Shown one piece after another: positions 1 through 64,000 of a stretch of DNA of 64,000 bases; the first letter of the stretch is position 1; the number at the start of each line of letters is the position of its first letter. Source of the stretch: Sphingomonas sp. (lineage in GTDB: Bacteria; Pseudomonadota; Alphaproteobacteria; Sphingomonadales; Sphingomonadaceae). The position numbers were made by a program, and so were the translations under genes. The notes under the pieces are model-generated. The model saw only the letters and a list, made by a program, of their open reading frames with translations. It searched no databases and had not been told where the DNA came from. The stretch lies in assembly GCF_017744835.1 (NCBI RefSeq), contig NZ_JAGIAM010000003.1:434001-498000 (forward strand), read 5' to 3'.

Positions 1-591
1 GTGGGGCTCGGCGATTACGGCAAGCCGGGCAATTATTTCGAGCGCCAGGTCGCGCGCTGGACCAAGCAATATCGCGCAAGCCAGACCGACGACGTGCCCG
101 AGGTCGAGAAGCTGATCGAATGGCTGCCGCGCACCGTGCCACCGCAGACACGCACCGCAATCGTCCATGGCGACTATCGCATCGACAACATGATCTTCGC
201 AGCCGAAGACCCGCGCGTGCTGGCGGTGCTCGACTGGGAGCTCTCCACGCTCGGCGATCCGCTCGCCGATTTCTCCTATTTCCTGATGAGCTGGGTGACC
301 GAGCCCGAGGGCCGATCAGGCGTGAAGGGGCTGGCGGGCCCGGAGACCGGCATCCCGACGATCGCGCAGATGGCCGAACGCTATTGCGTGGCGACGGGGC
401 GCGACGGCGTGCCCGACCTCAACTGGTATTTCGCCTACAACCTGTTCCGCCTCACCGGCATCGTGCAGGGGATCAAGAAACGAATGCTCGACGGCAATGC
501 CTCGAGCGCGCAGGCGGCGGCGACGGTGGAGAAGCTGCCGGGGCTGGCGACGGCGGCGTGGGGGTTTGCGCAGGCGGCGGGGGCATCGTAG
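1..591 (+). CDS. APH-like phosphotransferase family protein, 3' part
   Basis: The window opens inside this gene; 196 codons remain and end at TAG, so the N-terminal nucleotide-binding lobe is missing. What is left carries the catalytic loop of the aminoglycoside phosphotransferase/choline-kinase fold, HGDYRIDNMIF from residue 56 (Asp58 the likely base, Asn a Mg ligand), and the LDWELSTLGDP motif about 20 residues later that corresponds to the DFG segment of kinases. This sequence type resembles the kinase domain of ACAD10/ACAD11-like proteins, which act on hydroxyacyl substrates, and that fits the acyl-CoA genes nearby. An SDR gene follows on the same strand after a palindromic repeat. The fold is secure; the substrate is an inference. 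Confidence 0.85.
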   Translation: MGLGDYGKPGNYFERQVARWTKQYRASQTDDVPEVEKLIEWLPRTVPPQTRTAIVHGDYRIDNMIFAAEDPRVLAVLDWELSTLGDPLADFSYFLMSWVTEPEGRSGVKGLAGPETGIPTIAQMAERYCVATGRDGVPDLNWYFAYNLFRLTGIVQGIKKRMLDGNASSAQAAATVEKLPGLATAAWGFAQAAGAS

Positions 592-596
592 CCAGC

Positions 597-679
597 CGTC
601 ATTCCCGCCTAGGCGGTGACCCAGAGCCAGCAGCCGCACCGCCTATGATTCCTGGGTCCCCGCCTTCGCGGGGATGACG
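597..679. repeat. Imperfect palindromic intergenic repeat (GTCAT...ATGAC type)
   Basis: An 83-bp element whose ends read CGTCATTCCCGCC and, inverted, CGCGGGGATGACG. It contains inner arms GACCCAG and CTGGGTC. It lies six bases after the stop of the phosphotransferase gene and ends just before the SDR ribosome-binding region. The same design recurs at 5604, 26013, 54239 and 56277. There is no T-tract, so it is not a classical terminator. Confidence 0.75.
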
Positions 680-700
680 ATTTTGAGCAGAGAGATCGAT

Positions 701-1486
<786 letters not shown>

Positions 1487-1527
1487 CTTCGATCCTGCAT
1501 CCCGCTATCCCGTTCTGGAGACCCGCC

Positions 1528-1962
1528 ATGCGCCCTGCCTTGCTCGCCTGCTTCGCTCTGGCCGCGATCGCGGCGCCGGCGTCGGCGCAACAGGCGGCGC
1601 CCGGTCCGCGCGCGGAACTCTATGAGCTGCGCACCTATTATCCCGCGCCCGGCAAGCTTGCTGCGCTCAACGCGCGGTTTCGCGAGCACACGCTCAAGCT
1701 GTTCGAGAAGCACGGCATGCGCAATGTCGCCTATTGGAACGAGCAGCCGACCAGCGAAGCGCCCGAGGGGCGCGTGATCTATGTGCTCGCCTATCCCAGC
1801 CGCGAGGCGCGGGAGGCGAGTTGGGCGGCGTTCTCGGCGGACCCCGAATGGCGCACGGTGGCCGCGCGCTCGGAAGCGGGCGGCAAGCTGGTGGCCAAGG
1901 TGGAGAGCGTGTTCATGACGCTGACCGACTATTCGCCGCCCTTAGCTCCGCCGCGACCCTAA
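1528..1962 (+). CDS. NIPSNAP-domain secreted protein
   Basis: 144 residues. Residues 1-24 form a signal peptide (hydrophobic core LLACFALAAIAAP, cleavage after ASAQ). The mature part starts with YELRTYYPAPGKLAALNARF, the opening strand and helix of the NIPSNAP/dimeric alpha-beta barrel fold, and continues with WNEQP, VIYVLAYPS and a C-terminal FMTLTDYS strand. The function of bacterial NIPSNAP proteins is poorly defined. The gene follows the SDR after 41 bp on the same strand and may be co-transcribed with it. It converges with the DUF1080 gene, with 27 bp between the stops, where GCCCG/CGGGC can form a small hairpin. Confidence 0.85.
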   Translation: MRPALLACFALAAIAAPASAQQAAPGPRAELYELRTYYPAPGKLAALNARFREHTLKLFEKHGMRNVAYWNEQPTSEAPEGRVIYVLAYPSREAREASWAAFSADPEWRTVAARSEAGGKLVAKVESVFMTLTDYSPPLAPPRP

Positions 1963-1989
1963 AAGACCGCGGCTGCCCGGTTCGGGCGC

Positions 1990-2769
1990 TCAGTCGAGCC
2001 GCTGCAGCTCGATGTTGCGGAATTCGACCGGATGGCCCTCGCTCTGGAGCGCGATATAGCCGCGGTGCAGCGCCAGCTTGCCCCCCGCGGCAGCGATCAG
2101 CGGCTGCGCGTCCTTGTCGGCGGGATCGAGCTCGGGCGCCGTGAAGCGCAACACGGGCTTGCCGTCGATGAAATGCGTGATCCGGCCATCGGGCAGCACC
2201 TCCAGCTCGGCGCGCGTCCAGCGGCCGGCGGGAAGCAGCGGGGCGGAGGAAGGGATGCAGTGGCGCGGATCGCGCGTGCCATCGACCACCACCGTGGTGC
2301 CCGGGGTGCACAAATTGCCGCTCGGCTCTGCTTGCGGGCGTGGAACGGCGAGCAACTGAAATTCCAGGCTAACCGGGAAATCCTGGTCGCGGCGCATCGT
2401 CGCGGGTGCCTGGGAATGGAACATCAGCCCCGAGTTGGTGGCCTGCCAGACGCTGATGCCCGGGAGGGACTCGCCGAACAGCCGATATTCGAAGCGGATG
2501 CGATAGGCCCCCAGCGGCGCCTTCCAGAAGAGGTGCCCGAACTCGCCCTCGAACTTGGGATAGTTGGCGTACGACACGCGGATCGTGCCGTCATGCACGA
2601 TGAACATGTGGAGCGGGTCCTCGCCCAGCGCGCGGCCGGTGATCTTGGGCGTCCAGCCGTTGAGCGTCTTGCCGTCGAAGATGCGCTCCCATTTTGGCTG
2701 GGCCTGGGGCTCGGGGGCAGGCGGGGCGCCAAGCAGCGCGAGCAACGGGAGAAGGGCGAGGGTCTTCAT
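1990..2769 (-). CDS. DUF1080 (3-keto-disaccharide hydrolase-like) secreted protein
   Basis: 259 residues read from ATG 2769. A longer frame from 2814 exists, but it would put 15 charged residues before the signal peptide MKTLALLPLLALLGAPPAP. The mature protein starts with the family hallmark WERIFDGKTLNGWTPKI, followed by a concanavalin-like jelly roll: FEGEFGHLFWKAPLGAYRIR, NSGLMFH, PVSLEFQLL and a closing VEFRNIELQRLD. DUF1080 members include 3-keto-glycoside hydrolases and other glycan-binding proteins, so a periplasmic role on sugars is plausible but unproven. Two Cys residues in the middle (GNLC and RHC) could form a disulfide. It is convergent with the NIPSNAP gene and divergent from the serine hydrolase at 2901. 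Confidence 0.85.
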   Translation of the reverse strand: MKTLALLPLLALLGAPPAPEPQAQPKWERIFDGKTLNGWTPKITGRALGEDPLHMFIVHDGTIRVSYANYPKFEGEFGHLFWKAPLGAYRIRFEYRLFGESLPGISVWQATNSGLMFHSQAPATMRRDQDFPVSLEFQLLAVPRPQAEPSGNLCTPGTTVVVDGTRDPRHCIPSSAPLLPAGRWTRAELEVLPDGRITHFIDGKPVLRFTAPELDPADKDAQPLIAAAGGKLALHRGYIALQSEGHPVEFRNIELQRLD

Positions 2770-2900
2770 GCGGCGAGCAGCTCCTGCGTGGCGGGGGTGC
2801 GCGGACCAGACCATAGGCCCCGTGCTGCGGCGATCAAGCGGCCGCGATTGACAGCCCCGGAGTGCCCAGACACGCTGCCGGAATGATCAGGGGAGGGATG

Positions 2901-4103
2901 ATGGGTTCGATCGGCAGGCTTGCCCTCGCGGCGGCAGTGTTGGCGAGCGCTGCTCCAGCAGCGGCGCAGGAACGCGGCTTCCAGCACGCGCTCCGCGACT
3001 TCCGCCAGTTCCACCGCGCCGAGGTGCAGCGCGCCGGCATCGCCGGAAGCAGCTTCTATTTCCTGCGCGGCGGCAAGACGGTGGCGGCCGATCACCTGGG
3101 CGAGCAGGATGCCGATGCGCATGTGCCGGTGGATGCGCGGACGATCTATCACTGGGCGTCGATCACCAAGACGATGACGGGCATCGCGATCATGCAGCTG
3201 CGCGACCGCGGGCTGCTGTCGCTGGACGATCCGATCGTCCGCTACGTGCCCGAGCTGGCGCAGGTGCATAATCCGTTCGGCGACACCAACGCGATCACGC
3301 TCAGGCAGCTGATGAGCCACAGCGCCGGCTTCCGGAACGGCACCTGGCCGTGGCGCGACAAGGAATGGCAGCCGTTCGAGCCGCCGGGCTGGGCGCAGCT
3401 CGCGGCGATGCTGCCCTATACCGAGGTGCTCTACCGCCCGGGCACGCGCTTCAGCTATTCGAACCCGGGCATCGTCTATCTCGGCCAGGTGATCGAGCGG
3501 CTGACGGGCGAGGATTTCGAAGTCTATGTCGACAAGAACATCCTGAAGCCCTTGGGCATGCACGACAGCTATTTCGACCGCACGCCGCCGCACCTGCTGC
3601 CGCACCGTTCGCACAGCTATTACATCCACGACGGCAAGCGCGAGGCGGCGCCGTTCGACGTGGATACCGGCGTGACGGTGTCGAACGGCGGGCTCAATGC
3701 GCCGCTGCCCGACATGGCGAAATATCTGGGCTTCCTGATCGGCGATCCCGCGCGGCCCGAGTATGCGCTGGTGCTCAAGCGCGCGTCGCTGGAGGAGATG
3801 TGGCGGCCGCAGATCTCCGCGGGCGAGGACTTCAGCCAGGGACGCATGGCCGCGACCACGCAGGCGGGGCTATCCTTCTTCATCGACCAGGGGCCGCGCG
3901 GCATGCGCTTCATCGGGCACAATGGCGACCAGAACGGCTTCCGCGCCTATCTGAGCCTGTGCCCGGACCAGCACGCGGGCAGCCTGCTGGCGTTCAACAC
4001 CGAGACGCGCGCGGTGCGCAACGATCCATCGAACCGCGAGACGGCGGAATCGCGGATCGCGCTGGCGGCGGACCGGATGTGCGAGGCGCTGGCGGGGGAG
4101 TGA
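2901..4103 (+). CDS. Serine hydrolase, beta-lactamase/class C PBP-like (exported)
   Basis: About 400 residues. The N-terminus MGSIGRLALAAAVLASAAPAAAQ is a signal peptide. The active-site S-x-x-K is SITK at residue 87, the second motif is YSNPG, and HNGDQNG near the C-terminus takes the place of the KTG box. This is the class C beta-lactamase/D-aminopeptidase/esterase fold, and the natural substrate is unknown. ATG occurs at 2898 and 2901; GGGAGG at 2891-2896 is better spaced for 2901. The last 13 codons plus the stop are repeated exactly 377 bp downstream. A second member of the same superfamily lies at 10362. Confidence 0.88.
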   Translation: MGSIGRLALAAAVLASAAPAAAQERGFQHALRDFRQFHRAEVQRAGIAGSSFYFLRGGKTVAADHLGEQDADAHVPVDARTIYHWASITKTMTGIAIMQLRDRGLLSLDDPIVRYVPELAQVHNPFGDTNAITLRQLMSHSAGFRNGTWPWRDKEWQPFEPPGWAQLAAMLPYTEVLYRPGTRFSYSNPGIVYLGQVIERLTGEDFEVYVDKNILKPLGMHDSYFDRTPPHLLPHRSHSYYIHDGKREAAPFDVDTGVTVSNGGLNAPLPDMAKYLGFLIGDPARPEYALVLKRASLEEMWRPQISAGEDFSQGRMAATTQAGLSFFIDQGPRGMRFIGHNGDQNGFRAYLSLCPDQHAGSLLAFNTETRAVRNDPSNRETAESRIALAADRMCEALAGE

Positions 4104-4110
4104 GGGATAT

Positions 4111-4253
4111 CTCCCCTCCCTGAAAGGGAGGGGGCGGGGGTGGGTGCGCGCGTCTGCGCGCCTCAAAGACTCCTCCGATAAAGCGCCGGTCGAGGCATCG
4201 AGCCTCGCCTGGCGCTACACCCACCCCTTGCCCCTCCCTTTCAGGGAGGGGAG
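4111..4253. repeat. Large inverted repeat pair (36-bp arms)
   Basis: Arms at 4111-4146 and 4218-4253 are reverse complements at 34 of 36 positions. Each arm itself contains the hairpin CTCCCTGAAAGGGAG. Together they begin the 606-bp gene-free stretch after the serine hydrolase stop. No T-tract follows either arm. Confidence 0.8.
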
Positions 4254-4307
4254 ATCAGATCGGGGCTGTATCGGCATCGATTTTGGCGCGGTTCCTCCGA
4301 ACGACAC

Positions 4308-4413
4308 CGTCACCCCGGACTTGTTCCGGGCCCCACCGGGACAAGGGGCGGGACAAGAGGCTCCATGGCATCCGGCGAGGCTGAGTGGGCCCCGGAACAA
4401 GTCCGGGGTGACG
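4308..4413. repeat. Inverted repeat pair (29-bp arms, CCCGGAACAAGTCCGGG)
   Basis: Arms at 4308-4336 and 4385-4413 match as reverse complements at 28 of 29 positions, and both end in the GTCAC/GTGAC signature also seen in the shorter palindromes of this window. The 48-bp spacer has no ORF of note. Confidence 0.8.
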
Positions 4414-4440
4414 GGTGTGGGGCGGATGCGCGGGGTGTGC

Positions 4441-4483
4441 GGCGGCGGACCGGATGTGCGAGGCGCTGGCGGGGGAGTGAGGG
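4441..4483 (+). repeat. 43-bp exact direct copy of the 3' end of the serine hydrolase gene
   Basis: Bases 4441-4483 are identical to 4064-4106, which hold the last 13 codons, the TGA stop and four following bases of the upstream serine hydrolase. The match stops abruptly at both ends. Both copies are followed by pyrimidine-rich hairpin-forming sequence (CTCCCCTCCC and CCCTCGCCCCTCC), which suggests the copy arose together with mobile intergenic repeats. Confidence 0.85.
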
Positions 4484-4485
4484 GA

Positions 4486-4709
4486 TTAAATTTCCCTCGC
4501 CCCTCCGGAGGAGGGGAGAGGGTTGCGCAGACTTAGGTCCGGCGAAGCCGGGCCTTAGTCGGAGCTGGGTGAGGGGTGTGCGGCTGCACGGCAGCCGCGC
4601 GGAGCTGCGCTCCGCTCTACCCCTCTCCAAGCTGCGCTAGGCACCCCGGCAAGCCGGGGCACCAAGCTCCGCTATCCTCTCCCCTATCAAGGGGAGAGGA
4701 AGAGTCCGC
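4486..4709. repeat. GC-rich hairpin cluster between serine hydrolase and tesB
   Basis: No gene is seen here. Several palindromes lie in a row: CCCCTCCGGAGGAGGGG, GGTCCGGCGAAGCCGGGCC, ACCCCGGCAAGCCGGGG, and a perfect 9-bp stem at 4677-4700 (CCTCTCCCC, loop TATCAA, GGGGAGAGG). The last one lies ten bases beyond the tesB stop on the minus strand and could end or protect that transcript, although no U-run follows it. Confidence 0.65.
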
Positions 4710-5594
4710 CTATCGCCTCACCCGCACCAGCCCCTCCTGCGCGACGCTGGCGACCAGCCGGCCGTCGCGGCTGTAGATGCGGCCGCGGTTGAAGCCGCGG
4801 CTGTGGCCGGACCAGGGGCTGTCGGTTGCGTAGAGCAGCCAGTCGTCGAAGCGGAAGGGCTCGTGGAGCCAGACGGCATGGTCGAGGCTTGCGGTCTGGA
4901 CCTGGCCGGTCATCCAGCTCACGCCGTGCGGCAGCATGCAGGTGCCGAGCAGGGTCATGTCGGTGGCATAGGCGAGCATCGCGCGGTGGAGCGCGGGGTC
5001 GTCGGGGAGGGGGGCGACGACGCGGAACCAGCTGTACTGCACCGGCTCGGTCGGCACCGGCTGGAACCAGTTGCGCGGGCTGACCGGGCGGATCTCGATC
5101 GGGCGCGCGCGCAGGAAGAAGCGGCGCAGCTTCTCGGGCACCTGGTCGCGCATCGCCTCGCGCAAGTCGCGCTCGGAGCGCAGGCTTTCGGGATCGGGCA
5201 CCTCGGGCATCGCGTCCTGGTGGTGCAGCCCCTCGGCGGGGCGCTGGAAGCTCGCCGCCATGTTGAGGATCGGCGCGCCCTTCTGCATCGCGATGACGCG
5301 GCGGGTGGCGAAGCTGCGCCCGTCGAAGTCGCGCTCGACGCGGTAGAGGATCGGATGGTCCTCGTCGCCCGGCCGCATGAAATAGGCGTGGAGCGAGTGT
5401 GCGCCCTTGTCCTCGACCGAGCGCTGCGCGGCCTGGAGCGCCTGGGCGATCACCTGCCCGCCGAACACGCGCCCGACACCGCCGGGCTGGCGCTCGCCGC
5501 GATAGAGATCGGTGTCGAGCTCCTCGACGTCGAGGAGCGCGGTGAGCTGGTCGACGAGCTGCTGGGGAGTGGGCTGGGGCATTTCGTCAGCCAT
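4710..5594 (-). CDS. tesB: Acyl-CoA thioesterase II
   Basis: 294 residues with the double hot-dog fold of TesB, which releases free fatty acids from medium- and long-chain acyl-CoA in the cytoplasm. Recognisable segments are RVFGGQVIAQALQAA, HSLHAYFMRPGD and FDGRSFATRRV in the first half, and SLDHAVWLHEPFRFDDWLL, SPWSGHSRGF and VAQEGLVR in the second. The last three hold the expected Asp/Ser(Thr)/Gln catalytic set. ATG 5594 is preferred over ATG 5609, because the latter falls inside the palindromic repeat at 5604. The gene closes a minus-strand fatty-acid oxidation run, downstream of two acyl-CoA dehydrogenases and a FadB-like enzyme. Confidence 0.93.
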   Translation of the reverse strand: MADEMPQPTPQQLVDQLTALLDVEELDTDLYRGERQPGGVGRVFGGQVIAQALQAAQRSVEDKGAHSLHAYFMRPGDEDHPILYRVERDFDGRSFATRRVIAMQKGAPILNMAASFQRPAEGLHHQDAMPEVPDPESLRSERDLREAMRDQVPEKLRRFFLRARPIEIRPVSPRNWFQPVPTEPVQYSWFRVVAPLPDDPALHRAMLAYATDMTLLGTCMLPHGVSWMTGQVQTASLDHAVWLHEPFRFDDWLLYATDSPWSGHSRGFNRGRIYSRDGRLVASVAQEGLVRVRR

Positions 5595-5603
5595 TCGACG
5601 CTC

Positions 5604-5686
5604 CGTCATCCCCGCGAAGGCGGGGACCCAGAGTAACCGAGCGATGGCCCCTATGGCCCTGGGTCCCCGCCTCCGCGGGGATGACG
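5604..5686. repeat. Imperfect palindromic intergenic repeat (GTCAT...ATGAC type)
   Basis: An 83-bp element with outer arms CGTCATCCCCGCG and CGCGGGGATGACG and inner arms GGGGACCCAG and CTGGGTCCCC. It separates tesB from the acyl-CoA dehydrogenase gene on the minus strand and contains a spurious ATG in frame with tesB. Confidence 0.8.
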
Positions 5687-5711
5687 GATAGGGGGGCGGG
5701 AGACGGGCGCA

Positions 5712-6818
5712 TCAAAATCCCTCCGCCCTGGCCAGCGCATCGGCGTGGAAATTGGCGTCGCCGAACATCTCGGCAAGCACGCGGCCGCGCTTCATGTAGA
5801 AGCCGATGTCGTACTCGTCGGTCATGCCGATGCCGCCGTGCATCTGGATGCCCTCCTGCACCGCGAGGGTGGTGGCGAGCCCGGTCATTGCCTTGGCGAC
5901 TGCGACCGCCTCCGTGGCGTCCTCGCCGGCATCGAGCAATTGCTGCGCCTTGAGCACTGCGGCGCGCGCGACTTCCATCTCGCTGTAGAGGTGCGCGGCG
6001 CGGTGCTGGAGCGCCTGGAAGCTGCCGATGGCGACGCCGAACTGCTTGCGGTCCTTGAGATAGGAAACGGTCATCGCCATCGCGCCGCCGCCGACGCCGA
6101 GCAGCTCGGCAGAGGCGCCGGTGCGGCCCGCGGCGAGCAGGCGCGCGAGGGGGCCGCCGCCGGCGTCGACCTCGCCGACCACCGCGTCGGCATCGACTTC
6201 GACGCCGTCGAAGGTCAGGCGCGACGCGATGCTCGAGTCGGCGAGGCGGCGTGGATCGATCGTCAGGCCGCGCGCGTCGGCGGGGACCGCGAAGAGCGTG
6301 GTGCCGCCCTCGGTCCGCGCGGCGACGAGCAGCAGGTCGGCGACATGGGCGTGGTGGACGAAGGCCTTGGCGCCCGAGAGGCGGAAGCCGTTGCCGGCGC
6401 GTGTCGCCTGCATCGCAATGCTGCCGTCGTGCTTGGGGCCCTCGTCGATCGCGAGCGCGGCGACGGTCTCGCCGGCGAGGATGCCGGGGTACCAGCGATC
6501 GGCATGCGCGCTGCCCCGGAGCGCCTCGACCGCGGCGACGGCGGTGGTGAGGAAGGGCGAGGGCGAGAGGTTGCGGCCGATCTCCTCGAGCACCACGCCC
6601 GCCTCGACATGGCCGAGGCCGAGGCCGCCTTGGGCTTCGGGGATCAGGATGCCGGTGAAGCCCATCTCGGCGAACTGCTTCCACAGGGTGCGCGAGAAGC
6701 CGGCGGGGTCGTCGGCGTCGCGGAGCGCGCGGAGGTGGGAGACGGGCGCGTGCTCGGCGACGAAGTCCTTCGCCGTGTCGCGGAGCAGGGTCTGGTCGTC
6801 GTTGAGGTAGAGGGGCAT
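5712..6818 (-). CDS. Acyl-CoA dehydrogenase (likely partner subunit)
   Basis: 368 residues. It has the three-part acyl-CoA dehydrogenase fold: an N-terminal helical domain (FAEMGFTGILIPEAQGGLGLG), a beta domain that is short and lacks a clear FAD-binding WxT motif, and a C-terminal helical domain with DRKQFGVAIGSFQALQHR and MHGGIGMTDEY. The usual catalytic Glu environment is not obvious. Paired, adjacent acyl-CoA dehydrogenases often form alpha2-beta2 enzymes for branched or steroid-type acyl-CoAs, and this gene follows another such gene after 40 bp. Subunit pairing is inference. AAGGAAG just upstream of ATG 6818 serves as the ribosome site. Confidence 0.9.
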   Translation of the reverse strand: MPLYLNDDQTLLRDTAKDFVAEHAPVSHLRALRDADDPAGFSRTLWKQFAEMGFTGILIPEAQGGLGLGHVEAGVVLEEIGRNLSPSPFLTTAVAAVEALRGSAHADRWYPGILAGETVAALAIDEGPKHDGSIAMQATRAGNGFRLSGAKAFVHHAHVADLLLVAARTEGGTTLFAVPADARGLTIDPRRLADSSIASRLTFDGVEVDADAVVGEVDAGGGPLARLLAAGRTGASAELLGVGGGAMAMTVSYLKDRKQFGVAIGSFQALQHRAAHLYSEMEVARAAVLKAQQLLDAGEDATEAVAVAKAMTGLATTLAVQEGIQMHGGIGMTDEYDIGFYMKRGRVLAEMFGDANFHADALARAEGF

Positions 6819-6834
6819 TTCGTTCTTCCTTGCT

Positions 6835-6857
6835 CCCTCTCTCCTTCGGAGAGAGGG
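6835..6857 (-). other. Intercistronic perfect hairpin between the two acyl-CoA dehydrogenase genes
   Basis: CCCTCTCTC, loop CTTCG, GAGAGAGGG: nine perfect base pairs, almost filling the 40-bp gap between the two genes and ending about 16 bases before the downstream start. There is no U-tract. It could stabilise the upstream message or reduce read-through, which would set the ratio of the two subunits. Confidence 0.55.
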
Positions 6858-6858
6858 C

Positions 6859-8014
6859 TTAGGACGGCAATTCCAATATCCGCTTGGCGATGATGCCCAG
6901 CTGGATCTCGCTGGTCCCGCCCTCGATCGAATTGGCCTTGGTGCGCAGCCAGGCGCGGGCGGCGGCGCCTTCGCGCGAGTCCGTGCTTTCCCATTCGAGC
7001 GCGTCGGTGCCGCCCGCGGCCATCAGCAGCTCGTGGCGCGCCTTGTTCAGCTCGGTGCCGTAATATTTCATCATCGAGGGCTGGGCGGGATGCGCCTTGC
7101 CGGCCTTGAGCTCGTCGAGGAATTTCTCGGACATCGCGGCGAAGGCCCTGGCCCGCACCTGGAACAGCGCGATCTGTGCGCGGAGCAGCGGGTCGACTCC
7201 GGCGCGCGCGGCATCGGCCAGCGCGTCGCCGCCGCGGGCGCCGAGCCCCATGCCCGAGATCATCTCGCGCTCATGGCCGAGCAGATATTTGGCGACGTCC
7301 CAGCCCTTGTTGCGTTCGCCGACGAGGTTCTCCTTGGGCACCTTCACATTGTCGAAGAAGGTCTCGCAGAAAGGCGAATTGCCGCTGATCAGCTGGATCG
7401 GGCGCGTGGAGACCCCCGGCGAGGCCATGTCGAAGAGCAGGAAGCTGATGCCGCCCTGCTTCGAGTCCTTGCTGGTGCGGACGAGGCAGAAGATCCAGTC
7501 GGCCTTGTCGGCATAGCTGGTCCAGACCTTCTGGCCGTTAACGAGGAAATGATCGCCCTTGTCCTCCGCGCTGGTCTGGAGGCCGGCGAGGTCGGAGCCG
7601 GCGCCGGGTTCCGAATAGCCCTGGCACCAGCGGATTTCGCCGCGGGCGATCTTCGGCAGATGCTCCAGCTTCTGCGCCTCGTTGCCGTATTTGAGCAGCG
7701 CGGGGCCGAGCATCGAGATGCCGAAGCTGTTGAGCGGGTTGCGGCACTTGAGCCGCGCCATTTCCTCGCGGACGATCTTGGCCTCGGCCGGGCTCAGTCC
7801 GCCGCCACCGTACTCCTTCGGCCAGTCGGGCACGGTCCAGCCGCGCGCGGCCATGCGGTCGAGCCAGAGCTTCTGGTCGGGGTGGGCGAAGCCGGCGTTG
7901 CGGCCGCCCCAGACCACGTCCTTGTCCGATCGCACGGGCTCGCGCATCGAGGGCGGGCAATTGGCCTCGAGCCACGCGCGGGTCTCGGCGCGGAAGCGGT
8001 CGAGGTCCGCGGCG

Positions 8015-8022
<8 letters not shown>
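6859..8022 (-). CDS. Acyl-CoA dehydrogenase (FAD-binding subunit)
   Basis: 387 residues from ATG 8022. The frame is open further upstream, but that part overlaps the preceding gene and has no family resemblance. The beta domain shows the classic signature [19 protein letters not shown] followed by [17 protein letters not shown], which binds FAD and acyl-CoA. The C-terminus has [19 protein letters not shown]. It catalyses alpha,beta-dehydrogenation of acyl-CoA in the cytoplasm and passes electrons to ETF. The start overlaps the stop of the FadB-like gene by 8 bp, so the two are translationally coupled. Confidence 0.93.
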
Positions 8023-10045
<2,023 letters not shown>

Positions 10046-10092
10046 GCTGGTCTCCAGTTGATGGGTTCACACAGCGGCGTGGAAAGAAGGCG

Positions 10093-10279
10093 GTTCACGC
10101 AAAGGCGCAAAGGCGCGAAGAAAGAGGGATTCGCGCAACGGCGCGATGGCGCGAGGAGAGATTGCTTGGGGGCGGGCGCGAACGCCGCGTCAGCGGCAGG
10201 CTTTCGCAGCAGCTCGCCGTTCAAGCCGCCGCGCGCGCGGCGGGCTGCATTCTTCGCGTCTTTGCGCCTTTGCGTGAAC
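10093..10279. repeat. Inverted repeat (TTCACGCAAAGGCGCAAAG type), 28-bp arms
   Basis: Arms at 10093-10120 and 10252-10279 are reverse complements at 27 of 28 positions; each contains the doublet GCAAAGGCGCAAAGGCGC or its complement. They fill most of the 316-bp gap between the FadB-like gene and the second serine hydrolase, and no ORF of note lies between them. The family looks unrelated to the GTCAT palindromes. Confidence 0.8.
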
Positions 10280-10361
10280 GAATTTCTGCCTCTTCCGGGT
10301 AGGCGGACACCGCCCGCGACCCCGCTACCCCGTGCGCACGACAAGAGCACGATGCAGCGCA

Positions 10362-11591
10362 TCAGCGTTCCAGCGCCGAATAGATCATCGTCTTGAGCTC
10401 GCGCCGGATCGGGTAGAGCATCGAGGGCGAGAACTGGGTCATGAAGACCATCGAGATGCGCTCGACCGGATCGACGAAGAACGCCGTCGAGAACATGCCG
10501 CCCCAGTAGAATTCGCCCACCGACCCCGGCATCATCGTCCGCGCCACGTCGGTGGTGACTGCGAAGCCCAGCCCGAAGCCGACGCCCGCGTTGGTCGTCT
10601 CGCTGAACAGCGCGCGCGACATGGCCGCGAGGTCCGAACCGCCGGGCAGATGGTTGGTCGTCATCAGCTCGATCGTCTTGGGGCTGACGAGGCGCGTGCC
10701 GTCGAGCGCGCCCTTGTTCAGGAGCATGGTGTTGAAGCGATGATAGTCGAGCGCGGTCGATACCAGCCCTCCGCCCCCCGAGACCAGCCGCGGGAATTTC
10801 GCCCAGGCCGATTCCGCGCCGCGATCGTAGAGCCTGGGGCGCTTGTCCGGTCCCAGCGTCCAACAGTCGCCGAGCCGGTCGAGCTTGTCCGCGGGCACCT
10901 GGAAGAAGGTGTCGTGCATTCCCAGCGGCGCGAAGATGCGCATCTCGAAGAAGCGGTCGAGCGACATGCCCGAGAGGCGCTCGACCACCGCGCCCAGCAC
11001 GTCGGTCGATACCGAATAATTCCACTCGGTGCCGGGGGAGAATTCAAGCGGCAGCTTGCCCAGCGCGACGACGAATTCGTCCAGCGTCAGGTTGCCGTGC
11101 CAATTCTCGATCCGTCCCTCGCGATAGGCCGCGTCGACATTGGTGCGGTTCTGGAAACTGTAGGTGAGCCCCGAGGTGTGCCGAAGCAGGTCGATCATCC
11201 GCATCGGTTCGGCGGTGGGTCGCGTCGCGAACGGCACGCCGCCCCCGCCGCCGGCATAGACGCCGAGCCCCTTGAGCTCGGGCAATATGTGATGGACCGG
11301 CGTGTCGAGCGCGACCTTCGCCTCCTCGACCAGCATCATGAACGCCAGGCTGGTTACCGGCTTGGTCATCGAGGCGATGCGGAACAGCGTGGACTCGTCT
11401 ACGGGAGCTCCGCCTTCGCGCGCGGGGCCCTGGTGCGAGAAATGGACGATCTCGCCGTCGCGCGCGATCAGCAGCTGAGCATGGGGGAGCTTGCCCGAGT
11501 CGAGATAGCGCTCCTTGACCAGCGCATCGATCCGCGCCAGCCGCGCGGCCGAGAATCCATGGCTTTCGGGCGTGGCGGCCGGGGTGCTCAG
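10362..11591 (-). CDS. Serine hydrolase (beta-lactamase family), apparent CTG start
   Basis: Likely 409 residues. The catalytic S-x-x-K is SMTK. The first in-frame ATG (11369) encodes the Met of that motif, so starting there would delete the active-site Ser; the true start must be upstream. From 11591 the frame reads STPAATPESHGFSAARLARI, a normal N-terminus for this family, but the only start-like codon there is CTG. No in-frame ATG, GTG or TTG exists between 11591 and 11369. An out-of-frame ATG-CCC-TGA overlaps the CTG, behind an AGAGAGG ribosome site. Other motifs are NYSVSTDVLG (Tyr motif) and GEFYWGG. A one-base deletion or sequencing error at the start is the alternative. Confidence 0.85.
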   Translation of the reverse strand: MSTPAATPESHGFSAARLARIDALVKERYLDSGKLPHAQLLIARDGEIVHFSHQGPAREGGAPVDESTLFRIASMTKPVTSLAFMMLVEEAKVALDTPVHHILPELKGLGVYAGGGGGVPFATRPTAEPMRMIDLLRHTSGLTYSFQNRTNVDAAYREGRIENWHGNLTLDEFVVALGKLPLEFSPGTEWNYSVSTDVLGAVVERLSGMSLDRFFEMRIFAPLGMHDTFFQVPADKLDRLGDCWTLGPDKRPRLYDRGAESAWAKFPRLVSGGGGLVSTALDYHRFNTMLLNKGALDGTRLVSPKTIELMTTNHLPGGSDLAAMSRALFSETTNAGVGFGLGFAVTTDVARTMMPGSVGEFYWGGMFSTAFFVDPVERISMVFMTQFSPSMLYPIRRELKTMIYSALER

Positions 11592-11747
11592 GGCATACCT
11601 CTCTTTCGAATCGTGTCCGTCCCATGTCCGGGCGGGCTTGCCTATCTATTGCCTTGAGCGCGGCGCGAATCAACACTAACGTTGGGGCTGCGGGAGGCTT
11701 TCGCGGCCAAACCCGACATTCGGAAAAGACAACGGAGAGACCGCGCC

Positions 11748-13478
11748 TTGGCCCTCGACCCGATCGTGCCGCTGGACCCCGATTGGCCCAGAATGTCGCT
11801 GGAACAGGCCAGGGCGCTGCTCACCGCGCCCGGCGCGCGCTTCGAGATGGAGACGGTGGAGATCCGCGGCGTGCCGACGCGGGTGTGGAAGAACGCGCCG
11901 CCCTCGCTCGCCGCGCTCCAGCAGCTGGTGCGCGCCTATGGCGAGCGCGTCTTCACCATCTATGAGGACGAGCGCGTCACCTACGAAGCCAATTACCGCG
12001 CGGTCTGCCATCTGGCGGGCAAGCTCGCGGAAATGGGAGTGGGCAAGGGGGACCGCGTCGCGCTGGCGATGCGCAACCTGCCCGAATGGCCGACGATCTT
12101 CTTCGCGATCGCCAGCCTGGGTGCGATCGTCGTGCCGCTCAATGCCTGGTGGACCGGCGGCGAGCTCGAATATGGCCTGCGCGATTCGGGTGCGCGCCTG
12201 CTGTTCGTCGATGCCGAGCGGCACGAGCGGCTCAAGCATTGCTACGAGGACCTTGCCGGGCTCGACCGCGTGGTGGTGAGCCGCGCCGGCGACGCGCCCG
12301 GCGGCAAGGCGGTGCGGCTCGAGGCGCTGATCGGACGAACCGCGGACTGGGCGGCGCTGCCCGACATTTCCTTTCCCCAGGCCGAAATCGCGCCCGACGA
12401 CGACGCGACGATCTTCTACACGAGCGGCACCACCGGATCACCCAAGGGCGCGCTCGGCACGCACCGCAACATCGTCACCAACATTCTCTCGGGCGGCTAT
12501 TCGGCCGCGCGCACGCTGCTGCGCCGGGGCGAGACGCCGCCCGCGGTGCCCGATCACAAGACCTCGCTTCTGGTGATCCCGCTCTTCCATGTGACGGCGT
12601 GCAGCGCGGGGCTGATGTCGATGATGGCGGCAGGCGCGACGATCGTCTTCATGCGCCGCTGGGATACGGTGCAGGCGATGGAGATCATCCAGCGCGAGCG
12701 CGTCAACATGACCGGTGGCGTGCCGACGATCGCCTGGCAGCTGCTCGAGCATCCCGAGCGCCACAACTATGACCTCTCGAGCCTGGAGAGCATCGCCTAT
12801 GGCGGCGCCCCCTCGGCGCCCGAGCTGGTCAAGCGCATCCACGAAGAGTTCGGCGCGCTCCCGGGCAACGGCTGGGGGATGACCGAGACGATGGCGACGG
12901 TGACCAGCCATTCGGCTGAGGATTATCTGGCGCGCCCGACCAGCGCCGGGCTGCCCGTCGCGACCGCCGACCTCAAGATCATGACGCTGGAGGGTGACCG
13001 CGAATTGCCCGTCGGCGAAGTCGGCGAGCTCTGGGCGCGCGGGCCGATGATCGTGAAGGGCTATTGGAACAAGCCCGAGGCGACCGCCGAAACCTTCGTC
13101 GACGGCTGGGTGCGCACCGGCGACCTGGCGAGGCTCGACGAGGAGGGTTTCCTCTATATCGTCGACCGCGCCAAGGACATGGTGATCCGCGGCGGGGAGA
13201 ACATCTATTCGTCCGAAGTCGAGGACGTGCTCTACGCGCATCCGGCGGTGACCGACTGCGCGCTGGTCGGCATCCCCCACAAGATCCTGGGCGAGGAGCC
13301 CGCGGCGGTGGTGCATCTCGCGCCGGGCGCAGAGGCGTCCGAAGCCGAGCTGCAGGACTGGGTTCGCGCGCGGATCGCGGCTTTCAAGGTGCCGGTGGCG
13401 ATCCGCTTCGTCGAGGCGACGCTGCCGCGCAATGCGAACGGGAAGATATTGAAGACCGAGCTGAAGGGGCTGTTCTGA
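11748..13478 (+). CDS. Acyl-CoA synthetase (AMP-forming, class I adenylate-forming)
   Basis: 576 residues starting at TTG 11748, which is preceded by GGAGAG with eight bases of spacing; another TTG at 11682 is less well supported. It has all the core motifs: FYTSGTTGSPKGALGTHRN (P-loop), YGGAPSAPELV, GWGMTETMATV, GWVRTGDLARLDEEGFLYI with the adenylate-binding Asp, DRAKDMVIRGGENIYSSEVE (hinge), and PRNANGKILKTEL with the catalytic Lys. It activates a carboxylic acid to its CoA ester via an acyl-AMP, and its place beside beta-oxidation genes points to fatty acids. Divergent from the serine hydrolase at 11591 with about 155 bp between them. Confidence 0.93.
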   Translation: MALDPIVPLDPDWPRMSLEQARALLTAPGARFEMETVEIRGVPTRVWKNAPPSLAALQQLVRAYGERVFTIYEDERVTYEANYRAVCHLAGKLAEMGVGKGDRVALAMRNLPEWPTIFFAIASLGAIVVPLNAWWTGGELEYGLRDSGARLLFVDAERHERLKHCYEDLAGLDRVVVSRAGDAPGGKAVRLEALIGRTADWAALPDISFPQAEIAPDDDATIFYTSGTTGSPKGALGTHRNIVTNILSGGYSAARTLLRRGETPPAVPDHKTSLLVIPLFHVTACSAGLMSMMAAGATIVFMRRWDTVQAMEIIQRERVNMTGGVPTIAWQLLEHPERHNYDLSSLESIAYGGAPSAPELVKRIHEEFGALPGNGWGMTETMATVTSHSAEDYLARPTSAGLPVATADLKIMTLEGDRELPVGEVGELWARGPMIVKGYWNKPEATAETFVDGWVRTGDLARLDEEGFLYIVDRAKDMVIRGGENIYSSEVEDVLYAHPAVTDCALVGIPHKILGEEPAAVVHLAPGAEASEAELQDWVRARIAAFKVPVAIRFVEATLPRNANGKILKTELKGLF

Positions 13479-13489
13479 CAGGGGTGATC

Positions 13490-13514
13490 TTGCCAATTTT
13501 TGCCATTGATGGCA
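13490..13514. promoter_or_regulatory. Putative ParD operator upstream of parDE
   Basis: TGCCAT-TG-ATGGCA (13501-13514) is a perfect palindrome, preceded by a second half-site TTGCCA at 13490 that repeats TTGCCA at 13500 with a 10-bp period, one helical turn. It ends 10 bp before the parD start. ParD-type antitoxins bind palindromes over their own promoter, so autoregulation is likely; this is inferred. Confidence 0.6.
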
Positions 13515-13524
13515 TGTTGCGCGC

Positions 13525-13764
13525 ATGGCTACGATGAACATTTCGCTGCCCGATGTGCTCAAATCCTTCGTCGACGAGCAGGTCGCGGACCGCGGTTATG
13601 GCACGAGCAGCGAGTATGTCCGCGAACTGATCCGACGCGAGCGCGACAAGGAAGAATTGCGGACGATGCTGTTGGCCGGCGCCAATTCCGGGCCTGGCCG
13701 GCTGGTTGACGATGCCTACTTCGCCGAGCTGCGGGCACTGGCGCGGGACGAAGCGGCGGAGTGA
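13525..13764 (+). CDS. parD: ParD-family antitoxin (type II TA)
   Basis: 79 residues. The N-terminus MATMNISLPDVLKSFVDEQV is the ribbon-helix-helix DNA-binding segment of ParD/CopG proteins. YGTSSEYVRELIRRE is the second helix, with the typical G-x-x-S-x-Y-V-R pattern. The C-terminal part is acidic and would wrap around the toxin. Its stop overlaps the GTG start of the toxin gene by four bases, the normal arrangement for a ParDE operon. A palindrome lies directly upstream. Confidence 0.9.
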   Translation: MATMNISLPDVLKSFVDEQVADRGYGTSSEYVRELIRRERDKEELRTMLLAGANSGPGRLVDDAYFAELRALARDEAAE

Positions 13765-14084
13765 AGCCCAAGCCGCTGCGAATTCTGCCCCAAGCGCAGG
13801 ACGATATTGCAGGCGCAGTGGCTTTCTATCGTCATGAGGCCGGCGGGGATGTGGCGTTGCGCCTCGTGGAAGCAGTTGCCCAGCAGCTCGAAGCGATAGC
13901 GCAAAGTCCCGGGCTTGGTTCGCTGCGTTATGCCGTGGTCTTGCGCATCGATGGCCTGCGTTGCGCGAGACCCGGGCGCTTCCCCTATCTGCTATTCTAT
14001 CTGGAGGGCCCGGAGGAGATCCAGGTCTGGCGAATGCTCCACAATCGGCGCGACATCCCCGCGACGCTGCAGGAAAGCGATTGA
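13761..14084 (+). CDS. parE: ParE/RelE-superfamily toxin
   Basis: 107 residues beginning at GTG 13761 in a GTGA overlap with parD. The sequence PQAQDDIAGAVAFYRHEAG, then FPYLLFYLEGPEEIQVWRMLHNRRDIP, matches the RelE/ParE fold; the closing H-x-R-R-D-I-P is the typical end of ParE. ParE toxins poison DNA gyrase, but single members differ, so the target is inferred. The module sits between an acyl-CoA synthetase and glpK with no other mobile genes. It is convergent with glpK, with 13 bp between the stops. Confidence 0.88.
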   Translation: MKPKPLRILPQAQDDIAGAVAFYRHEAGGDVALRLVEAVAQQLEAIAQSPGLGSLRYAVVLRIDGLRCARPGRFPYLLFYLEGPEEIQVWRMLHNRRDIPATLQESD

Positions 14085-14097
14085 GCGCCTCGATCGG

Positions 14098-15576
14098 TTA
14101 GCTGCGGATCACGCCTTCCACGGCGTGCTTCCAGCCTTGGAGACGTGCCTCGCGAGCACTGACATCGAGGCCCGGCTCGAACACCGTACCCGTACCCCGC
14201 ATCGCCGCTGCTTCCTCCAGCCCGGCGAACATCCCGCAGCCGACGCCCGCGAGCATCGCCGCGCCCAGCGCGGTCGTTTCGGCGAAGTCGGGGCGGTCCA
14301 CCGGGATTCCGAGGATGTCGGCGAGGTCCCGCGCGATCCAGTCGTTGGCCACCATGCCGCCGTCTATGCGCAGCCGCGCCCAGTCGGCGCCGTCGGCCCA
14401 GAAGGCCTGTTTGAGGTCGTGGCTCTGGTGGGCCATCGCCTCGAGCGCGGCGCGGACGATGTGCGCACGGGTGGTGGCGAAGCTGAGGCCGGTGAGCGCG
14501 GCGCGCGCCTCGGGTTCCCACCAGGGTGCGCCCAGGCCGCTGAGCGCCGGCACCAGATAGGCGCCGCCATTGTCGAGGACCGAGCGGGCGAGCGCCTCGG
14601 TCTCGGGGGCGGTGGCGATCAGACCCACCGAGTCGCGCAGCCACTGGATCAGGCTGCCCGCGACGAACACCGCGCCTTCGATCGCATAGGTGCGGCGCCC
14701 GCCGAGCTGCCACAGCACGGTCGCGAGCAGGCGGTTCTTCGATGAAGGCGGGGCGGTGCCGGCATTGGCGAGGATGAACGCGCCGGTGCCATAGGTCGCC
14801 TTGGTCTCGCCCCTGGCGAGGCAGGCCTGGCCGATCGTCGCTGCCTGCTGGTCGCCGGCCAGCCCGCAGATCGGGATCGCGCCGCCGAACAGGCTGGTGG
14901 TGCCGAAGCGGCCGGCGCAGTCGACGATCTCGGGCAGCGCGTCGCGCGGGGCGGAGAACATGGCGAGCAGCCCGTCGCTCCAGCCGCCTGAGCCGAGGCC
15001 CATCAGCAGCGTGCGCGAGGCGTTGGTCGCGTCGGTGACGTGGAGGCCGCCCCGATTCTCTTTGGCGGTAAGCTTCCACACCAGCCAGCTCTCGATCGTG
15101 CCGATCGCGAGTCGATCGCCGGCTTCGCGCAGCTGCGGCCAGTTGGCCATCGCCCAGGCGATCTTGGTGCCGGAGAAATAGGGGTCGAGCAGCAGCCCGG
15201 TGCGCGCCTGGACGCCCGGCTCCTCGCCGGCCTCGCGCCATTCGCGGCACATCGCGGCGGTGCGCCGGTCCTGCCAGACGATCGCGGGGGCGAGCGGCTC
15301 GCCGGTGGTCTTGTCCCAGAAGACGATCGTCTCGCGCTGGTTGGTGATGCCGATCGCGGCGATGGCGTCCGCGCCGCCGGCCTTCTCGACCATCGTCGCG
15401 GCGCAGGCGCGGGTCCGCTCCCAGATCTCGGCCGCGTCATGCTCGACCAGCCCAGGTGCGGGATAATGCTGGGTCAGCTCCGCGGCCTGCCAGCCCAGGC
15501 ACTTGCCCGAAGGCTCGAACAGCATCGCGCGAGTGGAGGTGGTGCCTTCGTCGATGACCAGCAGCAGTTCGCCCAT
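14098..15576 (-). CDS. glpK: Glycerol kinase
   Basis: 492 residues, the normal length for GlpK of the FGGY family. It starts with LVIDEGTTSTRAMLF (phosphate 1 motif) and has GITNQRETIVFWDKTTGEPL and AIVWQDRRT (glycerol binding), GLAGDQQAATIGQ, and GETKATYGTGAFILANAG (phosphate 2). It phosphorylates glycerol to sn-glycerol 3-phosphate with ATP. No glpF or glpD gene is adjacent. ATG 15576 starts the conserved core a few residues in, so the start is secure. Confidence 0.96.
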   Translation of the reverse strand: MGELLLVIDEGTTSTRAMLFEPSGKCLGWQAAELTQHYPAPGLVEHDAAEIWERTRACAATMVEKAGGADAIAAIGITNQRETIVFWDKTTGEPLAPAIVWQDRRTAAMCREWREAGEEPGVQARTGLLLDPYFSGTKIAWAMANWPQLREAGDRLAIGTIESWLVWKLTAKENRGGLHVTDATNASRTLLMGLGSGGWSDGLLAMFSAPRDALPEIVDCAGRFGTTSLFGGAIPICGLAGDQQAATIGQACLARGETKATYGTGAFILANAGTAPPSSKNRLLATVLWQLGGRRTYAIEGAVFVAGSLIQWLRDSVGLIATAPETEALARSVLDNGGAYLVPALSGLGAPWWEPEARAALTGLSFATTRAHIVRAALEAMAHQSHDLKQAFWADGADWARLRIDGGMVANDWIARDLADILGIPVDRPDFAETTALGAAMLAGVGCGMFAGLEEAAAMRGTGTVFEPGLDVSAREARLQGWKHAVEGVIRS

Positions 15577-15703
15577 GCGGCGCAGGCTAGCCCGGAAGAT
15601 TGCGCATTAACAATGGCTAACGGGTGCGTTCAGGGGCGCTCCACGCGACTCGTGGCACAAGCGTCTTCGATGGAGGCAGTCGAAGCCCCCGAAGGAGGAC
15701 GAG

Positions 15704-16096
15704 ATGAAGAAGCACCTGATCACCGCAGCGCTTGCCGCGAGCGTCACCATCGGCGGCATGGCTGCCACGCCGGCCGCGGCGCAGCGCTACGGCGGCGGCT
15801 ATTACGACGGCTATCAGCGCGACTATCGCGACGGGTACCGCGACGGCTATCGCCGCGATTACCGCCAGGGCTATCGCAGCTATCGCGACAACCGCTCGTA
15901 TCGCTATCGCTATCGTCGCTGCAGCGACGGCACCACGGGCACGATCCTGGGTGCGATCGCCGGCGGCCTGCTCGGCGGCGAGATCGGCCGCGGCAACTCG
16001 TGGCGGGGCCGCAGCACCACCGGCACGATCGTCGGTGCGGGCGTGGGTGCGCTCGCCGGCCGCGAGATCGAGCGGGGCGGCAGCCGCTGCCGCTAA
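15704..16096 (+). CDS. Secreted Tyr/Arg-rich glycine-zipper (2TM) protein
   Basis: 130 residues: a signal peptide (1-27, ending ATPAAAQ), then about 45 residues with strongly periodic Arg-Asp-Gly-Tyr composition (RDGYRDGYRRDYRQGYRS and similar), then two glycine-zipper segments, GTILGAIAGGLLGGEIG and GTIVGAGVGALAGREIE, and a Cys near each end of the zipper part. The zipper resembles outer-membrane or envelope-associated glycine-zipper 2TM/Rcc01698-type proteins. Function unknown. The Tyr/Arg stretch is highly basic and would be extracytoplasmic. A clear terminator follows the stop. GAAGGAGGACG precedes ATG 15704. Confidence 0.85.
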   Translation: MKKHLITAALAASVTIGGMAATPAAAQRYGGGYYDGYQRDYRDGYRDGYRRDYRQGYRSYRDNRSYRYRYRRCSDGTTGTILGAIAGGLLGGEIGRGNSWRGRSTTGTIVGAGVGALAGREIERGGSRCR

Positions 16097-16116
16097 TCTG
16101 CAGAAACATTCAGGAA

Positions 16117-16148
16117 AGGCGTCTGCGCTAAACCGCAGGCGCCTTTTT
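16117..16148 (+). terminator. Rho-independent terminator, probably shared with tRNA-Cys
   Basis: AGGCGTCTGCG, loop CTAAAC, CGCAGGCGCCT followed by TTTTT: an 11-bp stem with one G-T type mismatch, 20 bp after the glycine-zipper gene stop. Read on the other strand it lies just past the tRNA-Cys 3' end and also has a short T-run, so it may work in both directions. Confidence 0.85.
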
Positions 16149-16169
16149 CGTTTTGGGGGAACATGGAGA

Positions 16170-16243
16170 TGGAGGCCCGAGCCGGAATCGAACCGGCGTA
16201 TACGGATTTGCAGTCCGCTGCGTCACCACTCCGCCATCGGGCC
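16170..16243 (-). tRNA. tRNA-Cys (GCA)
   Basis: 74 nt including an encoded CCA. The acceptor arms GGCCCGA and TCGGGCC pair perfectly. The T-arm has GGTTCGATTCC, and the anticodon loop CTGCAAA carries GCA at 16211-16209, flanked by the stem GCGGA/TCCGT. The D-arm contains GGTGAC. All features fit cysteine tRNA. It is a single tRNA with no cluster, and no attachment-site duplicate or integrase is seen beside it. Confidence 0.95.
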
Positions 16244-16409
16244 ATCCGATATGGTGAGGCGCGCCAATGCGCTGCCGGATCGCCTCGTGTCAACTCCTAG
16301 GTTCAAGTCACGCCGACTGTGCCGTTATGAGGCGCATGCTCGGCGCATCGATTGCGGCGAGGGGAAGATTCGCTAATCATTACGGCTATAAACAATACCG
16401 GGGGGCATT

Positions 16410-16910
16410 GTGGTCGCAGACGAAAATTCGCCCGCAGGGCGTGCGGTTAGGGCATGGGACACGGTCGCGGAGCGGCCCGAGCTGCTGTCGCCGCCGCGCG
16501 ACGGCGCCTTTGCCGCAATCGCCGAGCTGGCCGCCAACCGCTGCGGCACCGCGATGGCGATCGTCAACCTGACCGATGCCGAGGGATTCTGGTCGGAAGC
16601 AGGCGGGGGTTCGCCCCGCCAGCCGGTGAGCACGTCGGTGTTCGTCCGCCCGGGCACGACTCCGCGCCACGCCGAGCCCGGCCTGCTCGCCGATCCCGAG
16701 ACTGCGATGGAGAATTCGGTGCCCTTCTACGCCGCCGTGCCGATCGCGGCGGGGGAGGGGCGCAAGCTCGGCATGCTCGCCGTGCTGGACGAGTCGGTCC
16801 GCGACATCGACGCGCCGACCATCGCCGACCTCAAGCTGCTCGCAAGGCTGGTGACCGAGTCGCTCGAGCTGCGCCTCACAGCCAAGGCCGAGCTCGAAGC
16901 GCGCGGCTAG
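16410..16910 (+). CDS. GAF-domain-like protein
   Basis: 166 residues from GTG 16410, with a G-rich ribosome site at 16400-16405. The pattern AFAAIAELAANRCGTAMAIV, FWSEAGG, NSVPFYAAVPI and KLGMLAVLDE, then a C-terminal helix DLKLLARLVTESLELRL, follows the strand and helix order of small GAF sensor domains. No kinase, HTH or cyclase output domain is present, so the protein would have to act through a partner. Its stop overlaps, tail to tail, the stop of the small gene on the other strand through a shared CTAG. The ligand is unknown. Confidence 0.75.
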   Translation: MVADENSPAGRAVRAWDTVAERPELLSPPRDGAFAAIAELAANRCGTAMAIVNLTDAEGFWSEAGGGSPRQPVSTSVFVRPGTTPRHAEPGLLADPETAMENSVPFYAAVPIAAGEGRKLGMLAVLDESVRDIDAPTIADLKLLARLVTESLELRLTAKAELEARG

Positions 16911-17203
16911 CCGCGGCCTGGGTGCCGGCGCTGCATCGCCTGGAGCGCCGCGAAGCCGCTCTGCGTGATCACCGTATCGCGGAAGCAGGGTGCGCCGTCG
17001 CGCATCACGATCGCCTCGTACATCACCAGGCCCGCGTCGCAGAGCGCTTCCATCACCGTCAGCAAGTGACGGTCGCCGTCGGGGCCGGTCAGCCCGAAGG
17101 CGAGGGCATCGGCGTCGCGGGGCGCCGGCCACCAGTCCACCAGATGCTCGAGCACCCGGCGCGCGATCGGCGAAACCAGAGGGTCGCTGCCCTGCTCCAT
17201 CAT
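16907..17203 (-). CDS. Small winged-helix-like hypothetical protein
   Basis: 98 residues. The pattern PIARRVLEHLVDWW, then TVMEALCDAGLVMYEAIV, a turn with MRDGAPCFRDTV, and a final ITQSGFAALQAMQ resembles the helix-HTH-wing-TxxGxxAL order of small MarR/PadR-like winged helices, but the match is weak and no family is claimed. Two closely spaced ATG codons start the frame, at 17203 and 17200. It is convergent with the GAF gene and divergent from the PCMT-like gene, with an intergenic palindrome at 17257 between the starts. Confidence 0.65.
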   Translation of the reverse strand: MMEQGSDPLVSPIARRVLEHLVDWWPAPRDADALAFGLTGPDGDRHLLTVMEALCDAGLVMYEAIVMRDGAPCFRDTVITQSGFAALQAMQRRHPGRG

Positions 17204-17256
17204 GCCTTTCCTGCGTTCAGCGTCCGCTGCGGCGTTAATCTTTCTTTACTCTGCCG

Positions 17257-17279
17257 TAACCTTTCTCAACAAAAGGTTA
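17257..17279. promoter_or_regulatory. 8-bp-arm palindrome in a divergent promoter region
   Basis: TAACCTTT, spacer CTCAACA, AAAGGTTA: perfect arms, A/T-rich against a GC-rich background, within the roughly 220-bp region between the winged-helix-like gene and the PCMT-like gene. It could be an operator for either gene. No T-run pattern makes it a clear terminator. Confidence 0.4.
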
Positions 17280-17430
17280 ACGCGAGGCGATCCCGGTGCC
17301 GCCAATCTGCGCCTTGTGGCGGCACCGGCGCAAGTCGCTTGGCGATCACGCTGCACCGCGATAGAAGCGCAACGACTTCAACAAGTGTATTGCGCAGCTA
17401 ATACGGCTGTGCCAGATAGCCGGAGTGATG

Positions 17431-18111
17431 ATGGCCCTTTCGGTCGACCCTGCGCCCGCCGAGGCGAACCGCTTCGAGGCGATGCGCCACGCCATGGTGG
17501 CGAGCCAGCTGCGCACCAACGCGGTCAACGACCCGCGTGTGGTCGAAGCGATGTCCAAGGTCCCGCGCGAAGCCTTTCTGCCGACCGAGCATCGCGCGAT
17601 CGCCTATCGCGACACGCTGCTGCCGCTCGTCGGCGGCCGGCGCCACAATTCGCCGCTCGCCACGGGCCGGCTGATCACCGAGGCGCAGGTCCAGTCGACC
17701 GACCATGTCCTGCTGGTCGGCGCAGCCGGGGGCTATGCCGCGGCGGTGCTCGCGCTGCTCGCCAAGTCGGTGGTGGCGCTGGAGGAAGAGGATGCGCTCG
17801 TCGCGATCGCGCGCGGCGGTCTCGCGGGGGAGGCGAAGGTCGAGCTGGTGCAGGGGCCGCTCGCGGCCGGCTGGCCGGCGGCTGCGCCCTATGACCTGCT
17901 CGTGATCGACGGCGCCGTCGAACATATCCCGGACACACTGGTCGAGCAGGTCAAAATCGGCGGCCGTGTCGTCACCGGCGTGATCGACCGGGGCGTGACC
18001 CGCCTCGCCAAGGGCCGCCGTACCGAAGGGGGCTTCGGCCTCCGCGATTTCCTCGATATCGAATGTGCCGAACTGCCTGGTTTCCGACGCCTACGGACCT
18101 TCCAATTCTGA
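17431..18111 (+). CDS. Protein-L-isoaspartate O-methyltransferase-like protein (divergent)
   Basis: About 226 residues. The N-terminus MRHAMVASQLRTNAVNDPRVVEAM and VPREAFLP match PCMT proteins, and YDLLVIDGAVEHIP, LVEQVKIGGRVV matches motifs II and III of the SAM fold. Motif I is altered: VLLVGAAGGYAAAVLA in place of the usual VLEIGTGSGY, and the substrate loop reads HNSPLATGRLITEA instead of the usual SQP-containing loop. It may not repair isoaspartate. GTG-ATG-ATG occur in a row from 17425; CGGAG is best spaced for 17431. Directly upstream of tolC (17-bp gap), an arrangement found in many alphaproteobacteria. Confidence 0.82.
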   Translation: MALSVDPAPAEANRFEAMRHAMVASQLRTNAVNDPRVVEAMSKVPREAFLPTEHRAIAYRDTLLPLVGGRRHNSPLATGRLITEAQVQSTDHVLLVGAAGGYAAAVLALLAKSVVALEEEDALVAIARGGLAGEAKVELVQGPLAAGWPAAAPYDLLVIDGAVEHIPDTLVEQVKIGGRVVTGVIDRGVTRLAKGRRTEGGFGLRDFLDIECAELPGFRRLRTFQF

Positions 18112-18128
18112 ACAAGAAGAAGACGCTG

Positions 18129-19700
18129 ATGCGATTTTGCTCTCTTTTCCTGGGCGTCAGCCTGACCGCGCTCGCCATGCCTGCCGCCGCGCAGACCACG
18201 ACCACGCGTCAGGGCACCTCCACTCCGGTGACGGTCCGCACCGCCGCGCCGGCTCCTGCGCCCGCGCCCGACACGACGCTGCGCGACGCGCTGGTCCAGG
18301 CGTACAACACAAACCCGGACCTGCAGGCCGAGCGCGCCAACCAGCGCGCAAATGACGAGAATGTGCCGATCGCACGTTCGCGCGGGCTTCCGGGCGCCGA
18401 CGCCACCGGTTCGGTGAGCTCGAGCCTGTACAATACCGACGCCAACACGATCTCCCCCTCGCGCCAGGGCCAGCTCGGCATCAACCTGTCGCAGCCGGTC
18501 TACAGCGGCGGCGCGGTGCGCAATTCGGTCCGTGCGGCCGAGACGCGAGTCGAGGCCGGCCAGGCGAACCTGCGCGGCGCCGAGTCGGACGTCTTCACCC
18601 AGGCCGTGACCGCCTATGTCGACGTGATCCGCGACGAGGCGATCGTCCGCCTCAACCAGCAGAACGTCCATGTCCTGGAAGTGAACCTCCAGGCCACGCG
18701 CGACCGCTATGAAGTGGGCGACCTGACTCGCACCGACGTCGCCCAGTCCGAAGCGCGACTCGCGCTCGCGCAGAGCCAGCTGCGCAGCGCCGAGGCCCGG
18801 CTGATCGGCAGCCGCGAGAACTACATCCGCGTCATCGGCTCGCCCCCGGGCGTGCTCGCGCAGCCGACGCCGCTGCCGAACCTGCCCGAGGACGTGGTGA
18901 CCGCCGAGCAGATCGCGCTCGCCAACAATCCGTTCCTCGAAGCCGCGCAGCTCGCCCGCGACGCGAGTCGCTATGACGTGAGCGTCGCGCGTGCCGGCCG
19001 CCTGCCGCAGGTGAGCGTGGGTGTGGGCGGCAGCTACTACAATTACCTCGGCTCGCTTCCGGCCAGCCAGGCGGCGCTCGGCGCTAACAGCGACGGCCTG
19101 TCGACCACGATCGGCGCGCAGGTCTCGCTGCCGCTGTTCCAGGGGGGCCGCCCGGCCGCGCAGGTCCGCCAGGCGCAGGCGCGCCAGGCCGCGGCGATCG
19201 AGCAGGTGACGCTCACCGAGCGCGGCGTGGTCGCCCAGGCACGTTCGGCCTTCGCCGCCTATGAGAGCGCGCTCAAAGTGATCTCCTCGTCACGCGTCGC
19301 GGTGGAAGCCAACCGGCTGAGCCTCGAGGGCGTCCGCGCCGAGAACAGCGTCGGCACGCGCACCATCCTCGACATCCTCAACGCCGAGCAGGAACTGCTC
19401 AACGCGCAGGTCAACTATGTGACCGCCGAGCGCGATGCCTATGTCGCGGGCTTCACGCTGCTCGCGGCGATGGGCCGTGCCGAGGCGAAGGACCTGGGTC
19501 TGGAGGGCGGTCCGCTCTACGATCCGGCTGCCAACTACAAGCGCGTCCGCCGCAGCTGGAGCGACTGGAACGACGATCCGGAACCCAAGCCGGTGGGGAC
19601 TCCGACGCGCGATACGCCGGCCCAGGGAGCCAATGTGACCTCTGGCGGGTTGGACCCGCTGTTGCAGCGCCCCGTTGACACGAACGGCTCGAATCCCTGA
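18129..19700 (+). CDS. TolC family outer membrane efflux protein
   Basis: 523 residues. The signal peptide MRFCSLFLGVSLTALAMPAAAQ is followed by a short Thr/Pro/Ala linker and two OEP repeats: TLRDALVQAYNTNPDLQAERA opens the first, and AEQIALANNPFLEAAQLARDASRYDVSVARAG opens the second. The conserved Q-P-V-Y-x-G-G and the sequence VSLPLFQGGRPAAQVRQAQA mark the beta-barrel/helix turns. The C-terminus, after GTRTILDILNAEQELLNAQV, carries an extra 60-residue polar tail. It forms the outer-membrane exit duct for type I secretion and RND pumps. It lies between the PCMT-like gene and popZ. Confidence 0.93.
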   Translation: MRFCSLFLGVSLTALAMPAAAQTTTTRQGTSTPVTVRTAAPAPAPAPDTTLRDALVQAYNTNPDLQAERANQRANDENVPIARSRGLPGADATGSVSSSLYNTDANTISPSRQGQLGINLSQPVYSGGAVRNSVRAAETRVEAGQANLRGAESDVFTQAVTAYVDVIRDEAIVRLNQQNVHVLEVNLQATRDRYEVGDLTRTDVAQSEARLALAQSQLRSAEARLIGSRENYIRVIGSPPGVLAQPTPLPNLPEDVVTAEQIALANNPFLEAAQLARDASRYDVSVARAGRLPQVSVGVGGSYYNYLGSLPASQAALGANSDGLSTTIGAQVSLPLFQGGRPAAQVRQAQARQAAAIEQVTLTERGVVAQARSAFAAYESALKVISSSRVAVEANRLSLEGVRAENSVGTRTILDILNAEQELLNAQVNYVTAERDAYVAGFTLLAAMGRAEAKDLGLEGGPLYDPAANYKRVRRSWSDWNDDPEPKPVGTPTRDTPAQGANVTSGGLDPLLQRPVDTNGSNP

Positions 19701-19739
19701 TTGAGACGGCCGGGGCCATTTGAGGAGAAGGTGCCGGCT

Positions 19740-20201
19740 ATGGGGGATATCAGCGCCGAGCCTTCGATGGAGGAGATCCTCTCCTCCATCAAGCGCATCA
19801 TCGCCGAGGAAGGCGATGCGGCAGTCGGCGCGCGCGCGCGCCGCAGCCGCGCCGCGCCTGCGCCCGTCGAAGAGGCCGAGGCTCCCGAGGACGAGGGCAC
19901 GCACGAAGTGCTCGAGCTCAGCCAGGCCGTGGCCGACGAGCGCGCGAAGCCCGCCGCGCCCAAGCCGCGCACCGCGCCCGAGCCGATCCTTTCCCAACAG
20001 GCGGTGGAGGCGACTCGCCAGCCGCTCGAGGCACTGTCGCGCATCGTCGTGAAGCCCGAAGTGCCTGGCTCGGACACGCTCGAGGGGCTGGTCCGCGAGC
20101 TGCTCAAGCCGATGCTTCGCGATTGGCTCGACGCCAATCTGCCGCAGATCGTCGAGGCGATGGTCGCGCGCGAAATCTCCCGGATCACCGGCGGGCGCTG
20201 A
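19740..20201 (+). CDS. popZ: PopZ-type polar organising protein (DUF2497)
   Basis: 153 residues. The N-terminal helix EPSMEEILSSIKRIIAEEG is the hallmark of the PopZ/DUF2497 family. A Pro/Glu/Ala-rich acidic linker follows, and the C-terminal oligomerisation part is LEGLVRELLKPMLRDWLDANLPQIVEAMVAREI. In Caulobacter PopZ forms a polar matrix that anchors ParB-parS and signalling proteins. ATG 19740 has GAGGAGAAGG upstream and gives the conserved N-terminus. This copy has a fairly short linker. It lies downstream of tolC. Confidence 0.88.
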   Translation: MGDISAEPSMEEILSSIKRIIAEEGDAAVGARARRSRAAPAPVEEAEAPEDEGTHEVLELSQAVADERAKPAAPKPRTAPEPILSQQAVEATRQPLEALSRIVVKPEVPGSDTLEGLVRELLKPMLRDWLDANLPQIVEAMVAREISRITGGR

Positions 20202-20235
20202 GCCCGGCCGGGACTTTCCTGCGCACCGATATCTT

Positions 20236-20383
20236 CGTCACCCCGGCCTGGTGCCGGGGTTCACTTGTCCGCGAGTCATGCGGTGCGATTGCGGTTCGTC
20301 GGGTGCCGGCTGCGGCGTAGAGGCACGAGCCCGCGCGGCATGATCCGCCTGCACGGTGGCCCCGGCACAAGGCCGAGACGATC
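20236..20383. repeat. Imperfect inverted repeat downstream of popZ
   Basis: CGTCACCCCGGCCTGGTGCCGGGGTTCAC at the left includes the hairpin CCCCGGC/GCCGGGG; the region around 20356-20380 (GTGGCCCCGGCACAAGGCC) is a looser reverse complement. This fills much of the 259-bp gap between popZ and the S9 peptidase gene. It resembles the repeat at 4308. No other feature is seen in the gap. Confidence 0.5.
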
Positions 20384-20460
20384 AAGAAGGGGCGGGCGCG
20401 GCGCGAAAGCCCTTGAACATATATTGCGCACGGCCCGCCGCTTTGCTCTATCTCGCTGCC

Positions 20461-22515
20461 ATGAAGCATCTCCTGCTCGCGGGCGTCGCGCTCGCCTTCA
20501 CTGCCGCGCCGGCCGCGGCCCGGGACATCACCATCCAGGACGTGGTCACGCTCTCGCGAGTCGGGGCGCCCGCAGTCTCGCCCGACGGGCATTGGCTCGT
20601 CTGGCAGCAGCGCGAGACCGATCTCGCGGCCAACAAGGGGCGCTACGATCTCTGGCGGCTCGACCTGACGAAAAAGGGCGCCGCGCCCGAGAAACTGGTC
20701 GCCGAGGCCGAGGTCAACGAGACCAGCCCGCAATTCTCGGCCGATGGCAGGACGATCTGGTTCCAGTCCGACAAGGGCGGCGAGGATGCGGTATGGGGTG
20801 TCGCGGTGACCGGCGGAACGCCGGTGCAGCTCGGCCATATCCCCGGCGGCTTCAGCGGCTTCAAGGTCGCGCCCACCGGCGACAAGCTGCTCGTCTGGGC
20901 CGACCGCAAGCCTGGCGCGCCCAGCCTCGAGCCGCCGGTGGTCAAGAAGGACCCCTATGCCGGCTCGGGCCGCGTCTATGACCAGCTGTTCGTGCGCCAT
21001 TGGGACACCTGGGCCGACGGCAATCGCTCGCAGCTCTTCGTGCTGCCCTTCGGCGCGCAGGGCGCGACCGGCAACGGCACGCCGATCGTCGGCCAGCTGA
21101 TCGGCGACACGCCGTCGCGGCCGTTCGGCGGCGGCGAGGAGCTGAGCTGGTCCCCCGACGGCAAGACCGTCTATTTCGCGCTGCGCGAGGCGGGGCGGAT
21201 CGAGCCGACCTCGACCAACCTCGACATCTTCGCCGCACCCGCGGACGGCTCGACCGCGCCCGTGAACCTCACCGCCGATAATGACGGCACCGACACGCTG
21301 CCCACGGTATCGCCCGACGGCAAATGGCTCGCATGGGCATCGATGGCGCGCGCGGGATATGAGTCGGACCGGCAGGTTCTCAAGCTGCGCAACCTCGCGA
21401 CCGGCGAAGTCCGCGCGCTGACGCAGGACTGGGATCGTTCCGTCGCGTCGATCGCCTGGGCGCCCGACGGCAAGCGCATTTACGTCACGGCGATGGATAC
21501 GCAGGAAGAGCCAATCTTCGCGGTCGACCCGACGAGCGGCAAGGTCACGCGGCTGACCGGCGAAGGCGCGGTCTCCGCGGTGGTGCCGACCAGGAACGGC
21601 GTCGTCTATTCGATGAACAGCCTCACCGCGCCGGACGACTTCTTCCGGCTCTCTGGCACGAAGAGCGAGCGGCTGACTTCGGTCAACGCGGCACGGCTCG
21701 CGGGGATCGAGATGCCCAAGGTCGAGCGCTTCAGCTTCACCGGCGCGAACAACGACAAGGTGTGGGGCTATGCCGTACGCCCGACCGCGCTCGCCGAGGG
21801 GCAGAAGGCGCCGATCGCCTTCGTCGTCCATGGCGGGCCGCAGGGATCGAGCAACAACAGCTGGTCCTATCGCTGGAACCCCGCGGTGTTCGCCGGCGCC
21901 GGCTTTGCGGTGGTCTCGGTCGATTTTCACGGATCGACCGGATACGGGCAGGGCTTCACCGACGCGATCCGCAACAATTGGGGCGGGTGGCCGCTCGAGG
22001 ACCTGCAGAAGGGTCTCGACGCGGCGACGGGCAAGTTCGCATGGCTCGATTCGGACAAGGCTTGCGCGCTCGGCGCTTCCTATGGCGGGTTCATGATGAA
22101 CTGGATCGAAGGCAAATGGCCCGACCGGTTCAAGTGCATCGTCCAGCACGACGGCGTCTTCGACGCGCGCGCCATGGCCTATGAGACCGAGGAGCTGTGG
22201 TTCGACGAGTGGGAGCATGGCGGCAAGGCCTATTATGAGGACCCGCAGGCCTTCGAGCGCTGGAACCCGGTCAACCATGTCACCGAATGGCGGACGCCGC
22301 AGCTCGTCATCACCTCCGAGCGCGACTTCCGCATCCCCTATACCCAGGGGCTCGCGGCATTCACTGCGCTCCAGCGCCGCGGCATCGACTCGCGGCTGCT
22401 CGTCTTCCCCGACGAGAACCACTGGGTGCTCAAGCCGCGCAACTCGCTGCAATGGTATGGCGAAGTGCTCGGCTGGCTGAACCGCTGGACGGGCAAGGCC
22501 GAGGCCGGGCGCTGA
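20461..22515 (+). CDS. S9 family serine peptidase (prolyl oligopeptidase/acylaminoacyl peptidase-like), exported
   Basis: 684 residues. The signal peptide MKHLLLAGVALAFTAAPAAA is followed by a beta-propeller with repeated SPDG-type strands (VSPDGHWLVWQ, WSPDGKTVYFA, WAPDGKRIYVT) and a C-terminal alpha/beta hydrolase domain. The nucleophile elbow is GASYGGFMMNW, the Asp is in SERDFRIPYTQG and the His in PDENHW, completing the Ser-Asp-His triad. It likely trims dipeptides or acylated peptides in the periplasm. ATG 20461 starts the signal peptide; earlier in-frame codons lie in the repeat region. Together with the next gene it separates popZ from valS. Confidence 0.93.
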   Translation: MKHLLLAGVALAFTAAPAAARDITIQDVVTLSRVGAPAVSPDGHWLVWQQRETDLAANKGRYDLWRLDLTKKGAAPEKLVAEAEVNETSPQFSADGRTIWFQSDKGGEDAVWGVAVTGGTPVQLGHIPGGFSGFKVAPTGDKLLVWADRKPGAPSLEPPVVKKDPYAGSGRVYDQLFVRHWDTWADGNRSQLFVLPFGAQGATGNGTPIVGQLIGDTPSRPFGGGEELSWSPDGKTVYFALREAGRIEPTSTNLDIFAAPADGSTAPVNLTADNDGTDTLPTVSPDGKWLAWASMARAGYESDRQVLKLRNLATGEVRALTQDWDRSVASIAWAPDGKRIYVTAMDTQEEPIFAVDPTSGKVTRLTGEGAVSAVVPTRNGVVYSMNSLTAPDDFFRLSGTKSERLTSVNAARLAGIEMPKVERFSFTGANNDKVWGYAVRPTALAEGQKAPIAFVVHGGPQGSSNNSWSYRWNPAVFAGAGFAVVSVDFHGSTGYGQGFTDAIRNNWGGWPLEDLQKGLDAATGKFAWLDSDKACALGASYGGFMMNWIEGKWPDRFKCIVQHDGVFDARAMAYETEELWFDEWEHGGKAYYEDPQAFERWNPVNHVTEWRTPQLVITSERDFRIPYTQGLAAFTALQRRGIDSRLLVFPDENHWVLKPRNSLQWYGEVLGWLNRWTGKAEAGR

Positions 22516-22656
22516 CGCGGCAGGTGGCGACGAGGCGTCGCGCGGGCTCGACGAAGCGCTCGCGCCGACGCCGCTCCGGCTTCGGATTTCATCCTGCGTT
22601 CAGCTTGGCGGACTAGCTTCGGCGCTCCCTGTTCGACAGCTGAGCGGAGGATATCC

Positions 22657-23241
22657 ATGCGCAAAATTTCGAAGCTGGCGGGTGCCGGCCTCGGTCTGAT
22701 CCTGCTCACCGGCGGCGCTGCCGCGGCGCAGGAAATGCGGACCGTGAAGCTGGCGGTGCCGGAAGGTTCGGTGGTCCAGGTCCGCTACACCGGCGACCAG
22801 GCGCCGCAGGTATCAGTGGTGCCGATGCAGCGCGTCGCCGTGCCAGTGGTGATGGCCGATCCGATCGCGGCGCGATTCGCCGAGTTCGACCGAGTCTTCG
22901 ACGAGATGGACCGGCAGATGGCCGCGATGATGCAGCAGGCGCAGATGCTCGCGCGCCAGCCCGCGGCCGCCGGGGTCAGGCCCGACACCGCGTCGCTGGC
23001 CAGGATGCCTGCGGGCGGCACGGTGCGCTATACCTATGTCTCGACCAGCAGCGGCAACGGCACGGGCTGCACCCAGTCGGTTCAGATGATTTCTTATGGC
23101 GCCGGCGCGGAACCCAAGGTGGTGTCGCAGAGTTCGGGCGACTGCTCGGCGGTGGGAAATCCTGTGATCAAGGCTTCGGCTCCGCCGGTTCCCGCCGCGA
23201 AGCCGGCACCGCGCAAGACGGTTGACCGCAACACCGTGTAG
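22657..23241 (+). CDS. Secreted protein of unknown function
   Basis: 194 residues, with a signal peptide at 1-23 (LAGAGLGLILLTGGAAAAQ). The mature part has a basic/hydrophobic strand (RTVKLAVPEGSVVQVRY), an amphipathic Met/Gln-rich helix (FDEMDRQMAAMMQQAQMLAR), and a compact C-terminal domain with two Cys residues about 25 apart (GCTQ and GDCSAVG) that could pair in the periplasm. It ends in a Pro/Ala/Lys tail. No family is recognised. It has its own upstream region and a strong terminator downstream, so it is probably monocistronic. Confidence 0.75.
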   Translation: MRKISKLAGAGLGLILLTGGAAAAQEMRTVKLAVPEGSVVQVRYTGDQAPQVSVVPMQRVAVPVVMADPIAARFAEFDRVFDEMDRQMAAMMQQAQMLARQPAAAGVRPDTASLARMPAGGTVRYTYVSTSSGNGTGCTQSVQMISYGAGAEPKVVSQSSGDCSAVGNPVIKASAPPVPAAKPAPRKTVDRNTV

Positions 23242-23269
23242 AACTTCGGGCTCTCGTCCAGTCCAAGGA

Positions 23270-23295
23270 GGCGGTCCCTTCGGGGGCCGCCTTTT
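23270..23295 (+). terminator. Rho-independent terminator
   Basis: GGCGGTCCC, tetraloop TTCG, GGGGCCGCC followed by TTTT: a 9-bp stem with one wobble-type pair and a classic stable loop. It lies 29 bp after the secreted-protein stop and 35 bp before valS. Confidence 0.88.
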
Positions 23296-23329
23296 CATTT
23301 CCGCGAGGCCCCGGTAGAGCCGCCGCACC

Positions 23330-26005
23330 ATGACCGAGCTTCCCAAGACCTTCGACCCCGCCGAAATCGAATCCCGCTGGTATCAGCATTGGGAGGAGGG
23401 CGGCCTGTTCGCGCCCGAGCGCCCCGGCGCCGATCCCTGGACGCTGGTGAACCCGCCGCCCAACGTCACGGGCAGCCTGCACATCGGCCATGCGCTCGAC
23501 AACACGCTGCAGGACGTGCTGGTCCGCCACGCGCGGCTGAAGGGCAAGGACGCGCGCTGGGTGGTCGGCACCGATCACGCCGGCATCGCGACGCAGATGG
23601 TGGTCGAGCGCCAGCTCAACGAGCGCCAGCAGAAGCGCACCGACTTCACGCGCGAGGAATTCGTCGCGAAGGTGTGGGAGTGGAAGGAAGAGAGCGGCGG
23701 TACGATCACCCGCCAGCTCCGCCGGCTCGGTTGCTCGATGGACTGGGCCAACGAGCGCTTCACGATGGACGAGGGCTTCTCCAAGGCCGTCCTCAAGGTG
23801 TTCGTCGAGCTCTATCGCCAGGGCCTGCTCTATCGCGACAAGCGCCTGGTGAACTGGGACCCGGGCCTGGGCACCGCGATCAGCGACCTCGAGGTCGAGA
23901 CGCGGGACGTCAAGGGCAGCTTCTGGCACCTGCGCTACCCGCTCGAGGATGGCAGCGGCTTCATCCAGGTCGCGACGACGCGCCCCGAGACGATGCTCGC
24001 CGACATGGCCGTGGCGGTGCACCCGGACGACGAGCGCTACACGGCGCTGGTCGGCAAGAAGGTGCGCCTGCCGATCACCGGCCGGCTGGTGCCGATCGTC
24101 ACCGACGAGCATGCCGATCCCGCGCTCGGCTCGGGCGCGGTCAAGATCACGCCGGGGCATGACTTCAACGACTTCGAGGTGGGCAAGCGCGCGGGCATCA
24201 AGCCGGGCGAGATGCTCAACATGCTCGATGCCAAGGCGCAGATCGCCCAGACGAGCGACGGGCTGATCCCCGAGGAACTGCTCGGGCTCGACCGGTTCGA
24301 GGCGCGCAAGCTCGTCGTCGAGCGGCTCAAGGCCGAGGGCTTCCTCGTGCCGCACATCGACAAGGAAGGCGTGGAGCACGACGCCGAGCCGCGCACCATC
24401 GCGACGCCCTTCGGCGACCGTTCGGGCCAGGTGATCGAGCCCTGGCTGACCGACCAATGGTATGTCGACGCCGCGACGCTCGCCAAGCCGGCGATCGAGG
24501 CGGTCCGCTCGGGCGCGACCAAGGTCGTGCCGAAGAGCTGGGAAAAGACCTATTTCAACTGGATGGAGAACATCCAGCCCTGGTGCGTGAGCCGCCAGCT
24601 TTGGTGGGGGCACCGGATTCCGGCGTGGTTCGCGGAGGACGGCAGCGTGTTCGTCGCCGAGACCGAGGAAGAGGCGCAGGTCCAGGCGGGGCAGGGCGTT
24701 GCGCTCACCCGCGACAACGACGTGCTCGACACCTGGTTCTCCTCCGCGCTCTGGCCCTTCGCGACGATGGGCTGGCCCGACGAAGACGTGAAGGCCAAGG
24801 GCCGCTACCCGAACGATGTGCTCATCTCGGGCTTCGACATCCTATTCTTCTGGGATGCGCGGATGCTGATGCAGGGTTTGCACTTCATGAAAGAAGTGCC
24901 GTTCAAGACCCTGTATCTCCACGGCCTGGTGCGCGCCGCGGATGGGCAGAAGATGTCCAAGTCCAAGGGCAACACGGTCGATCCGCTGGGTCTGATCGAC
25001 AAGTACGGCGCCGATGCGCTGCGCTTCTTCATGGCGGCGATGGAGAGCCAGGGCCGCGACATCAAGATGGATGAGAAGCGGATCGAGGGCTATCGCAACT
25101 TCGCGACCAAGCTCTGGAACGCCGCGCGCTTCTGCCAGTCGAACGGGATCGGCGCGAGCACTACGCTGGAGCCGCCCGCGGCGAGCCTCGCGGTCAATCG
25201 CTGGATCGTCGCCGAGACCGTCGCCACCGTCCAGGCGATCGACCTCGCGCTCGCCGAGCTGCGCTTCGACGAGGCGGCGAACGCGATCTACCAGTTCGTC
25301 TGGAGCCGGTTCTGCGACTGGTATCTCGAGCTGATCAAGCCGGTGCTGCAGGGCGAAGGCGCGGAAGGCGCCGACGAGACCCGCGCGGTCGCGGGCTGGG
25401 TGCTCGACCAGATTCTGGTCATGCTCCACCCGTTCATGCCCTTCATCACCGAGGAGCTCTGGTCCAAGATGGGCCCGCGCGAGCACGAGCTGATCGTCGC
25501 GAAGTGGCCGATGGCCGACGCGCGCGCGCTCGATCCGGCCGCCGCGCAGGAAGTCGACTGGCTGATCCGGCTGGTGAGCGAGATCCGCGCCGCGCGCACC
25601 GAGCTCAACGTGCCGCCGGGCGCGCGGCTGCCGGTCCATGTCCGCGACGCCTCGGCCGAGACGGCGGCGCGGCTCGCGCGGCAGGAGGCGGCACTGGCTC
25701 GCCTCGCGCGCGTCGACCAGGCGAGCGGCGATGCCCCCGCGGGCGGCGCGCTCCAAATCATCGTCGACGAGGCGACCTTCGTGCTGCCACTGGGCGACGT
25801 GGTCGACCTTGAAGCCGAGCGCGCGCGGCTGACCAAGGCGATCGCCGCGGCCGAGAAGGACCGCGACGGGCTCGCCGGCCGGCTGAACAACCCCAGCTTC
25901 GTCGAACGCGCCAAGCCCGAAGCCGTGGAGAAGGCGCGTGCGGACCACGCCGAAAAGGCCGCCGAGGCCGAACGGCTGGCCGCGGCGCTGGCGCGGCTGG
26001 GTTGA
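23330..26005 (+). CDS. valS: Valine--tRNA ligase
   Basis: 891 residues. Class I synthetase motifs are [18 protein letters not shown] (HIGH) and [14 protein letters not shown] (KMSKS). The editing domain contains [13 protein letters not shown] and [10 protein letters not shown]. The anticodon-binding helical domain and a C-terminal coiled coil ([34 protein letters not shown]) complete the normal ValRS layout. It charges tRNA-Val in the cytoplasm. ATG 23330 gives [17 protein letters not shown], the conserved N-terminus. Confidence 0.97.
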
Positions 26006-26012
26006 TCCATTC

Positions 26013-29079
<3,067 letters not shown>

Positions 29080-29222
29080 CGGTCGCCGGGCCGCTGGCTA
29101 TCGTTGTCAGCCTTCCGTGTCGCGATTCTCGCTGCAATAGCGAAATGGTTTCAAGACGAATCGGAGCGCGGCCCGTGGTGGCGCGTTTCGGCTCGCGACC
29201 TGACAACCGGCTGGAGAACGCA

Positions 29223-30128
29223 ATGAACGCTTCCGAGATGACCGCCAAGATCGCCAACGGCAAAGGCTTCATCGCCGCGCTCGATCAGAGCGGCGGCTCC
29301 ACGCCCAAGGCGCTCAAGGGTTATGGCATCGACGAAGGCGCCTGGTCGAACGACGCCGAGATGTTCGACCTGATCCACCAGATGCGCAGCCGCATCATCT
29401 CTTCGCCTGCCTTCACCGGCGACAAGGTGATTGGCGCGATCCTGTTCGAGCGCACGATGGACGGGCAAGTGGGCGGCAAGCCCACTCCGCAGGCGCTGAT
29501 CGACAAGGGCGTGGTGCCCTTCATCAAGATCGACAAGGGCCTCGAGGCCGAAGCCAACGGTGTGCAGCTGATGAAGTCGATGCCCGAGCTCGACGCGCTG
29601 CTCGTTCGCGCCCGCAACCTCGGCGTGTTCGGGACCAAGGAGCGCTCGGTGATCAATCTCGCCAACCGCGAGGGCATTGCCGCGATCGTCGCGCAGCAGT
29701 TCGACGTCGCGCGCCAGGTGCTCGCCGCCGGTCTGATGCCGATCATCGAGCCCGAGGTGAACATCAAGAGCCCCCAGCGTGCCCAGGCCGACAGCATCCT
29801 GCTCGACGAGCTGCTCAAGGTGCTGGACGCGCTGCCCGGCGACGACAAGGTGATGCTCAAGCTCTCGATCCCCGCCGAGGCCGGACTGTTCGACCCGCTG
29901 GTCGCGCATCCGCGCGTGCTGCGCGTGGTCGCGCTTTCGGGCGGCTACAAGCGGCCCGAGGCATGCGCCGAGCTCGCCAAGAACCGCGGCATGATCGCGA
30001 GCTTCAGCCGCGCGCTGCTCGAGGACCTGCGTCACCAGATGAGCGACGCCGAGTTCGACCAGGCGCTCGGCGAGGCGATCGATGAAATCTACGCCGCTTC
30101 GACCGACAAGGTCGCGGTGCCGGCGTGA
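29223..30128 (+). CDS. Class I fructose-bisphosphate aldolase
   Basis: 301 residues. FIAALDQSGGSTPKALKGYGI is the strand-1 signature of class I FBA, GAILFERTMDGQ and PFIKIDKGLE follow, EPEVNI holds the catalytic acids, and VMLKLSIP contains the Schiff-base Lys. VVALSGGYKRPEACAEL binds phosphate. The length matches the short bacterial class I form rather than the 360-residue animal form. It cleaves fructose 1,6-bisphosphate in glycolysis. Upstream, 29080-29222 is a gene-free leader with room for a promoter. Confidence 0.93.
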   Translation: MNASEMTAKIANGKGFIAALDQSGGSTPKALKGYGIDEGAWSNDAEMFDLIHQMRSRIISSPAFTGDKVIGAILFERTMDGQVGGKPTPQALIDKGVVPFIKIDKGLEAEANGVQLMKSMPELDALLVRARNLGVFGTKERSVINLANREGIAAIVAQQFDVARQVLAAGLMPIIEPEVNIKSPQRAQADSILLDELLKVLDALPGDDKVMLKLSIPAEAGLFDPLVAHPRVLRVVALSGGYKRPEACAELAKNRGMIASFSRALLEDLRHQMSDAEFDQALGEAIDEIYAASTDKVAVPA

Positions 30129-30526
30129 TCAGCGCGCGCCGCCCCGTGCTCGCCGGCCTGGCGATCGCGATGCTGGGCGGCGCCGCCTTTGCGCAGGAGG
30201 CACGCGCGATGGAAGAAACGCTCCCCACTTTCGGAATGATCGGCAAGATCAAGGCGCAACCCGGCAAGCGTGCCGAGCTGGTCGGGCTTCTCACCAGCGG
30301 CACCGAGTCGATGCCGGGGTGTTTCGCCTATCTGATCGCCGAGGATGCCAAGGACCCCGACGCGATTTGGATCACCGAGATCTGGGACAATGCGGCCAGC
30401 CATGCGGCGTCGCTCCAGCTTCCGGCGGTCCGCGCCGCCATTGCCAAGGGTCGCCCGCTGATCGCGGCGTTCGAGATCAGCGCCGAGACGCGGCCCGTGG
30501 GGCGGCTGACTCCGCCGCCGCGCTGA
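30125..30526 (+). CDS. Exported antibiotic-biosynthesis-monooxygenase-domain (ABM/quinol monooxygenase-like) protein
   Basis: 133 residues from GTG 30125 in a 4-nt overlap with the aldolase gene. The N-terminus RPVLAGLAIAMLGGAAFAQ looks like a signal peptide, unusual for this mostly cytoplasmic family. The domain starts at MIGKIKAQPGKRAELVGLL and continues with GCFAYLIAEDAKDPDAIWITEIW and SHAASLQLPAVRAAI, the standard ABM ferredoxin-like pattern. Members oxidise quinols or act as small dimeric sensors. The coupling to aldolase suggests a methylglyoxal or quinone context only loosely. Convergent with the DUF72 gene, four bases between the stops. Confidence 0.85.
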   Translation: MISARRPVLAGLAIAMLGGAAFAQEARAMEETLPTFGMIGKIKAQPGKRAELVGLLTSGTESMPGCFAYLIAEDAKDPDAIWITEIWDNAASHAASLQLPAVRAAIAKGRPLIAAFEISAETRPVGRLTPPPR

Positions 30527-30530
30527 ACGC

Positions 30531-31280
30531 CTATCGCATCGCCTGCGCCACCATTGCCTTGAGCGTGAGCGCGTCGTCGATCGCGGCGCCTTCGGTGTCG
30601 TTGTTGAAATAGGCCCAGACCTCGCGACCGCCGCGCGCCTCGGCGGCGATCCAGTCCGCAGCGGCGAGCAGCGCCTCGTCCGCGTAACGGCCCCAATATT
30701 TGCCCTGGCCGCCGTGGAAGCGGAGATAGGCGGCCGGGCCGACGGCCAGGCGCGGGCTTTCCAGCCCCGGCATGTCGTGCGCGCAGAAGCCGGCGCCGTG
30801 GCGTGCGAGCAGCGCGAACACTGCGTCGTCGTACCAGCTCTTGTCGCGGAATTCGAAGACGTTGGTGACGTCCTTTGGGATGAGTTCGAGGAAGCTCTCC
30901 AGCCGCTCGAGGTTGAGCCGGAAGCGCGGCGGGAGCTGGTAGAGGATCGGCCCCAGCGTCTCGCCCAGGTGCCGGAAGGGCGGCATCATCCGCTGCAGCG
31001 GTTCCTCGCAGTCCTTGAGCTTCTTGGCCTGGGTGAGGAAGCGATTGGCCTTCACGGCATAGCGAAAGCCGGGCGGCGCCTGCGCTGCCCAGGCGTCGAA
31101 GGTCTCGGCTCTGGGCAGGCGATAGAAGCTGTTGTTGATCTCGACGGTGTCGAAATGCTCGGCATAGAAGGCGAACCACTTCTTGACCGCGAGCTTCTCG
31201 GGGTAGAAGCGGCCACGCCAATGGCGGTAGATCCAGCCCGAACAACCGATGCGGACCGCCGCGAAACCGGAGTGAGACAT
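30531..31280 (-). CDS. DUF72 (YecE) family protein
   Basis: 249 residues. VRIGCSGWIYRHWRGRFYPEKL is the characteristic opening of DUF72. NNSFYRLPRAETFDAWAAQ, FRYAVKANRFLTQAKKL and LGPILYQLPPRF follow, and near the end EVWAYFNNDTEGAAIDDA. The fold is a TIM barrel of unknown function, sometimes linked to DNA or nucleotide metabolism. ATG 31280 begins just before the motif. Its start codon overlaps, on the opposite strand, the start codon of thiE, so the two genes begin back to back on the same two base pairs. Confidence 0.9.
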   Translation of the reverse strand: MSHSGFAAVRIGCSGWIYRHWRGRFYPEKLAVKKWFAFYAEHFDTVEINNSFYRLPRAETFDAWAAQAPPGFRYAVKANRFLTQAKKLKDCEEPLQRMMPPFRHLGETLGPILYQLPPRFRLNLERLESFLELIPKDVTNVFEFRDKSWYDDAVFALLARHGAGFCAHDMPGLESPRLAVGPAAYLRFHGGQGKYWGRYADEALLAAADWIAAEARGGREVWAYFNNDTEGAAIDDALTLKAMVAQAMR

Positions 31281-31971
31281 GAACGATCCCGAAACTGACC
31301 TCGACGCCGACAACGCGCTGGAGGGCTTTGCGGATCAGTTCGTGCGCGACGATCGCCGGCCGCCGTGCCAGCTCTACCTGATTTCGCCGCTCGAAGTGGG
31401 CGGGACCTTTCCGGACCGATTGGCGCGCGCGCTCGATGCCGGGCCGGTTGCCGCCTTCCAGTTCCGCGTGAAGGACGTCGACCAGCATCAGGCGGCGCGG
31501 CTCGCCGAGCCGCTCCAGCGCATCTGCGCGGAGCGGGAGGTCGCCTTCATCGTCAACGACAGCGTGAGCCTGGCGAAGCGCCTCGGCGCGGACGGCGTGC
31601 ATCTGGGGCAGGACGACGGCGACGCGCGCGAGGCGCGCTCGATCCTGGGGCCGACGGTGCAGATCGGCGTCACCTGCCACGACAGCCGCCATCTGGCGAT
31701 GGAAGCGGGCGAGGCAGGGGCGGACTATGTCGCCTTCGGTGCCTTCTACCCGACCACGACCAAGGAGACCCGCCACAAGCCCGAGCCGGCGATCCTCAGC
31801 TGGTGGACCGCGCTGTTCGAGCTGCCCTGCGTCGCGATCGGCGGGATCACCCCTGCCAATGCCAAGCCGCTGATCGACGCAGGGGCGGATTTCCTTGCCG
31901 TATCGAACGCCGTGTGGGGCGGCGACGAGGCTGCGGCGGTGAAGGCTTTCCACGCGCTGCTCGGGGGCTGA
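31279..31971 (+). CDS. thiE: Thiamine phosphate synthase
   Basis: 230 residues. The TIM-barrel signature is present: CQLYLISP, AFQFRVKDVDQ, FIVNDSVSLAKRLGADGVHLG, GVTCHDS, YVAFGAFYPTTTKETRHKPEP (the pyrophosphate loop) and IGGITPANAKPLIDAGADFLAV. Usual ThiE enzymes have VNDR where this one has VNDS. It joins the thiazole and pyrimidine phosphates into thiamine phosphate. GGAG lies six bases before ATG 31279. About 25 residues precede the barrel. There is no space upstream for a TPP riboswitch because the DUF72 gene starts on the same bases. Confidence 0.93.
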   Translation: MNDPETDLDADNALEGFADQFVRDDRRPPCQLYLISPLEVGGTFPDRLARALDAGPVAAFQFRVKDVDQHQAARLAEPLQRICAEREVAFIVNDSVSLAKRLGADGVHLGQDDGDAREARSILGPTVQIGVTCHDSRHLAMEAGEAGADYVAFGAFYPTTTKETRHKPEPAILSWWTALFELPCVAIGGITPANAKPLIDAGADFLAVSNAVWGGDEAAAVKAFHALLGG

Positions 31972-32056
31972 CGCCTCCGCGCGCGGCGGCGGCGAGGAAA
32001 CATCCGCGCATCGGCTTCGTTCTTCTGGCCAACCTTTGTAGGTCAGGAGCTTGCCC

Positions 32057-33073
32057 TTGCGTAAATCCATTGGTGTCGCCGTTCTGCTCGCTTCCATCGC
32101 GTTCGCGCCGCTCGCCGCCGAACCCGAGTCCAAGGCACCGAAGGAGGGCAAACCACCGATCGACTGGACGGTGATGCACGCGCAAGTGATCCTCGATTCG
32201 CTCGGCTTCTCGCCGGGGATCGTCGACGGGCGCGAAGGCCAGTCGCTCACCGCGGCGCTCCGGGCGTTTCAGGAGACGCGCAACCTTCCCGTGACGGGTG
32301 AGCTCGACCGCGCGACGCTGGGTGCGCTCCACGCCTATCGCGAGCGCCGGCCGCTGGCGCAGGTGAAGATAGAGAATGCGTGGCTGCAGGGCCCGTTCAT
32401 CAATCCGCTGCCAAAGGAGCCGGAGGACCAGGCGAAGCTGCCCGCGCTCGCCTATACGCGCCCGCTCGAGAAGCTCGCCGAGATGTTCCACACCACGCCC
32501 GAGGTGCTGGTCGAGCTCAATCCCGGCGGCGGCACGATCAAGCCGGGCGCCACCTTCCGCTTTCCCAATGTCGTGACGCAGTCCCGCGACTATCAGGGCG
32601 ACTGGAAGCCAGAATGGCGCCAGACCCTGAGCGACCTCAACGTCGACGCGCGCCAGCCCAAGGCCGATCATGTGGTGGTCGACAAGTCCGAGAAGGCGCT
32701 CAAGGTCTATGATGCGGAGAACCGGCTGGTCGCGCAGTTCAGCGCCACCATGGGCAGCCAGCACGATCCGCTCCCGATCGGCACATGGAAGATCAACGCC
32801 GTCGATACCAACCCCAAGTTCCGCTACAATCCGGACCTGTTCTGGGATGCCGATGCCGACGACAAGAAGGCGCTGCTGCCGGCCGGGCCCAACGGGCCGG
32901 TGGGCGTGGTGTGGCTCGATCTCTCCAAGGAGCATTACGGCATCCACGGCACGCCCGAGCCGCAGACGATCGGCCGTACGCAGAGCCATGGCTGCATCCG
33001 CCTGACCAACTGGGACGCCGCCCGGCTCGCGCTGATGGTGAAGCCCGGCACCCAGGCCGTGTTCCAGGAGTAG
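32057..33073 (+). CDS. L,D-transpeptidase with peptidoglycan-binding domain
   Basis: 338 residues from TTG 32057, seven bases after GGAG; an earlier TTG at 32051 is too close to it. A signal peptide (SIGVAVLLASIAFAPLAA) is followed by a PG_binding_1 domain (MHAQVILDSLGFSPGIVDGR, AALRAFQETRNLPVTGELD) and, after a linker, the YkuD catalytic domain with HYGIHGTPEPQTIG and SHGCIRLTNWDAARLA; Cys313 is the nucleophile. It makes 3-3 cross-links or attaches proteins to peptidoglycan in the periplasm. It is followed, after four bases, by an M23 peptidase, a natural partner. Confidence 0.93.
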   Translation: MRKSIGVAVLLASIAFAPLAAEPESKAPKEGKPPIDWTVMHAQVILDSLGFSPGIVDGREGQSLTAALRAFQETRNLPVTGELDRATLGALHAYRERRPLAQVKIENAWLQGPFINPLPKEPEDQAKLPALAYTRPLEKLAEMFHTTPEVLVELNPGGGTIKPGATFRFPNVVTQSRDYQGDWKPEWRQTLSDLNVDARQPKADHVVVDKSEKALKVYDAENRLVAQFSATMGSQHDPLPIGTWKINAVDTNPKFRYNPDLFWDADADDKKALLPAGPNGPVGVVWLDLSKEHYGIHGTPEPQTIGRTQSHGCIRLTNWDAARLALMVKPGTQAVFQE

Positions 33074-33077
33074 CGCG

Positions 33078-33680
33078 GTGCTGCGGCGGCTGGCGTGGGG
33101 GGTAGGACTTCTACTGCTTCTGGTACTTGCCGGATTGATCTCGATGGTGCGGTTCATCCCGCCGTCCCCGGTCGCGCCACCGGCAGGGCCCGTTGCCGCC
33201 GACGCGCCGGCGCAGGCGCCGGAGCCGGAGCCGTTGACGCCCGGGCAGCTCGCCATTCCAGTGCGCGGCGTGGCAAGCGCGCAGATCGTCGACACCTGGG
33301 GCCAGTCGCGCGCCAATGGTCAGCGCGCGCATGAGGGGACCGACATCATGGCGCCGGCCGGAACCCCCGTGATCGCCGCGGCGCCGGGGACGGTCGAGAA
33401 GCTGTTCTTCAGCCACGGGGGCGGCGGGATCACGCTCTACGTCCGCTCGCCCGACCGGCTGTGGAGCTATTATTACGCCCATCTCCAGGGCTATGCCCCG
33501 GGCATCGCCGAGGGGCAGGCGGTGAAGCCCGGCGACCTGCTCGGCTTCGTCGGCGACACGGGCAACGCCGGCGCGGGAAATTTCCACCTGCATTTCGGCG
33601 TGGCGCGGATGCAGCCGAACGAGCGCTGGTGGCAGGGGCAGGCCGTCAATCCCTATCCGATGCTTGTCGGCGCGCGCTGA
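33078..33680 (+). CDS. M23 family metallopeptidase (LytM domain), membrane-anchored
   Basis: 200 residues from GTG 33078. An N-terminal membrane anchor (WGVGLLLLLVLAGLISMV) is followed by a Pro/Ala linker and a LytM/M23 domain: RAHEGTDIMAPAGTPVIAAAPG with the first zinc ligands His and Asp, then YYYAHLQG and GNFHLHFGV with the H-x-H ligand. All catalytic residues seem present, so it is probably an active endopeptidase that cuts peptidoglycan cross-links. It directly follows the L,D-transpeptidase gene. Confidence 0.92.
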   Translation: MLRRLAWGVGLLLLLVLAGLISMVRFIPPSPVAPPAGPVAADAPAQAPEPEPLTPGQLAIPVRGVASAQIVDTWGQSRANGQRAHEGTDIMAPAGTPVIAAAPGTVEKLFFSHGGGGITLYVRSPDRLWSYYYAHLQGYAPGIAEGQAVKPGDLLGFVGDTGNAGAGNFHLHFGVARMQPNERWWQGQAVNPYPMLVGAR

Positions 33681-33720
33681 TGTTCGTACAATGTTCCCAT
33701 CCGCTTCCGGAGAGGGTTCG

Positions 33721-34272
33721 ATGCAGGGTGGGTGCAACTGCCGTCACGTGCGCTATCGGCTGACCGCCGAGCCGATCGTCGTCAACTGCTGCCATTGCCG
33801 CATGTGCCAGCGCAGCTCGGGCAGCGCCTTCGCGCTCAACGTGATGATCGAGGCCGAGCATGTCGAGATGGCGGGCGAGGGCGCGCCCGAGCTGTTCGAG
33901 CCCGAATCCACCGACTCCGCGGCGCAGGGGAGCGCGCGCTGCCCCCGGTGCGCGACGGTGCTGTGGGGCTATCACCGGGCGTTCGGCCTGGATTTCTGCT
34001 TCGTCCGTGCCGGCACGCTCGACTTCAGCCGCGAGGTGCAGCCCTCCGCGCATTTCTTCACGGTGACCAAGCACCCCTGGATCGCGCTGCCCGGCGACGT
34101 GCCCGCTTTCGAGGGATTGCCCGAGCCGCACGAACCGCCGCCCTGGGGCGAGGCGGGGCAGCGCCGCATCGACGCCGTGCTCGCGCGCCGAGCGGGCGAC
34201 TTGCCCGATGCCGCATCCGAAGCTAAGGGGCGCGGCTCAGCTCTTTCTCAGCGACAGGTCTCGATCCCATGA
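33721..34272 (+). CDS. GFA-domain (glutathione-dependent formaldehyde-activating-like) protein
   Basis: 183 residues from ATG 33721, with GGAGAGG upstream. The zinc-binding Cys sets are complete: C5-x-C7, C23-C24-x-C26-x-x-C29 and C74-x-x-C77. This is the CENP-V/GFA fold. Most members have unknown substrates; the formaldehyde role is known only for Gfa. The C-terminal 40 residues are outside the domain and low in complexity. Its TGA overlaps the efp ATG by four bases, so efp is translationally coupled to it. A second, shorter GFA gene is at 63147. Confidence 0.9.
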
Positions 34273-34832
34273 AGATCAGCGGCGTGGACATCCGTCCCGG
34301 CAACATCATCGAATATGAAGGCGGCATCTGGCGCGCCGTGAAGATCCAGCACACCCAGCCCGGCAAGGGCGGGGCGTACATGCAGGTCGAACTCAAGAAC
34401 CTGCGCGACGGCCGCAAGAACAATGTCCGCTTCCGCTCGGCCGAGACCGTGGAACGCGTGCGGCTCGACACCAAGGACTTCCAGTTCCTGTTCGCCGAGG
34501 GCGACAGCCTGGTGTTCATGGACAAGGAAACCTACGACCAGACCACGCTCCCGCGCGACCTGCTCGGCGATGCCGCTGCCTTCCTGCAGGACGGCATGGA
34601 CGTGATCATGGAACTCTACGACGAAGAGCCGATCAGCGTGCAGCTGCCCGACACGATCGAAGCGACGATCGTCGAGGCCGATGCAGTGGTGAAGGGCCAG
34701 ACGGCCTCGTCCTCGTACAAGCCCGCGGTGCTCGACAACGGCGTGCGCATCATGGTGCCGCCGCACATCGCGTCGGGCACGCGCATCGTGGTCGACGTGT
34801 ACGAGCAGACCTACGTCCGCCGGGCGGACTGA
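34269..34832 (+). CDS. efp: Elongation factor P
   Basis: 187 residues with three OB-like domains. Domain I reads [20 protein letters not shown] and has [12 protein letters not shown] with Lys33 at the tip, the place that is lysylated in enterobacteria (Lys34 in E. coli). Domain III ends with [17 protein letters not shown] relieves ribosome stalling at polyproline; this window itself encodes a clear client with a poly-Pro stretch (the NuoC tail). Both ends overlap neighbours (GFA gene by 4 nt, cupin gene by 1 nt). Confidence 0.96.
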
Positions 34833-35149
34833 TGCCCCGGATCGTCCAGGACGCGCGCAGCTTCCGCGCCAATGCGGCGTGGGGCGCGCGCGATCTGGTC
34901 GAGATCGAAGGCGCCACGGCGCGGCTGCACTGGACTGACCAGCCGTACCGCTGGCACGTCAACGACGGCGCGGAGCTGTTCTGCGTCATCGATGGCAACG
35001 TCGACATGCATTATCGTATCGATGGCGGCGAGCACGTCGTACGGCTCGGCGCCGGCGACATGTTCGTGGCCGAAGAAGGCGACGAACATGTCGCGCATCC
35101 CGTGGGCGAAGCCCGCATCCTGGTATTCGAGCGCAAAGGCTCTGTTTAA
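34832..35149 (+). CDS. Cupin-domain protein
   Basis: 105 residues, starting in a TGATG overlap with efp. A single small cupin barrel: RWHVNDGAELFCVIDGNVDMHY corresponds to cupin motif 1 and VRLGAGDMFVAEEGDEHVAHP to motif 2 (P/G-x-x-H-x-P-x). His and Glu metal ligands are present in the expected places, so it may bind a metal. No substrate can be assigned. The IMPase-like gene follows with no gap. Confidence 0.85.
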   Translation: MPRIVQDARSFRANAAWGARDLVEIEGATARLHWTDQPYRWHVNDGAELFCVIDGNVDMHYRIDGGEHVVRLGAGDMFVAEEGDEHVAHPVGEARILVFERKGSV

Positions 35150-35965
35150 ATGGTAGCCCATTCCGGCCTGATCACCGTCATCGAGCGCGCCTGCCGCAAG
35201 GCCGGCCCGCGCCTGCGCCGCGACTTCAACGAGGTCCAGCACCTCCAGGTGAGCCGCAAGGGGCCCGCCGACTTCGTGAGCCTCGCCGACAAGCGGTCCG
35301 AGGACACGCTGATCGAGGAGCTCCGCAAGGCACGTCCCGACTGGGGCTTCCTGGTCGAGGAGCGCGGCGAGATCGAAGGTGATCCGGACAAGCCGCGCTG
35401 GATCATCGATCCGCTCGACGGCACCAGCAACTTCCTCCACGGCATCCCGCACTTCTGCATCTCGGTGGCAGTCGAGGACCCGCGCGGCGCGCAGGGCAAG
35501 CCCGAGATCACCCACGGCTATGTCTACCAGCCGCTCACCGACGAGAGCTTCTGGGCCGAAAAGGGCAGGGGGGCCTGGCTGCAGGACCAGCGCCTGCGCG
35601 TCTCGGCGCGACGTGACCTGGCCGACGCGCTGATCGCGACCGGCATTCCCTTCCTGGGCCATGGCAATTTCGTCGAATGGACTCGCATCTTCGGCGCGGT
35701 AGCGCCCGAAGTCGCCGGCATCCGCCGACTCGGCTCGGCCGCACTCGACCTTGCCTGGGTCGCCGCGGGCCGCTTCGACGGCTATTGGGAATCGGACCTC
35801 AAGCCGTGGGACGTCGCGGCGGGCATGCTGCTGGTCAAGGAAGCCGGGGGCTTCGTCACCGACTATCGCGGCCAGGACCTGGCGCGCGAACGCAACCAGT
35901 TCCTCGCCGCGAACGACGGGCTCCACTCGAAGCTGCACAAGCTGGTCGCGAACGCCCTTCGCTGA
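35150..35965 (+). CDS. Inositol monophosphatase family protein (SuhB-like)
   Basis: 271 residues. The metal-binding motifs are complete: EERGE (Glu), WIIDPLDGTSNFLHGIPHF (DPxDGT) and WESDLKPWDVAAGMLLVKEAGG (WDxAAG). This fold hydrolyses inositol-1-phosphate and related phosphates with Mg. SuhB proteins also have a role in transcription and ribosome biogenesis in enterobacteria; here that is only a possibility. ATG 35150 directly abuts the cupin stop. It is convergent with the YbjN gene. Confidence 0.93.
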   Translation: MVAHSGLITVIERACRKAGPRLRRDFNEVQHLQVSRKGPADFVSLADKRSEDTLIEELRKARPDWGFLVEERGEIEGDPDKPRWIIDPLDGTSNFLHGIPHFCISVAVEDPRGAQGKPEITHGYVYQPLTDESFWAEKGRGAWLQDQRLRVSARRDLADALIATGIPFLGHGNFVEWTRIFGAVAPEVAGIRRLGSAALDLAWVAAGRFDGYWESDLKPWDVAAGMLLVKEAGGFVTDYRGQDLARERNQFLAANDGLHSKLHKLVANALR

Positions 35966-35977
35966 CCCGCGCCTCGG

Positions 35978-36466
35978 CTATTTGCTGTAGCCGATGTGCT
36001 TCTCGAACCTGCCGACGACCGAAGCCCAGAACTCGAGATTGTCTTCGAACAGCGCCTGCGACATGCCCCCGTCGTCCAGGTCGAGGTCCATCTCGAGGAT
36101 GGGATCATTCTCCTTGTCGAGGTGCGCGCGCCCGAAGCGCTGGCTGCTGTTCCACTCGTTGATCGACTGCAGGCCCGGCGAGGTCGACAGGTCGTAGCCG
36201 ATGTGGAACTGCACGGTCGCGCAGGCCTTGTGGTCGGTGCAGTTGTAGAAGAACACCTGGAACTTGGATCCGCCGACGCCCGAGGTGATCATCGGGTCGC
36301 CGGTGCCGTCCACGCCCAGAGTCGCGGAATAGCCCGCTGCCTGGAGCGCGCGGATGATGCCCTGCGGGTCCTGCGCCTTCACCATCTGGGCCTGCGCGGG
36401 CGCCGCCCATGCGCCCAAGGTGCAGGTGAGCAGCGCAGCGGCTGCGACGGTACGAATTTTGATCAT
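35978..36466 (-). CDS. Secreted YbjN-domain protein
   Basis: 162 residues from ATG 36466, where the signal peptide MIKIRTVAAAALLTCTLGAW begins; earlier frame in the track of the same reading is not needed. The mature part DPQGIIRALQAAGYSATLG, GSKFQVFFYNCTDHKACATVQF and SINEWNSSQRFGRAHLDKENDPILEMDLDLDDGGMS matches the YbjN fold (type III secretion chaperone-like). Two Cys in NCTDHKAC could form a disulfide. Function unknown. Divergent from nuoA; the 160-bp region between them holds an iron-box-like site. Confidence 0.85.
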   Translation of the reverse strand: MIKIRTVAAAALLTCTLGAWAAPAQAQMVKAQDPQGIIRALQAAGYSATLGVDGTGDPMITSGVGGSKFQVFFYNCTDHKACATVQFHIGYDLSTSPGLQSINEWNSSQRFGRAHLDKENDPILEMDLDLDDGGMSQALFEDNLEFWASVVGRFEKHIGYSK

Positions 36467-36537
36467 TGTTTCCCCCTTGTTTCCCCGCGGCGAGCCTAAC
36501 GCAAAGCGCGGCGCGCGCAATGGCGATGTCGGGTGTT

Positions 36538-36555
36538 ATTGCGAGTGATTCTCAG
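36538..36555 (+). promoter_or_regulatory. Iron-box-like sequence upstream of the nuo operon
   Basis: ATTGCGAGTGATTCTCAG resembles the Fur/iron-responsive box type TGCGAATGATTCTCA, with a GAG...CTC dyad. It lies 75-90 bp upstream of the nuoA start and on the other side of the YbjN gene start. If real, it would tie expression of the Fe-S-rich complex I or of the YbjN protein to iron. This is a by-eye match only. Confidence 0.35.
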
Positions 36556-36628
36556 GCCTTCCGGGCCTTGCCGCACCGGGTCGACGGGCCTAAAGCCGCT
36601 CCAAATTCCGCATCCGCGAGAAGGCACT

Positions 36629-37003
36629 TTGGTCGATCTATCGCAATATCTGCCCATCCTGCTGTTCCTCGGCGTGGCGTTGGTGCTGTCGAGCGCCTTC
36701 GTGTTCCTGCCGATGCTGGTGGGCCGCCTGACCGGCGCGCACAAGCCGACGCCCGAGAAGCTCAGCGAATATGAGTGCGGCTTCCCCGCATTCGAGGATT
36801 CGCGCAGCCAGTTCGACGTCCGCTTCTATCTGATCGCGATCCTGTTCATCGTCTTCGATCTCGAAGCCGCCTTCCTCTATCCCTGGGCGGTCACGGTGTT
36901 CGACCTCGGCTGGGTCGCCTGGATCTCGATGATCGTCTTCATTGCCGAGCTCGCTCTCGGCCTCGTCTATGCATGGAAGAAAGGTGCGCTGGAGTGGGAG
37001 TAG
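36629..37003 (+). CDS. nuoA: NADH-quinone oxidoreductase subunit A
   Basis: 124 residues from TTG 36629, with GAGAAGG upstream. Three membrane helices: [41 protein letters not shown] and a C-terminal one. The conserved cytoplasmic loop [21 protein letters not shown] includes the Cys of the quinone-site loop. First gene of the complex I operon, which pumps protons while oxidising NADH. Its stop overlaps nuoB by 10 bp. Confidence 0.95.
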
Positions 37004-37530
37004 AGCTTAGCCCCCCGCCCGCGGGAACGCTGCCCAATCAGGCGTTCTTCGACGACATCAACGCCGAGCTCGGCGACAAGGGCTTCCTGGTCACGTCGAC
37101 CGAGGAGCTGTTCCAGTGGGCGCGTACCGGCAGCCTGTGGTGGATGACCTTCGGCCTCGCGTGCTGCGCGGTCGAGATGATCCACGTCAACATGCCGCGC
37201 TATGACATGGAACGTTTCGGCGCCGCGCCGCGCGCCAGCCCGCGCCAGTCGGACGTGATGATCGTCGCAGGGACCCTCTGCAACAAGATGGCCCCGGCGC
37301 TGCGTCGCGTCTACGACCAGATGTCCGAGCCCAAATACGTCATCTCGATGGGCTCCTGCGCCAATGGCGGCGGCTATTATCACTATAGCTACAGCGTCGT
37401 ACGCGGCTGCGACCGGATCGTGCCCGTGGACATCTATGTTCCCGGCTGCCCGCCGACCGCCGAGGCGCTGCTTTACGGCGTGATGCAGCTCCAGCGTAAG
37501 ATCCGCCGGATCGGGACGCTCGAACGATGA
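36994..37530 (+). CDS. nuoB: NADH-quinone oxidoreductase subunit B
   Basis: 178 residues from GTG 36994. The four ligands of cluster N2 are present in [10 protein letters not shown] (adjacent Cys pair), [13 protein letters not shown] and [13 protein letters not shown]. It forms the quinone site with NuoD. The N-terminus is slightly extended compared with short NuoB forms. Its stop overlaps nuoC by four bases. Confidence 0.96.
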
Positions 37531-38435
37531 GGTCTTCCGCTCCCCGCTACGCCGCCAACGACGGCGTGATCGAGGCGGCGCAGGCCGCGCTCGGCGCGAT
37601 CCTCGTCCACGCCGAGGACAAGGTCGGCGAAGTCAATCTGACGCTCGACCGCACCCGTCTGGTCGAGGGGCTGACGGTGCTGCGCGACACGCCCGGCCTC
37701 GAATATCAGATGCTGATGGAGATCGCCGGCGCCGACTATCCCGCGCGGCCCGAGCGCTTCGACGTCGTCTATTGCCTGCTCAGCCTGACGCGGAACCACC
37801 GCATCAAGGTCAAGACCAGCACCGACGAGGAAAAGCCGGTGCCGTCGGTGACGGGCATCTGGCCGGTCGCCGGCTGGCTCGAGCGCGAAGTCTATGACAT
37901 GTACGGCGTGCTGTTCGAGGGCAACACGGACCTGCGCCGCATCCTCACCGACTATGGCTTCCAGGGCCATCCGCTGCGCAAGGACTTCCCGCAGACCGGC
38001 TATGTCGAGCTGCGCTACTCCGAAGACGCCAAGCGCGTGGTCTACGAGCCGGTGAAGCTGGCGCAGGACTTCCGCAACTTCGATTTCATGAGCCCGTGGG
38101 AAGGCGCGGCCTATGTGCTCCCCGGCGACGAGAAGGCAGCACCCGGACCCGGGCCCGCCGACACGCCTCAGGCAAAGCCGGCGCCAACGCCTGCTCCGGC
38201 ACCGCCGCCTCCGCCGCCCGTCCCCGAAGAGAAGGGCGCGCCGACGCCTGCGACTGCGGACGACGTGATGAAGGCGGGCGAGAAGGCCGCCAAGACGGTC
38301 AAGCCGCGCGCCAAGCGTGCCAAGACCAAGGACAGCACGGCCGAGACCGGCGCTGGCCAGGATCACCCCGGCAACCAGCCCGAGGAAAAGCCCGCCGACC
38401 CTGACGTGGCGCCCGGCAAGGGGCAGAACCAATGA
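37527..38435 (+). CDS. nuoC: NADH-quinone oxidoreductase subunit C with long Pro/Ala/Lys-rich C-terminal tail
   Basis: 302 residues against about 200 in usual NuoC. Residues 1-200 are the 30-kDa subunit core: [56 protein letters not shown] and [13 protein letters not shown]. From residue 201 the chain continues with Pro/Ala repeats including PPPPPPVP, then a Lys-rich [14 protein letters not shown] part and an acidic Pro-rich end. The reading frame is intact and ends in the usual 4-nt overlap with nuoD, so the tail is real coding sequence. Its function is unknown. Confidence 0.95.
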
Positions 38436-39667
38436 CCGACACCGTCGAAGCGATGATGGCGCGCGAGACCGTCAAGGATCCCGCGACCGGCGACGTCGCC
38501 ATCCAGAACTACACGATCAACTTCGGCCCGCAGCACCCGGCGGCGCACGGCGTGCTCCGCCTCGTGCTCGAACTCGACGGCGAGATCGTCGAGCGGGTCG
38601 ATCCGCACGTGGGGCTGCTCCACCGCGGCACGGAGAAGCTGATCGAGTACAAGACCTACACCCAGGCGCTGCCCTATTTCGATCGGTTCGACTATTGCTC
38701 GCCGCTCGCAATGGAGCACAGCTTCGTGCTTGCGGTCGAGAAGCTGCTCGACCTCGAGGTGCCGCTACGCGGCCAGTATCTCCGCGTCTTCTTCGCCGAG
38801 CTGACTCGCATCTGCAATCACATGCTGAACCTCGGTTCGCACGTGATGGACGTCGGCGCGATGACGCCGAACCTGTGGCTGTTCGAGCTGCGCGAGGACT
38901 GCCTCAACTTCTTCGAGCGTGCCTCGGGCGCGCGCATGCACTCGAACTATTATCGCGTCGGCGGCGTGCGGCAGGACGTGCCGCTCAAACTGCTCACCGA
39001 CATCGCGGAATGGCTCGACACGCGCCTGCCGCGGCTGTTCGAGGACGCGATCAGCCTGGTCGCCGAGAACCGCATCTTCAAGCAGCGCAACGTCGACATC
39101 GCGGTGGTGAGCCGCGAGGACGCGATGCGCTGGGGCTTCTCTGGCCCGATGATCCGCGCCGCGGGCATCCCCTGGGACCTGCGCCGCTCGCAGCCCTACG
39201 ACGTGTACGACCGGATGGAGTTCGACGTGCCCGTCGGCACGCGCGGCGACTGCTACGACCGGTTCATGGTGCGCGTCGAGGAGGTCCGCCAGTCCGCGCG
39301 GATCATGAAGCAGTGCCTCCAGGAAATGCCCGAAGGCCCGGTGCTGACACTCGACAACAAGGTCGCGCCGCCGCGCCGCGCCGCGATGAAGCAGTCGATG
39401 GAAGCGCTGATCCACCACTTCAAGCTCTTCACCGAAGGCTATCACGTGCCCGCGGGCGAAGTGTATGTCGCGACCGAGAGCCCCAAGGGTGAGTTCGGCG
39501 TCTATCTGGTGAGCGACGGCACCAACAAGCCGTACCGCTGCAAGGTCCGCCCGACGGCGTTCAGCCACCTCCAGGCGATGGACTTCATGTCGCGCGGCCA
39601 CATGCTCGCCGACACCACCGCGATCCTGGGTGCGATGGACATCGTGTTCGGGGAGTGCGACCGGTGA
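38432..39667 (+). CDS. nuoD: NADH-quinone oxidoreductase subunit D
   Basis: 411 residues. [22 protein letters not shown] and [20 protein letters not shown] are the 49-kDa subunit signature; [16 protein letters not shown] and VGGVRQDVP also fit. The C-terminus has [28 protein letters not shown]. With NuoB it forms the quinone-reduction site. Its stop overlaps, as GTGA, the start of a small membrane protein instead of nuoE as in most operons. Confidence 0.97.
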
Positions 39668-39843
39668 GGGGGGAGTTCCGCGACCTCGGGATGATCTCGC
39701 TCGGCGCGATCGTGGCGACGCAGGCCGCAACATCCTGGCCGGGCAAGACGGTCGTCATGGGCATCGCGGCGCTGGGCATCGTCGTCGCCGCGCTTGGGCG
39801 CTTGATTCAGGACAGAAAGATTCGACAGGTCGCCAATGGCTGA
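39664..39843 (+). CDS. Small membrane protein inside the nuo operon
   Basis: 59 residues from GTG 39664 overlapping the nuoD stop. A polar N-terminus (RGEFRDLG) leads to hydrophobic segments [13 protein letters not shown] and [19 protein letters not shown], so one or two membrane helices, then a basic end RQVANG. The 4-nt overlap at the start and the 8-nt overlap with the next gene suggest it is translated with nuo. No family recognised. Confidence 0.65.
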
Positions 39844-40195
39844 CGCACTCCAACTTACTGGCGGCGACCGCATCGCCGTCGCGCACGAGATGATCGCGCA
39901 CTACAATGCGCAGGACGCCGACGCCTATGTCGCGCTGATGACCGAGGGCGCCTGCGAGGCGACCTATCGCGGCGCCGTGCTCCGCGAGGGGCGCGAAGGC
40001 GTCCGCTCGGGTCTCAAGGCGATGTTCGCCGAATTTCCCGGAAACCGTGCCGACATCCTCACCTCCTATGCGCTCGGCGATACCGTCGTGCTGCACGAGA
40101 AGGTGGCGCGCTCGCCCGAGGCCGAGCCGTTCGAAGTGATGTCGATCTATTCTTTCACCGACGACAAGGTCGATCGGGTGGAGTTTATCCGCTGA
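39836..40195 (+). CDS. SnoaL/NTF2-like protein inserted between nuoD and nuoE
   Basis: 119 residues. The cone-shaped NTF2-like/SnoaL fold is suggested by MIAHYNAQDADAYVALMTEGACEATYRGAVLREGREGVRSGLKAMF and the closing FEVMSIYSFTDDKVDRVEFIR. Such proteins are small isomerases, hydrolases or binding proteins; no catalytic dyad can be named here. The first 20 bases match the first 20 bases of nuoE except for one, so the gene may have gained its start signal by copying it. It ends in a 1-nt overlap (TGATGG) with nuoE. Confidence 0.82.
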   Translation: MADALQLTGGDRIAVAHEMIAHYNAQDADAYVALMTEGACEATYRGAVLREGREGVRSGLKAMFAEFPGNRADILTSYALGDTVVLHEKVARSPEAEPFEVMSIYSFTDDKVDRVEFIR

Positions 40196-40862
40196 TGGCT
40201 GACGCACCCCAACTCCCCGACGAAGCGGAAGTCCGCGCGCGCTGGGGCAATTTCCAGTGGACGCCGGCGAACGCCGAGAAGGCGCGCGAGATTCTCGGGC
40301 GCTATCCCGCGGGCCGCCAGCAGTCGTGCACGATTCCGTTCCTCGACCTCGCCCAGCGCCAGGTGGGGGCGGAGACCAACACCCAGGGCTGGCTGCCGAT
40401 CCCGGTGATCGAGTTCGTCGCGCGCGAGCTCGGCCTGCCGTACATCCGCGTGTTCGAGGTCGCGACCTTCTACACCATGTTCAACCTGGTGCCGGTCGGC
40501 CGCTACCATGTGCAGGTCTGCGGCACGACGCCGTGCATGCTGCGCGGATCGGACGACGTGCTGGACGCCTGCAAGGCGCGCGGCCTCAAGAAGGGCCACA
40601 CCACCGAGGACGGGCTGTTCACGCTCACCGAGGTCGAGTGCATGGGCAATTGCTCCTCGGCGCCGATGGTGCAGATCAACGACGATAACTACGAGGACCT
40701 GACCTACGATCGCACGCTCGCGATCCTCGACGCGCTGGCGAAGGGCGATAGCCCCAAGACCGGCACGCAGGAGCCGGGCCGCCACACGGTCGAGCCGCTC
40801 GGCGGGCCGACGTCGCTCACCGCGATGGTCACCGAGAACCACGATTACCGGGGCGAATGGTG

Positions 40863-40863
<1 letters not shown>
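40195..40863 (+). CDS. nuoE: NADH-quinone oxidoreductase subunit E
   Basis: 222 residues. The [2Fe-2S] N1a ligands are in [13 protein letters not shown] and [12 protein letters not shown], within the thioredoxin-like fold; the N-terminal helical part contains [17 protein letters not shown]. Together with NuoF it forms the NADH-dehydrogenase part. The C-terminal 40 residues (from [16 protein letters not shown]) extend past the E. coli form, as in many alphaproteobacteria. Confidence 0.96.
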
Positions 40864-42163
<1,300 letters not shown>

Positions 42164-42167
<4 letters not shown>

Positions 42168-42442
42168 TCCGCGCAGCTTTCACCACGGCCGCTTTCGCTG
42201 CCCTTGTCGTCGCACTGCCCGCGGTGGCGCAGGACGCCGAGACCCCGATCGACCAATTCGCGCGCTGCTCGGTCGCCGCCCATGCCGCTCGCGCGCGGGC
42301 ATTGCTCGCGCTGGCGCGCGTCGTCCCTGCCGTCGGCAACTGCGCTCCCCAAGGTGCCAAGCTCGGCTTCAACCGCGACCAGCTCCACGCGCTGGTTGCC
42401 GAGGGCATGCTGAAGCTGCGCGGCGAGACTCCGGCGCAATGA
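42164..42442 (+). CDS. Small secreted two-Cys-module protein inside the nuo operon
   Basis: 92 residues. Signal peptide 1-23 ([18 protein letters not shown]). The mature 69 residues form one module: FARC with Cys35, a helix [17 protein letters not shown] with Cys60, then [19 protein letters not shown]. The same module occurs twice in the next gene (Cys spacing 33 and 36; here 25). It starts in an ATGA overlap with nuoF and ends in a 4-nt overlap with the next gene, so translation is coupled. No known family is claimed; a disulfide-linked periplasmic helical protein is likely. Confidence 0.75.
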
Positions 42443-43125
42443 CGCGAGCGATCGCCTCGATCAGCGCTGCCGGTCCGGCAATGTACGGCATCGCGATGCT
42501 TTTCGGCGCCTGCCTTGTCTTGGGTGCGCCCGCTGCGCAGGCTCAGCAAACCGGCCACATCATCGCGGACCACGCTGCCGAGGTCTCCACGCGAGACGTG
42601 TCGGCGGCGGACCAGGCGCGCGATACGATGAACCGCTATGGCATTTGCGTCGTCAGAATGAAGAGCGTCGCGGTAAAGCGCGCGCTGTCCAAACCTAGCG
42701 ACGAGGCGATCGATGCCGCGCTGGCGAAGATCGCAATCAGCGAGTGCCTCGGGAGTGGCGAATTGACCATGTCGCGGCCGCTCTTTCGCGGCGCGGTGTA
42801 CCGGGCGCTCTATATCCGTGATTTCGGCCAGGTATCGCAAGCGCCGGCCGCTGTCGCTGAGCCTGCCGTAACCACGTCCGCGAATCTGCTGCAGAGTTTC
42901 GGCGACTGCGTTGTTGTCGCCGACCCGGACGACGCACGAGCGCTGGTCCTGGCTACTGCCGCGACACAGACGGAGCGCAGCGCGATTGCGCGTCTCGGCC
43001 CGGCGCTTGGCAGCTGCGTGGCGCCGAAGAACCAGATGAGATTCAGTCGAGCAGTGCTGCAAGGGGTACTTGCCGAAGCGCTTTACAAGCGTGCGGCGGC
43101 CTCTGAACCTTCGAGAGTCAAATAA
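42439..43125 (+). CDS. Secreted protein with two copies of the two-Cys module, inside the nuo operon
   Basis: 228 residues. A hydrophobic signal region lies at about 14-36 (ending AAQAQ). Module 1 runs from RYGICVVRMK (Cys70) to ISEC (Cys103) and ends MSRPLFRGAVYRALYIRD; module 2 runs from SFGDCVVVAD (Cys157) to LGSC (Cys193) and ends FSRAVLQGVLAEALYKR. An Ala/Pro linker joins them. Both modules align with the single module of the preceding gene. It is followed with a 1-nt overlap by nuoG. The function is unknown; a periplasmic place beside complex I is an inference from operon position. Confidence 0.78.
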   Translation: MTRAIASISAAGPAMYGIAMLFGACLVLGAPAAQAQQTGHIIADHAAEVSTRDVSAADQARDTMNRYGICVVRMKSVAVKRALSKPSDEAIDAALAKIAISECLGSGELTMSRPLFRGAVYRALYIRDFGQVSQAPAAVAEPAVTTSANLLQSFGDCVVVADPDDARALVLATAATQTERSAIARLGPALGSCVAPKNQMRFSRAVLQGVLAEALYKRAAASEPSRVK

Positions 43126-45146
43126 TGCCCAAGCTCAAAGTAGACGGAATCGAAGTCGAGGTGCCGCAGGGCGCCACCGTGCTTCAGGCTTGTGAAGCTG
43201 CCGGCAAGGAAATCCCCCGCTTCTGTTATCACGAGCGGCTGTCGATCGCCGGCAACTGCCGCATGTGCCTGGTCGAGGTTAAGCCGGGGCCGCCCAAGCC
43301 CCAGGCTTCGTGCGCGCTGCCCGCGGCCGACAACCAGGAAGTCCGCACCGACAGCGCGATGGTCAAGGCCGCGCGCGAAGGCGTGATGGAATTCCTGCTG
43401 ATCAACCACCCGCTCGATTGCCCCATCTGCGACCAGGGCGGCGAGTGCGACCTGCAGGACCAGAGCCTTGCGTACGGCCGCAGCCACAGCCGCTACACCG
43501 AGAACAAGCGCGCGGTGACCGAGAAGTACATGGGCCCCATCATCAAGACGGTGATGACCCGGTGCATCCAGTGCACCCGCTGCGTCCGCTTCGGCGAGGA
43601 AGTGGCCGGCGTGGAGGATATCGGCGCGATCTATCGCGGCGAGAACATGCAGATCACCACCTATCTCGAGAAGGCGTTCAAGAGCGAGCTCTCGGGCAAC
43701 ACGGTCGATCTCTGCCCGGTCGGCGCGCTCACCCATAAGCCGGTCGCGTTCGAATACCGCCCCTGGGAGCTGCGCAAGCACCTGTCGATCGACGTGACCG
43801 ACGCCGTCGGCACCAACATCCGCCTCGACAGCCGCGGCCGCCAGGTGATGCGCGTGCTTCCGCGCATCAACGAGGACGTCAACGAGGAATGGGCGCACGA
43901 CAAGGCGCGCTACCATGTCGACGGCCTGGTCCGCCGCCGCCTCGACCGCCCGTTCATCCGTAAGGACGGCAAGCTGGTCGAAGCGAGCTGGGAAGAGGCG
44001 TTCGACGTCGTCGCAGCGGCCGCCCGGGCCGCGGGCAGCAGCGTCGCGGCGGTCGCCGGCGATCTGCTCGACTGCGAGACGATGTTCGCCGCCAAGGCGC
44101 TGCTCAAGGAGCTGGGCTCGACGCTCGTCGAGAGCCGCCAGACCGGCATGGCCTATGACGTGACCAGCCTCGGCGCGGTCGCGTTCAACCCGACCATCGC
44201 CGGCGTCGAGGATGCCGACGCGATCCTGCTGATCGGCAGCAACCTCCGCTGGGAGGCGCCGCTGATCAACACGCGCGTCCGCAAGGCGATCAAGAAGGGC
44301 GCCAAGGTCTTCGCGCTCGGGCCCGAGGTCGACCTAACCTACAAGCTCGAGTGGATCGGCAACGATCTCGCCACGCTCGGCAAGCTCCCCGAGAATGTCG
44401 TCCAGGCATTCGACGGCGCCAAGCGCCCGATCGTCATCGTCGGTCCCGGCGCGCTCAAGGACGGCTTCGGCCCGGCGCTCGCGCTGGTCGAGCCGATGAA
44501 GCTCGTGCGCACGCTCGATGACGGCACCGCGTGGAACGGCTTCGGCGTAATCCATACCGCCGCCGCCCGCATGGGCGCGCTGATGCTCGGCTTCGCGCAG
44601 AGCGGCGGCATCGCCGACGTGGTTGCGGCGGCGCCCAAGCTGACCTTCTTCCTCGGCGCCGACGAAGTCGATTTCTCGAAGTTCGAGAACAGCTTCAAGG
44701 TGTTCATCGGCCATCACGGCGACAAGGGTGCGCATCACGCCGATGTGATCCTCCCCGGCGCGACCTATGCCGAGAAGCCGGGCACCTATGTGAACCTCGA
44801 GGGCCGGGTGCAGCGTGCCAACCGCGCGGTGTTCGCCCCCGGCGACGCGCGCGAGGACTGGACGATCCTGCGTGCGCTCTCCGAGAAGCTCGGCCACACG
44901 CTGCCGTTCGACAGCTTCGACGAACTGCGTGCCGCGATGGCGTCCGACGTGCCGGCGCTCGGCGAGGAAGGCCTCGTCCGCTACGAGTGGAAGGCGCCCA
45001 AGCTGCAGACCACGGCCAGCGGCCCGGTCAGCTATCCGATCGCCGACTTCTACCTCACCAACGCCATCTGCCGCGCCTCGCCGACGATGCAGCGCTGCTC
45101 GGCCGAACTGATCCACGGCGAAGACTTTGCGGAGGCCGCGGAATGA
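43125..45146 (+). CDS. nuoG: NADH-quinone oxidoreductase subunit G
   Basis: 673 residues. The N-terminal ferredoxin domain has [21 protein letters not shown] and CALPA for [2Fe-2S] N1b, then [16 protein letters not shown] and [16 protein letters not shown] for the other clusters, followed by a molybdopterin-oxidoreductase-like domain ([31 protein letters not shown]). It is the normal large 75-kDa subunit. The stop overlaps nuoH by four bases. Confidence 0.96.
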
Positions 45147-46195
45147 CCGCCTTCTTCCAATCCTGGGGAATGTCCTACGGCTGGGCGTGGTTCGTCGCCA
45201 CGATCGTCGGCATCCTCGTGATCGCGCTGCCGCTGATGCTCACCGTCGCGATGGTGATCTATGCCGATCGCAAGATCTGGGCGGCGATGGCGCTGCGCCG
45301 CGGCCCCAACGTGGTCGGTCCGCTCGGCCTGCTCCAGAGCTTCGCGGACGGCCTTAAGGTCTTCCTGCAGGAGACGATCATCCCGTCGGCGGCGAACCGC
45401 GGCCTGTTTCTGCTCGCGCCGATCATCACCTTCACGGTGGCGCTGATCGTCTGGGCGGTGATCCCGTTCCAGGCAGGCGTGGTGCTCGCCGACATCAACG
45501 TCGGCCTGCTCTACATCCTCGCCGCCTCGTCGCTCGGCGTCTATGGCGTGATCATCTCGGGCTGGTCGTCCAACTCCAAATACCCCTTCTACTCGGCGCT
45601 GCGCGCGTCGGCGCAGATGGTGAGCTACGAAGTCTCGATCGGCTTCGTGCTGGTGTCGGTCGTGCTCTGGGCGGGGACGTTCAACCTTTCAGGCATCGTC
45701 ACCGCGCAGCAGGGGACCGTGCTCGGCTTCCTCAACGGCTTCGGCTTCAATCCGCTGCTGTTCCCGATGTGGGTGGTGTTCCTGGTCTCGTCGCTCGCCG
45801 AGACCGCGCGCCCGCCGTTCGACCTGACCGAGGCGGAGTCCGAGCTCGTTGCCGGCTACCAGACCGAATATAGCTCGATGGCGTTCGCCCTCTTCTGGCT
45901 GGGCGAATATGCCAACGTCATCCTGATGTGCTCGCTCAACGCGATCATCTTCTGGGGCGGGTGGCTGCCGCCGGTCGACTGGGCGCCTCTCTATGCGGTG
46001 CCGGGCATCCTCTGGCTCTTCGCCAAGATCGCCTTCTTCTTCTTCGTATTCAGCTGGATCAAGGCGACGGTGCCCAGGTACCGTTACGACCAGCTGATGC
46101 GCCTCGGCTGGAAGATCTTCCTGCCGCTGTCGCTGATCTTCGTCGTCCTTGTTTCCGGGTATCTGATGCTTACCCGAGTGGGAGTGCCCGCATGA
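45143..46195 (+). CDS. nuoH: NADH-quinone oxidoreductase subunit H
   Basis: 350 residues with eight membrane helices. Signatures are [64 protein letters not shown] (given in parts: [17 protein letters not shown]) and [19 protein letters not shown]. It joins the membrane arm to the quinone cavity. ATGA overlap with nuoG before it and with nuoI after it. Confidence 0.96.
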
Positions 46196-46677
46196 GCGCC
46201 GCTCACCTGATCCGTACCTTCACGCTCTGGGAGTTCGTGAAGGCGCACTGGCTGACCTTGAAGTATTTCTTCAAGCCCAAGGCGACGATCAACTATCCGT
46301 ACGAGAAGAACCCAATCTCGCCCCGCTTCCGCGGCGAGCATGCGCTGCGCCGCTATCCCAACGGCGAGGAACGCTGCATCGCGTGCAAGCTGTGCGAGGC
46401 GGTGTGCCCGGCGCTGGCGATCACGATCGAGGCCGAACCGCGCGAGGACGGCAGCCGCCGTACCACGCGCTACGACATCGACATGACCAAGTGCATCTAT
46501 TGCGGCCTGTGCCAGGAAGCCTGCCCGGTCGATGCGATCGTCGAGGGGCCGAACTTCGAGTTCTCGACCGAAACGCGCGAGGAGCTGATCTACCACAAGG
46601 ACAAGCTGCTCGCGAACGGTGACCGCTGGGAACGCGCCATCGCCGCGAACCTTGCCGCCGATGCGCCGTACCGTTAA
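46192..46677 (+). CDS. nuoI: NADH-quinone oxidoreductase subunit I
   Basis: 161 residues. Two [4Fe-4S] motifs, [12 protein letters not shown] and [13 protein letters not shown], bind clusters N6a and N6b. The N-terminal amphipathic helix ([20 protein letters not shown]) lies on the membrane surface. The 33-bp gap to nuoJ is the largest between any two nuo genes here and has no hairpin. Confidence 0.96.
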
Positions 46678-46710
46678 GCGCCGCACCATCCAAAGGGGCC
46701 ATCCGATTCC

Positions 46711-47322
46711 GTGATCCAGCTTCTCGCCTTTTATCTGTTCGCGGCCGTGGTGGTCGTATCGGGTGCGATGACGATCCTGTCGCGCAACCCGGTGCACTCC
46801 GTGCTGTGGCTGATCCTCGCCTTTTTCAACGCGGCCGGGCTGATGGTCCTCGCGGGCGCCGAGTTCATCGCGATGCTGCTCGTCATCGTGTACGTCGGCG
46901 CCGTCGCGGTCCTCTTCCTGTTCGTCGTGATGATGCTCGACATCGACTTCGCCGAGCTGCGTGCCGGCGTGATGCGCTATGCCGCGGTCGGGCTGCTGCT
47001 CGCGGTGGCGCTGGTGGCCGAGATCATCGTCGCGATCGGTGCCTGGAGCGCCGGCGCGCTGACCCTCGGCCGCCGCATCGCACCGGTGGACGCCGCCGTG
47101 CCCAACATCGAGGCGATCGGGCGGCTGCTCTACACGCGCTACCTGTTCGCCTTCGAAGGCGCAGGGCTGGTGCTGCTCGTCGCCATGATCGGCGCGATCG
47201 TGCTCACCTGGCGCCAGCGCAGCGACGTCCGCCCGCAGAGCATCCACCGCCAGGTCACGCGCCGCGCGAAGGACGCTACCCGCAACACGAACCCGCCGGT
47301 CGGGCAGGGGGTGGAGCTGTGA
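46711..47322 (+). CDS. nuoJ: NADH-quinone oxidoreductase subunit J
   Basis: 203 residues from GTG 46711. Five membrane helices; [19 protein letters not shown] and [20 protein letters not shown] are the NuoJ signature. After the last helix the chain has a basic tail ([13 protein letters not shown]). It lines the membrane arm near the quinone site. It overlaps nuoK by four bases. Confidence 0.95.
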
Positions 47323-47624
47323 TCACCGTAACCCACTATCTGGTCGTCTCGGCGATCCTGTTCACCATGGGGGTGCTCGGCATCTTCATGAACCGGAAGA
47401 ATTTGATCATCATCTTGATGGCGATCGAGCTCATCCTGCTCGCGGTGAACCTCAACCTCGTCGCCTTCTCGGCCTTCCTGGGTGACCTGGTCGGCCAGGT
47501 GTTCGCGATGTTCGTGCTCACCGTCGCTGCCGGCGAGGCGGCGATCGGTCTCGCTATCCTCGTCATCTATTTCCGCGGTCGCGGCACGATCTCGGTCGAC
47601 GACGTCAATCGGATGAAGGGCTGA
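47319..47624 (+). CDS. nuoK: NADH-quinone oxidoreductase subunit K
   Basis: 101 residues from GTG 47319 in a GTGA overlap. Three membrane helices with the two conserved buried acids in [18 protein letters not shown] and [18 protein letters not shown]. It takes part in proton pumping next to NuoJ. The stop overlaps nuoL by one base. Confidence 0.96.
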
Positions 47625-49726
47625 TGTCGCCGATTCTCCTCATCGTATTCCTTCCGCTGATCGCAGCCGCGGTCGCCGGGCTGTCGAACAAGGCGTTCGG
47701 CACGGTCTTCCCCAAGGTCGTGACCACCGGCGCGCTGTTCGTCTCCTGCGCGCTCTCCTGGCCGATCTTCATCCAGTATCTGCATGGCGCAGAGGCGACC
47801 GTCGTCCCCGTGCTCACCTGGATGACCTCGGGCGACTTCCACGCCGAGTGGGCGCTGCGCGTCGACGCGCTGACCGCGGTCATGCTGGTGGTGATCACCA
47901 GCGTCTCGGCGCTCGTCCACCTCTATAGCTGGGGCTATATGAGCGAGGACCCGGACCAGCCGCGGTTCTTCGCCTATCTGTCGCTCTTCACCTTCGCGAT
48001 GCTGATGCTCGTGACGGCCGACAACCTCGTCCAGATGTTCTTCGGCTGGGAAGGCGTGGGCCTCGCCTCCTACCTGCTCATCGGCTTCTGGTTCCGGAAG
48101 CCCAGCGCCAATGCCGCGGCGATCAAGGCGTTCGTCGTCAACCGCGTCGGCGACCTTGGCTTCATGCTTGGCATCTTCGGCACCTTCCTGGTGTTCGGCA
48201 CCGTCTCGATCCCCGCGATCCTGGCCGCGGCGCCCGGCATGGCCGGCTCGACGATCGGCTTCTGGGGCATGCGTGTCGACACGATCACCTTGCTCTGCCT
48301 GCTGCTGTTCGTCGGCGCGATGGGCAAGTCGGCGCAGCTCGGCCTCCACACCTGGTTGCCGGACGCGATGGAGGGCCCGACGCCGGTCTCCGCGCTGATC
48401 CACGCCGCGACGATGGTGACCGCGGGCGTGTTCATGGTCTGCCGCCTGTCGCCGATGTTCGAAGTGAGCCCGACCGCGATGGGCGTGGTGACCTTCGTTG
48501 GCGCCGCGACCTGCCTGTTCGCCGCGACCGTCGGGCTGGTGCAGACCGACATCAAGCGCGTGATCGCCTATTCGACCTGCTCGCAGCTCGGCTACATGTT
48601 CTTCGCCGCGGGCGTCGGCGCCTATGGCGCGGCGATGTTCCACCTGTTCACGCACGCCTTCTTCAAGGCGCTGCTGTTCCTCGGCGCCGGCTCGGTGATC
48701 CATGCGATGCACCACGAGCAGGACATGCGCTTCTACGGCGGCCTGCGTAAGCACATCCCGGTCACCTTCTGGACGATGATGGCGGGCACGCTCGCGATCA
48801 CCGGCGTGGGCATCCCGGCGGTGTTCGGCAACCCGCTGGCAATCGGCTTCGCGGGCTTCCACTCGAAGGACGCGATCATCGAGGCGGCCTGGGCCGCGGG
48901 CGTGCCAAGCGCCTTCTGGGTCGGCGTGTTCGTCGCGCTGCTCACCAGCTTCTATTCGTGGCGCCTGGTGTTCCTCACCTTCTACGGCAAGCCGCGCTGG
49001 GCCGGCTCGGAGCATATCCAGCACGCAGTGCACGACGCGCACGGCCACGGCCATGACGCGCATGCGCATGATCACGCCCATGACAATCCGGCGTCGCAGG
49101 AAGATGCGGGCCATGCGCCCACTGCAGACGAGATCCTGCACGATCACGGCCATGAGGGCACGGCGGGCTATCACCCGCACGAGAGTCCGCTGGTGATGCT
49201 GATCCCGCTGCTGCTGCTCACGCTCGGCGCGATCGCCGCGGGCTTCGTCTTCCACGGCGCCTTCATCGATCCGACCGCGGGCGAGACCTATTGGCGCGGC
49301 GCGCTCGCCTTCAACGAGCATCTGATGCACGCGATGCACGAGGTGCCCTTGTGGGTGAAGCTCTCGGCCACCACGGCGATGCTGCTGGGGCTGGTGACTG
49401 CCTGGTACGCGTACATCAAGCGGCCGAGCTTCGCCGGCGAGGTCGCGAGCCAGTTCCGCGTGCTCTACACCTTCCTACTCAACAAATGGTACTTCGACGA
49501 GCTCTACAACTTCCTGTTCGTGCGCCCGGCATTCGCCATCGGCCGCGTGCTCTGGAAGGCGGGCGACGAGAAGACGATCGACCGCTTCGGCCCCAACGGC
49601 CTGGCCAACCTTGTCCGCCTGGGCAGCGTCGGCGCGGTCAGACTGCAATCGGGATACCTCTACACCTATGCCTTCATCATGCTGATCGGCCTCACTGCGG
49701 CGCTGACCTGGGTGATCGCAGGATGA
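47624..49726 (+). CDS. nuoL: NADH-quinone oxidoreductase subunit L with His-rich loop
   Basis: 700 residues, the Mrp-antiporter-like distal pump with about 16 membrane helices. [51 protein letters not shown] and [16 protein letters not shown] are the key segments, with the pumping Lys and Glu. Between two helices near residues 463-521 is an insertion holding 16 His in 59 residues ([15 protein letters not shown] and more) along with acidic residues, which looks able to bind metal ions. The stop overlaps nuoM by four bases. Confidence 0.95.
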
Positions 49727-51288
49727 GCGGCTTCCCGATCCTCTCCGTCATGCTCGCCGTTCCCGCCATCGCGGCGGTGGCGTGCCTGTTCGCCAATGCG
49801 CAGAGCGCGCGCTGGATCGCGCTGGTCGCGACGCTGGTCAATCTCGCGCTGGGCGGGCTGCTCTGGGCGAATTTCCAGGTCGGTGGCGACCAGTGGCAGT
49901 TCGTCGAGCATTTCACGCTCTTCCGGCTCGGTTCGGCCGAGTTCGCCTGGGCGCTGGGCATCGACGGCTTCGCGCTGATGCTGATCCTGCTGTCGGTCTT
50001 CCTGATGCCGATCTGCATCGGGGCGAGCTGGCAGGCGATCGAGAAGCGCGTGCCCGAGTATATGGCCGCGTTCCTCGCGACCGAAGTGCTGATGATCGGC
50101 ACCTTCGCGGCGCAGGACCTGTTCCTCTTCTACGTCTTCTTCGAAGGCGGCCTGATCCCGATGTTCCTGATCATCGGCATCTGGGGCGGGGCGAACCGCA
50201 TCTACGCGTCGTACAAATTCTTCCTCTACACGCTGCTCGGCTCGCTGCTGATGCTCGTCGCGATGATCGCGATGGTGCTGACCACCGGCACCACCTCGAT
50301 CCCGACGCTGATGGCGTATGACTTCGCGCCGCAGGTGCAAACGTGGCTGTGGCTGGCCTTCTTCGCGAGCTTCGCGGTGAAGATGCCGATGTGGCCGGTC
50401 CACACCTGGCTTCCCGACGCGCACGTGCAGGCGCCGACCGCGGGCTCGGTGATCCTGGCGGGCGTGCTGCTGAAGCTCGGCGGCTATGGCTTCCTGCGCT
50501 TCTCGCTGCCGATGTTCCCCGAGGCTTCGGCGCAGCTGATCTGGCTGATCTTCGCGCTCTCGAGCGTGGCGGTGATCTACACCAGCCTGGTCGCGCTGGT
50601 GCAGACCGACATGAAGAAGCTGATCGCCTATTCGTCGGTCGCGCACATGGCGATCGTGACGATGGGACTGTTCGCGCTCAACCCGCAGGGCATCGACGGC
50701 GCGATGATGGTGATGCTGGGCCACGGCCTGGTGTCGGGCGCGCTCTTCCTGTGCGTCGGCGTGATCTACGACCGGCTGCACACCCGCGAGATCGACCGCT
50801 ACGGCGGCCTCGCGATCAACATGCCGCGCTATGCGACGCTGTTCCTGCTCTTCACCATGGCCTCGGTCGGCCTGCCGGGCACGAGCAACTTCGTCGGCGA
50901 ATTCCTTGGGCTTGCCGGCGTCTACAAGGTCTCGACCGTGGCGGTGCTGCTCGGCACCACCGGCATCATCCTCGGCGCGGCCTATATGCTCTGGCTGTTC
51001 CGCCGCGTGGTCTGGGGTGACCTGACCAAGGAAGACGTCAAGGCGATGCCCGACCTGTCGATGCGCGAGCTGTGGCTTCTCGGGCCGATCGCCGCGGTCG
51101 TGCTGTGGATGGGCGTCTATCCCGAGAGCTTCCTCGCCCCGATGCGCGCCGATACCGCGCGCTTGGTCGAGCGCGTCTCGCGCGCGGCGCCCAAGGGTGA
51201 CTCGCAGCCGACCCCCGGCAACCCCGCCGCCGCGGCCGCGCACGGCCATGGCGAAGCTGAAGCCGCCCCCCACGGGGAGGCGCACTGA
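49723..51288 (+). CDS. nuoM: NADH-quinone oxidoreductase subunit M
   Basis: 521 residues with 14 membrane helices. Antiporter-like core: [57 protein letters not shown] and [19 protein letters not shown]. The C-terminal 30 residues after the last helix are Pro/Ala-rich and end with [15 protein letters not shown], a weak echo of the NuoL loop. One-base overlap with nuoN. Confidence 0.95.
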
Positions 51289-52733
51289 TGGGCAACTCGA
51301 TGCAAATTCTCGCTGCGCTTCCCGAGCTGGTGCTCGCGTCGGGCGCAATCCTGCTGATGCTGGTCGCCGCATGGGGCGGCCAGGCCTCCACCCGCCTGGT
51401 GAGCTGGGCGTCGGTCGCAGTGCTGATCGGCGCGGGCATTTCGCTTGCGGGTCCGGCGTCGGCGGGCGGAGAGGCGTTCGACGGGCTCTACCGGCCCGAC
51501 ATGTTCGCCGCCTTCTCCAAGGTGCTGATCTTCGCCGCCGCGGCGGTGTCGATCGTGATCGCCCCGCGCTATTTCCAGCGCACCTCGGGTGACGACCTGC
51601 GCCCCGAATATCCGGTGCTGATCCTGCTTTCGGCCGCGGGCATGGGGATGATGGTCTCCGCCGGCGACCTGCTGACGCTCTATGTCGGTCTCGAGCTGCA
51701 GAGCCTTTCGGCGTACGTCCTCGCCAGCTTCATGCGCCGCGACGCGCGTTCGGCCGAGGCGGGCCTCAAGTATTTCGTCCTCGGCGCGCTTGCCTCGGGC
51801 ATCCTGCTCTACGGCATCAGCCTGGTCTATGGCTTCTCTGGCACGACGCTCTTCTCGGGCGTGGCCGAAGCCTATGCCGGCGGCCGCTCGATGGGGCTGC
51901 TGTTCGGCCTGGTGTTCGTCTTCGCGGGCTTGGCGTTCAAGATCAGCGCGGTGCCGTTCCACATGTGGACGCCCGACGTCTATGAAGGCGCGCCGACCCC
52001 GGTGACTGCCTTCTTCGCCTCGGCTCCCAAGGTCGCGGCGGTTGCGCTCGCGGTCCGCGTCGCTGTCGAGGCGATGCACCCGGCGCTGCACGACTGGCGC
52101 CAGATCGTGATCTTCGCCTCGCTCGCCTCGATCGTGCTCGGCGCAGTCGGCGCGATCGGCCAGACCAGCATCAAGCGACTGCTCGCCTATTCGTCGATCA
52201 ACAATGTCGGCTTCGCGCTCGTCGGGCTCGCGGCGGGCACGCCCGAGGGCGTGTCGAGCGTGCTGATCTACATGGCGATCTACGTCGTGATGACGCTCGG
52301 CAGCTTCCTCGTCGTGCTCCAGATGCGCGACGCCGAGGGCCGCTCGATCGAGACGATCGAGAGCCTCTCGGGCATGTCGCGCACCCGTCCGGGCCTCGCG
52401 CTCGCGCTGGCGATCTTCATGTTCAGCCTCGCGGGCATCCCGCCGCTGCTCGGCTTCTTCGCCAAGCTGAGCGTGTTCATGGCGGCGGTGCAGGCCGGGC
52501 TGTGGATCTTTGCGGCACTGGCCGCCGCCGCATCGGTGATCGGCGCGTACTACTACCTCAAGATCGTCAAGACGATGTACTTCGACGAGCCGGCCCCGGC
52601 CTTCGCCGGCCGCGCCGACGCCGTCGAGGGCGGACTGATCGTCCTCACGGCCGCGGCGATCTCGCCGATCGGCTGGCTGCTGCTCGGGCCGCTCGGTCTG
52701 TGGTCGGCGGCCGCGGCAAGGGCGCTCTTCTGA
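51288..52733 (+). CDS. nuoN: NADH-quinone oxidoreductase subunit N
   Basis: 481 residues, the third antiporter-like subunit. YVGLELQSLSAYVLASFMRRD, KYFVLGALASGILLYG, HMWTPDVYEGAPTPVTAFFA and LLAYSSINNVGFALVGL are typical. It ends the nuo gene series. Its TGA is part of CTGA, and the biotin ligase frame continues from here without a gap. Confidence 0.96.
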   Translation: MGNSMQILAALPELVLASGAILLMLVAAWGGQASTRLVSWASVAVLIGAGISLAGPASAGGEAFDGLYRPDMFAAFSKVLIFAAAAVSIVIAPRYFQRTSGDDLRPEYPVLILLSAAGMGMMVSAGDLLTLYVGLELQSLSAYVLASFMRRDARSAEAGLKYFVLGALASGILLYGISLVYGFSGTTLFSGVAEAYAGGRSMGLLFGLVFVFAGLAFKISAVPFHMWTPDVYEGAPTPVTAFFASAPKVAAVALAVRVAVEAMHPALHDWRQIVIFASLASIVLGAVGAIGQTSIKRLLAYSSINNVGFALVGLAAGTPEGVSSVLIYMAIYVVMTLGSFLVVLQMRDAEGRSIETIESLSGMSRTRPGLALALAIFMFSLAGIPPLLGFFAKLSVFMAAVQAGLWIFAALAAAASVIGAYYYLKIVKTMYFDEPAPAFAGRADAVEGGLIVLTAAAISPIGWLLLGPLGLWSAAAARALF

Positions 52734-53434
52734 GCCACGGCGTCCGTACCGTCGCGGAGACGGGCTCGACCAACGCAGACATGGCCGAGCTCGCCCGCGC
52801 GGGCGCCGCGGAGGGGAGCTGGCTCCGTGCCGAGCGCCAGACCGCGGGCAGGGGCCGTCAGGGCCGCGCCTGGGAATCGCCCGTCGGCAATCTCTATGCG
52901 AGCACGTTGGTCCGGCTTCGGCCCAGCGATCCGCCGCCCGCGACACTCGCGCTCGTCGCGGCGGTGGCGCTGGAAGAAGCGGTGCGCACGCACGGCGTCC
53001 AGGCGGTGCTCAAATGGCCCAACGACCTGCTGGTCGATGGCGCCAAGCTCTCCGGCATCCTGCTCGAGCGTGCCGATGAGGCCGTGGTGATCGGCTTCGG
53101 CGTCAATCTCCACCACTGCCCCGAAGGGCTCGACCGTGCGGCGACCAGCATGCGCGTCTATGGCGCCGCGCCCGACCCGCAACTCTTCGCCGAGACGCTC
53201 GCCGAGGCCTTCGAGCGCTGGCTCGCGCGCTGGCGGGGCGAGGGGATCGCGCCGGTCCGCGACCGCTGGCTCGCCCGCGCGCACCCGCTCGGCACGGCGC
53301 TCACTGCCCGCCTGGCCGACGGCAGCGCGCGCGAGGGGCTGTTCGACGGCCTCGACCGCGACGGCGCGCTCATCCTGCGCTTGGCCGACGGGACGCGTCA
53401 TGTCATTCACGCAGGCGACGTGTTCCTGCTCTGA
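52730..53434 (+). CDS. birA: Biotin--[acetyl-CoA-carboxylase] ligase (no DNA-binding domain)
   Basis: About 234 residues. [15 protein letters not shown] opens the catalytic domain. [20 protein letters not shown] is the biotinyl-AMP loop, and [18 protein letters not shown] has the catalytic Lys; the C-terminal SH3-like domain follows. It lacks the N-terminal HTH, so it cannot act as a repressor. The start is unclear: the first ATG (52781) would cut off the conserved STN segment; CTG 52730 sits in a CTGA overlap that mimics the ATGA overlaps of the operon, with AAGGG eight bases upstream; GTG 52700 is the nearest standard start. It attaches biotin to carrier proteins such as the carboxylase at the window end. 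Confidence 0.92.
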
Positions 53435-53445
53435 AAGGGAAATCG

Positions 53446-54228
53446 ATGCTGCTCGCGGTCGACGCCGGCAACACCAATGTCGTCTTCGCGCTGCTCGACG
53501 GCGAGCAGATCCGCGGCCGCTGGCGGATCGCCACCGATCCGCGCCGCACCGCCGACGAATATGCCGTCTGGCTGAGCCAGCTGCTGAGCCTCGAGGGCTA
53601 TGACCGCTCGGTGGTGACCGGGGTGATCATCAGCACCGTCGTGCCGCGCGCGCTCCACAATCTGGAAGTGCTGGCGCAGAAATATTTCAAGACCGAGCCG
53701 GTGATCGCGGGGCAGGGGAGCGCGGAGTGGGGATTCCCGCTCGACGTCGAGGAGCCGCAGGGTCTCGGCGCCGATCGCGCGCTCAACATGATCGCGGGGC
53801 ACGCGCGCCATTCGGGCGACCTGATCATCATCGATTTCGGCACCGCGACCACCTTCGAGATCGTCGACTATCGCGGCGCGTACAAGGGCGGGATCATCGC
53901 GCCGGGGATCAACCTGTCGCTTGACGCGCTTGTCACTGCCGCCGCCAAGCTGCCGCGCATCGCGATCACCGCGCCGGCGAGCACCAGCGTGATCGGCCGC
54001 AATACCGTCGACCAGATGCATATCGGCATCTATTGGGGCTATGTCGCGATGATCGAGGGGCTCGTCGCGCGGATGAAGGCCGAGATCGGCCGCCCATCCA
54101 AGGTGATCGCGACCGGGGGCCTGGCGGTGCTGTTCGAGAAGCATACGGACGTGTTCGACGCGATCGAGCCCGACCTCACGATTCAAGGCCTGGCGATGCT
54201 GTGGGAGCGGAGCCAGACACAGGCTTGA
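53446..54228 (+). CDS. coaX: Type III pantothenate kinase
   Basis: 260 residues of the ASKHA fold. [20 protein letters not shown] is the phosphate-binding opening, [13 protein letters not shown] has the catalytic Asp, and [28 protein letters not shown] is typical of CoaX. It phosphorylates pantothenate, the first step of CoA synthesis. AGGGAA precedes ATG 53446. It follows birA after 11 bp; the order nuoN-birA-coaX-rnj is common in alphaproteobacteria. Confidence 0.96.
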
Positions 54229-54238
54229 TACATTTATC

Positions 54239-54328
54239 CGTCACCCCCGCGAAAGCGGGGGCCCATCTCCCGAAAGGCGGTGCCTCGCGCCCCGCAGGAG
54301 ATAGGTCCCCGCTTTCGCGGGGATGACG
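54239..54328. repeat. Imperfect palindromic intergenic repeat (GTCAC...ATGAC type)
   Basis: A 90-bp element with outer arms CGTCACCCCCGCGAAAGCGGGG and CCCCGCTTTCGCGGGGATGACG and a middle part with CATCTCC and GGAGATAG. It starts ten bases after the coaX stop and ends 22 bases before rnj. Confidence 0.8.
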
Positions 54329-54350
54329 AAAAGCAAAAGACAGGAAACAC

Positions 54351-55985
54351 GTGAAACCCGGCAACGAACTCCTCTTCCTCGCGCTCGGCGGCTCGGGCGA
54401 GATCGGCATGAACGTCAATCTCTACGGCACGCAGGGCAAGTGGCTGATGGTCGACTGCGGCATCACCTTCGGCGACGCCAATTACCCGGGCATCGACGTG
54501 ATCCTGCCCGACCTCCAGTTCATCGAGGAGCGGCTCGACGACCTGCTCGGCATCGTCCTCACCCACGGGCATGAGGACCATATCGGCGCGCTGCCCTATC
54601 TCGCCGCCGATCTGGGAGTGCCGCTCTATGCGACGCCGTTCACCGCGGGGCTGATCTACGGCAAGCTCGAGGAAGAGGGGATCACCGACAAGGTCGAGCT
54701 CCACATCGTCGACGAGGAGGGCCCGTTCACCGTCGGCCCCTTCACCATGACCTATACCCCGCTCGCCCATTCGATCCCCGAGGGTAACGCGATCCTGATC
54801 GAGACGCCCTATGGCCGCGTCTTCCACACCGGCGACTGGAAGCTCGACGACGCGCCGTCGCTCGGCGGCGCCTCGACCGCCGCGGAGCTGACTGCGATCG
54901 GCGACAAGGGCGTGCTCGCGCTGGTCTGCGATTCGACCAACGTCTTCAATCCCGAGGCATCGGGGTCCGAGGCCGACGTCCGCAAGGGCCTCGACGAAGT
55001 GATCGGCGCCGCCAAGGGGCGCGTGCTCGTCACCACCTTCGCCTCCAACGCCGCACGGCTCCAGACCCTGGGCGAAGTGGCGACCGACACCGGCCGCGCG
55101 CTGTGCGTCGCGGGCCGCTCGCTCGACCGGATTCTGCGCGTTGCGCGACAGACCGGCTATCTGCGCGACTTTCCCGAGACGGTCGATTTCGACACCGCGA
55201 TGACGATGCCGCGGGACAAGGTGCTGATCGTCGCGACGGGCGGGCAGGGCGAGCCGCGCGCGGCGCTCAACCGCATCGCCGAGGGGACGCACCAGCTCAA
55301 GCTGACCGAGGGCGACCTCGTCGTCTTCTCGTCGCGCCAGATCCCGGGCAACGAGATCGCGATCGGCAAGATCATGAACACACTCGCCTCCAAGGGCGTC
55401 GACATCGTCACCGATCGCCAGGCGTTCATCCACGTCTCGGGCCATCCCGGCCGCCCCGAGCTCGCCGAGATGTACCGCTGGATCCGCCCCGAGATCATCC
55501 TGCCGGTTCACGGCGAGGTTCGTCACATGCACGAACAGTCGCGCTTCGCGCTGTCGCTGGGCGTCCCGCGCGCGATCAATCAGGTCAATGGCGAGATCTG
55601 GCGCCTCGCGCCGGGCGCGCCCGAGCGGATCGGCTTCGCCGCCGCGGGCCGGCTCGTGCTCGACGGCGACGTGATCCTTCCCGCCGACGGTACCACGATC
55701 AACGAGCGCCGCCGCGTTGCGCTCTATGGCCAGATCTCGGTCGCGGTCGCGATCCGCGGCGGCAAGCTGGCCGGCGAGCCGCAGGTCCGCATCCAGGGCG
55801 TGCCGGTGGAGGAGGACAAGGAGCTGTTCCTGGCCGATGCCGTGGCTGCCGCGCGCGAAGCGGTGCGCAGCGACGGTCGCAACGCCGAGAAGCTGCGCGA
55901 GAGCCTGCGCCTCGCCGTCCGCCGCGCCGCCACGCGCTTCACGGGCAAGAAGCCCGTGGTCGACGTGCTGATCATCGAGATCTGA
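54351..55985 (+). CDS. rnj: Ribonuclease J
   Basis: 544 residues from GTG 54351, seven bases after ACAGGA. The metallo-beta-lactamase motif is THGHEDHIGALPY at residues 71-83 (His72, His74, Asp76, His77 bind zinc). Further ligands lie in GDWKLD and the beta-CASP part has SSRQIPGNEIAI and HVSGHPGRPELAEMYRWIRP, then VHGEVRHMHEQ. The C-terminal domain is present. It is an endonuclease and 5'-3' exonuclease for RNA decay. Confidence 0.95.
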   Translation: MKPGNELLFLALGGSGEIGMNVNLYGTQGKWLMVDCGITFGDANYPGIDVILPDLQFIEERLDDLLGIVLTHGHEDHIGALPYLAADLGVPLYATPFTAGLIYGKLEEEGITDKVELHIVDEEGPFTVGPFTMTYTPLAHSIPEGNAILIETPYGRVFHTGDWKLDDAPSLGGASTAAELTAIGDKGVLALVCDSTNVFNPEASGSEADVRKGLDEVIGAAKGRVLVTTFASNAARLQTLGEVATDTGRALCVAGRSLDRILRVARQTGYLRDFPETVDFDTAMTMPRDKVLIVATGGQGEPRAALNRIAEGTHQLKLTEGDLVVFSSRQIPGNEIAIGKIMNTLASKGVDIVTDRQAFIHVSGHPGRPELAEMYRWIRPEIILPVHGEVRHMHEQSRFALSLGVPRAINQVNGEIWRLAPGAPERIGFAAAGRLVLDGDVILPADGTTINERRRVALYGQISVAVAIRGGKLAGEPQVRIQGVPVEEDKELFLADAVAAAREAVRSDGRNAEKLRESLRLAVRRAATRFTGKKPVVDVLIIEI

Positions 55986-55986
55986 G

Positions 55987-56253
55987 ATGCGCTTCCAGTC
56001 GGCGCTCGCGATCTATTTCCTGTTCTGGGCCTTCTCGGTCTTCTTCGTGCTGCCGTTCGGCGTCCGCACGGCGCACGAAGTGGGCGGCGAGCTGGTCCCC
56101 GGTCAGGCCGAAAGCGCGCCGCACGAATTCTCGGTGAAGAAGGTACTGCTGCGCACGACCATCGTCGCGACCGTGCTGTTCGGGCTCTATTACGCCAATT
56201 ACGTCTATGGCTGGGTCACCCCCGAGATGCTCGACTGGGCGCATCGCGACTGA
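55987..56253 (+). CDS. DUF1467 family membrane protein
   Basis: 88 residues starting one base after the rnj stop codon. Two membrane helices (LAIYFLFWAFSVFFVLPFGV and LLRTTIVATVLFGLYYANYV) joined by a polar loop, HEVGGELVPGQAESAP. It matches DUF1467, found in alphaproteobacteria and often next to rnj. Function unknown; perhaps membrane-linked RNA or ribosome work, but only context says so. Confidence 0.88.
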   Translation: MRFQSALAIYFLFWAFSVFFVLPFGVRTAHEVGGELVPGQAESAPHEFSVKKVLLRTTIVATVLFGLYYANYVYGWVTPEMLDWAHRD

Positions 56254-56276
56254 GCCAACCCGATCGGCAGACCAGT

Positions 56277-56359
56277 TGTCATCTCCGCGAAGGCGCGGAC
56301 CCAGGAATCACGAGCGACGTCGCTGATGGCTCCGGGGCTCCGCCTTCGCGGGGATGACG
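56277..56359. repeat. Imperfect palindromic intergenic repeat (GTCAT...ATGAC type)
   Basis: Outer arms TGTCATCTCCGCGAAGGCG and CGCCTTCGCGGGGATGACG with inner arms GACCCAGG and GGCTCCGGGGCT. It lies between the convergent DUF1467 gene and the coiled-coil gene at 56366, and nearly fills the gap. Confidence 0.75.
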
Positions 56360-56365
56360 GGACGC

Positions 56366-58681
56366 CTAGGTCCGCAGGCGCTCGATTGCCTGGGCCAGCG
56401 CGACGTAGAGCTTGCCCATGTCGGACGAAAGCAGCGTCACGCCCAGCGGCGAGCCGTCGCGCAGCGTCAGGATGTGCCGCAACATCGCCTCGAAGTCGTG
56501 GATGTAGCGGTTGACGTTCTCGTGGAAGCCTTCGTCCTCGTCATAGAGGCGCGCGATCTCGCGGGTCTGTGACGGGTCGAGCAGCCGCACTGCGCGCCGC
56601 GTGAAGACGCCGCGGTCGCCCTTGAGATAGGCCGCCCAGGCGCTGTCTGCGACTTCGGCCGAGAAGGCCTTGGCGATGTCGATCGACGCCGAGTTGAGCG
56701 CCTCGACGAGCAGCGAGACGCGGCGCGAGAAATTCTCGCTGTCGGCCTTCTCGATCTCGCCGCGCGCGTCGGCGATCTGCGCTTCGACCTTGGACGTGGT
56801 GTTGGCGAGCGTCACCATCTGCTGGGTGAGCTTTTCCGAAGCGAGCGTCGCAGCCGCGATCGCGGCCTCGGTAGCCTCGGCCAATTCGGCGAGCTGCCAG
56901 CGCACCGATCCGTCGACCGCGCGCTTGAGCGCGGCGTTGCTCGCATCCTCGAGCGCGCGCGCCGCCTCGGGCGCGACACCGGCGAGCGTCTTGCGGGCAT
57001 GATCCGCCGCGGCGGTCGCGGTCTCGCGCACCTGGAGCAGCGCGTCGACAAGTTGGGGGGCGGCGGTTTCGGCGAAGCGGCGGGTGGTGTCGATCGTCTC
57101 GTCGACGATGGTGCCGAGCGCATGCGCCTGCTCGCCGCCGGTGGCCAGCGTCTCGAGCAGCGAGGCCTGGGTCTTGGCGAGCGTGTCGCGCTGCTGCGAG
57201 ACGACGCCGGCGATCGCCTCGATCGCGTCGTGCGTGCTCTCGGCGGCAGTGACCAGCGCGAGCAGCTCGGGCTTGGCGCCGGCGACGACCTGCCGGCTCG
57301 CGACGATCCGGTCGTCGAGCCGCTCGAGCGCCGCGGGGAGCGTCTCGTCGATCTCGCGCGCCGAGGCGTCGAGCGCCGTCAGCAGGTCCTCGGAAGTGCC
57401 GATCACCTTGCGGGCCAGATCCTCGCCGGCGCGCAGGGCGTGACCCATCGCATCCATCGACCCGTGGAGCGCGCTCACCGACGCGGCGAGCGCCTGGGTC
57501 CGCTCCATGCCGCTGGCGTGCAGCGCGTCGAGCTCGCGGTCGATCCGGTCGACGCCGCCCGAGAGCCCCTCGAACAGCGCCTCGCCGCGACCCTGCTCCT
57601 CGCCGAGCCGGGCGCCGATGCGCGTGATCCGCTCCTCGATCTCGGCCATGCGCGCGCCCAGCGCCTCGGCGCTGTCGCGACCCGCACGGTCGAGCGCGGC
57701 CTGGTTGGCGCCGAGCATGGCGAGGATCGCCTCGCCCTGCGCGGCGATGCCTTTGCGCGCCTCGTCCACGGCCTGGGCGGCGCGGTCGAGCACGCCGTCG
57801 ACGGCGTTGGACATCTCGCCGGTGACTTGCTCGAGCCGCGCACTGGCGGTCTCGCTGGTCGCCTCCATGCGAGCGATGTGCGCGGCGAGCCGCTCGGCGG
57901 CGCCCCCGGCGATCGCGTCGGCGTCGCGCCCGCGCTCGGCAAGCGCGGTGAGCTGCGTGTCGAGCGACGCCGCACGCTGGCTGGCGGCCAGCCCGGCGGA
58001 ATCGAGCCGCCCGGCCATCTCGCGCATCTCGTCATGCGCCTTGGGTAGCGAGGAGAGGACGATTTCGACGCGGCGCTCGGCCTCTGCGGTGGCATCGCCG
58101 AGCGCACGGCTGCTCGTGTCGATCGCACGGGCATGCCGGTCGGCGGTATTGGCCACCGATTCGAGCTGCTCGGCGGCGCGGTCGCCCATCGCGATCAGCA
58201 GATTGGTCTGCTCGGCGAGCATCTCGCGGTTCTCGGCGATCTTGCGCGCGAGCGTGGCGACGACTCGCTCGAGGCTCGCTGCCTCGGCGCGCATCGCGCG
58301 GGCAGTGGCGCCGAAGCGCTTCGCCTCGGCGCGGCTCGTGCGCAGGCCCAGAAGATAGAGGATGCCGATCAGCGCCGGTGGCACGCACATCGCCGCGAGC
58401 AGCTGCACCAATGTAACAGGCTCGATCGGCCCCTGCAGCGCCGGGAGCACCAGCCACGTGGCCACGCCGATCCAGGCAAGCGCGGCAAGTACCGCCAGCG
58501 CCGGCACCAGCCAGCCTGCGCCGCCGCGGGCCTCGTCTTCTTCTTCGTCGATCTCGTACATCGTCTCGGGCTCGGGCTCCGGCTCGGCGTGCACGAAGGC
58601 ACCGACCTCGACCGGCTGATGTTGCGCGTTGCCGCCGGCCGCGGCGCGTTTGGCGAATTCTGCGGGCTGTCCCCCAATCAT
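56366..58681 (-). CDS. Large membrane-anchored coiled-coil protein, unknown function
   Basis: 771 residues. A short acidic N-terminus (EPEPEPETMYEIDEEEDEA) is followed by two membrane helices at about 56-80 and 91-112, then about 560 residues of nearly unbroken Ala/Glu/Arg/Leu heptads (for example SLERVVATLARKIAENREML). The C-terminal 110 residues seem folded: NFSRRVSLLVEALNSASIDIA, AWAAYLKGDRGVFTRRAVRLL and MLRHILTLRDGSPLGVTLLSS. The long helix resembles methyl-accepting chemotaxis and ATP-independent scaffold proteins, but no HAMP or MCP hairpin motif is seen. The cell location would be the inner membrane with the coil in the cytoplasm. A palindrome lies immediately upstream. Confidence 0.8.
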   Translation of the reverse strand: MIGGQPAEFAKRAAAGGNAQHQPVEVGAFVHAEPEPEPETMYEIDEEEDEARGGAGWLVPALAVLAALAWIGVATWLVLPALQGPIEPVTLVQLLAAMCVPPALIGILYLLGLRTSRAEAKRFGATARAMRAEAASLERVVATLARKIAENREMLAEQTNLLIAMGDRAAEQLESVANTADRHARAIDTSSRALGDATAEAERRVEIVLSSLPKAHDEMREMAGRLDSAGLAASQRAASLDTQLTALAERGRDADAIAGGAAERLAAHIARMEATSETASARLEQVTGEMSNAVDGVLDRAAQAVDEARKGIAAQGEAILAMLGANQAALDRAGRDSAEALGARMAEIEERITRIGARLGEEQGRGEALFEGLSGGVDRIDRELDALHASGMERTQALAASVSALHGSMDAMGHALRAGEDLARKVIGTSEDLLTALDASAREIDETLPAALERLDDRIVASRQVVAGAKPELLALVTAAESTHDAIEAIAGVVSQQRDTLAKTQASLLETLATGGEQAHALGTIVDETIDTTRRFAETAAPQLVDALLQVRETATAAADHARKTLAGVAPEAARALEDASNAALKRAVDGSVRWQLAELAEATEAAIAAATLASEKLTQQMVTLANTTSKVEAQIADARGEIEKADSENFSRRVSLLVEALNSASIDIAKAFSAEVADSAWAAYLKGDRGVFTRRAVRLLDPSQTREIARLYDEDEGFHENVNRYIHDFEAMLRHILTLRDGSPLGVTLLSSDMGKLYVALAQAIERLRT

Positions 58682-58685
58682 ACAG

Positions 58686-58700
58686 TTTGTGTATCACAAA
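58686..58700. promoter_or_regulatory. Palindrome TTTGTG-TAT-CACAAA at the start of the coiled-coil gene
   Basis: Perfect 6-bp arms around a TAT centre, four bases upstream of the start codon of the minus-strand coiled-coil gene and 55 bp from the start of the Hpt-like gene on the other strand. No ribosome-binding sequence is visible for the coiled-coil gene there. An operator or a leaderless-transcript start are the options. Confidence 0.4.
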
Positions 58701-58755
58701 TCGCCGGGGCACCAACAGCGCGAACGCAACGAATGGTTAAGAGCCGTGGCGTAGC

Positions 58756-59058
58756 ATGGCGACCATGGCTTATGACCCTGGTGCGATCGATGCGACGCTG
58801 GCGGCGGCGGTGGGCGACGAGCCCGCGCTGATCGTCGAGCTGCGCGAGGCTTTCCTCGAGAGCGTGAAGCGCTGCCTCGCGACGATGAAGGCCGCCGACG
58901 GGCCCGAGAGCTGGACCGCCGCGGCGCTGCGCCTCAAGGGCCTCGCGGCAAGCTTCGGCGCGATCCGGCTGATGGCGCTCGCCTCCGAAGCCGCCGCCGG
59001 CCAGACCCGCGACGCCGAAATGCTCCGCCGCATCCAGCGCGCGATCGAGCGGCTCTAA
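58756..59058 (+). CDS. Degenerate Hpt-like protein (phospho-acceptor His missing)
   Basis: 100 residues. The pattern VGDEPALIVELREAFLESVKRCLATM, then AALRLKGLAASFGAIRLMALASEAA, and RRIQRAIERL, is that of a four-helix Hpt domain. In active Hpt domains the central motif is HxLKGxAxxxGA; here it reads LRLKGLAASFGA, with Leu58 in place of His. So it probably cannot carry phosphate and may instead bind response regulators or a kinase. ATG 58756 has a second ATG three codons on. The stop overlaps the stop of the VWA gene on the other strand. Confidence 0.78.
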   Translation: MATMAYDPGAIDATLAAAVGDEPALIVELREAFLESVKRCLATMKAADGPESWTAAALRLKGLAASFGAIRLMALASEAAAGQTRDAEMLRRIQRAIERL

Positions 59059-60233
59059 CGCTTCCGGCTCAGCTCGCGCATCGCGTCGTCGAGCCCGGCG
59101 AGGGTGAGCGGGTACATGCGGTCGTGCATCAGCTCGCGGATCAGGCGCACCGACTGCGAATAGCTCCAGTGCGCCTCGGGCAGCACGTTGAGCCACACCG
59201 CGGCGGGATAGGTGCTCACCAGCCGCTGCATCCACAGCGCGCCGGCTTCCTCGTTGAAATGCTCGACCGATCCGCCGGGATGCGTGATCTCATAGGCGCT
59301 CATCGAGGCGTCGCCGACGAACACCAGCTTATAGTCGTGGCCGTATTTGTGGAGGATGTCGCGGGTCGGCGTCCGCTCGGTGAAGCGGCGAGCGTTGTCC
59401 TTCCACACGCCCTCGTAGATGCAATTGTGGAAGTAGAAGAATTCGAGGTTCTTGAACTCGCTGGTCGCGGCCGAGAACAGCTCCTCGCAGAGCTTGATGT
59501 GCGGGTCCATCGATCCGCCGACGTCGAGGAAGAGCAGCAGCTTGACGGCGTTGTGCCGCTCGGGGCGCATCCGCACGTCGAGCCAGCCCTGGCGCGCGGT
59601 GCCGTCGATCGTCGCGTCGATGTCGAGCTCGTCGGCCGCACCCTCGCGGGCGAAGCGGCGCAGCCGGCGTAGCGCGAGCTTGATGTTGCGCGTGCCCAGC
59701 TCGCGGCTGCTGTCGAGGTTGCGGAACGCGCGCTGCTCCCAGACCTTGATCGCGCGCCCGTGCCTCGACTCGCCGCCGATGCGCACGCCTTCGGGATTGT
59801 AGCCCGCGTTCCCGTACGGCGAGGTGCCGCCGGTGCCGATCCAATTGCTGCCGCCCTGATGGCGTTCGTGCTGTTCTTCCAGCCGCTTGCGCAGCGTTTC
59901 CATGATCTCGTCCCAGGAGCCGAGCGCCTTGATCTCGGCCATCTCCTCGGACGTCAGGAACTTCTCGGCGACGGCCTTCAGCCACTCCTCGGGGATGTCG
60001 GCGGGCGCGGCTCCGTAGCTGGTCTCGACGCCCTTGAAGACCTGCGCGAACACCTGGTCGAAGCGGTCGAGCAGCCCCTCGTCCTTCACATAGGTGGCGC
60101 GGGCGAGATAATAGAAAGCCTCGGGCGTGCGCTCGATCACGTCGCGGTCGAGCGCCTCGAGCAGCAGCAGATGCTCCTTGAGGCTCGCCGGGATGCCGGC
60201 GGCGCGCAGCGCGTCGAGGAAGGCGAGGAACAT
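59055..60233 (-). CDS. CoxE-like VWA-domain protein
   Basis: 392 residues. The N-terminal part AFLDALRAAGIPASLKEHLLLLEAL, FYYLARATYVKDEGLLDRFDQVFAQVF is the CoxE-like domain. The C-terminal half is a von Willebrand A domain with LLLFLDVGGSMDPHIKLCEEL as a modified MIDAS (DxGGS in place of DxSxS), and KLVFVGDASMSAYE. CoxE proteins work with MoxR-type AAA ATPases in metal-cofactor enzyme maturation, but no MoxR gene lies next to this one in the window. The stop overlaps that of the Hpt-like gene (shared CTAA). Confidence 0.9.
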   Translation of the reverse strand: MFLAFLDALRAAGIPASLKEHLLLLEALDRDVIERTPEAFYYLARATYVKDEGLLDRFDQVFAQVFKGVETSYGAAPADIPEEWLKAVAEKFLTSEEMAEIKALGSWDEIMETLRKRLEEQHERHQGGSNWIGTGGTSPYGNAGYNPEGVRIGGESRHGRAIKVWEQRAFRNLDSSRELGTRNIKLALRRLRRFAREGAADELDIDATIDGTARQGWLDVRMRPERHNAVKLLLFLDVGGSMDPHIKLCEELFSAATSEFKNLEFFYFHNCIYEGVWKDNARRFTERTPTRDILHKYGHDYKLVFVGDASMSAYEITHPGGSVEHFNEEAGALWMQRLVSTYPAAVWLNVLPEAHWSYSQSVRLIRELMHDRMYPLTLAGLDDAMRELSRKR

Positions 60234-60242
60234 CGCCCCACT

Positions 60243-61628
60243 CTAGGGCGCGTGCTCGTACAAGGTCCAGTGCGTGCCCGATAGGCCATGCGCCCGCATC
60301 GATTCGATCGGGCGATAATGCTGCCCGCAGCGATCGGCCGTGGGTGGCGGCTCCTCGCCCTGGAACCGGTCGGCGAGCAGGAACTGCGCGGGCACGCAGG
60401 CGTCCTTGCGGATCTCGAGCCGGTAATGCGCCTGGGCGGAGCCGACCTCGAGCGCGGCGAGCGCGGTGTCGCGGTCGATCAGCACGCGCGCGCCGTGCGG
60501 CGCCCGGGCCTGCATCGCCCGGATCGCCGCCGAAGTGTCGCCGCGCCGATTGGTCGCCAGGTCCATGTCGTGGAACAGGCTCGCGGCCACGATCGCCGCC
60601 AGCGCTCCGCCCGCCGCCCAGCGCCGCCAGCCGCCCGCGGCCAGCCCGTGCCACAGCAGCTCGCCGAGCAGGATCAGCAGCGCCACGCCGACGAGCAGAT
60701 AATAGCGCGGGTGCGCGACATTGCCCGAGTGGAGCAGCGCCAGCACCAGCGGGAAGGCGAGGATCGCCAGCCGGTGGAAGGCGATGCGCGTCACCCCCAT
60801 GCCGGGCGCCAGGATCACCAGCGCCGGGACCAGCGCGATCCACCAGACGGTCACGATCGGGAAGCCCAGAGTATATTGGACCAGCACCGATACGCCGCGG
60901 ACGAACTGAACCCAGGTGAAGGGATCGTAGTTGCCGAAGTGGAAGCCGTTGCCGTGCATCGCCCCGGCGGCAAGGATCGCGAACACCAGCCCGATCGCGA
61001 CGATCGACGGCGCGAACAGCTTGAGCGTCTCGACCAGCGCCGATCGCAGCCCCTCGCGCTTCCACAAAGTGAAGAACGCCCAGCCGGCGACCGCGAAGAA
61101 GCCGAACAAGATGGTGAGCTGCGCCAGCGCGCCGAGGAAGAAGCACAGCGCCAGCGCCGTCGCCGGGCTGCGCTCGGCCGCGCCGTCGAGCCTGCGGTCG
61201 ACCAGCAGGATCGCGACGAGCAGCGCAAGCATCATCGGCGCATAGCCGCGCGCCTCCGATCCCATCGTCACCATCGCCGGCGATACCGCGAACAGCGCCG
61301 CGGTGACTGCCGCCACGCCGAGCCCGCGCCGGGCGCCGATCAGCCACGCGACCCAGATCGAGGCCGTTCCGGTCGCGATCGAGAGCCCGCGGACCAGCGG
61401 CGACGGCGCGCCGAACCCGACCAGCTGCATCCACAGCGAATTGAGATGGTGGTTGTTGTCATGGTTGATGTTGAGGAACACGCCGATCGGCGTGCCCGCG
61501 TCGCGCGCCTGCACTGCCGACCAGGCCTCGTCGAGCCACAGCCCGCCCTGCGCCCCTGCGAGCCGCAGCGCGAAACCGAGGAGGAGGATCGCGGCGAGCA
61601 GCCACCACCAGCGCCGGTCAGCGGTCAT
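60243..61628 (-). CDS. GT39/ArnT-like multi-pass membrane protein
   Basis: 461 residues with about ten membrane helices. The N-terminus LLAAILLLGFALRLAGAQGGLWLDEAWSA is the first helix plus the D-E loop motif of the PMT/ArnT (GT-C) family, followed by NINHDNNHHLNSLWMQLVGF and SLSIATGTASIW-like segments. The C-terminal about 100 residues after RYYLLVGVALLILLGELLW are soluble and periplasmic. It probably moves a sugar from a lipid carrier to a lipid or protein. Acceptor and donor are unknown. Next gene downstream in this orientation is the VWA gene, nine bases from its start. Confidence 0.82.
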   Translation of the reverse strand: MTADRRWWWLLAAILLLGFALRLAGAQGGLWLDEAWSAVQARDAGTPIGVFLNINHDNNHHLNSLWMQLVGFGAPSPLVRGLSIATGTASIWVAWLIGARRGLGVAAVTAALFAVSPAMVTMGSEARGYAPMMLALLVAILLVDRRLDGAAERSPATALALCFFLGALAQLTILFGFFAVAGWAFFTLWKREGLRSALVETLKLFAPSIVAIGLVFAILAAGAMHGNGFHFGNYDPFTWVQFVRGVSVLVQYTLGFPIVTVWWIALVPALVILAPGMGVTRIAFHRLAILAFPLVLALLHSGNVAHPRYYLLVGVALLILLGELLWHGLAAGGWRRWAAGGALAAIVAASLFHDMDLATNRRGDTSAAIRAMQARAPHGARVLIDRDTALAALEVGSAQAHYRLEIRKDACVPAQFLLADRFQGEEPPPTADRCGQHYRPIESMRAHGLSGTHWTLYEHAP

Positions 61629-61662
61629 CGCGATCCTTCATGTGCGGGGAAGGGGCGCGCCC

Positions 61663-62235
61663 CTATTCGGCGACGTAGGCGTCGATCAGCGAGCCGACAT
61701 AGTCCGGCTGCGGGCTGCTGAGCTCGGGCGAGGGGCTCGCGCTGCGCACCGACTTGCCCGCCGAGCGATCCGGCGCGCCATAGATGAAGCCGTTGACCGG
61801 ATAGACCGAGCTGCCCAGTCCATTGCGGTCGCGGTACCAGACCTTGACCATGCTCCAGTCGCCACGCGGCGACACGTCGAACAGCGTCACGTCCTGCTCG
61901 GGGTGCCCGCGCTCGCCGTTGAAGCGCGACCAGTTGGCGTGGGTGATCATCAGCACGCGATCGTCGACGATCCGGCTCACCACCGCGACATGCCCCAGCC
62001 GCAGCCGGTCGCTCCGCGCGAAGGCGATCACTGCGCCCACCCGGGGTTTGGCGCCCCGTGCATAGCGGCCCTTGGCCTGGTCCCACCACGTCCATGCGTC
62101 GCCGTAGATCTGGATGCCGGAAGCCTCGCGCGCGAAGGGGACGCACTGGCCCTGATAGTCGAGCAATGAATCGGCATGCGCCGCCGACGCCGTGGTGACG
62201 GTCGCGAACAATGCCAGGACGAACGCATGACGCAT
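61663..62235 (-). CDS. Secreted CHAP-domain amidase/peptidase
   Basis: 190 residues. The signal peptide (HAFVLALFATVTTASAAHA) is followed by a CHAP domain with catalytic Cys31 in YQGQCVPFAREA and His82 in RLGHVAVVSRI, and an Asn in THANWSRF. It probably cuts amide bonds of peptidoglycan in the periplasm. The C-terminal 45 residues are a Ser/Pro-rich tail. It is convergent with nothing near; the GT39-like gene lies 34 bp downstream. Confidence 0.88.
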   Translation of the reverse strand: MRHAFVLALFATVTTASAAHADSLLDYQGQCVPFAREASGIQIYGDAWTWWDQAKGRYARGAKPRVGAVIAFARSDRLRLGHVAVVSRIVDDRVLMITHANWSRFNGERGHPEQDVTLFDVSPRGDWSMVKVWYRDRNGLGSSVYPVNGFIYGAPDRSAGKSVRSASPSPELSSPQPDYVGSLIDAYVAE

Positions 62236-62297
62236 ACAAGGGAGCCGTTACTATAACCCCACCCAAGCAAAGGTATCGCTGAAGAGTTAGTGGCGCG

Positions 62298-63146
62298 TCA
62301 ACCATGATCGTTGCGGCCGTGAACCCATTCGACCAGCACGAAGGAGATGATCATCAGCAGGAACCATGCGCCCAACTTGGATGGGGACACCATCTCCCAT
62401 CCGTCCTGCTGGCTCGGATAGACCCAGGCGTGCGAGAAGGTGGCGATGTTCTCCGCCAGCCAGATGAACAGCGCGACGAGGAACCAGCCGAGCAGCAGCG
62501 GCATCCAGCGCTCGGTGCGCCAGACGGTGAAGCATACCCGCGTCCGCCAGAAGAGCAGGCCCGTCGCCGCGAACAGGATCAGGCGAATGTCCGGCAGCCA
62601 GTGGTGCGTGAAGAAATTGAGGTAGATCGCCGCCGCCAGCAGCCAGGTCGTCCAGCGCGGCGGGTCGCCCGGAAAGCGGAAGGCGAAGATGCGCCAGACG
62701 CGTGCGATATAGCTGCCCACCGCCGCGTACATGAAGCCGGAGAAGAGCGGCACGCCGCCGATGCGGAGCAGATTGTGCTCGGGATAGAGCCACGATCCGT
62801 GCGCGGTCTTGAAGATCTCCATCACCGTGCCGACGACATGGAACGCCAGGATGACCTTGGCTTCGTCGAGGCTCTCCAGCCGGAAGGCGAGCATGCCGAG
62901 CTGGATCGCCACGGCGCCGATGACGAGGAAGTCGTAGCGTGCCAGCGGCGCGTCGGCCGGGTAGAAGAGGTGGGTGGCGAGCAGTAGCCCCAGCAGCAGG
63001 GCGCCGAACAGGCAGGCCCAGCCCTGCTTGAAGCCGAACAGCAGGAACTCATAGACGCCGGCCTTCCAGCCGGACTGAGGCTGCGCCGCCTCGAGCCGCG
63101 CGCGGACGCGGGCGAAGCGCGTGGCGCCGGGGCCGCCTGCCAGCAT
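62298..63146 (-). CDS. DUF817 integral membrane protein
   Basis: 282 residues with seven or eight predicted membrane helices. Segments FGFKQGWACLFGALLLGLLL, YDFLVIGAVAIQLGMLAFRLE, HVVGTVMEIFKTAHGSWLYP and WLAENIATFSHAWVYPSQ match DUF817 (YoaT-like). Several conserved His and Trp residues occur in loops near the membrane. Function unknown. It starts directly (no gap) after the GFA gene stop on the minus strand. Confidence 0.88.
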   Translation of the reverse strand: MLAGGPGATRFARVRARLEAAQPQSGWKAGVYEFLLFGFKQGWACLFGALLLGLLLATHLFYPADAPLARYDFLVIGAVAIQLGMLAFRLESLDEAKVILAFHVVGTVMEIFKTAHGSWLYPEHNLLRIGGVPLFSGFMYAAVGSYIARVWRIFAFRFPGDPPRWTTWLLAAAIYLNFFTHHWLPDIRLILFAATGLLFWRTRVCFTVWRTERWMPLLLGWFLVALFIWLAENIATFSHAWVYPSQQDGWEMVSPSKLGAWFLLMIISFVLVEWVHGRNDHG

Positions 63147-63572
63147 TCAGCCGATCGGCGGAGGCTGGCGCTCGAAGCGCGGGAGCTCGGGGTCGATGCA
63201 CGCCCAGCTCGGCGCCGCATCGGTCCAGATCGTCGTCTGCGGCGCGAGCAATTCGGGATCATCGAGTGCGCCGGCGCGAACGATCAGCAGATGCGGCCGC
63301 GCGTCGGACTTGCTGAAGATCGGCGTGCCGCATTCGGGGCAGAAGCCGCGGCGCATGACGTTGCCGCTGTCGGCGACGTCGCGGCGCCAGCGGACCTCGC
63401 CGGTGATCGCCACTGCATCGGCCGGGAAGACGACGTTCACCGTCGCATTGCCCGAGGCGAGGTACTGGCACAGCCGGCACCAGCAGGCGCGGGCGAGCAG
63501 CGGCTCGGCCGTGATCGTCACGCGCACCGCGCCGCAGAGGCAGCCCCCGCCGTGCGAAGGGGCTTCGCTCAT
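63147..63572 (-). CDS. GFA-domain protein (second copy)
   Basis: 141 residues. Zinc Cys sets: C11-x-C13 (GGCLCGAVRV), C30-x-C32-x-x-C35 (ACWCRLC) and FCPECG. This is the compact form of the CENP-V/GFA fold and differs from the copy at 33721 by lacking a long C-terminal tail. It is preceded on the minus strand by the carboxylase gene with a 4-nt overlap, and followed by DUF817, so the three are likely one transcript. Confidence 0.9.
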   Translation of the reverse strand: MSEAPSHGGGCLCGAVRVTITAEPLLARACWCRLCQYLASGNATVNVVFPADAVAITGEVRWRRDVADSGNVMRRGFCPECGTPIFSKSDARPHLLIVRAGALDDPELLAPQTTIWTDAAPSWACIDPELPRFERQPPPIG

Positions 63573-64000
63573 TCGCCGGCCTCCACGCGGACGAGCAGCG
63601 CGCCTTCGCTCACCTGCGCACCGGGCTCGGCGTTGAGTTCGGCGACGGTGCCATCGAACGGGGCGGTGAGGCCGTGCTCCATCTTCATCGCCTCGAGCGT
63701 GACGAGGCGCTGGCCCTTGGCGACGGCGGCGCCGGGGGTGACGTCGACCGCGGTGATCCGGCCGGGCATGGGGGCGAGGATGGCGCCGTCAGCTGTGGCA
63801 CCGCTGCGGGCCACGTCCGCGAAGCGTGTGAAGGTGAACGCGGCGCCACCCTCGAACAGCGTGGCCTCGGACTCGTAATATACGGCACCCGCGCTCACCT
63901 CATAGGCGCGCCCGCTGTCATAGAGGTCGAGATCGTACGAGAATTGCGGGATCGGCTGATTGTCCAGGTGGAGAGTCACGGTCGTTTGCGGCGCGCGGTT
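63569..64000 (-). CDS. Acyl-CoA carboxylase biotin-containing alpha subunit, C-terminal part
   Basis: 144 residues are visible; the gene enters from beyond the window edge and its start is missing. The visible part holds the biotin carboxyl carrier domain: ILAPMPGRITAVDVTPGAAV and the biotinylation motif LEAMKMEHGLTAPFDGTV, where the Lys receives biotin, plus about 60 residues of linker before it. The whole protein is probably an acetyl/propionyl- or methylcrotonyl-CoA carboxylase alpha subunit (biotin carboxylase plus BCCP). Which acyl-CoA it uses cannot be told here. Confidence 0.92.
   Translation of the reverse strand, partial: NRAPQTTVTLHLDNQPIPQFSYDLDLYDSGRAYEVSAGAVYYESEATLFEGGAAFTFTRFADVARSGATADGAILAPMPGRITAVDVTPGAAVAKGQRLVTLEAMKMEHGLTAPFDGTVAELNAEPGAQVSEGALLVRVEAGE

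Follow-up and report, generated by a model that had tools for sequence, protein, structure and literature searches.

A 771-aa protein encoded in a 64,000-nucleotide stretch of Sphingomonas sp. DNA (the window, i.e., the whole stretch that was analysed) probably belongs, as its sphingomonad member, to the TipN/GPR/RgsE family of alphaproteobacterial polar scaffolds. The protein carries the marks of this family, namely a homologous C-terminal domain, two N-terminal helices detected by hydropathy, and a long helical middle. The roles of TipN, GPR, and RgsE differ, and the function of the window protein can therefore not be read from family membership; a polar localisation would be expected from the family. 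The gene, the parts of its product, and its neighbours are as follows.

56366..58681, minus strand: gene of the 771-aa protein, probably TipN/GPR/RgsE-type; intact open reading frame with an ATG start
58520..58681, minus strand: acidic, variable N-terminus, residues 1-54, with high entropy and reduced occupancy among relatives
58334..58519, minus strand: two membrane helices and a short loop by hydropathy, residues about 55-116
56747..58321, minus strand: long amphipathic helical stretch by periodicity, residues 121-645, a probable coiled coil whose length varies across the family
56369..56746, minus strand: C-terminal domain, residues 646-771, which conservation and profile comparison mark as the family signature
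58682..58764, no strand: shared divergent intergenic region of 83 bp between the 771-aa gene and the Hpt-like gene
58726..58741, plus strand: GCAA-N7-TTAA element, a candidate box of the CtrA type whose first half is degenerate; its TTAA begins 28 bp upstream of the Hpt start
58765..59058, plus strand: Hpt-like protein with Leu in place of the phospho-acceptor His (PF01627, E 3e-4, below the cut-off)
59055..60233, minus strand: VWA/CoxE-like gene past the Hpt gene (PF05762, E 8.6e-9)

The feature marked earlier ended at position 58700, which is 19 bp beyond the start codon of the 771-aa gene. The sequence-only reading had described a protein of 771 residues with an acidic N-terminus and two membrane helices, and all of this was confirmed: residues 1-55 contain 13 D/E versus 3 K/R, and the hydropathy peaks lie near residues 55-83 and 88-116. 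Residues 121-640 contain 23% Ala and five Pro, and would extend over about 77 nm by arithmetic if wholly helical. Hydrophobic periodicity in this stretch reached 0.87, 1.10, and 0.80 at 3.5, 3.6, and 3.667 residues, compared to maxima of 0.49, 0.55, and 0.44 in 200 shuffles each, and was not above the shuffles at 3.0, 4.0, and 5.0 residues. Because the periodicity at 3.5-3.667 residues is strong and exceeds that of the shuffles, residues 121-640 are a long amphipathic helix. The potential coil of roughly 80 nm proposed from the sequence thus held in length and amphipathic character, but the peak at 3.6 residues alone is no proof of a heptad coiled coil, and the coil is graded as probable.

The same reading had proposed a compact end domain. 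Five of six 15-residue blocks between residues 676 and 765 showed a mean entropy of 0.07-0.59 (1.27 for residues 706-720) in an alignment of 110 Sphingomonadaceae-type sequences that includes some duplicates; some blocks of the coil were also low in entropy in this alignment. Conservation of the domain is therefore on the side of the proposal, but the AlphaFold model of the last 201 residues, folded from an alignment in which close sequences were thinned (47 of 80 loci used), was poor, with a mean pLDDT of 68 and a pTM of 0.32, so that no fold comparison or structure search was based on it. Pfam and NCBIfam yielded sub-threshold matches to the 771-aa protein and no model at the cut-off. A profile search of the PDB for a relative of known structure of the C-terminal domain returned helical chains, among them designed bundles, apolipoproteins, and hemagglutinin HA2; most of these matches covered the variable upstream portion of the alignment, and the candidates were rejected.

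A BLAST match to the protein was present in 59 of the 61 genomes of the genus and order, and the gene is single copy in its own genome. Beyond its own family within the order, the best match was often limited to the last 150-250 residues. The 20 loci examined at the level of the order had frames of 662-1054 aa, some of them cut by contig ends, and those with the N-terminus present mostly had two membrane segments. The Sphingomonas-type counts given below refer to the best 80 of 492 confirmed loci, i.e., the closest relatives, which were titled Sphingomonas, Stakelama, Hephaestia, Sphingosinithalassobacter, and uncultured sphingomonads or bacteria, with one Bacillus. The last of these (L100, contig RPSH01000029.1, titled Bacillus sp. 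2B10) carries Sphingomonas-type glycosyltransferase-like, VWA, scaffold, and Hpt genes, which points to probable mislabelling or contamination of the record.

A class-wide search was performed with a profile of the last 214 positions of the family alignment. This C-terminal profile matched 154 of 387 Alphaproteobacteria genomes, mostly with one match each, and the surroundings were fetched for roughly one genome per family among those 154. The stop-to-stop frames ranged from 330 to 2752 aa in the 82 homologues with upstream sequence; 73 of the 82 had an N-terminal hydrophobic pair with a spacing of 20-60 residues, seven had one segment, and two had an unclear pattern. With frame lengths varying while the membrane pair and the end domain persist, the anchors and the end domain are best read as largely constant, and the coil as a spacer of variable length. 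Two homologues, in L248 (genome G158) and L232 (genome G116), contain one in-frame TAA each. All four genomes checked of family f25 had a frame of 330-366 aa with two membrane helices, a weak end-domain match, and almost no coil (L197:8142-9131, L198:7697-8758, L191:838-1899, and L194:1390-2487); this frame may be a stripped-down relative, which would show the end domain acting alone.

TipN was represented by unnamed Caulobacteraceae proteins, identified as candidates via a taxon marker, length, and layout. MipZ of genome G478 matched the PDB MipZ chains 2XIT, 2XJ4, and 2XJ9, which are from C. crescentus, with E-values near 1e-169 and few differences across 278 residues; because of this near-identity, G478 is placed in the Caulobacter group, and family f59 is the one that holds this group. 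RF01867 had been tried as the Caulobacter marker and was replaced by MipZ, being unspecific (above the cut-off also in G297 of family f65). The direct profile match was weak in the f59 genomes (E 1e-5 and 6e-4) and lay at the extreme C-terminus of frames of 838 and 1005 residues with two membrane segments. A TipN candidate gene was found in 38 of the 40 f59 genomes searched. The candidate of G478 has 885 aa counted from the first Met, and the published length of TipN is 882 aa (PMC13170164).

Alignment of the family C-terminus with the C-terminus of the TipN candidates by hhalign gave a score of 88.5 and a probability of 98.3 over 119 columns. The inputs were 78 family sequences, free of Caulobacteraceae, and 20 TipN-candidate sequences, L264 being left out as cut off. 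The controls scored far lower, with a maximum of 18.2 in 100 column shuffles, 14.4 for the reversed alignment, 14.7 for an Hpt alignment, and 11.0-14.0 for three pieces of the TipN coil. Published TipN contains two N-terminal TMs together with a large C-terminal coiled coil, and it is reported to mark the new pole and the division site, to recruit TipF, and to bind ParA (PMC9178275). The likeness to the 771-aa protein thus comprises the two N-terminal membrane helices, the long coil, the homologous domain at the very end, and a similar length (882 versus 771 aa), whereas the C-terminal domains themselves are alike only at a distance. A Pro-rich linker, noted by eye, precedes the C-terminal domain in the two Caulobacteraceae proteins read, and no Hpt or VWA gene was detected beside the two Caulobacteraceae loci examined. 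In Caulobacter, PopZ is a polar organiser that acts alongside TipN. A PopZ-family match (PF10691, DUF2497) is located in the window at 19983-20189 on the plus strand, approximately 36 kb from the 771-aa gene. Conservation of TipN in Alphaproteobacteria was reportedly noted in the original TipN papers of 2006.

The GPR/RgsE type was likewise represented by unnamed homologues, assigned via length, layout, and repeats. GPR is described as a protein of 2,115 aa with two N-terminal TMs and apolipoprotein repeats (PMC8262873), and RgsE as one of 2,089 aa with two TMs and with remote homologues in Emcibacterales and Rhodospirillales; the presence of Rgs is reported to exclude that of MreB and vice versa (PMC7327166). 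GPR has been called similar to TipN (PMC8546619), and the two have been called 'analogous' (PMC13170164). Five homologue genomes, of families f65, f154, and f158, had no full-length MreB match; the other hits reached only E 1e-14 to 1e-16, and from their frame lengths we read them as other actin-fold proteins, e.g., DnaK. The homologues in these five genomes had frames of 1608-2752 aa, and all five contained PF01442 stretches above the cut-off (12 in L199, 15 in L202, 8 in L201, 7 in L203, and 5 in L200). Frame length by itself was ruled out as a mark of the GPR type by five other frames of 1979-2491 aa in genomes with MreB. Three of the latter were scanned for PF01442; L231 had eight stretches, and L216 and L253 had none. 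Genome G094 has no full-length MreB match, yet its frame is only 986 aa.

The window protein has in common with GPR of Agrobacterium and RgsE of Sinorhizobium the two N-terminal membrane helices; the GPR/RgsE-type proteins of MreB-less genomes have a huge helical middle, the homologous C-terminal domain, and a divergent Hpt neighbour. The VWA gene was present in the fetched stretch of 8 of the 88 class-wide loci. One of these was L199, whose genome is MreB-less and whose homologue frame is 2752 aa; its order VWA (+), Hpt (-), homologue (+) is the gene order and orientation of the window. This common arrangement supports, as evidence separate from the end domain, that the window gene is orthologous to those of GPR/RgsE-type proteins. 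The size of about 2000 aa and the many PF01442 repeats of the GPR/RgsE subtype, which were found in L199-L203 (about 1600-2750 aa, PF01442-rich), were both absent from the window protein, for which no PF01442 match was listed in Pfam at E up to 1; nor is its host MreB-less, as the window genome has MreB (E 1.1e-142). Since its own genome has both MreB and PopZ, and since the protein is devoid of apolipoprotein matches, the TipN-like end of the family is the better comparison. It is accordingly unlikely that the protein is a GPR-like scaffold of cell-wall growth and not a TipN-like landmark of polarity and segregation. GPR-type homologues do have both the C-terminal domain and the Hpt neighbour in common with the window, and the two TipN candidates examined gave no Hpt gene next to them, but with MreB in the genome a dispersed or midcell growth is expected, and the protein is TipN-sized.

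Imperfect inverted repeats at 56278-56358, abutting the end of the 771-aa gene, and at 54239-54328 of the window flank an RNase J-like gene (labelled by eye) and a DUF1467 gene. Their arms are related (25 nt, 84% complementary; 41 nt, 83% complementary), and the two elements look like dispersed intergenic repeats.

The divergent neighbour encodes the Hpt-like protein, whose conserved start, MAYD, is located 9 bp downstream of the first ATG. By tblastn, the gene was found in 65 of the Sphingomonas-type loci (best 80 of 492) and was divergent in 65 of 65. In the other 15 loci, the fetched stretch did not show it; the six of them that were examined had a different frame of 251-438 aa in its place. 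Given these 15 loci, the gene would be accessory or dispensable. Class-wide, a divergent Hpt gene stood beside the homologue in 25 of the 80 loci with at least 1.5 kb of upstream sequence (eight of the 88 had less and were left out). These belong to 14 of 59 GTDB families, i.e., f1 and f4-f7 of the own order and f10, f16, f53, f65, f106, f110, f112, f154, and f158, and include all five MreB-less genomes of f65, f154, and f158. The open-frame edges of the paired genes were -39 to 1178 bp apart, and a same-strand Hpt hit inside a 905-aa frame in L236 was excluded from the count. The pairing with a pseudo-Hpt gene, regarded as a hint in the sequence-only reading, is thus meaningful. That reading had also named a match to an apolipoprotein-like family with a different role, together with a pairing that was not conserved, as evidence against its proposal; some relatives do contain apolipoprotein repeats, but the pairing is conserved.

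The phospho-acceptor His was kept in 21 of 21 paired Hpts outside Sphingomonadaceae, from 13 families, and was absent in 69 of 69 Sphingomonadaceae loci and in the window (70 in total). Across the 69 loci, it was replaced by L, W, F, A, M, Q, or S, mostly by Leu, Trp, or Phe. The paired Hpts passed the Pfam Hpt cut-off in seven of seven cases scanned outside Sphingomonadaceae, and the one scanned from another Sphingomonadaceae genus had no Pfam Hpt match. The window neighbour resembles Hpt domain proteins (PF01627) in its helical-bundle model and in the region of the H-x-L-K-G motif, which is alignable, whereas it has Leu where they have the phospho-acceptor His. The AlphaFold model, folded from a thinned set of 36 sequences minus the truncated L051, was confident (pLDDT 92). 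Five of its six best PDB matches were labelled Hpt domains or proteins, with TM scores of 0.58-0.70 but E of about 0.2 to 0.3; none of the 337 matches reached E 0.001 or less, and unrelated helical bundles ranked after the Hpt domains. A profile search of the PDB with the Hpt-like protein found no relative. The median dN/dS of the gene was 0.30 over 1081 non-independent pairs, a sign that it is still constrained, if moderately. Judged from the motif, the paired Hpts outside Sphingomonadaceae could carry phosphate, and the Hpt-like protein described here, with the His lost, cannot do so by the usual route. Replacement of an exposed His by a hydrophobic residue would suggest a binding face and not phosphotransfer.

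The shared intergenic region contains a conserved element. With that of the window counted, 66 of 69 intergenic regions (48 of 50 after removal of redundant ones) had TTAA at -32 to -27 relative to the Hpt start, compared to 5 of 4899 positions elsewhere; regions with no settable Hpt start motif were left out of the count. The 4-mer located 11 bp upstream of the TTAA was GAAA in 39 of 66, sometimes GCAA, GTAA, or ATAA, and TTAA in 2 of 66. The pattern GNAACN6TTAAS had a single match in the window, with 0.08 expected. The CcsA/CckA-ChpT-CtrA phosphorelay of Sphingomonas melonis is said to control motility. The CtrA box is given as TTAA-N7-TTAA (PMC9437464), and CtrA control of the shared promoter, with the element as a candidate box, is plausible.

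These gene arrangements also bear on whether the protein is an unrelated envelope tether that merely has the C-terminal domain in common with the family and lies next to a divergent Hpt gene by chance. The Hpt gene was indeed not found in 15 of 80 Sphingomonas-type loci or in 45 of 59 families, but the divergence of every Hpt gene found in the former, the recurrence of the arrangement in 14 families, and the promoter element conserved between the scaffold and Hpt genes make such a coincidence very improbable. Least probable is a receptor-like protein with a chemoreceptor-type coil and no periplasmic sensor that signals to the Hpt-like protein, for although a long amphipathic helix follows two membrane helices and the Hpt-family neighbour is conserved, neither Pfam nor NCBIfam gave an MCP, HAMP, kinase, receiver, or other signalling-domain match up to an E of 1, the coils of homologues range from almost none to more than 2000 residues, which a two-helix hairpin of fixed register would hardly tolerate, and the Hpt-like partner here is devoid of the usual phospho-acceptor. 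The earlier alternative of a membrane tether or a receptor is therefore narrowed to the former, in the shape of a scaffold with TipN/GPR/RgsE-type homologues, and the proposed likeness to chemoreceptor signalling coils was not borne out.

As a TipN/GPR/RgsE-type scaffold, the protein would be anchored in the inner membrane by its two predicted N-terminal helices, with the N-terminus and the coil presumably in the cytoplasm. The long coil of freely varying length would space the scaffold and probably oligomerise it. The working end common to the family would be the C-terminal domain, which at the new pole and the division site probably recruits partners, with ParA/PopZ-linked or envelope-growth proteins as candidates; a recruiting module is proposed because the domain is conserved and because C-terminal deletions of GPR are reported to block complementation (PMC8262873). 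Given the gene arrangement, the Hpt-like protein probably acts as an accessory, co-expressed with the scaffold and docking on it or on its clients. We tentatively consider a wider scheme, possible though short of an even chance, in which an Hpt encoded back to back with the TipN/GPR/RgsE scaffold was an ancestral partner through which a phosphorelay acted on polarity or polar growth. The Sphingomonadaceae would have turned this partner into a phosphorylation-dead adaptor, with subsequent loss in some lineages, and would have retained the scaffold and the shared, possibly CtrA-controlled promoter.

Titles and abstracts among the matches listed in the open-licence literature mentioned neither a sphingomonad TipN nor an Hpt gene paired with the TipN/GPR/RgsE family. 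The data place a protein that was unannotated, although present in nearly all of the genus and order genomes (59/61), in a family that sets polarity and polar growth in other Alphaproteobacteria, and they provide sequence evidence that TipN-type and GPR/RgsE-type proteins have one common C-terminal domain. Across families, an Hpt gene accompanies the sphingomonad members and those of the GPR/RgsE type, an association absent from those same titles and abstracts. If this Hpt works with the scaffold, a pole scaffold would be tied to phosphorelay signalling, and the His-less version of Sphingomonadaceae would be a natural experiment on the contribution of phosphorylation.
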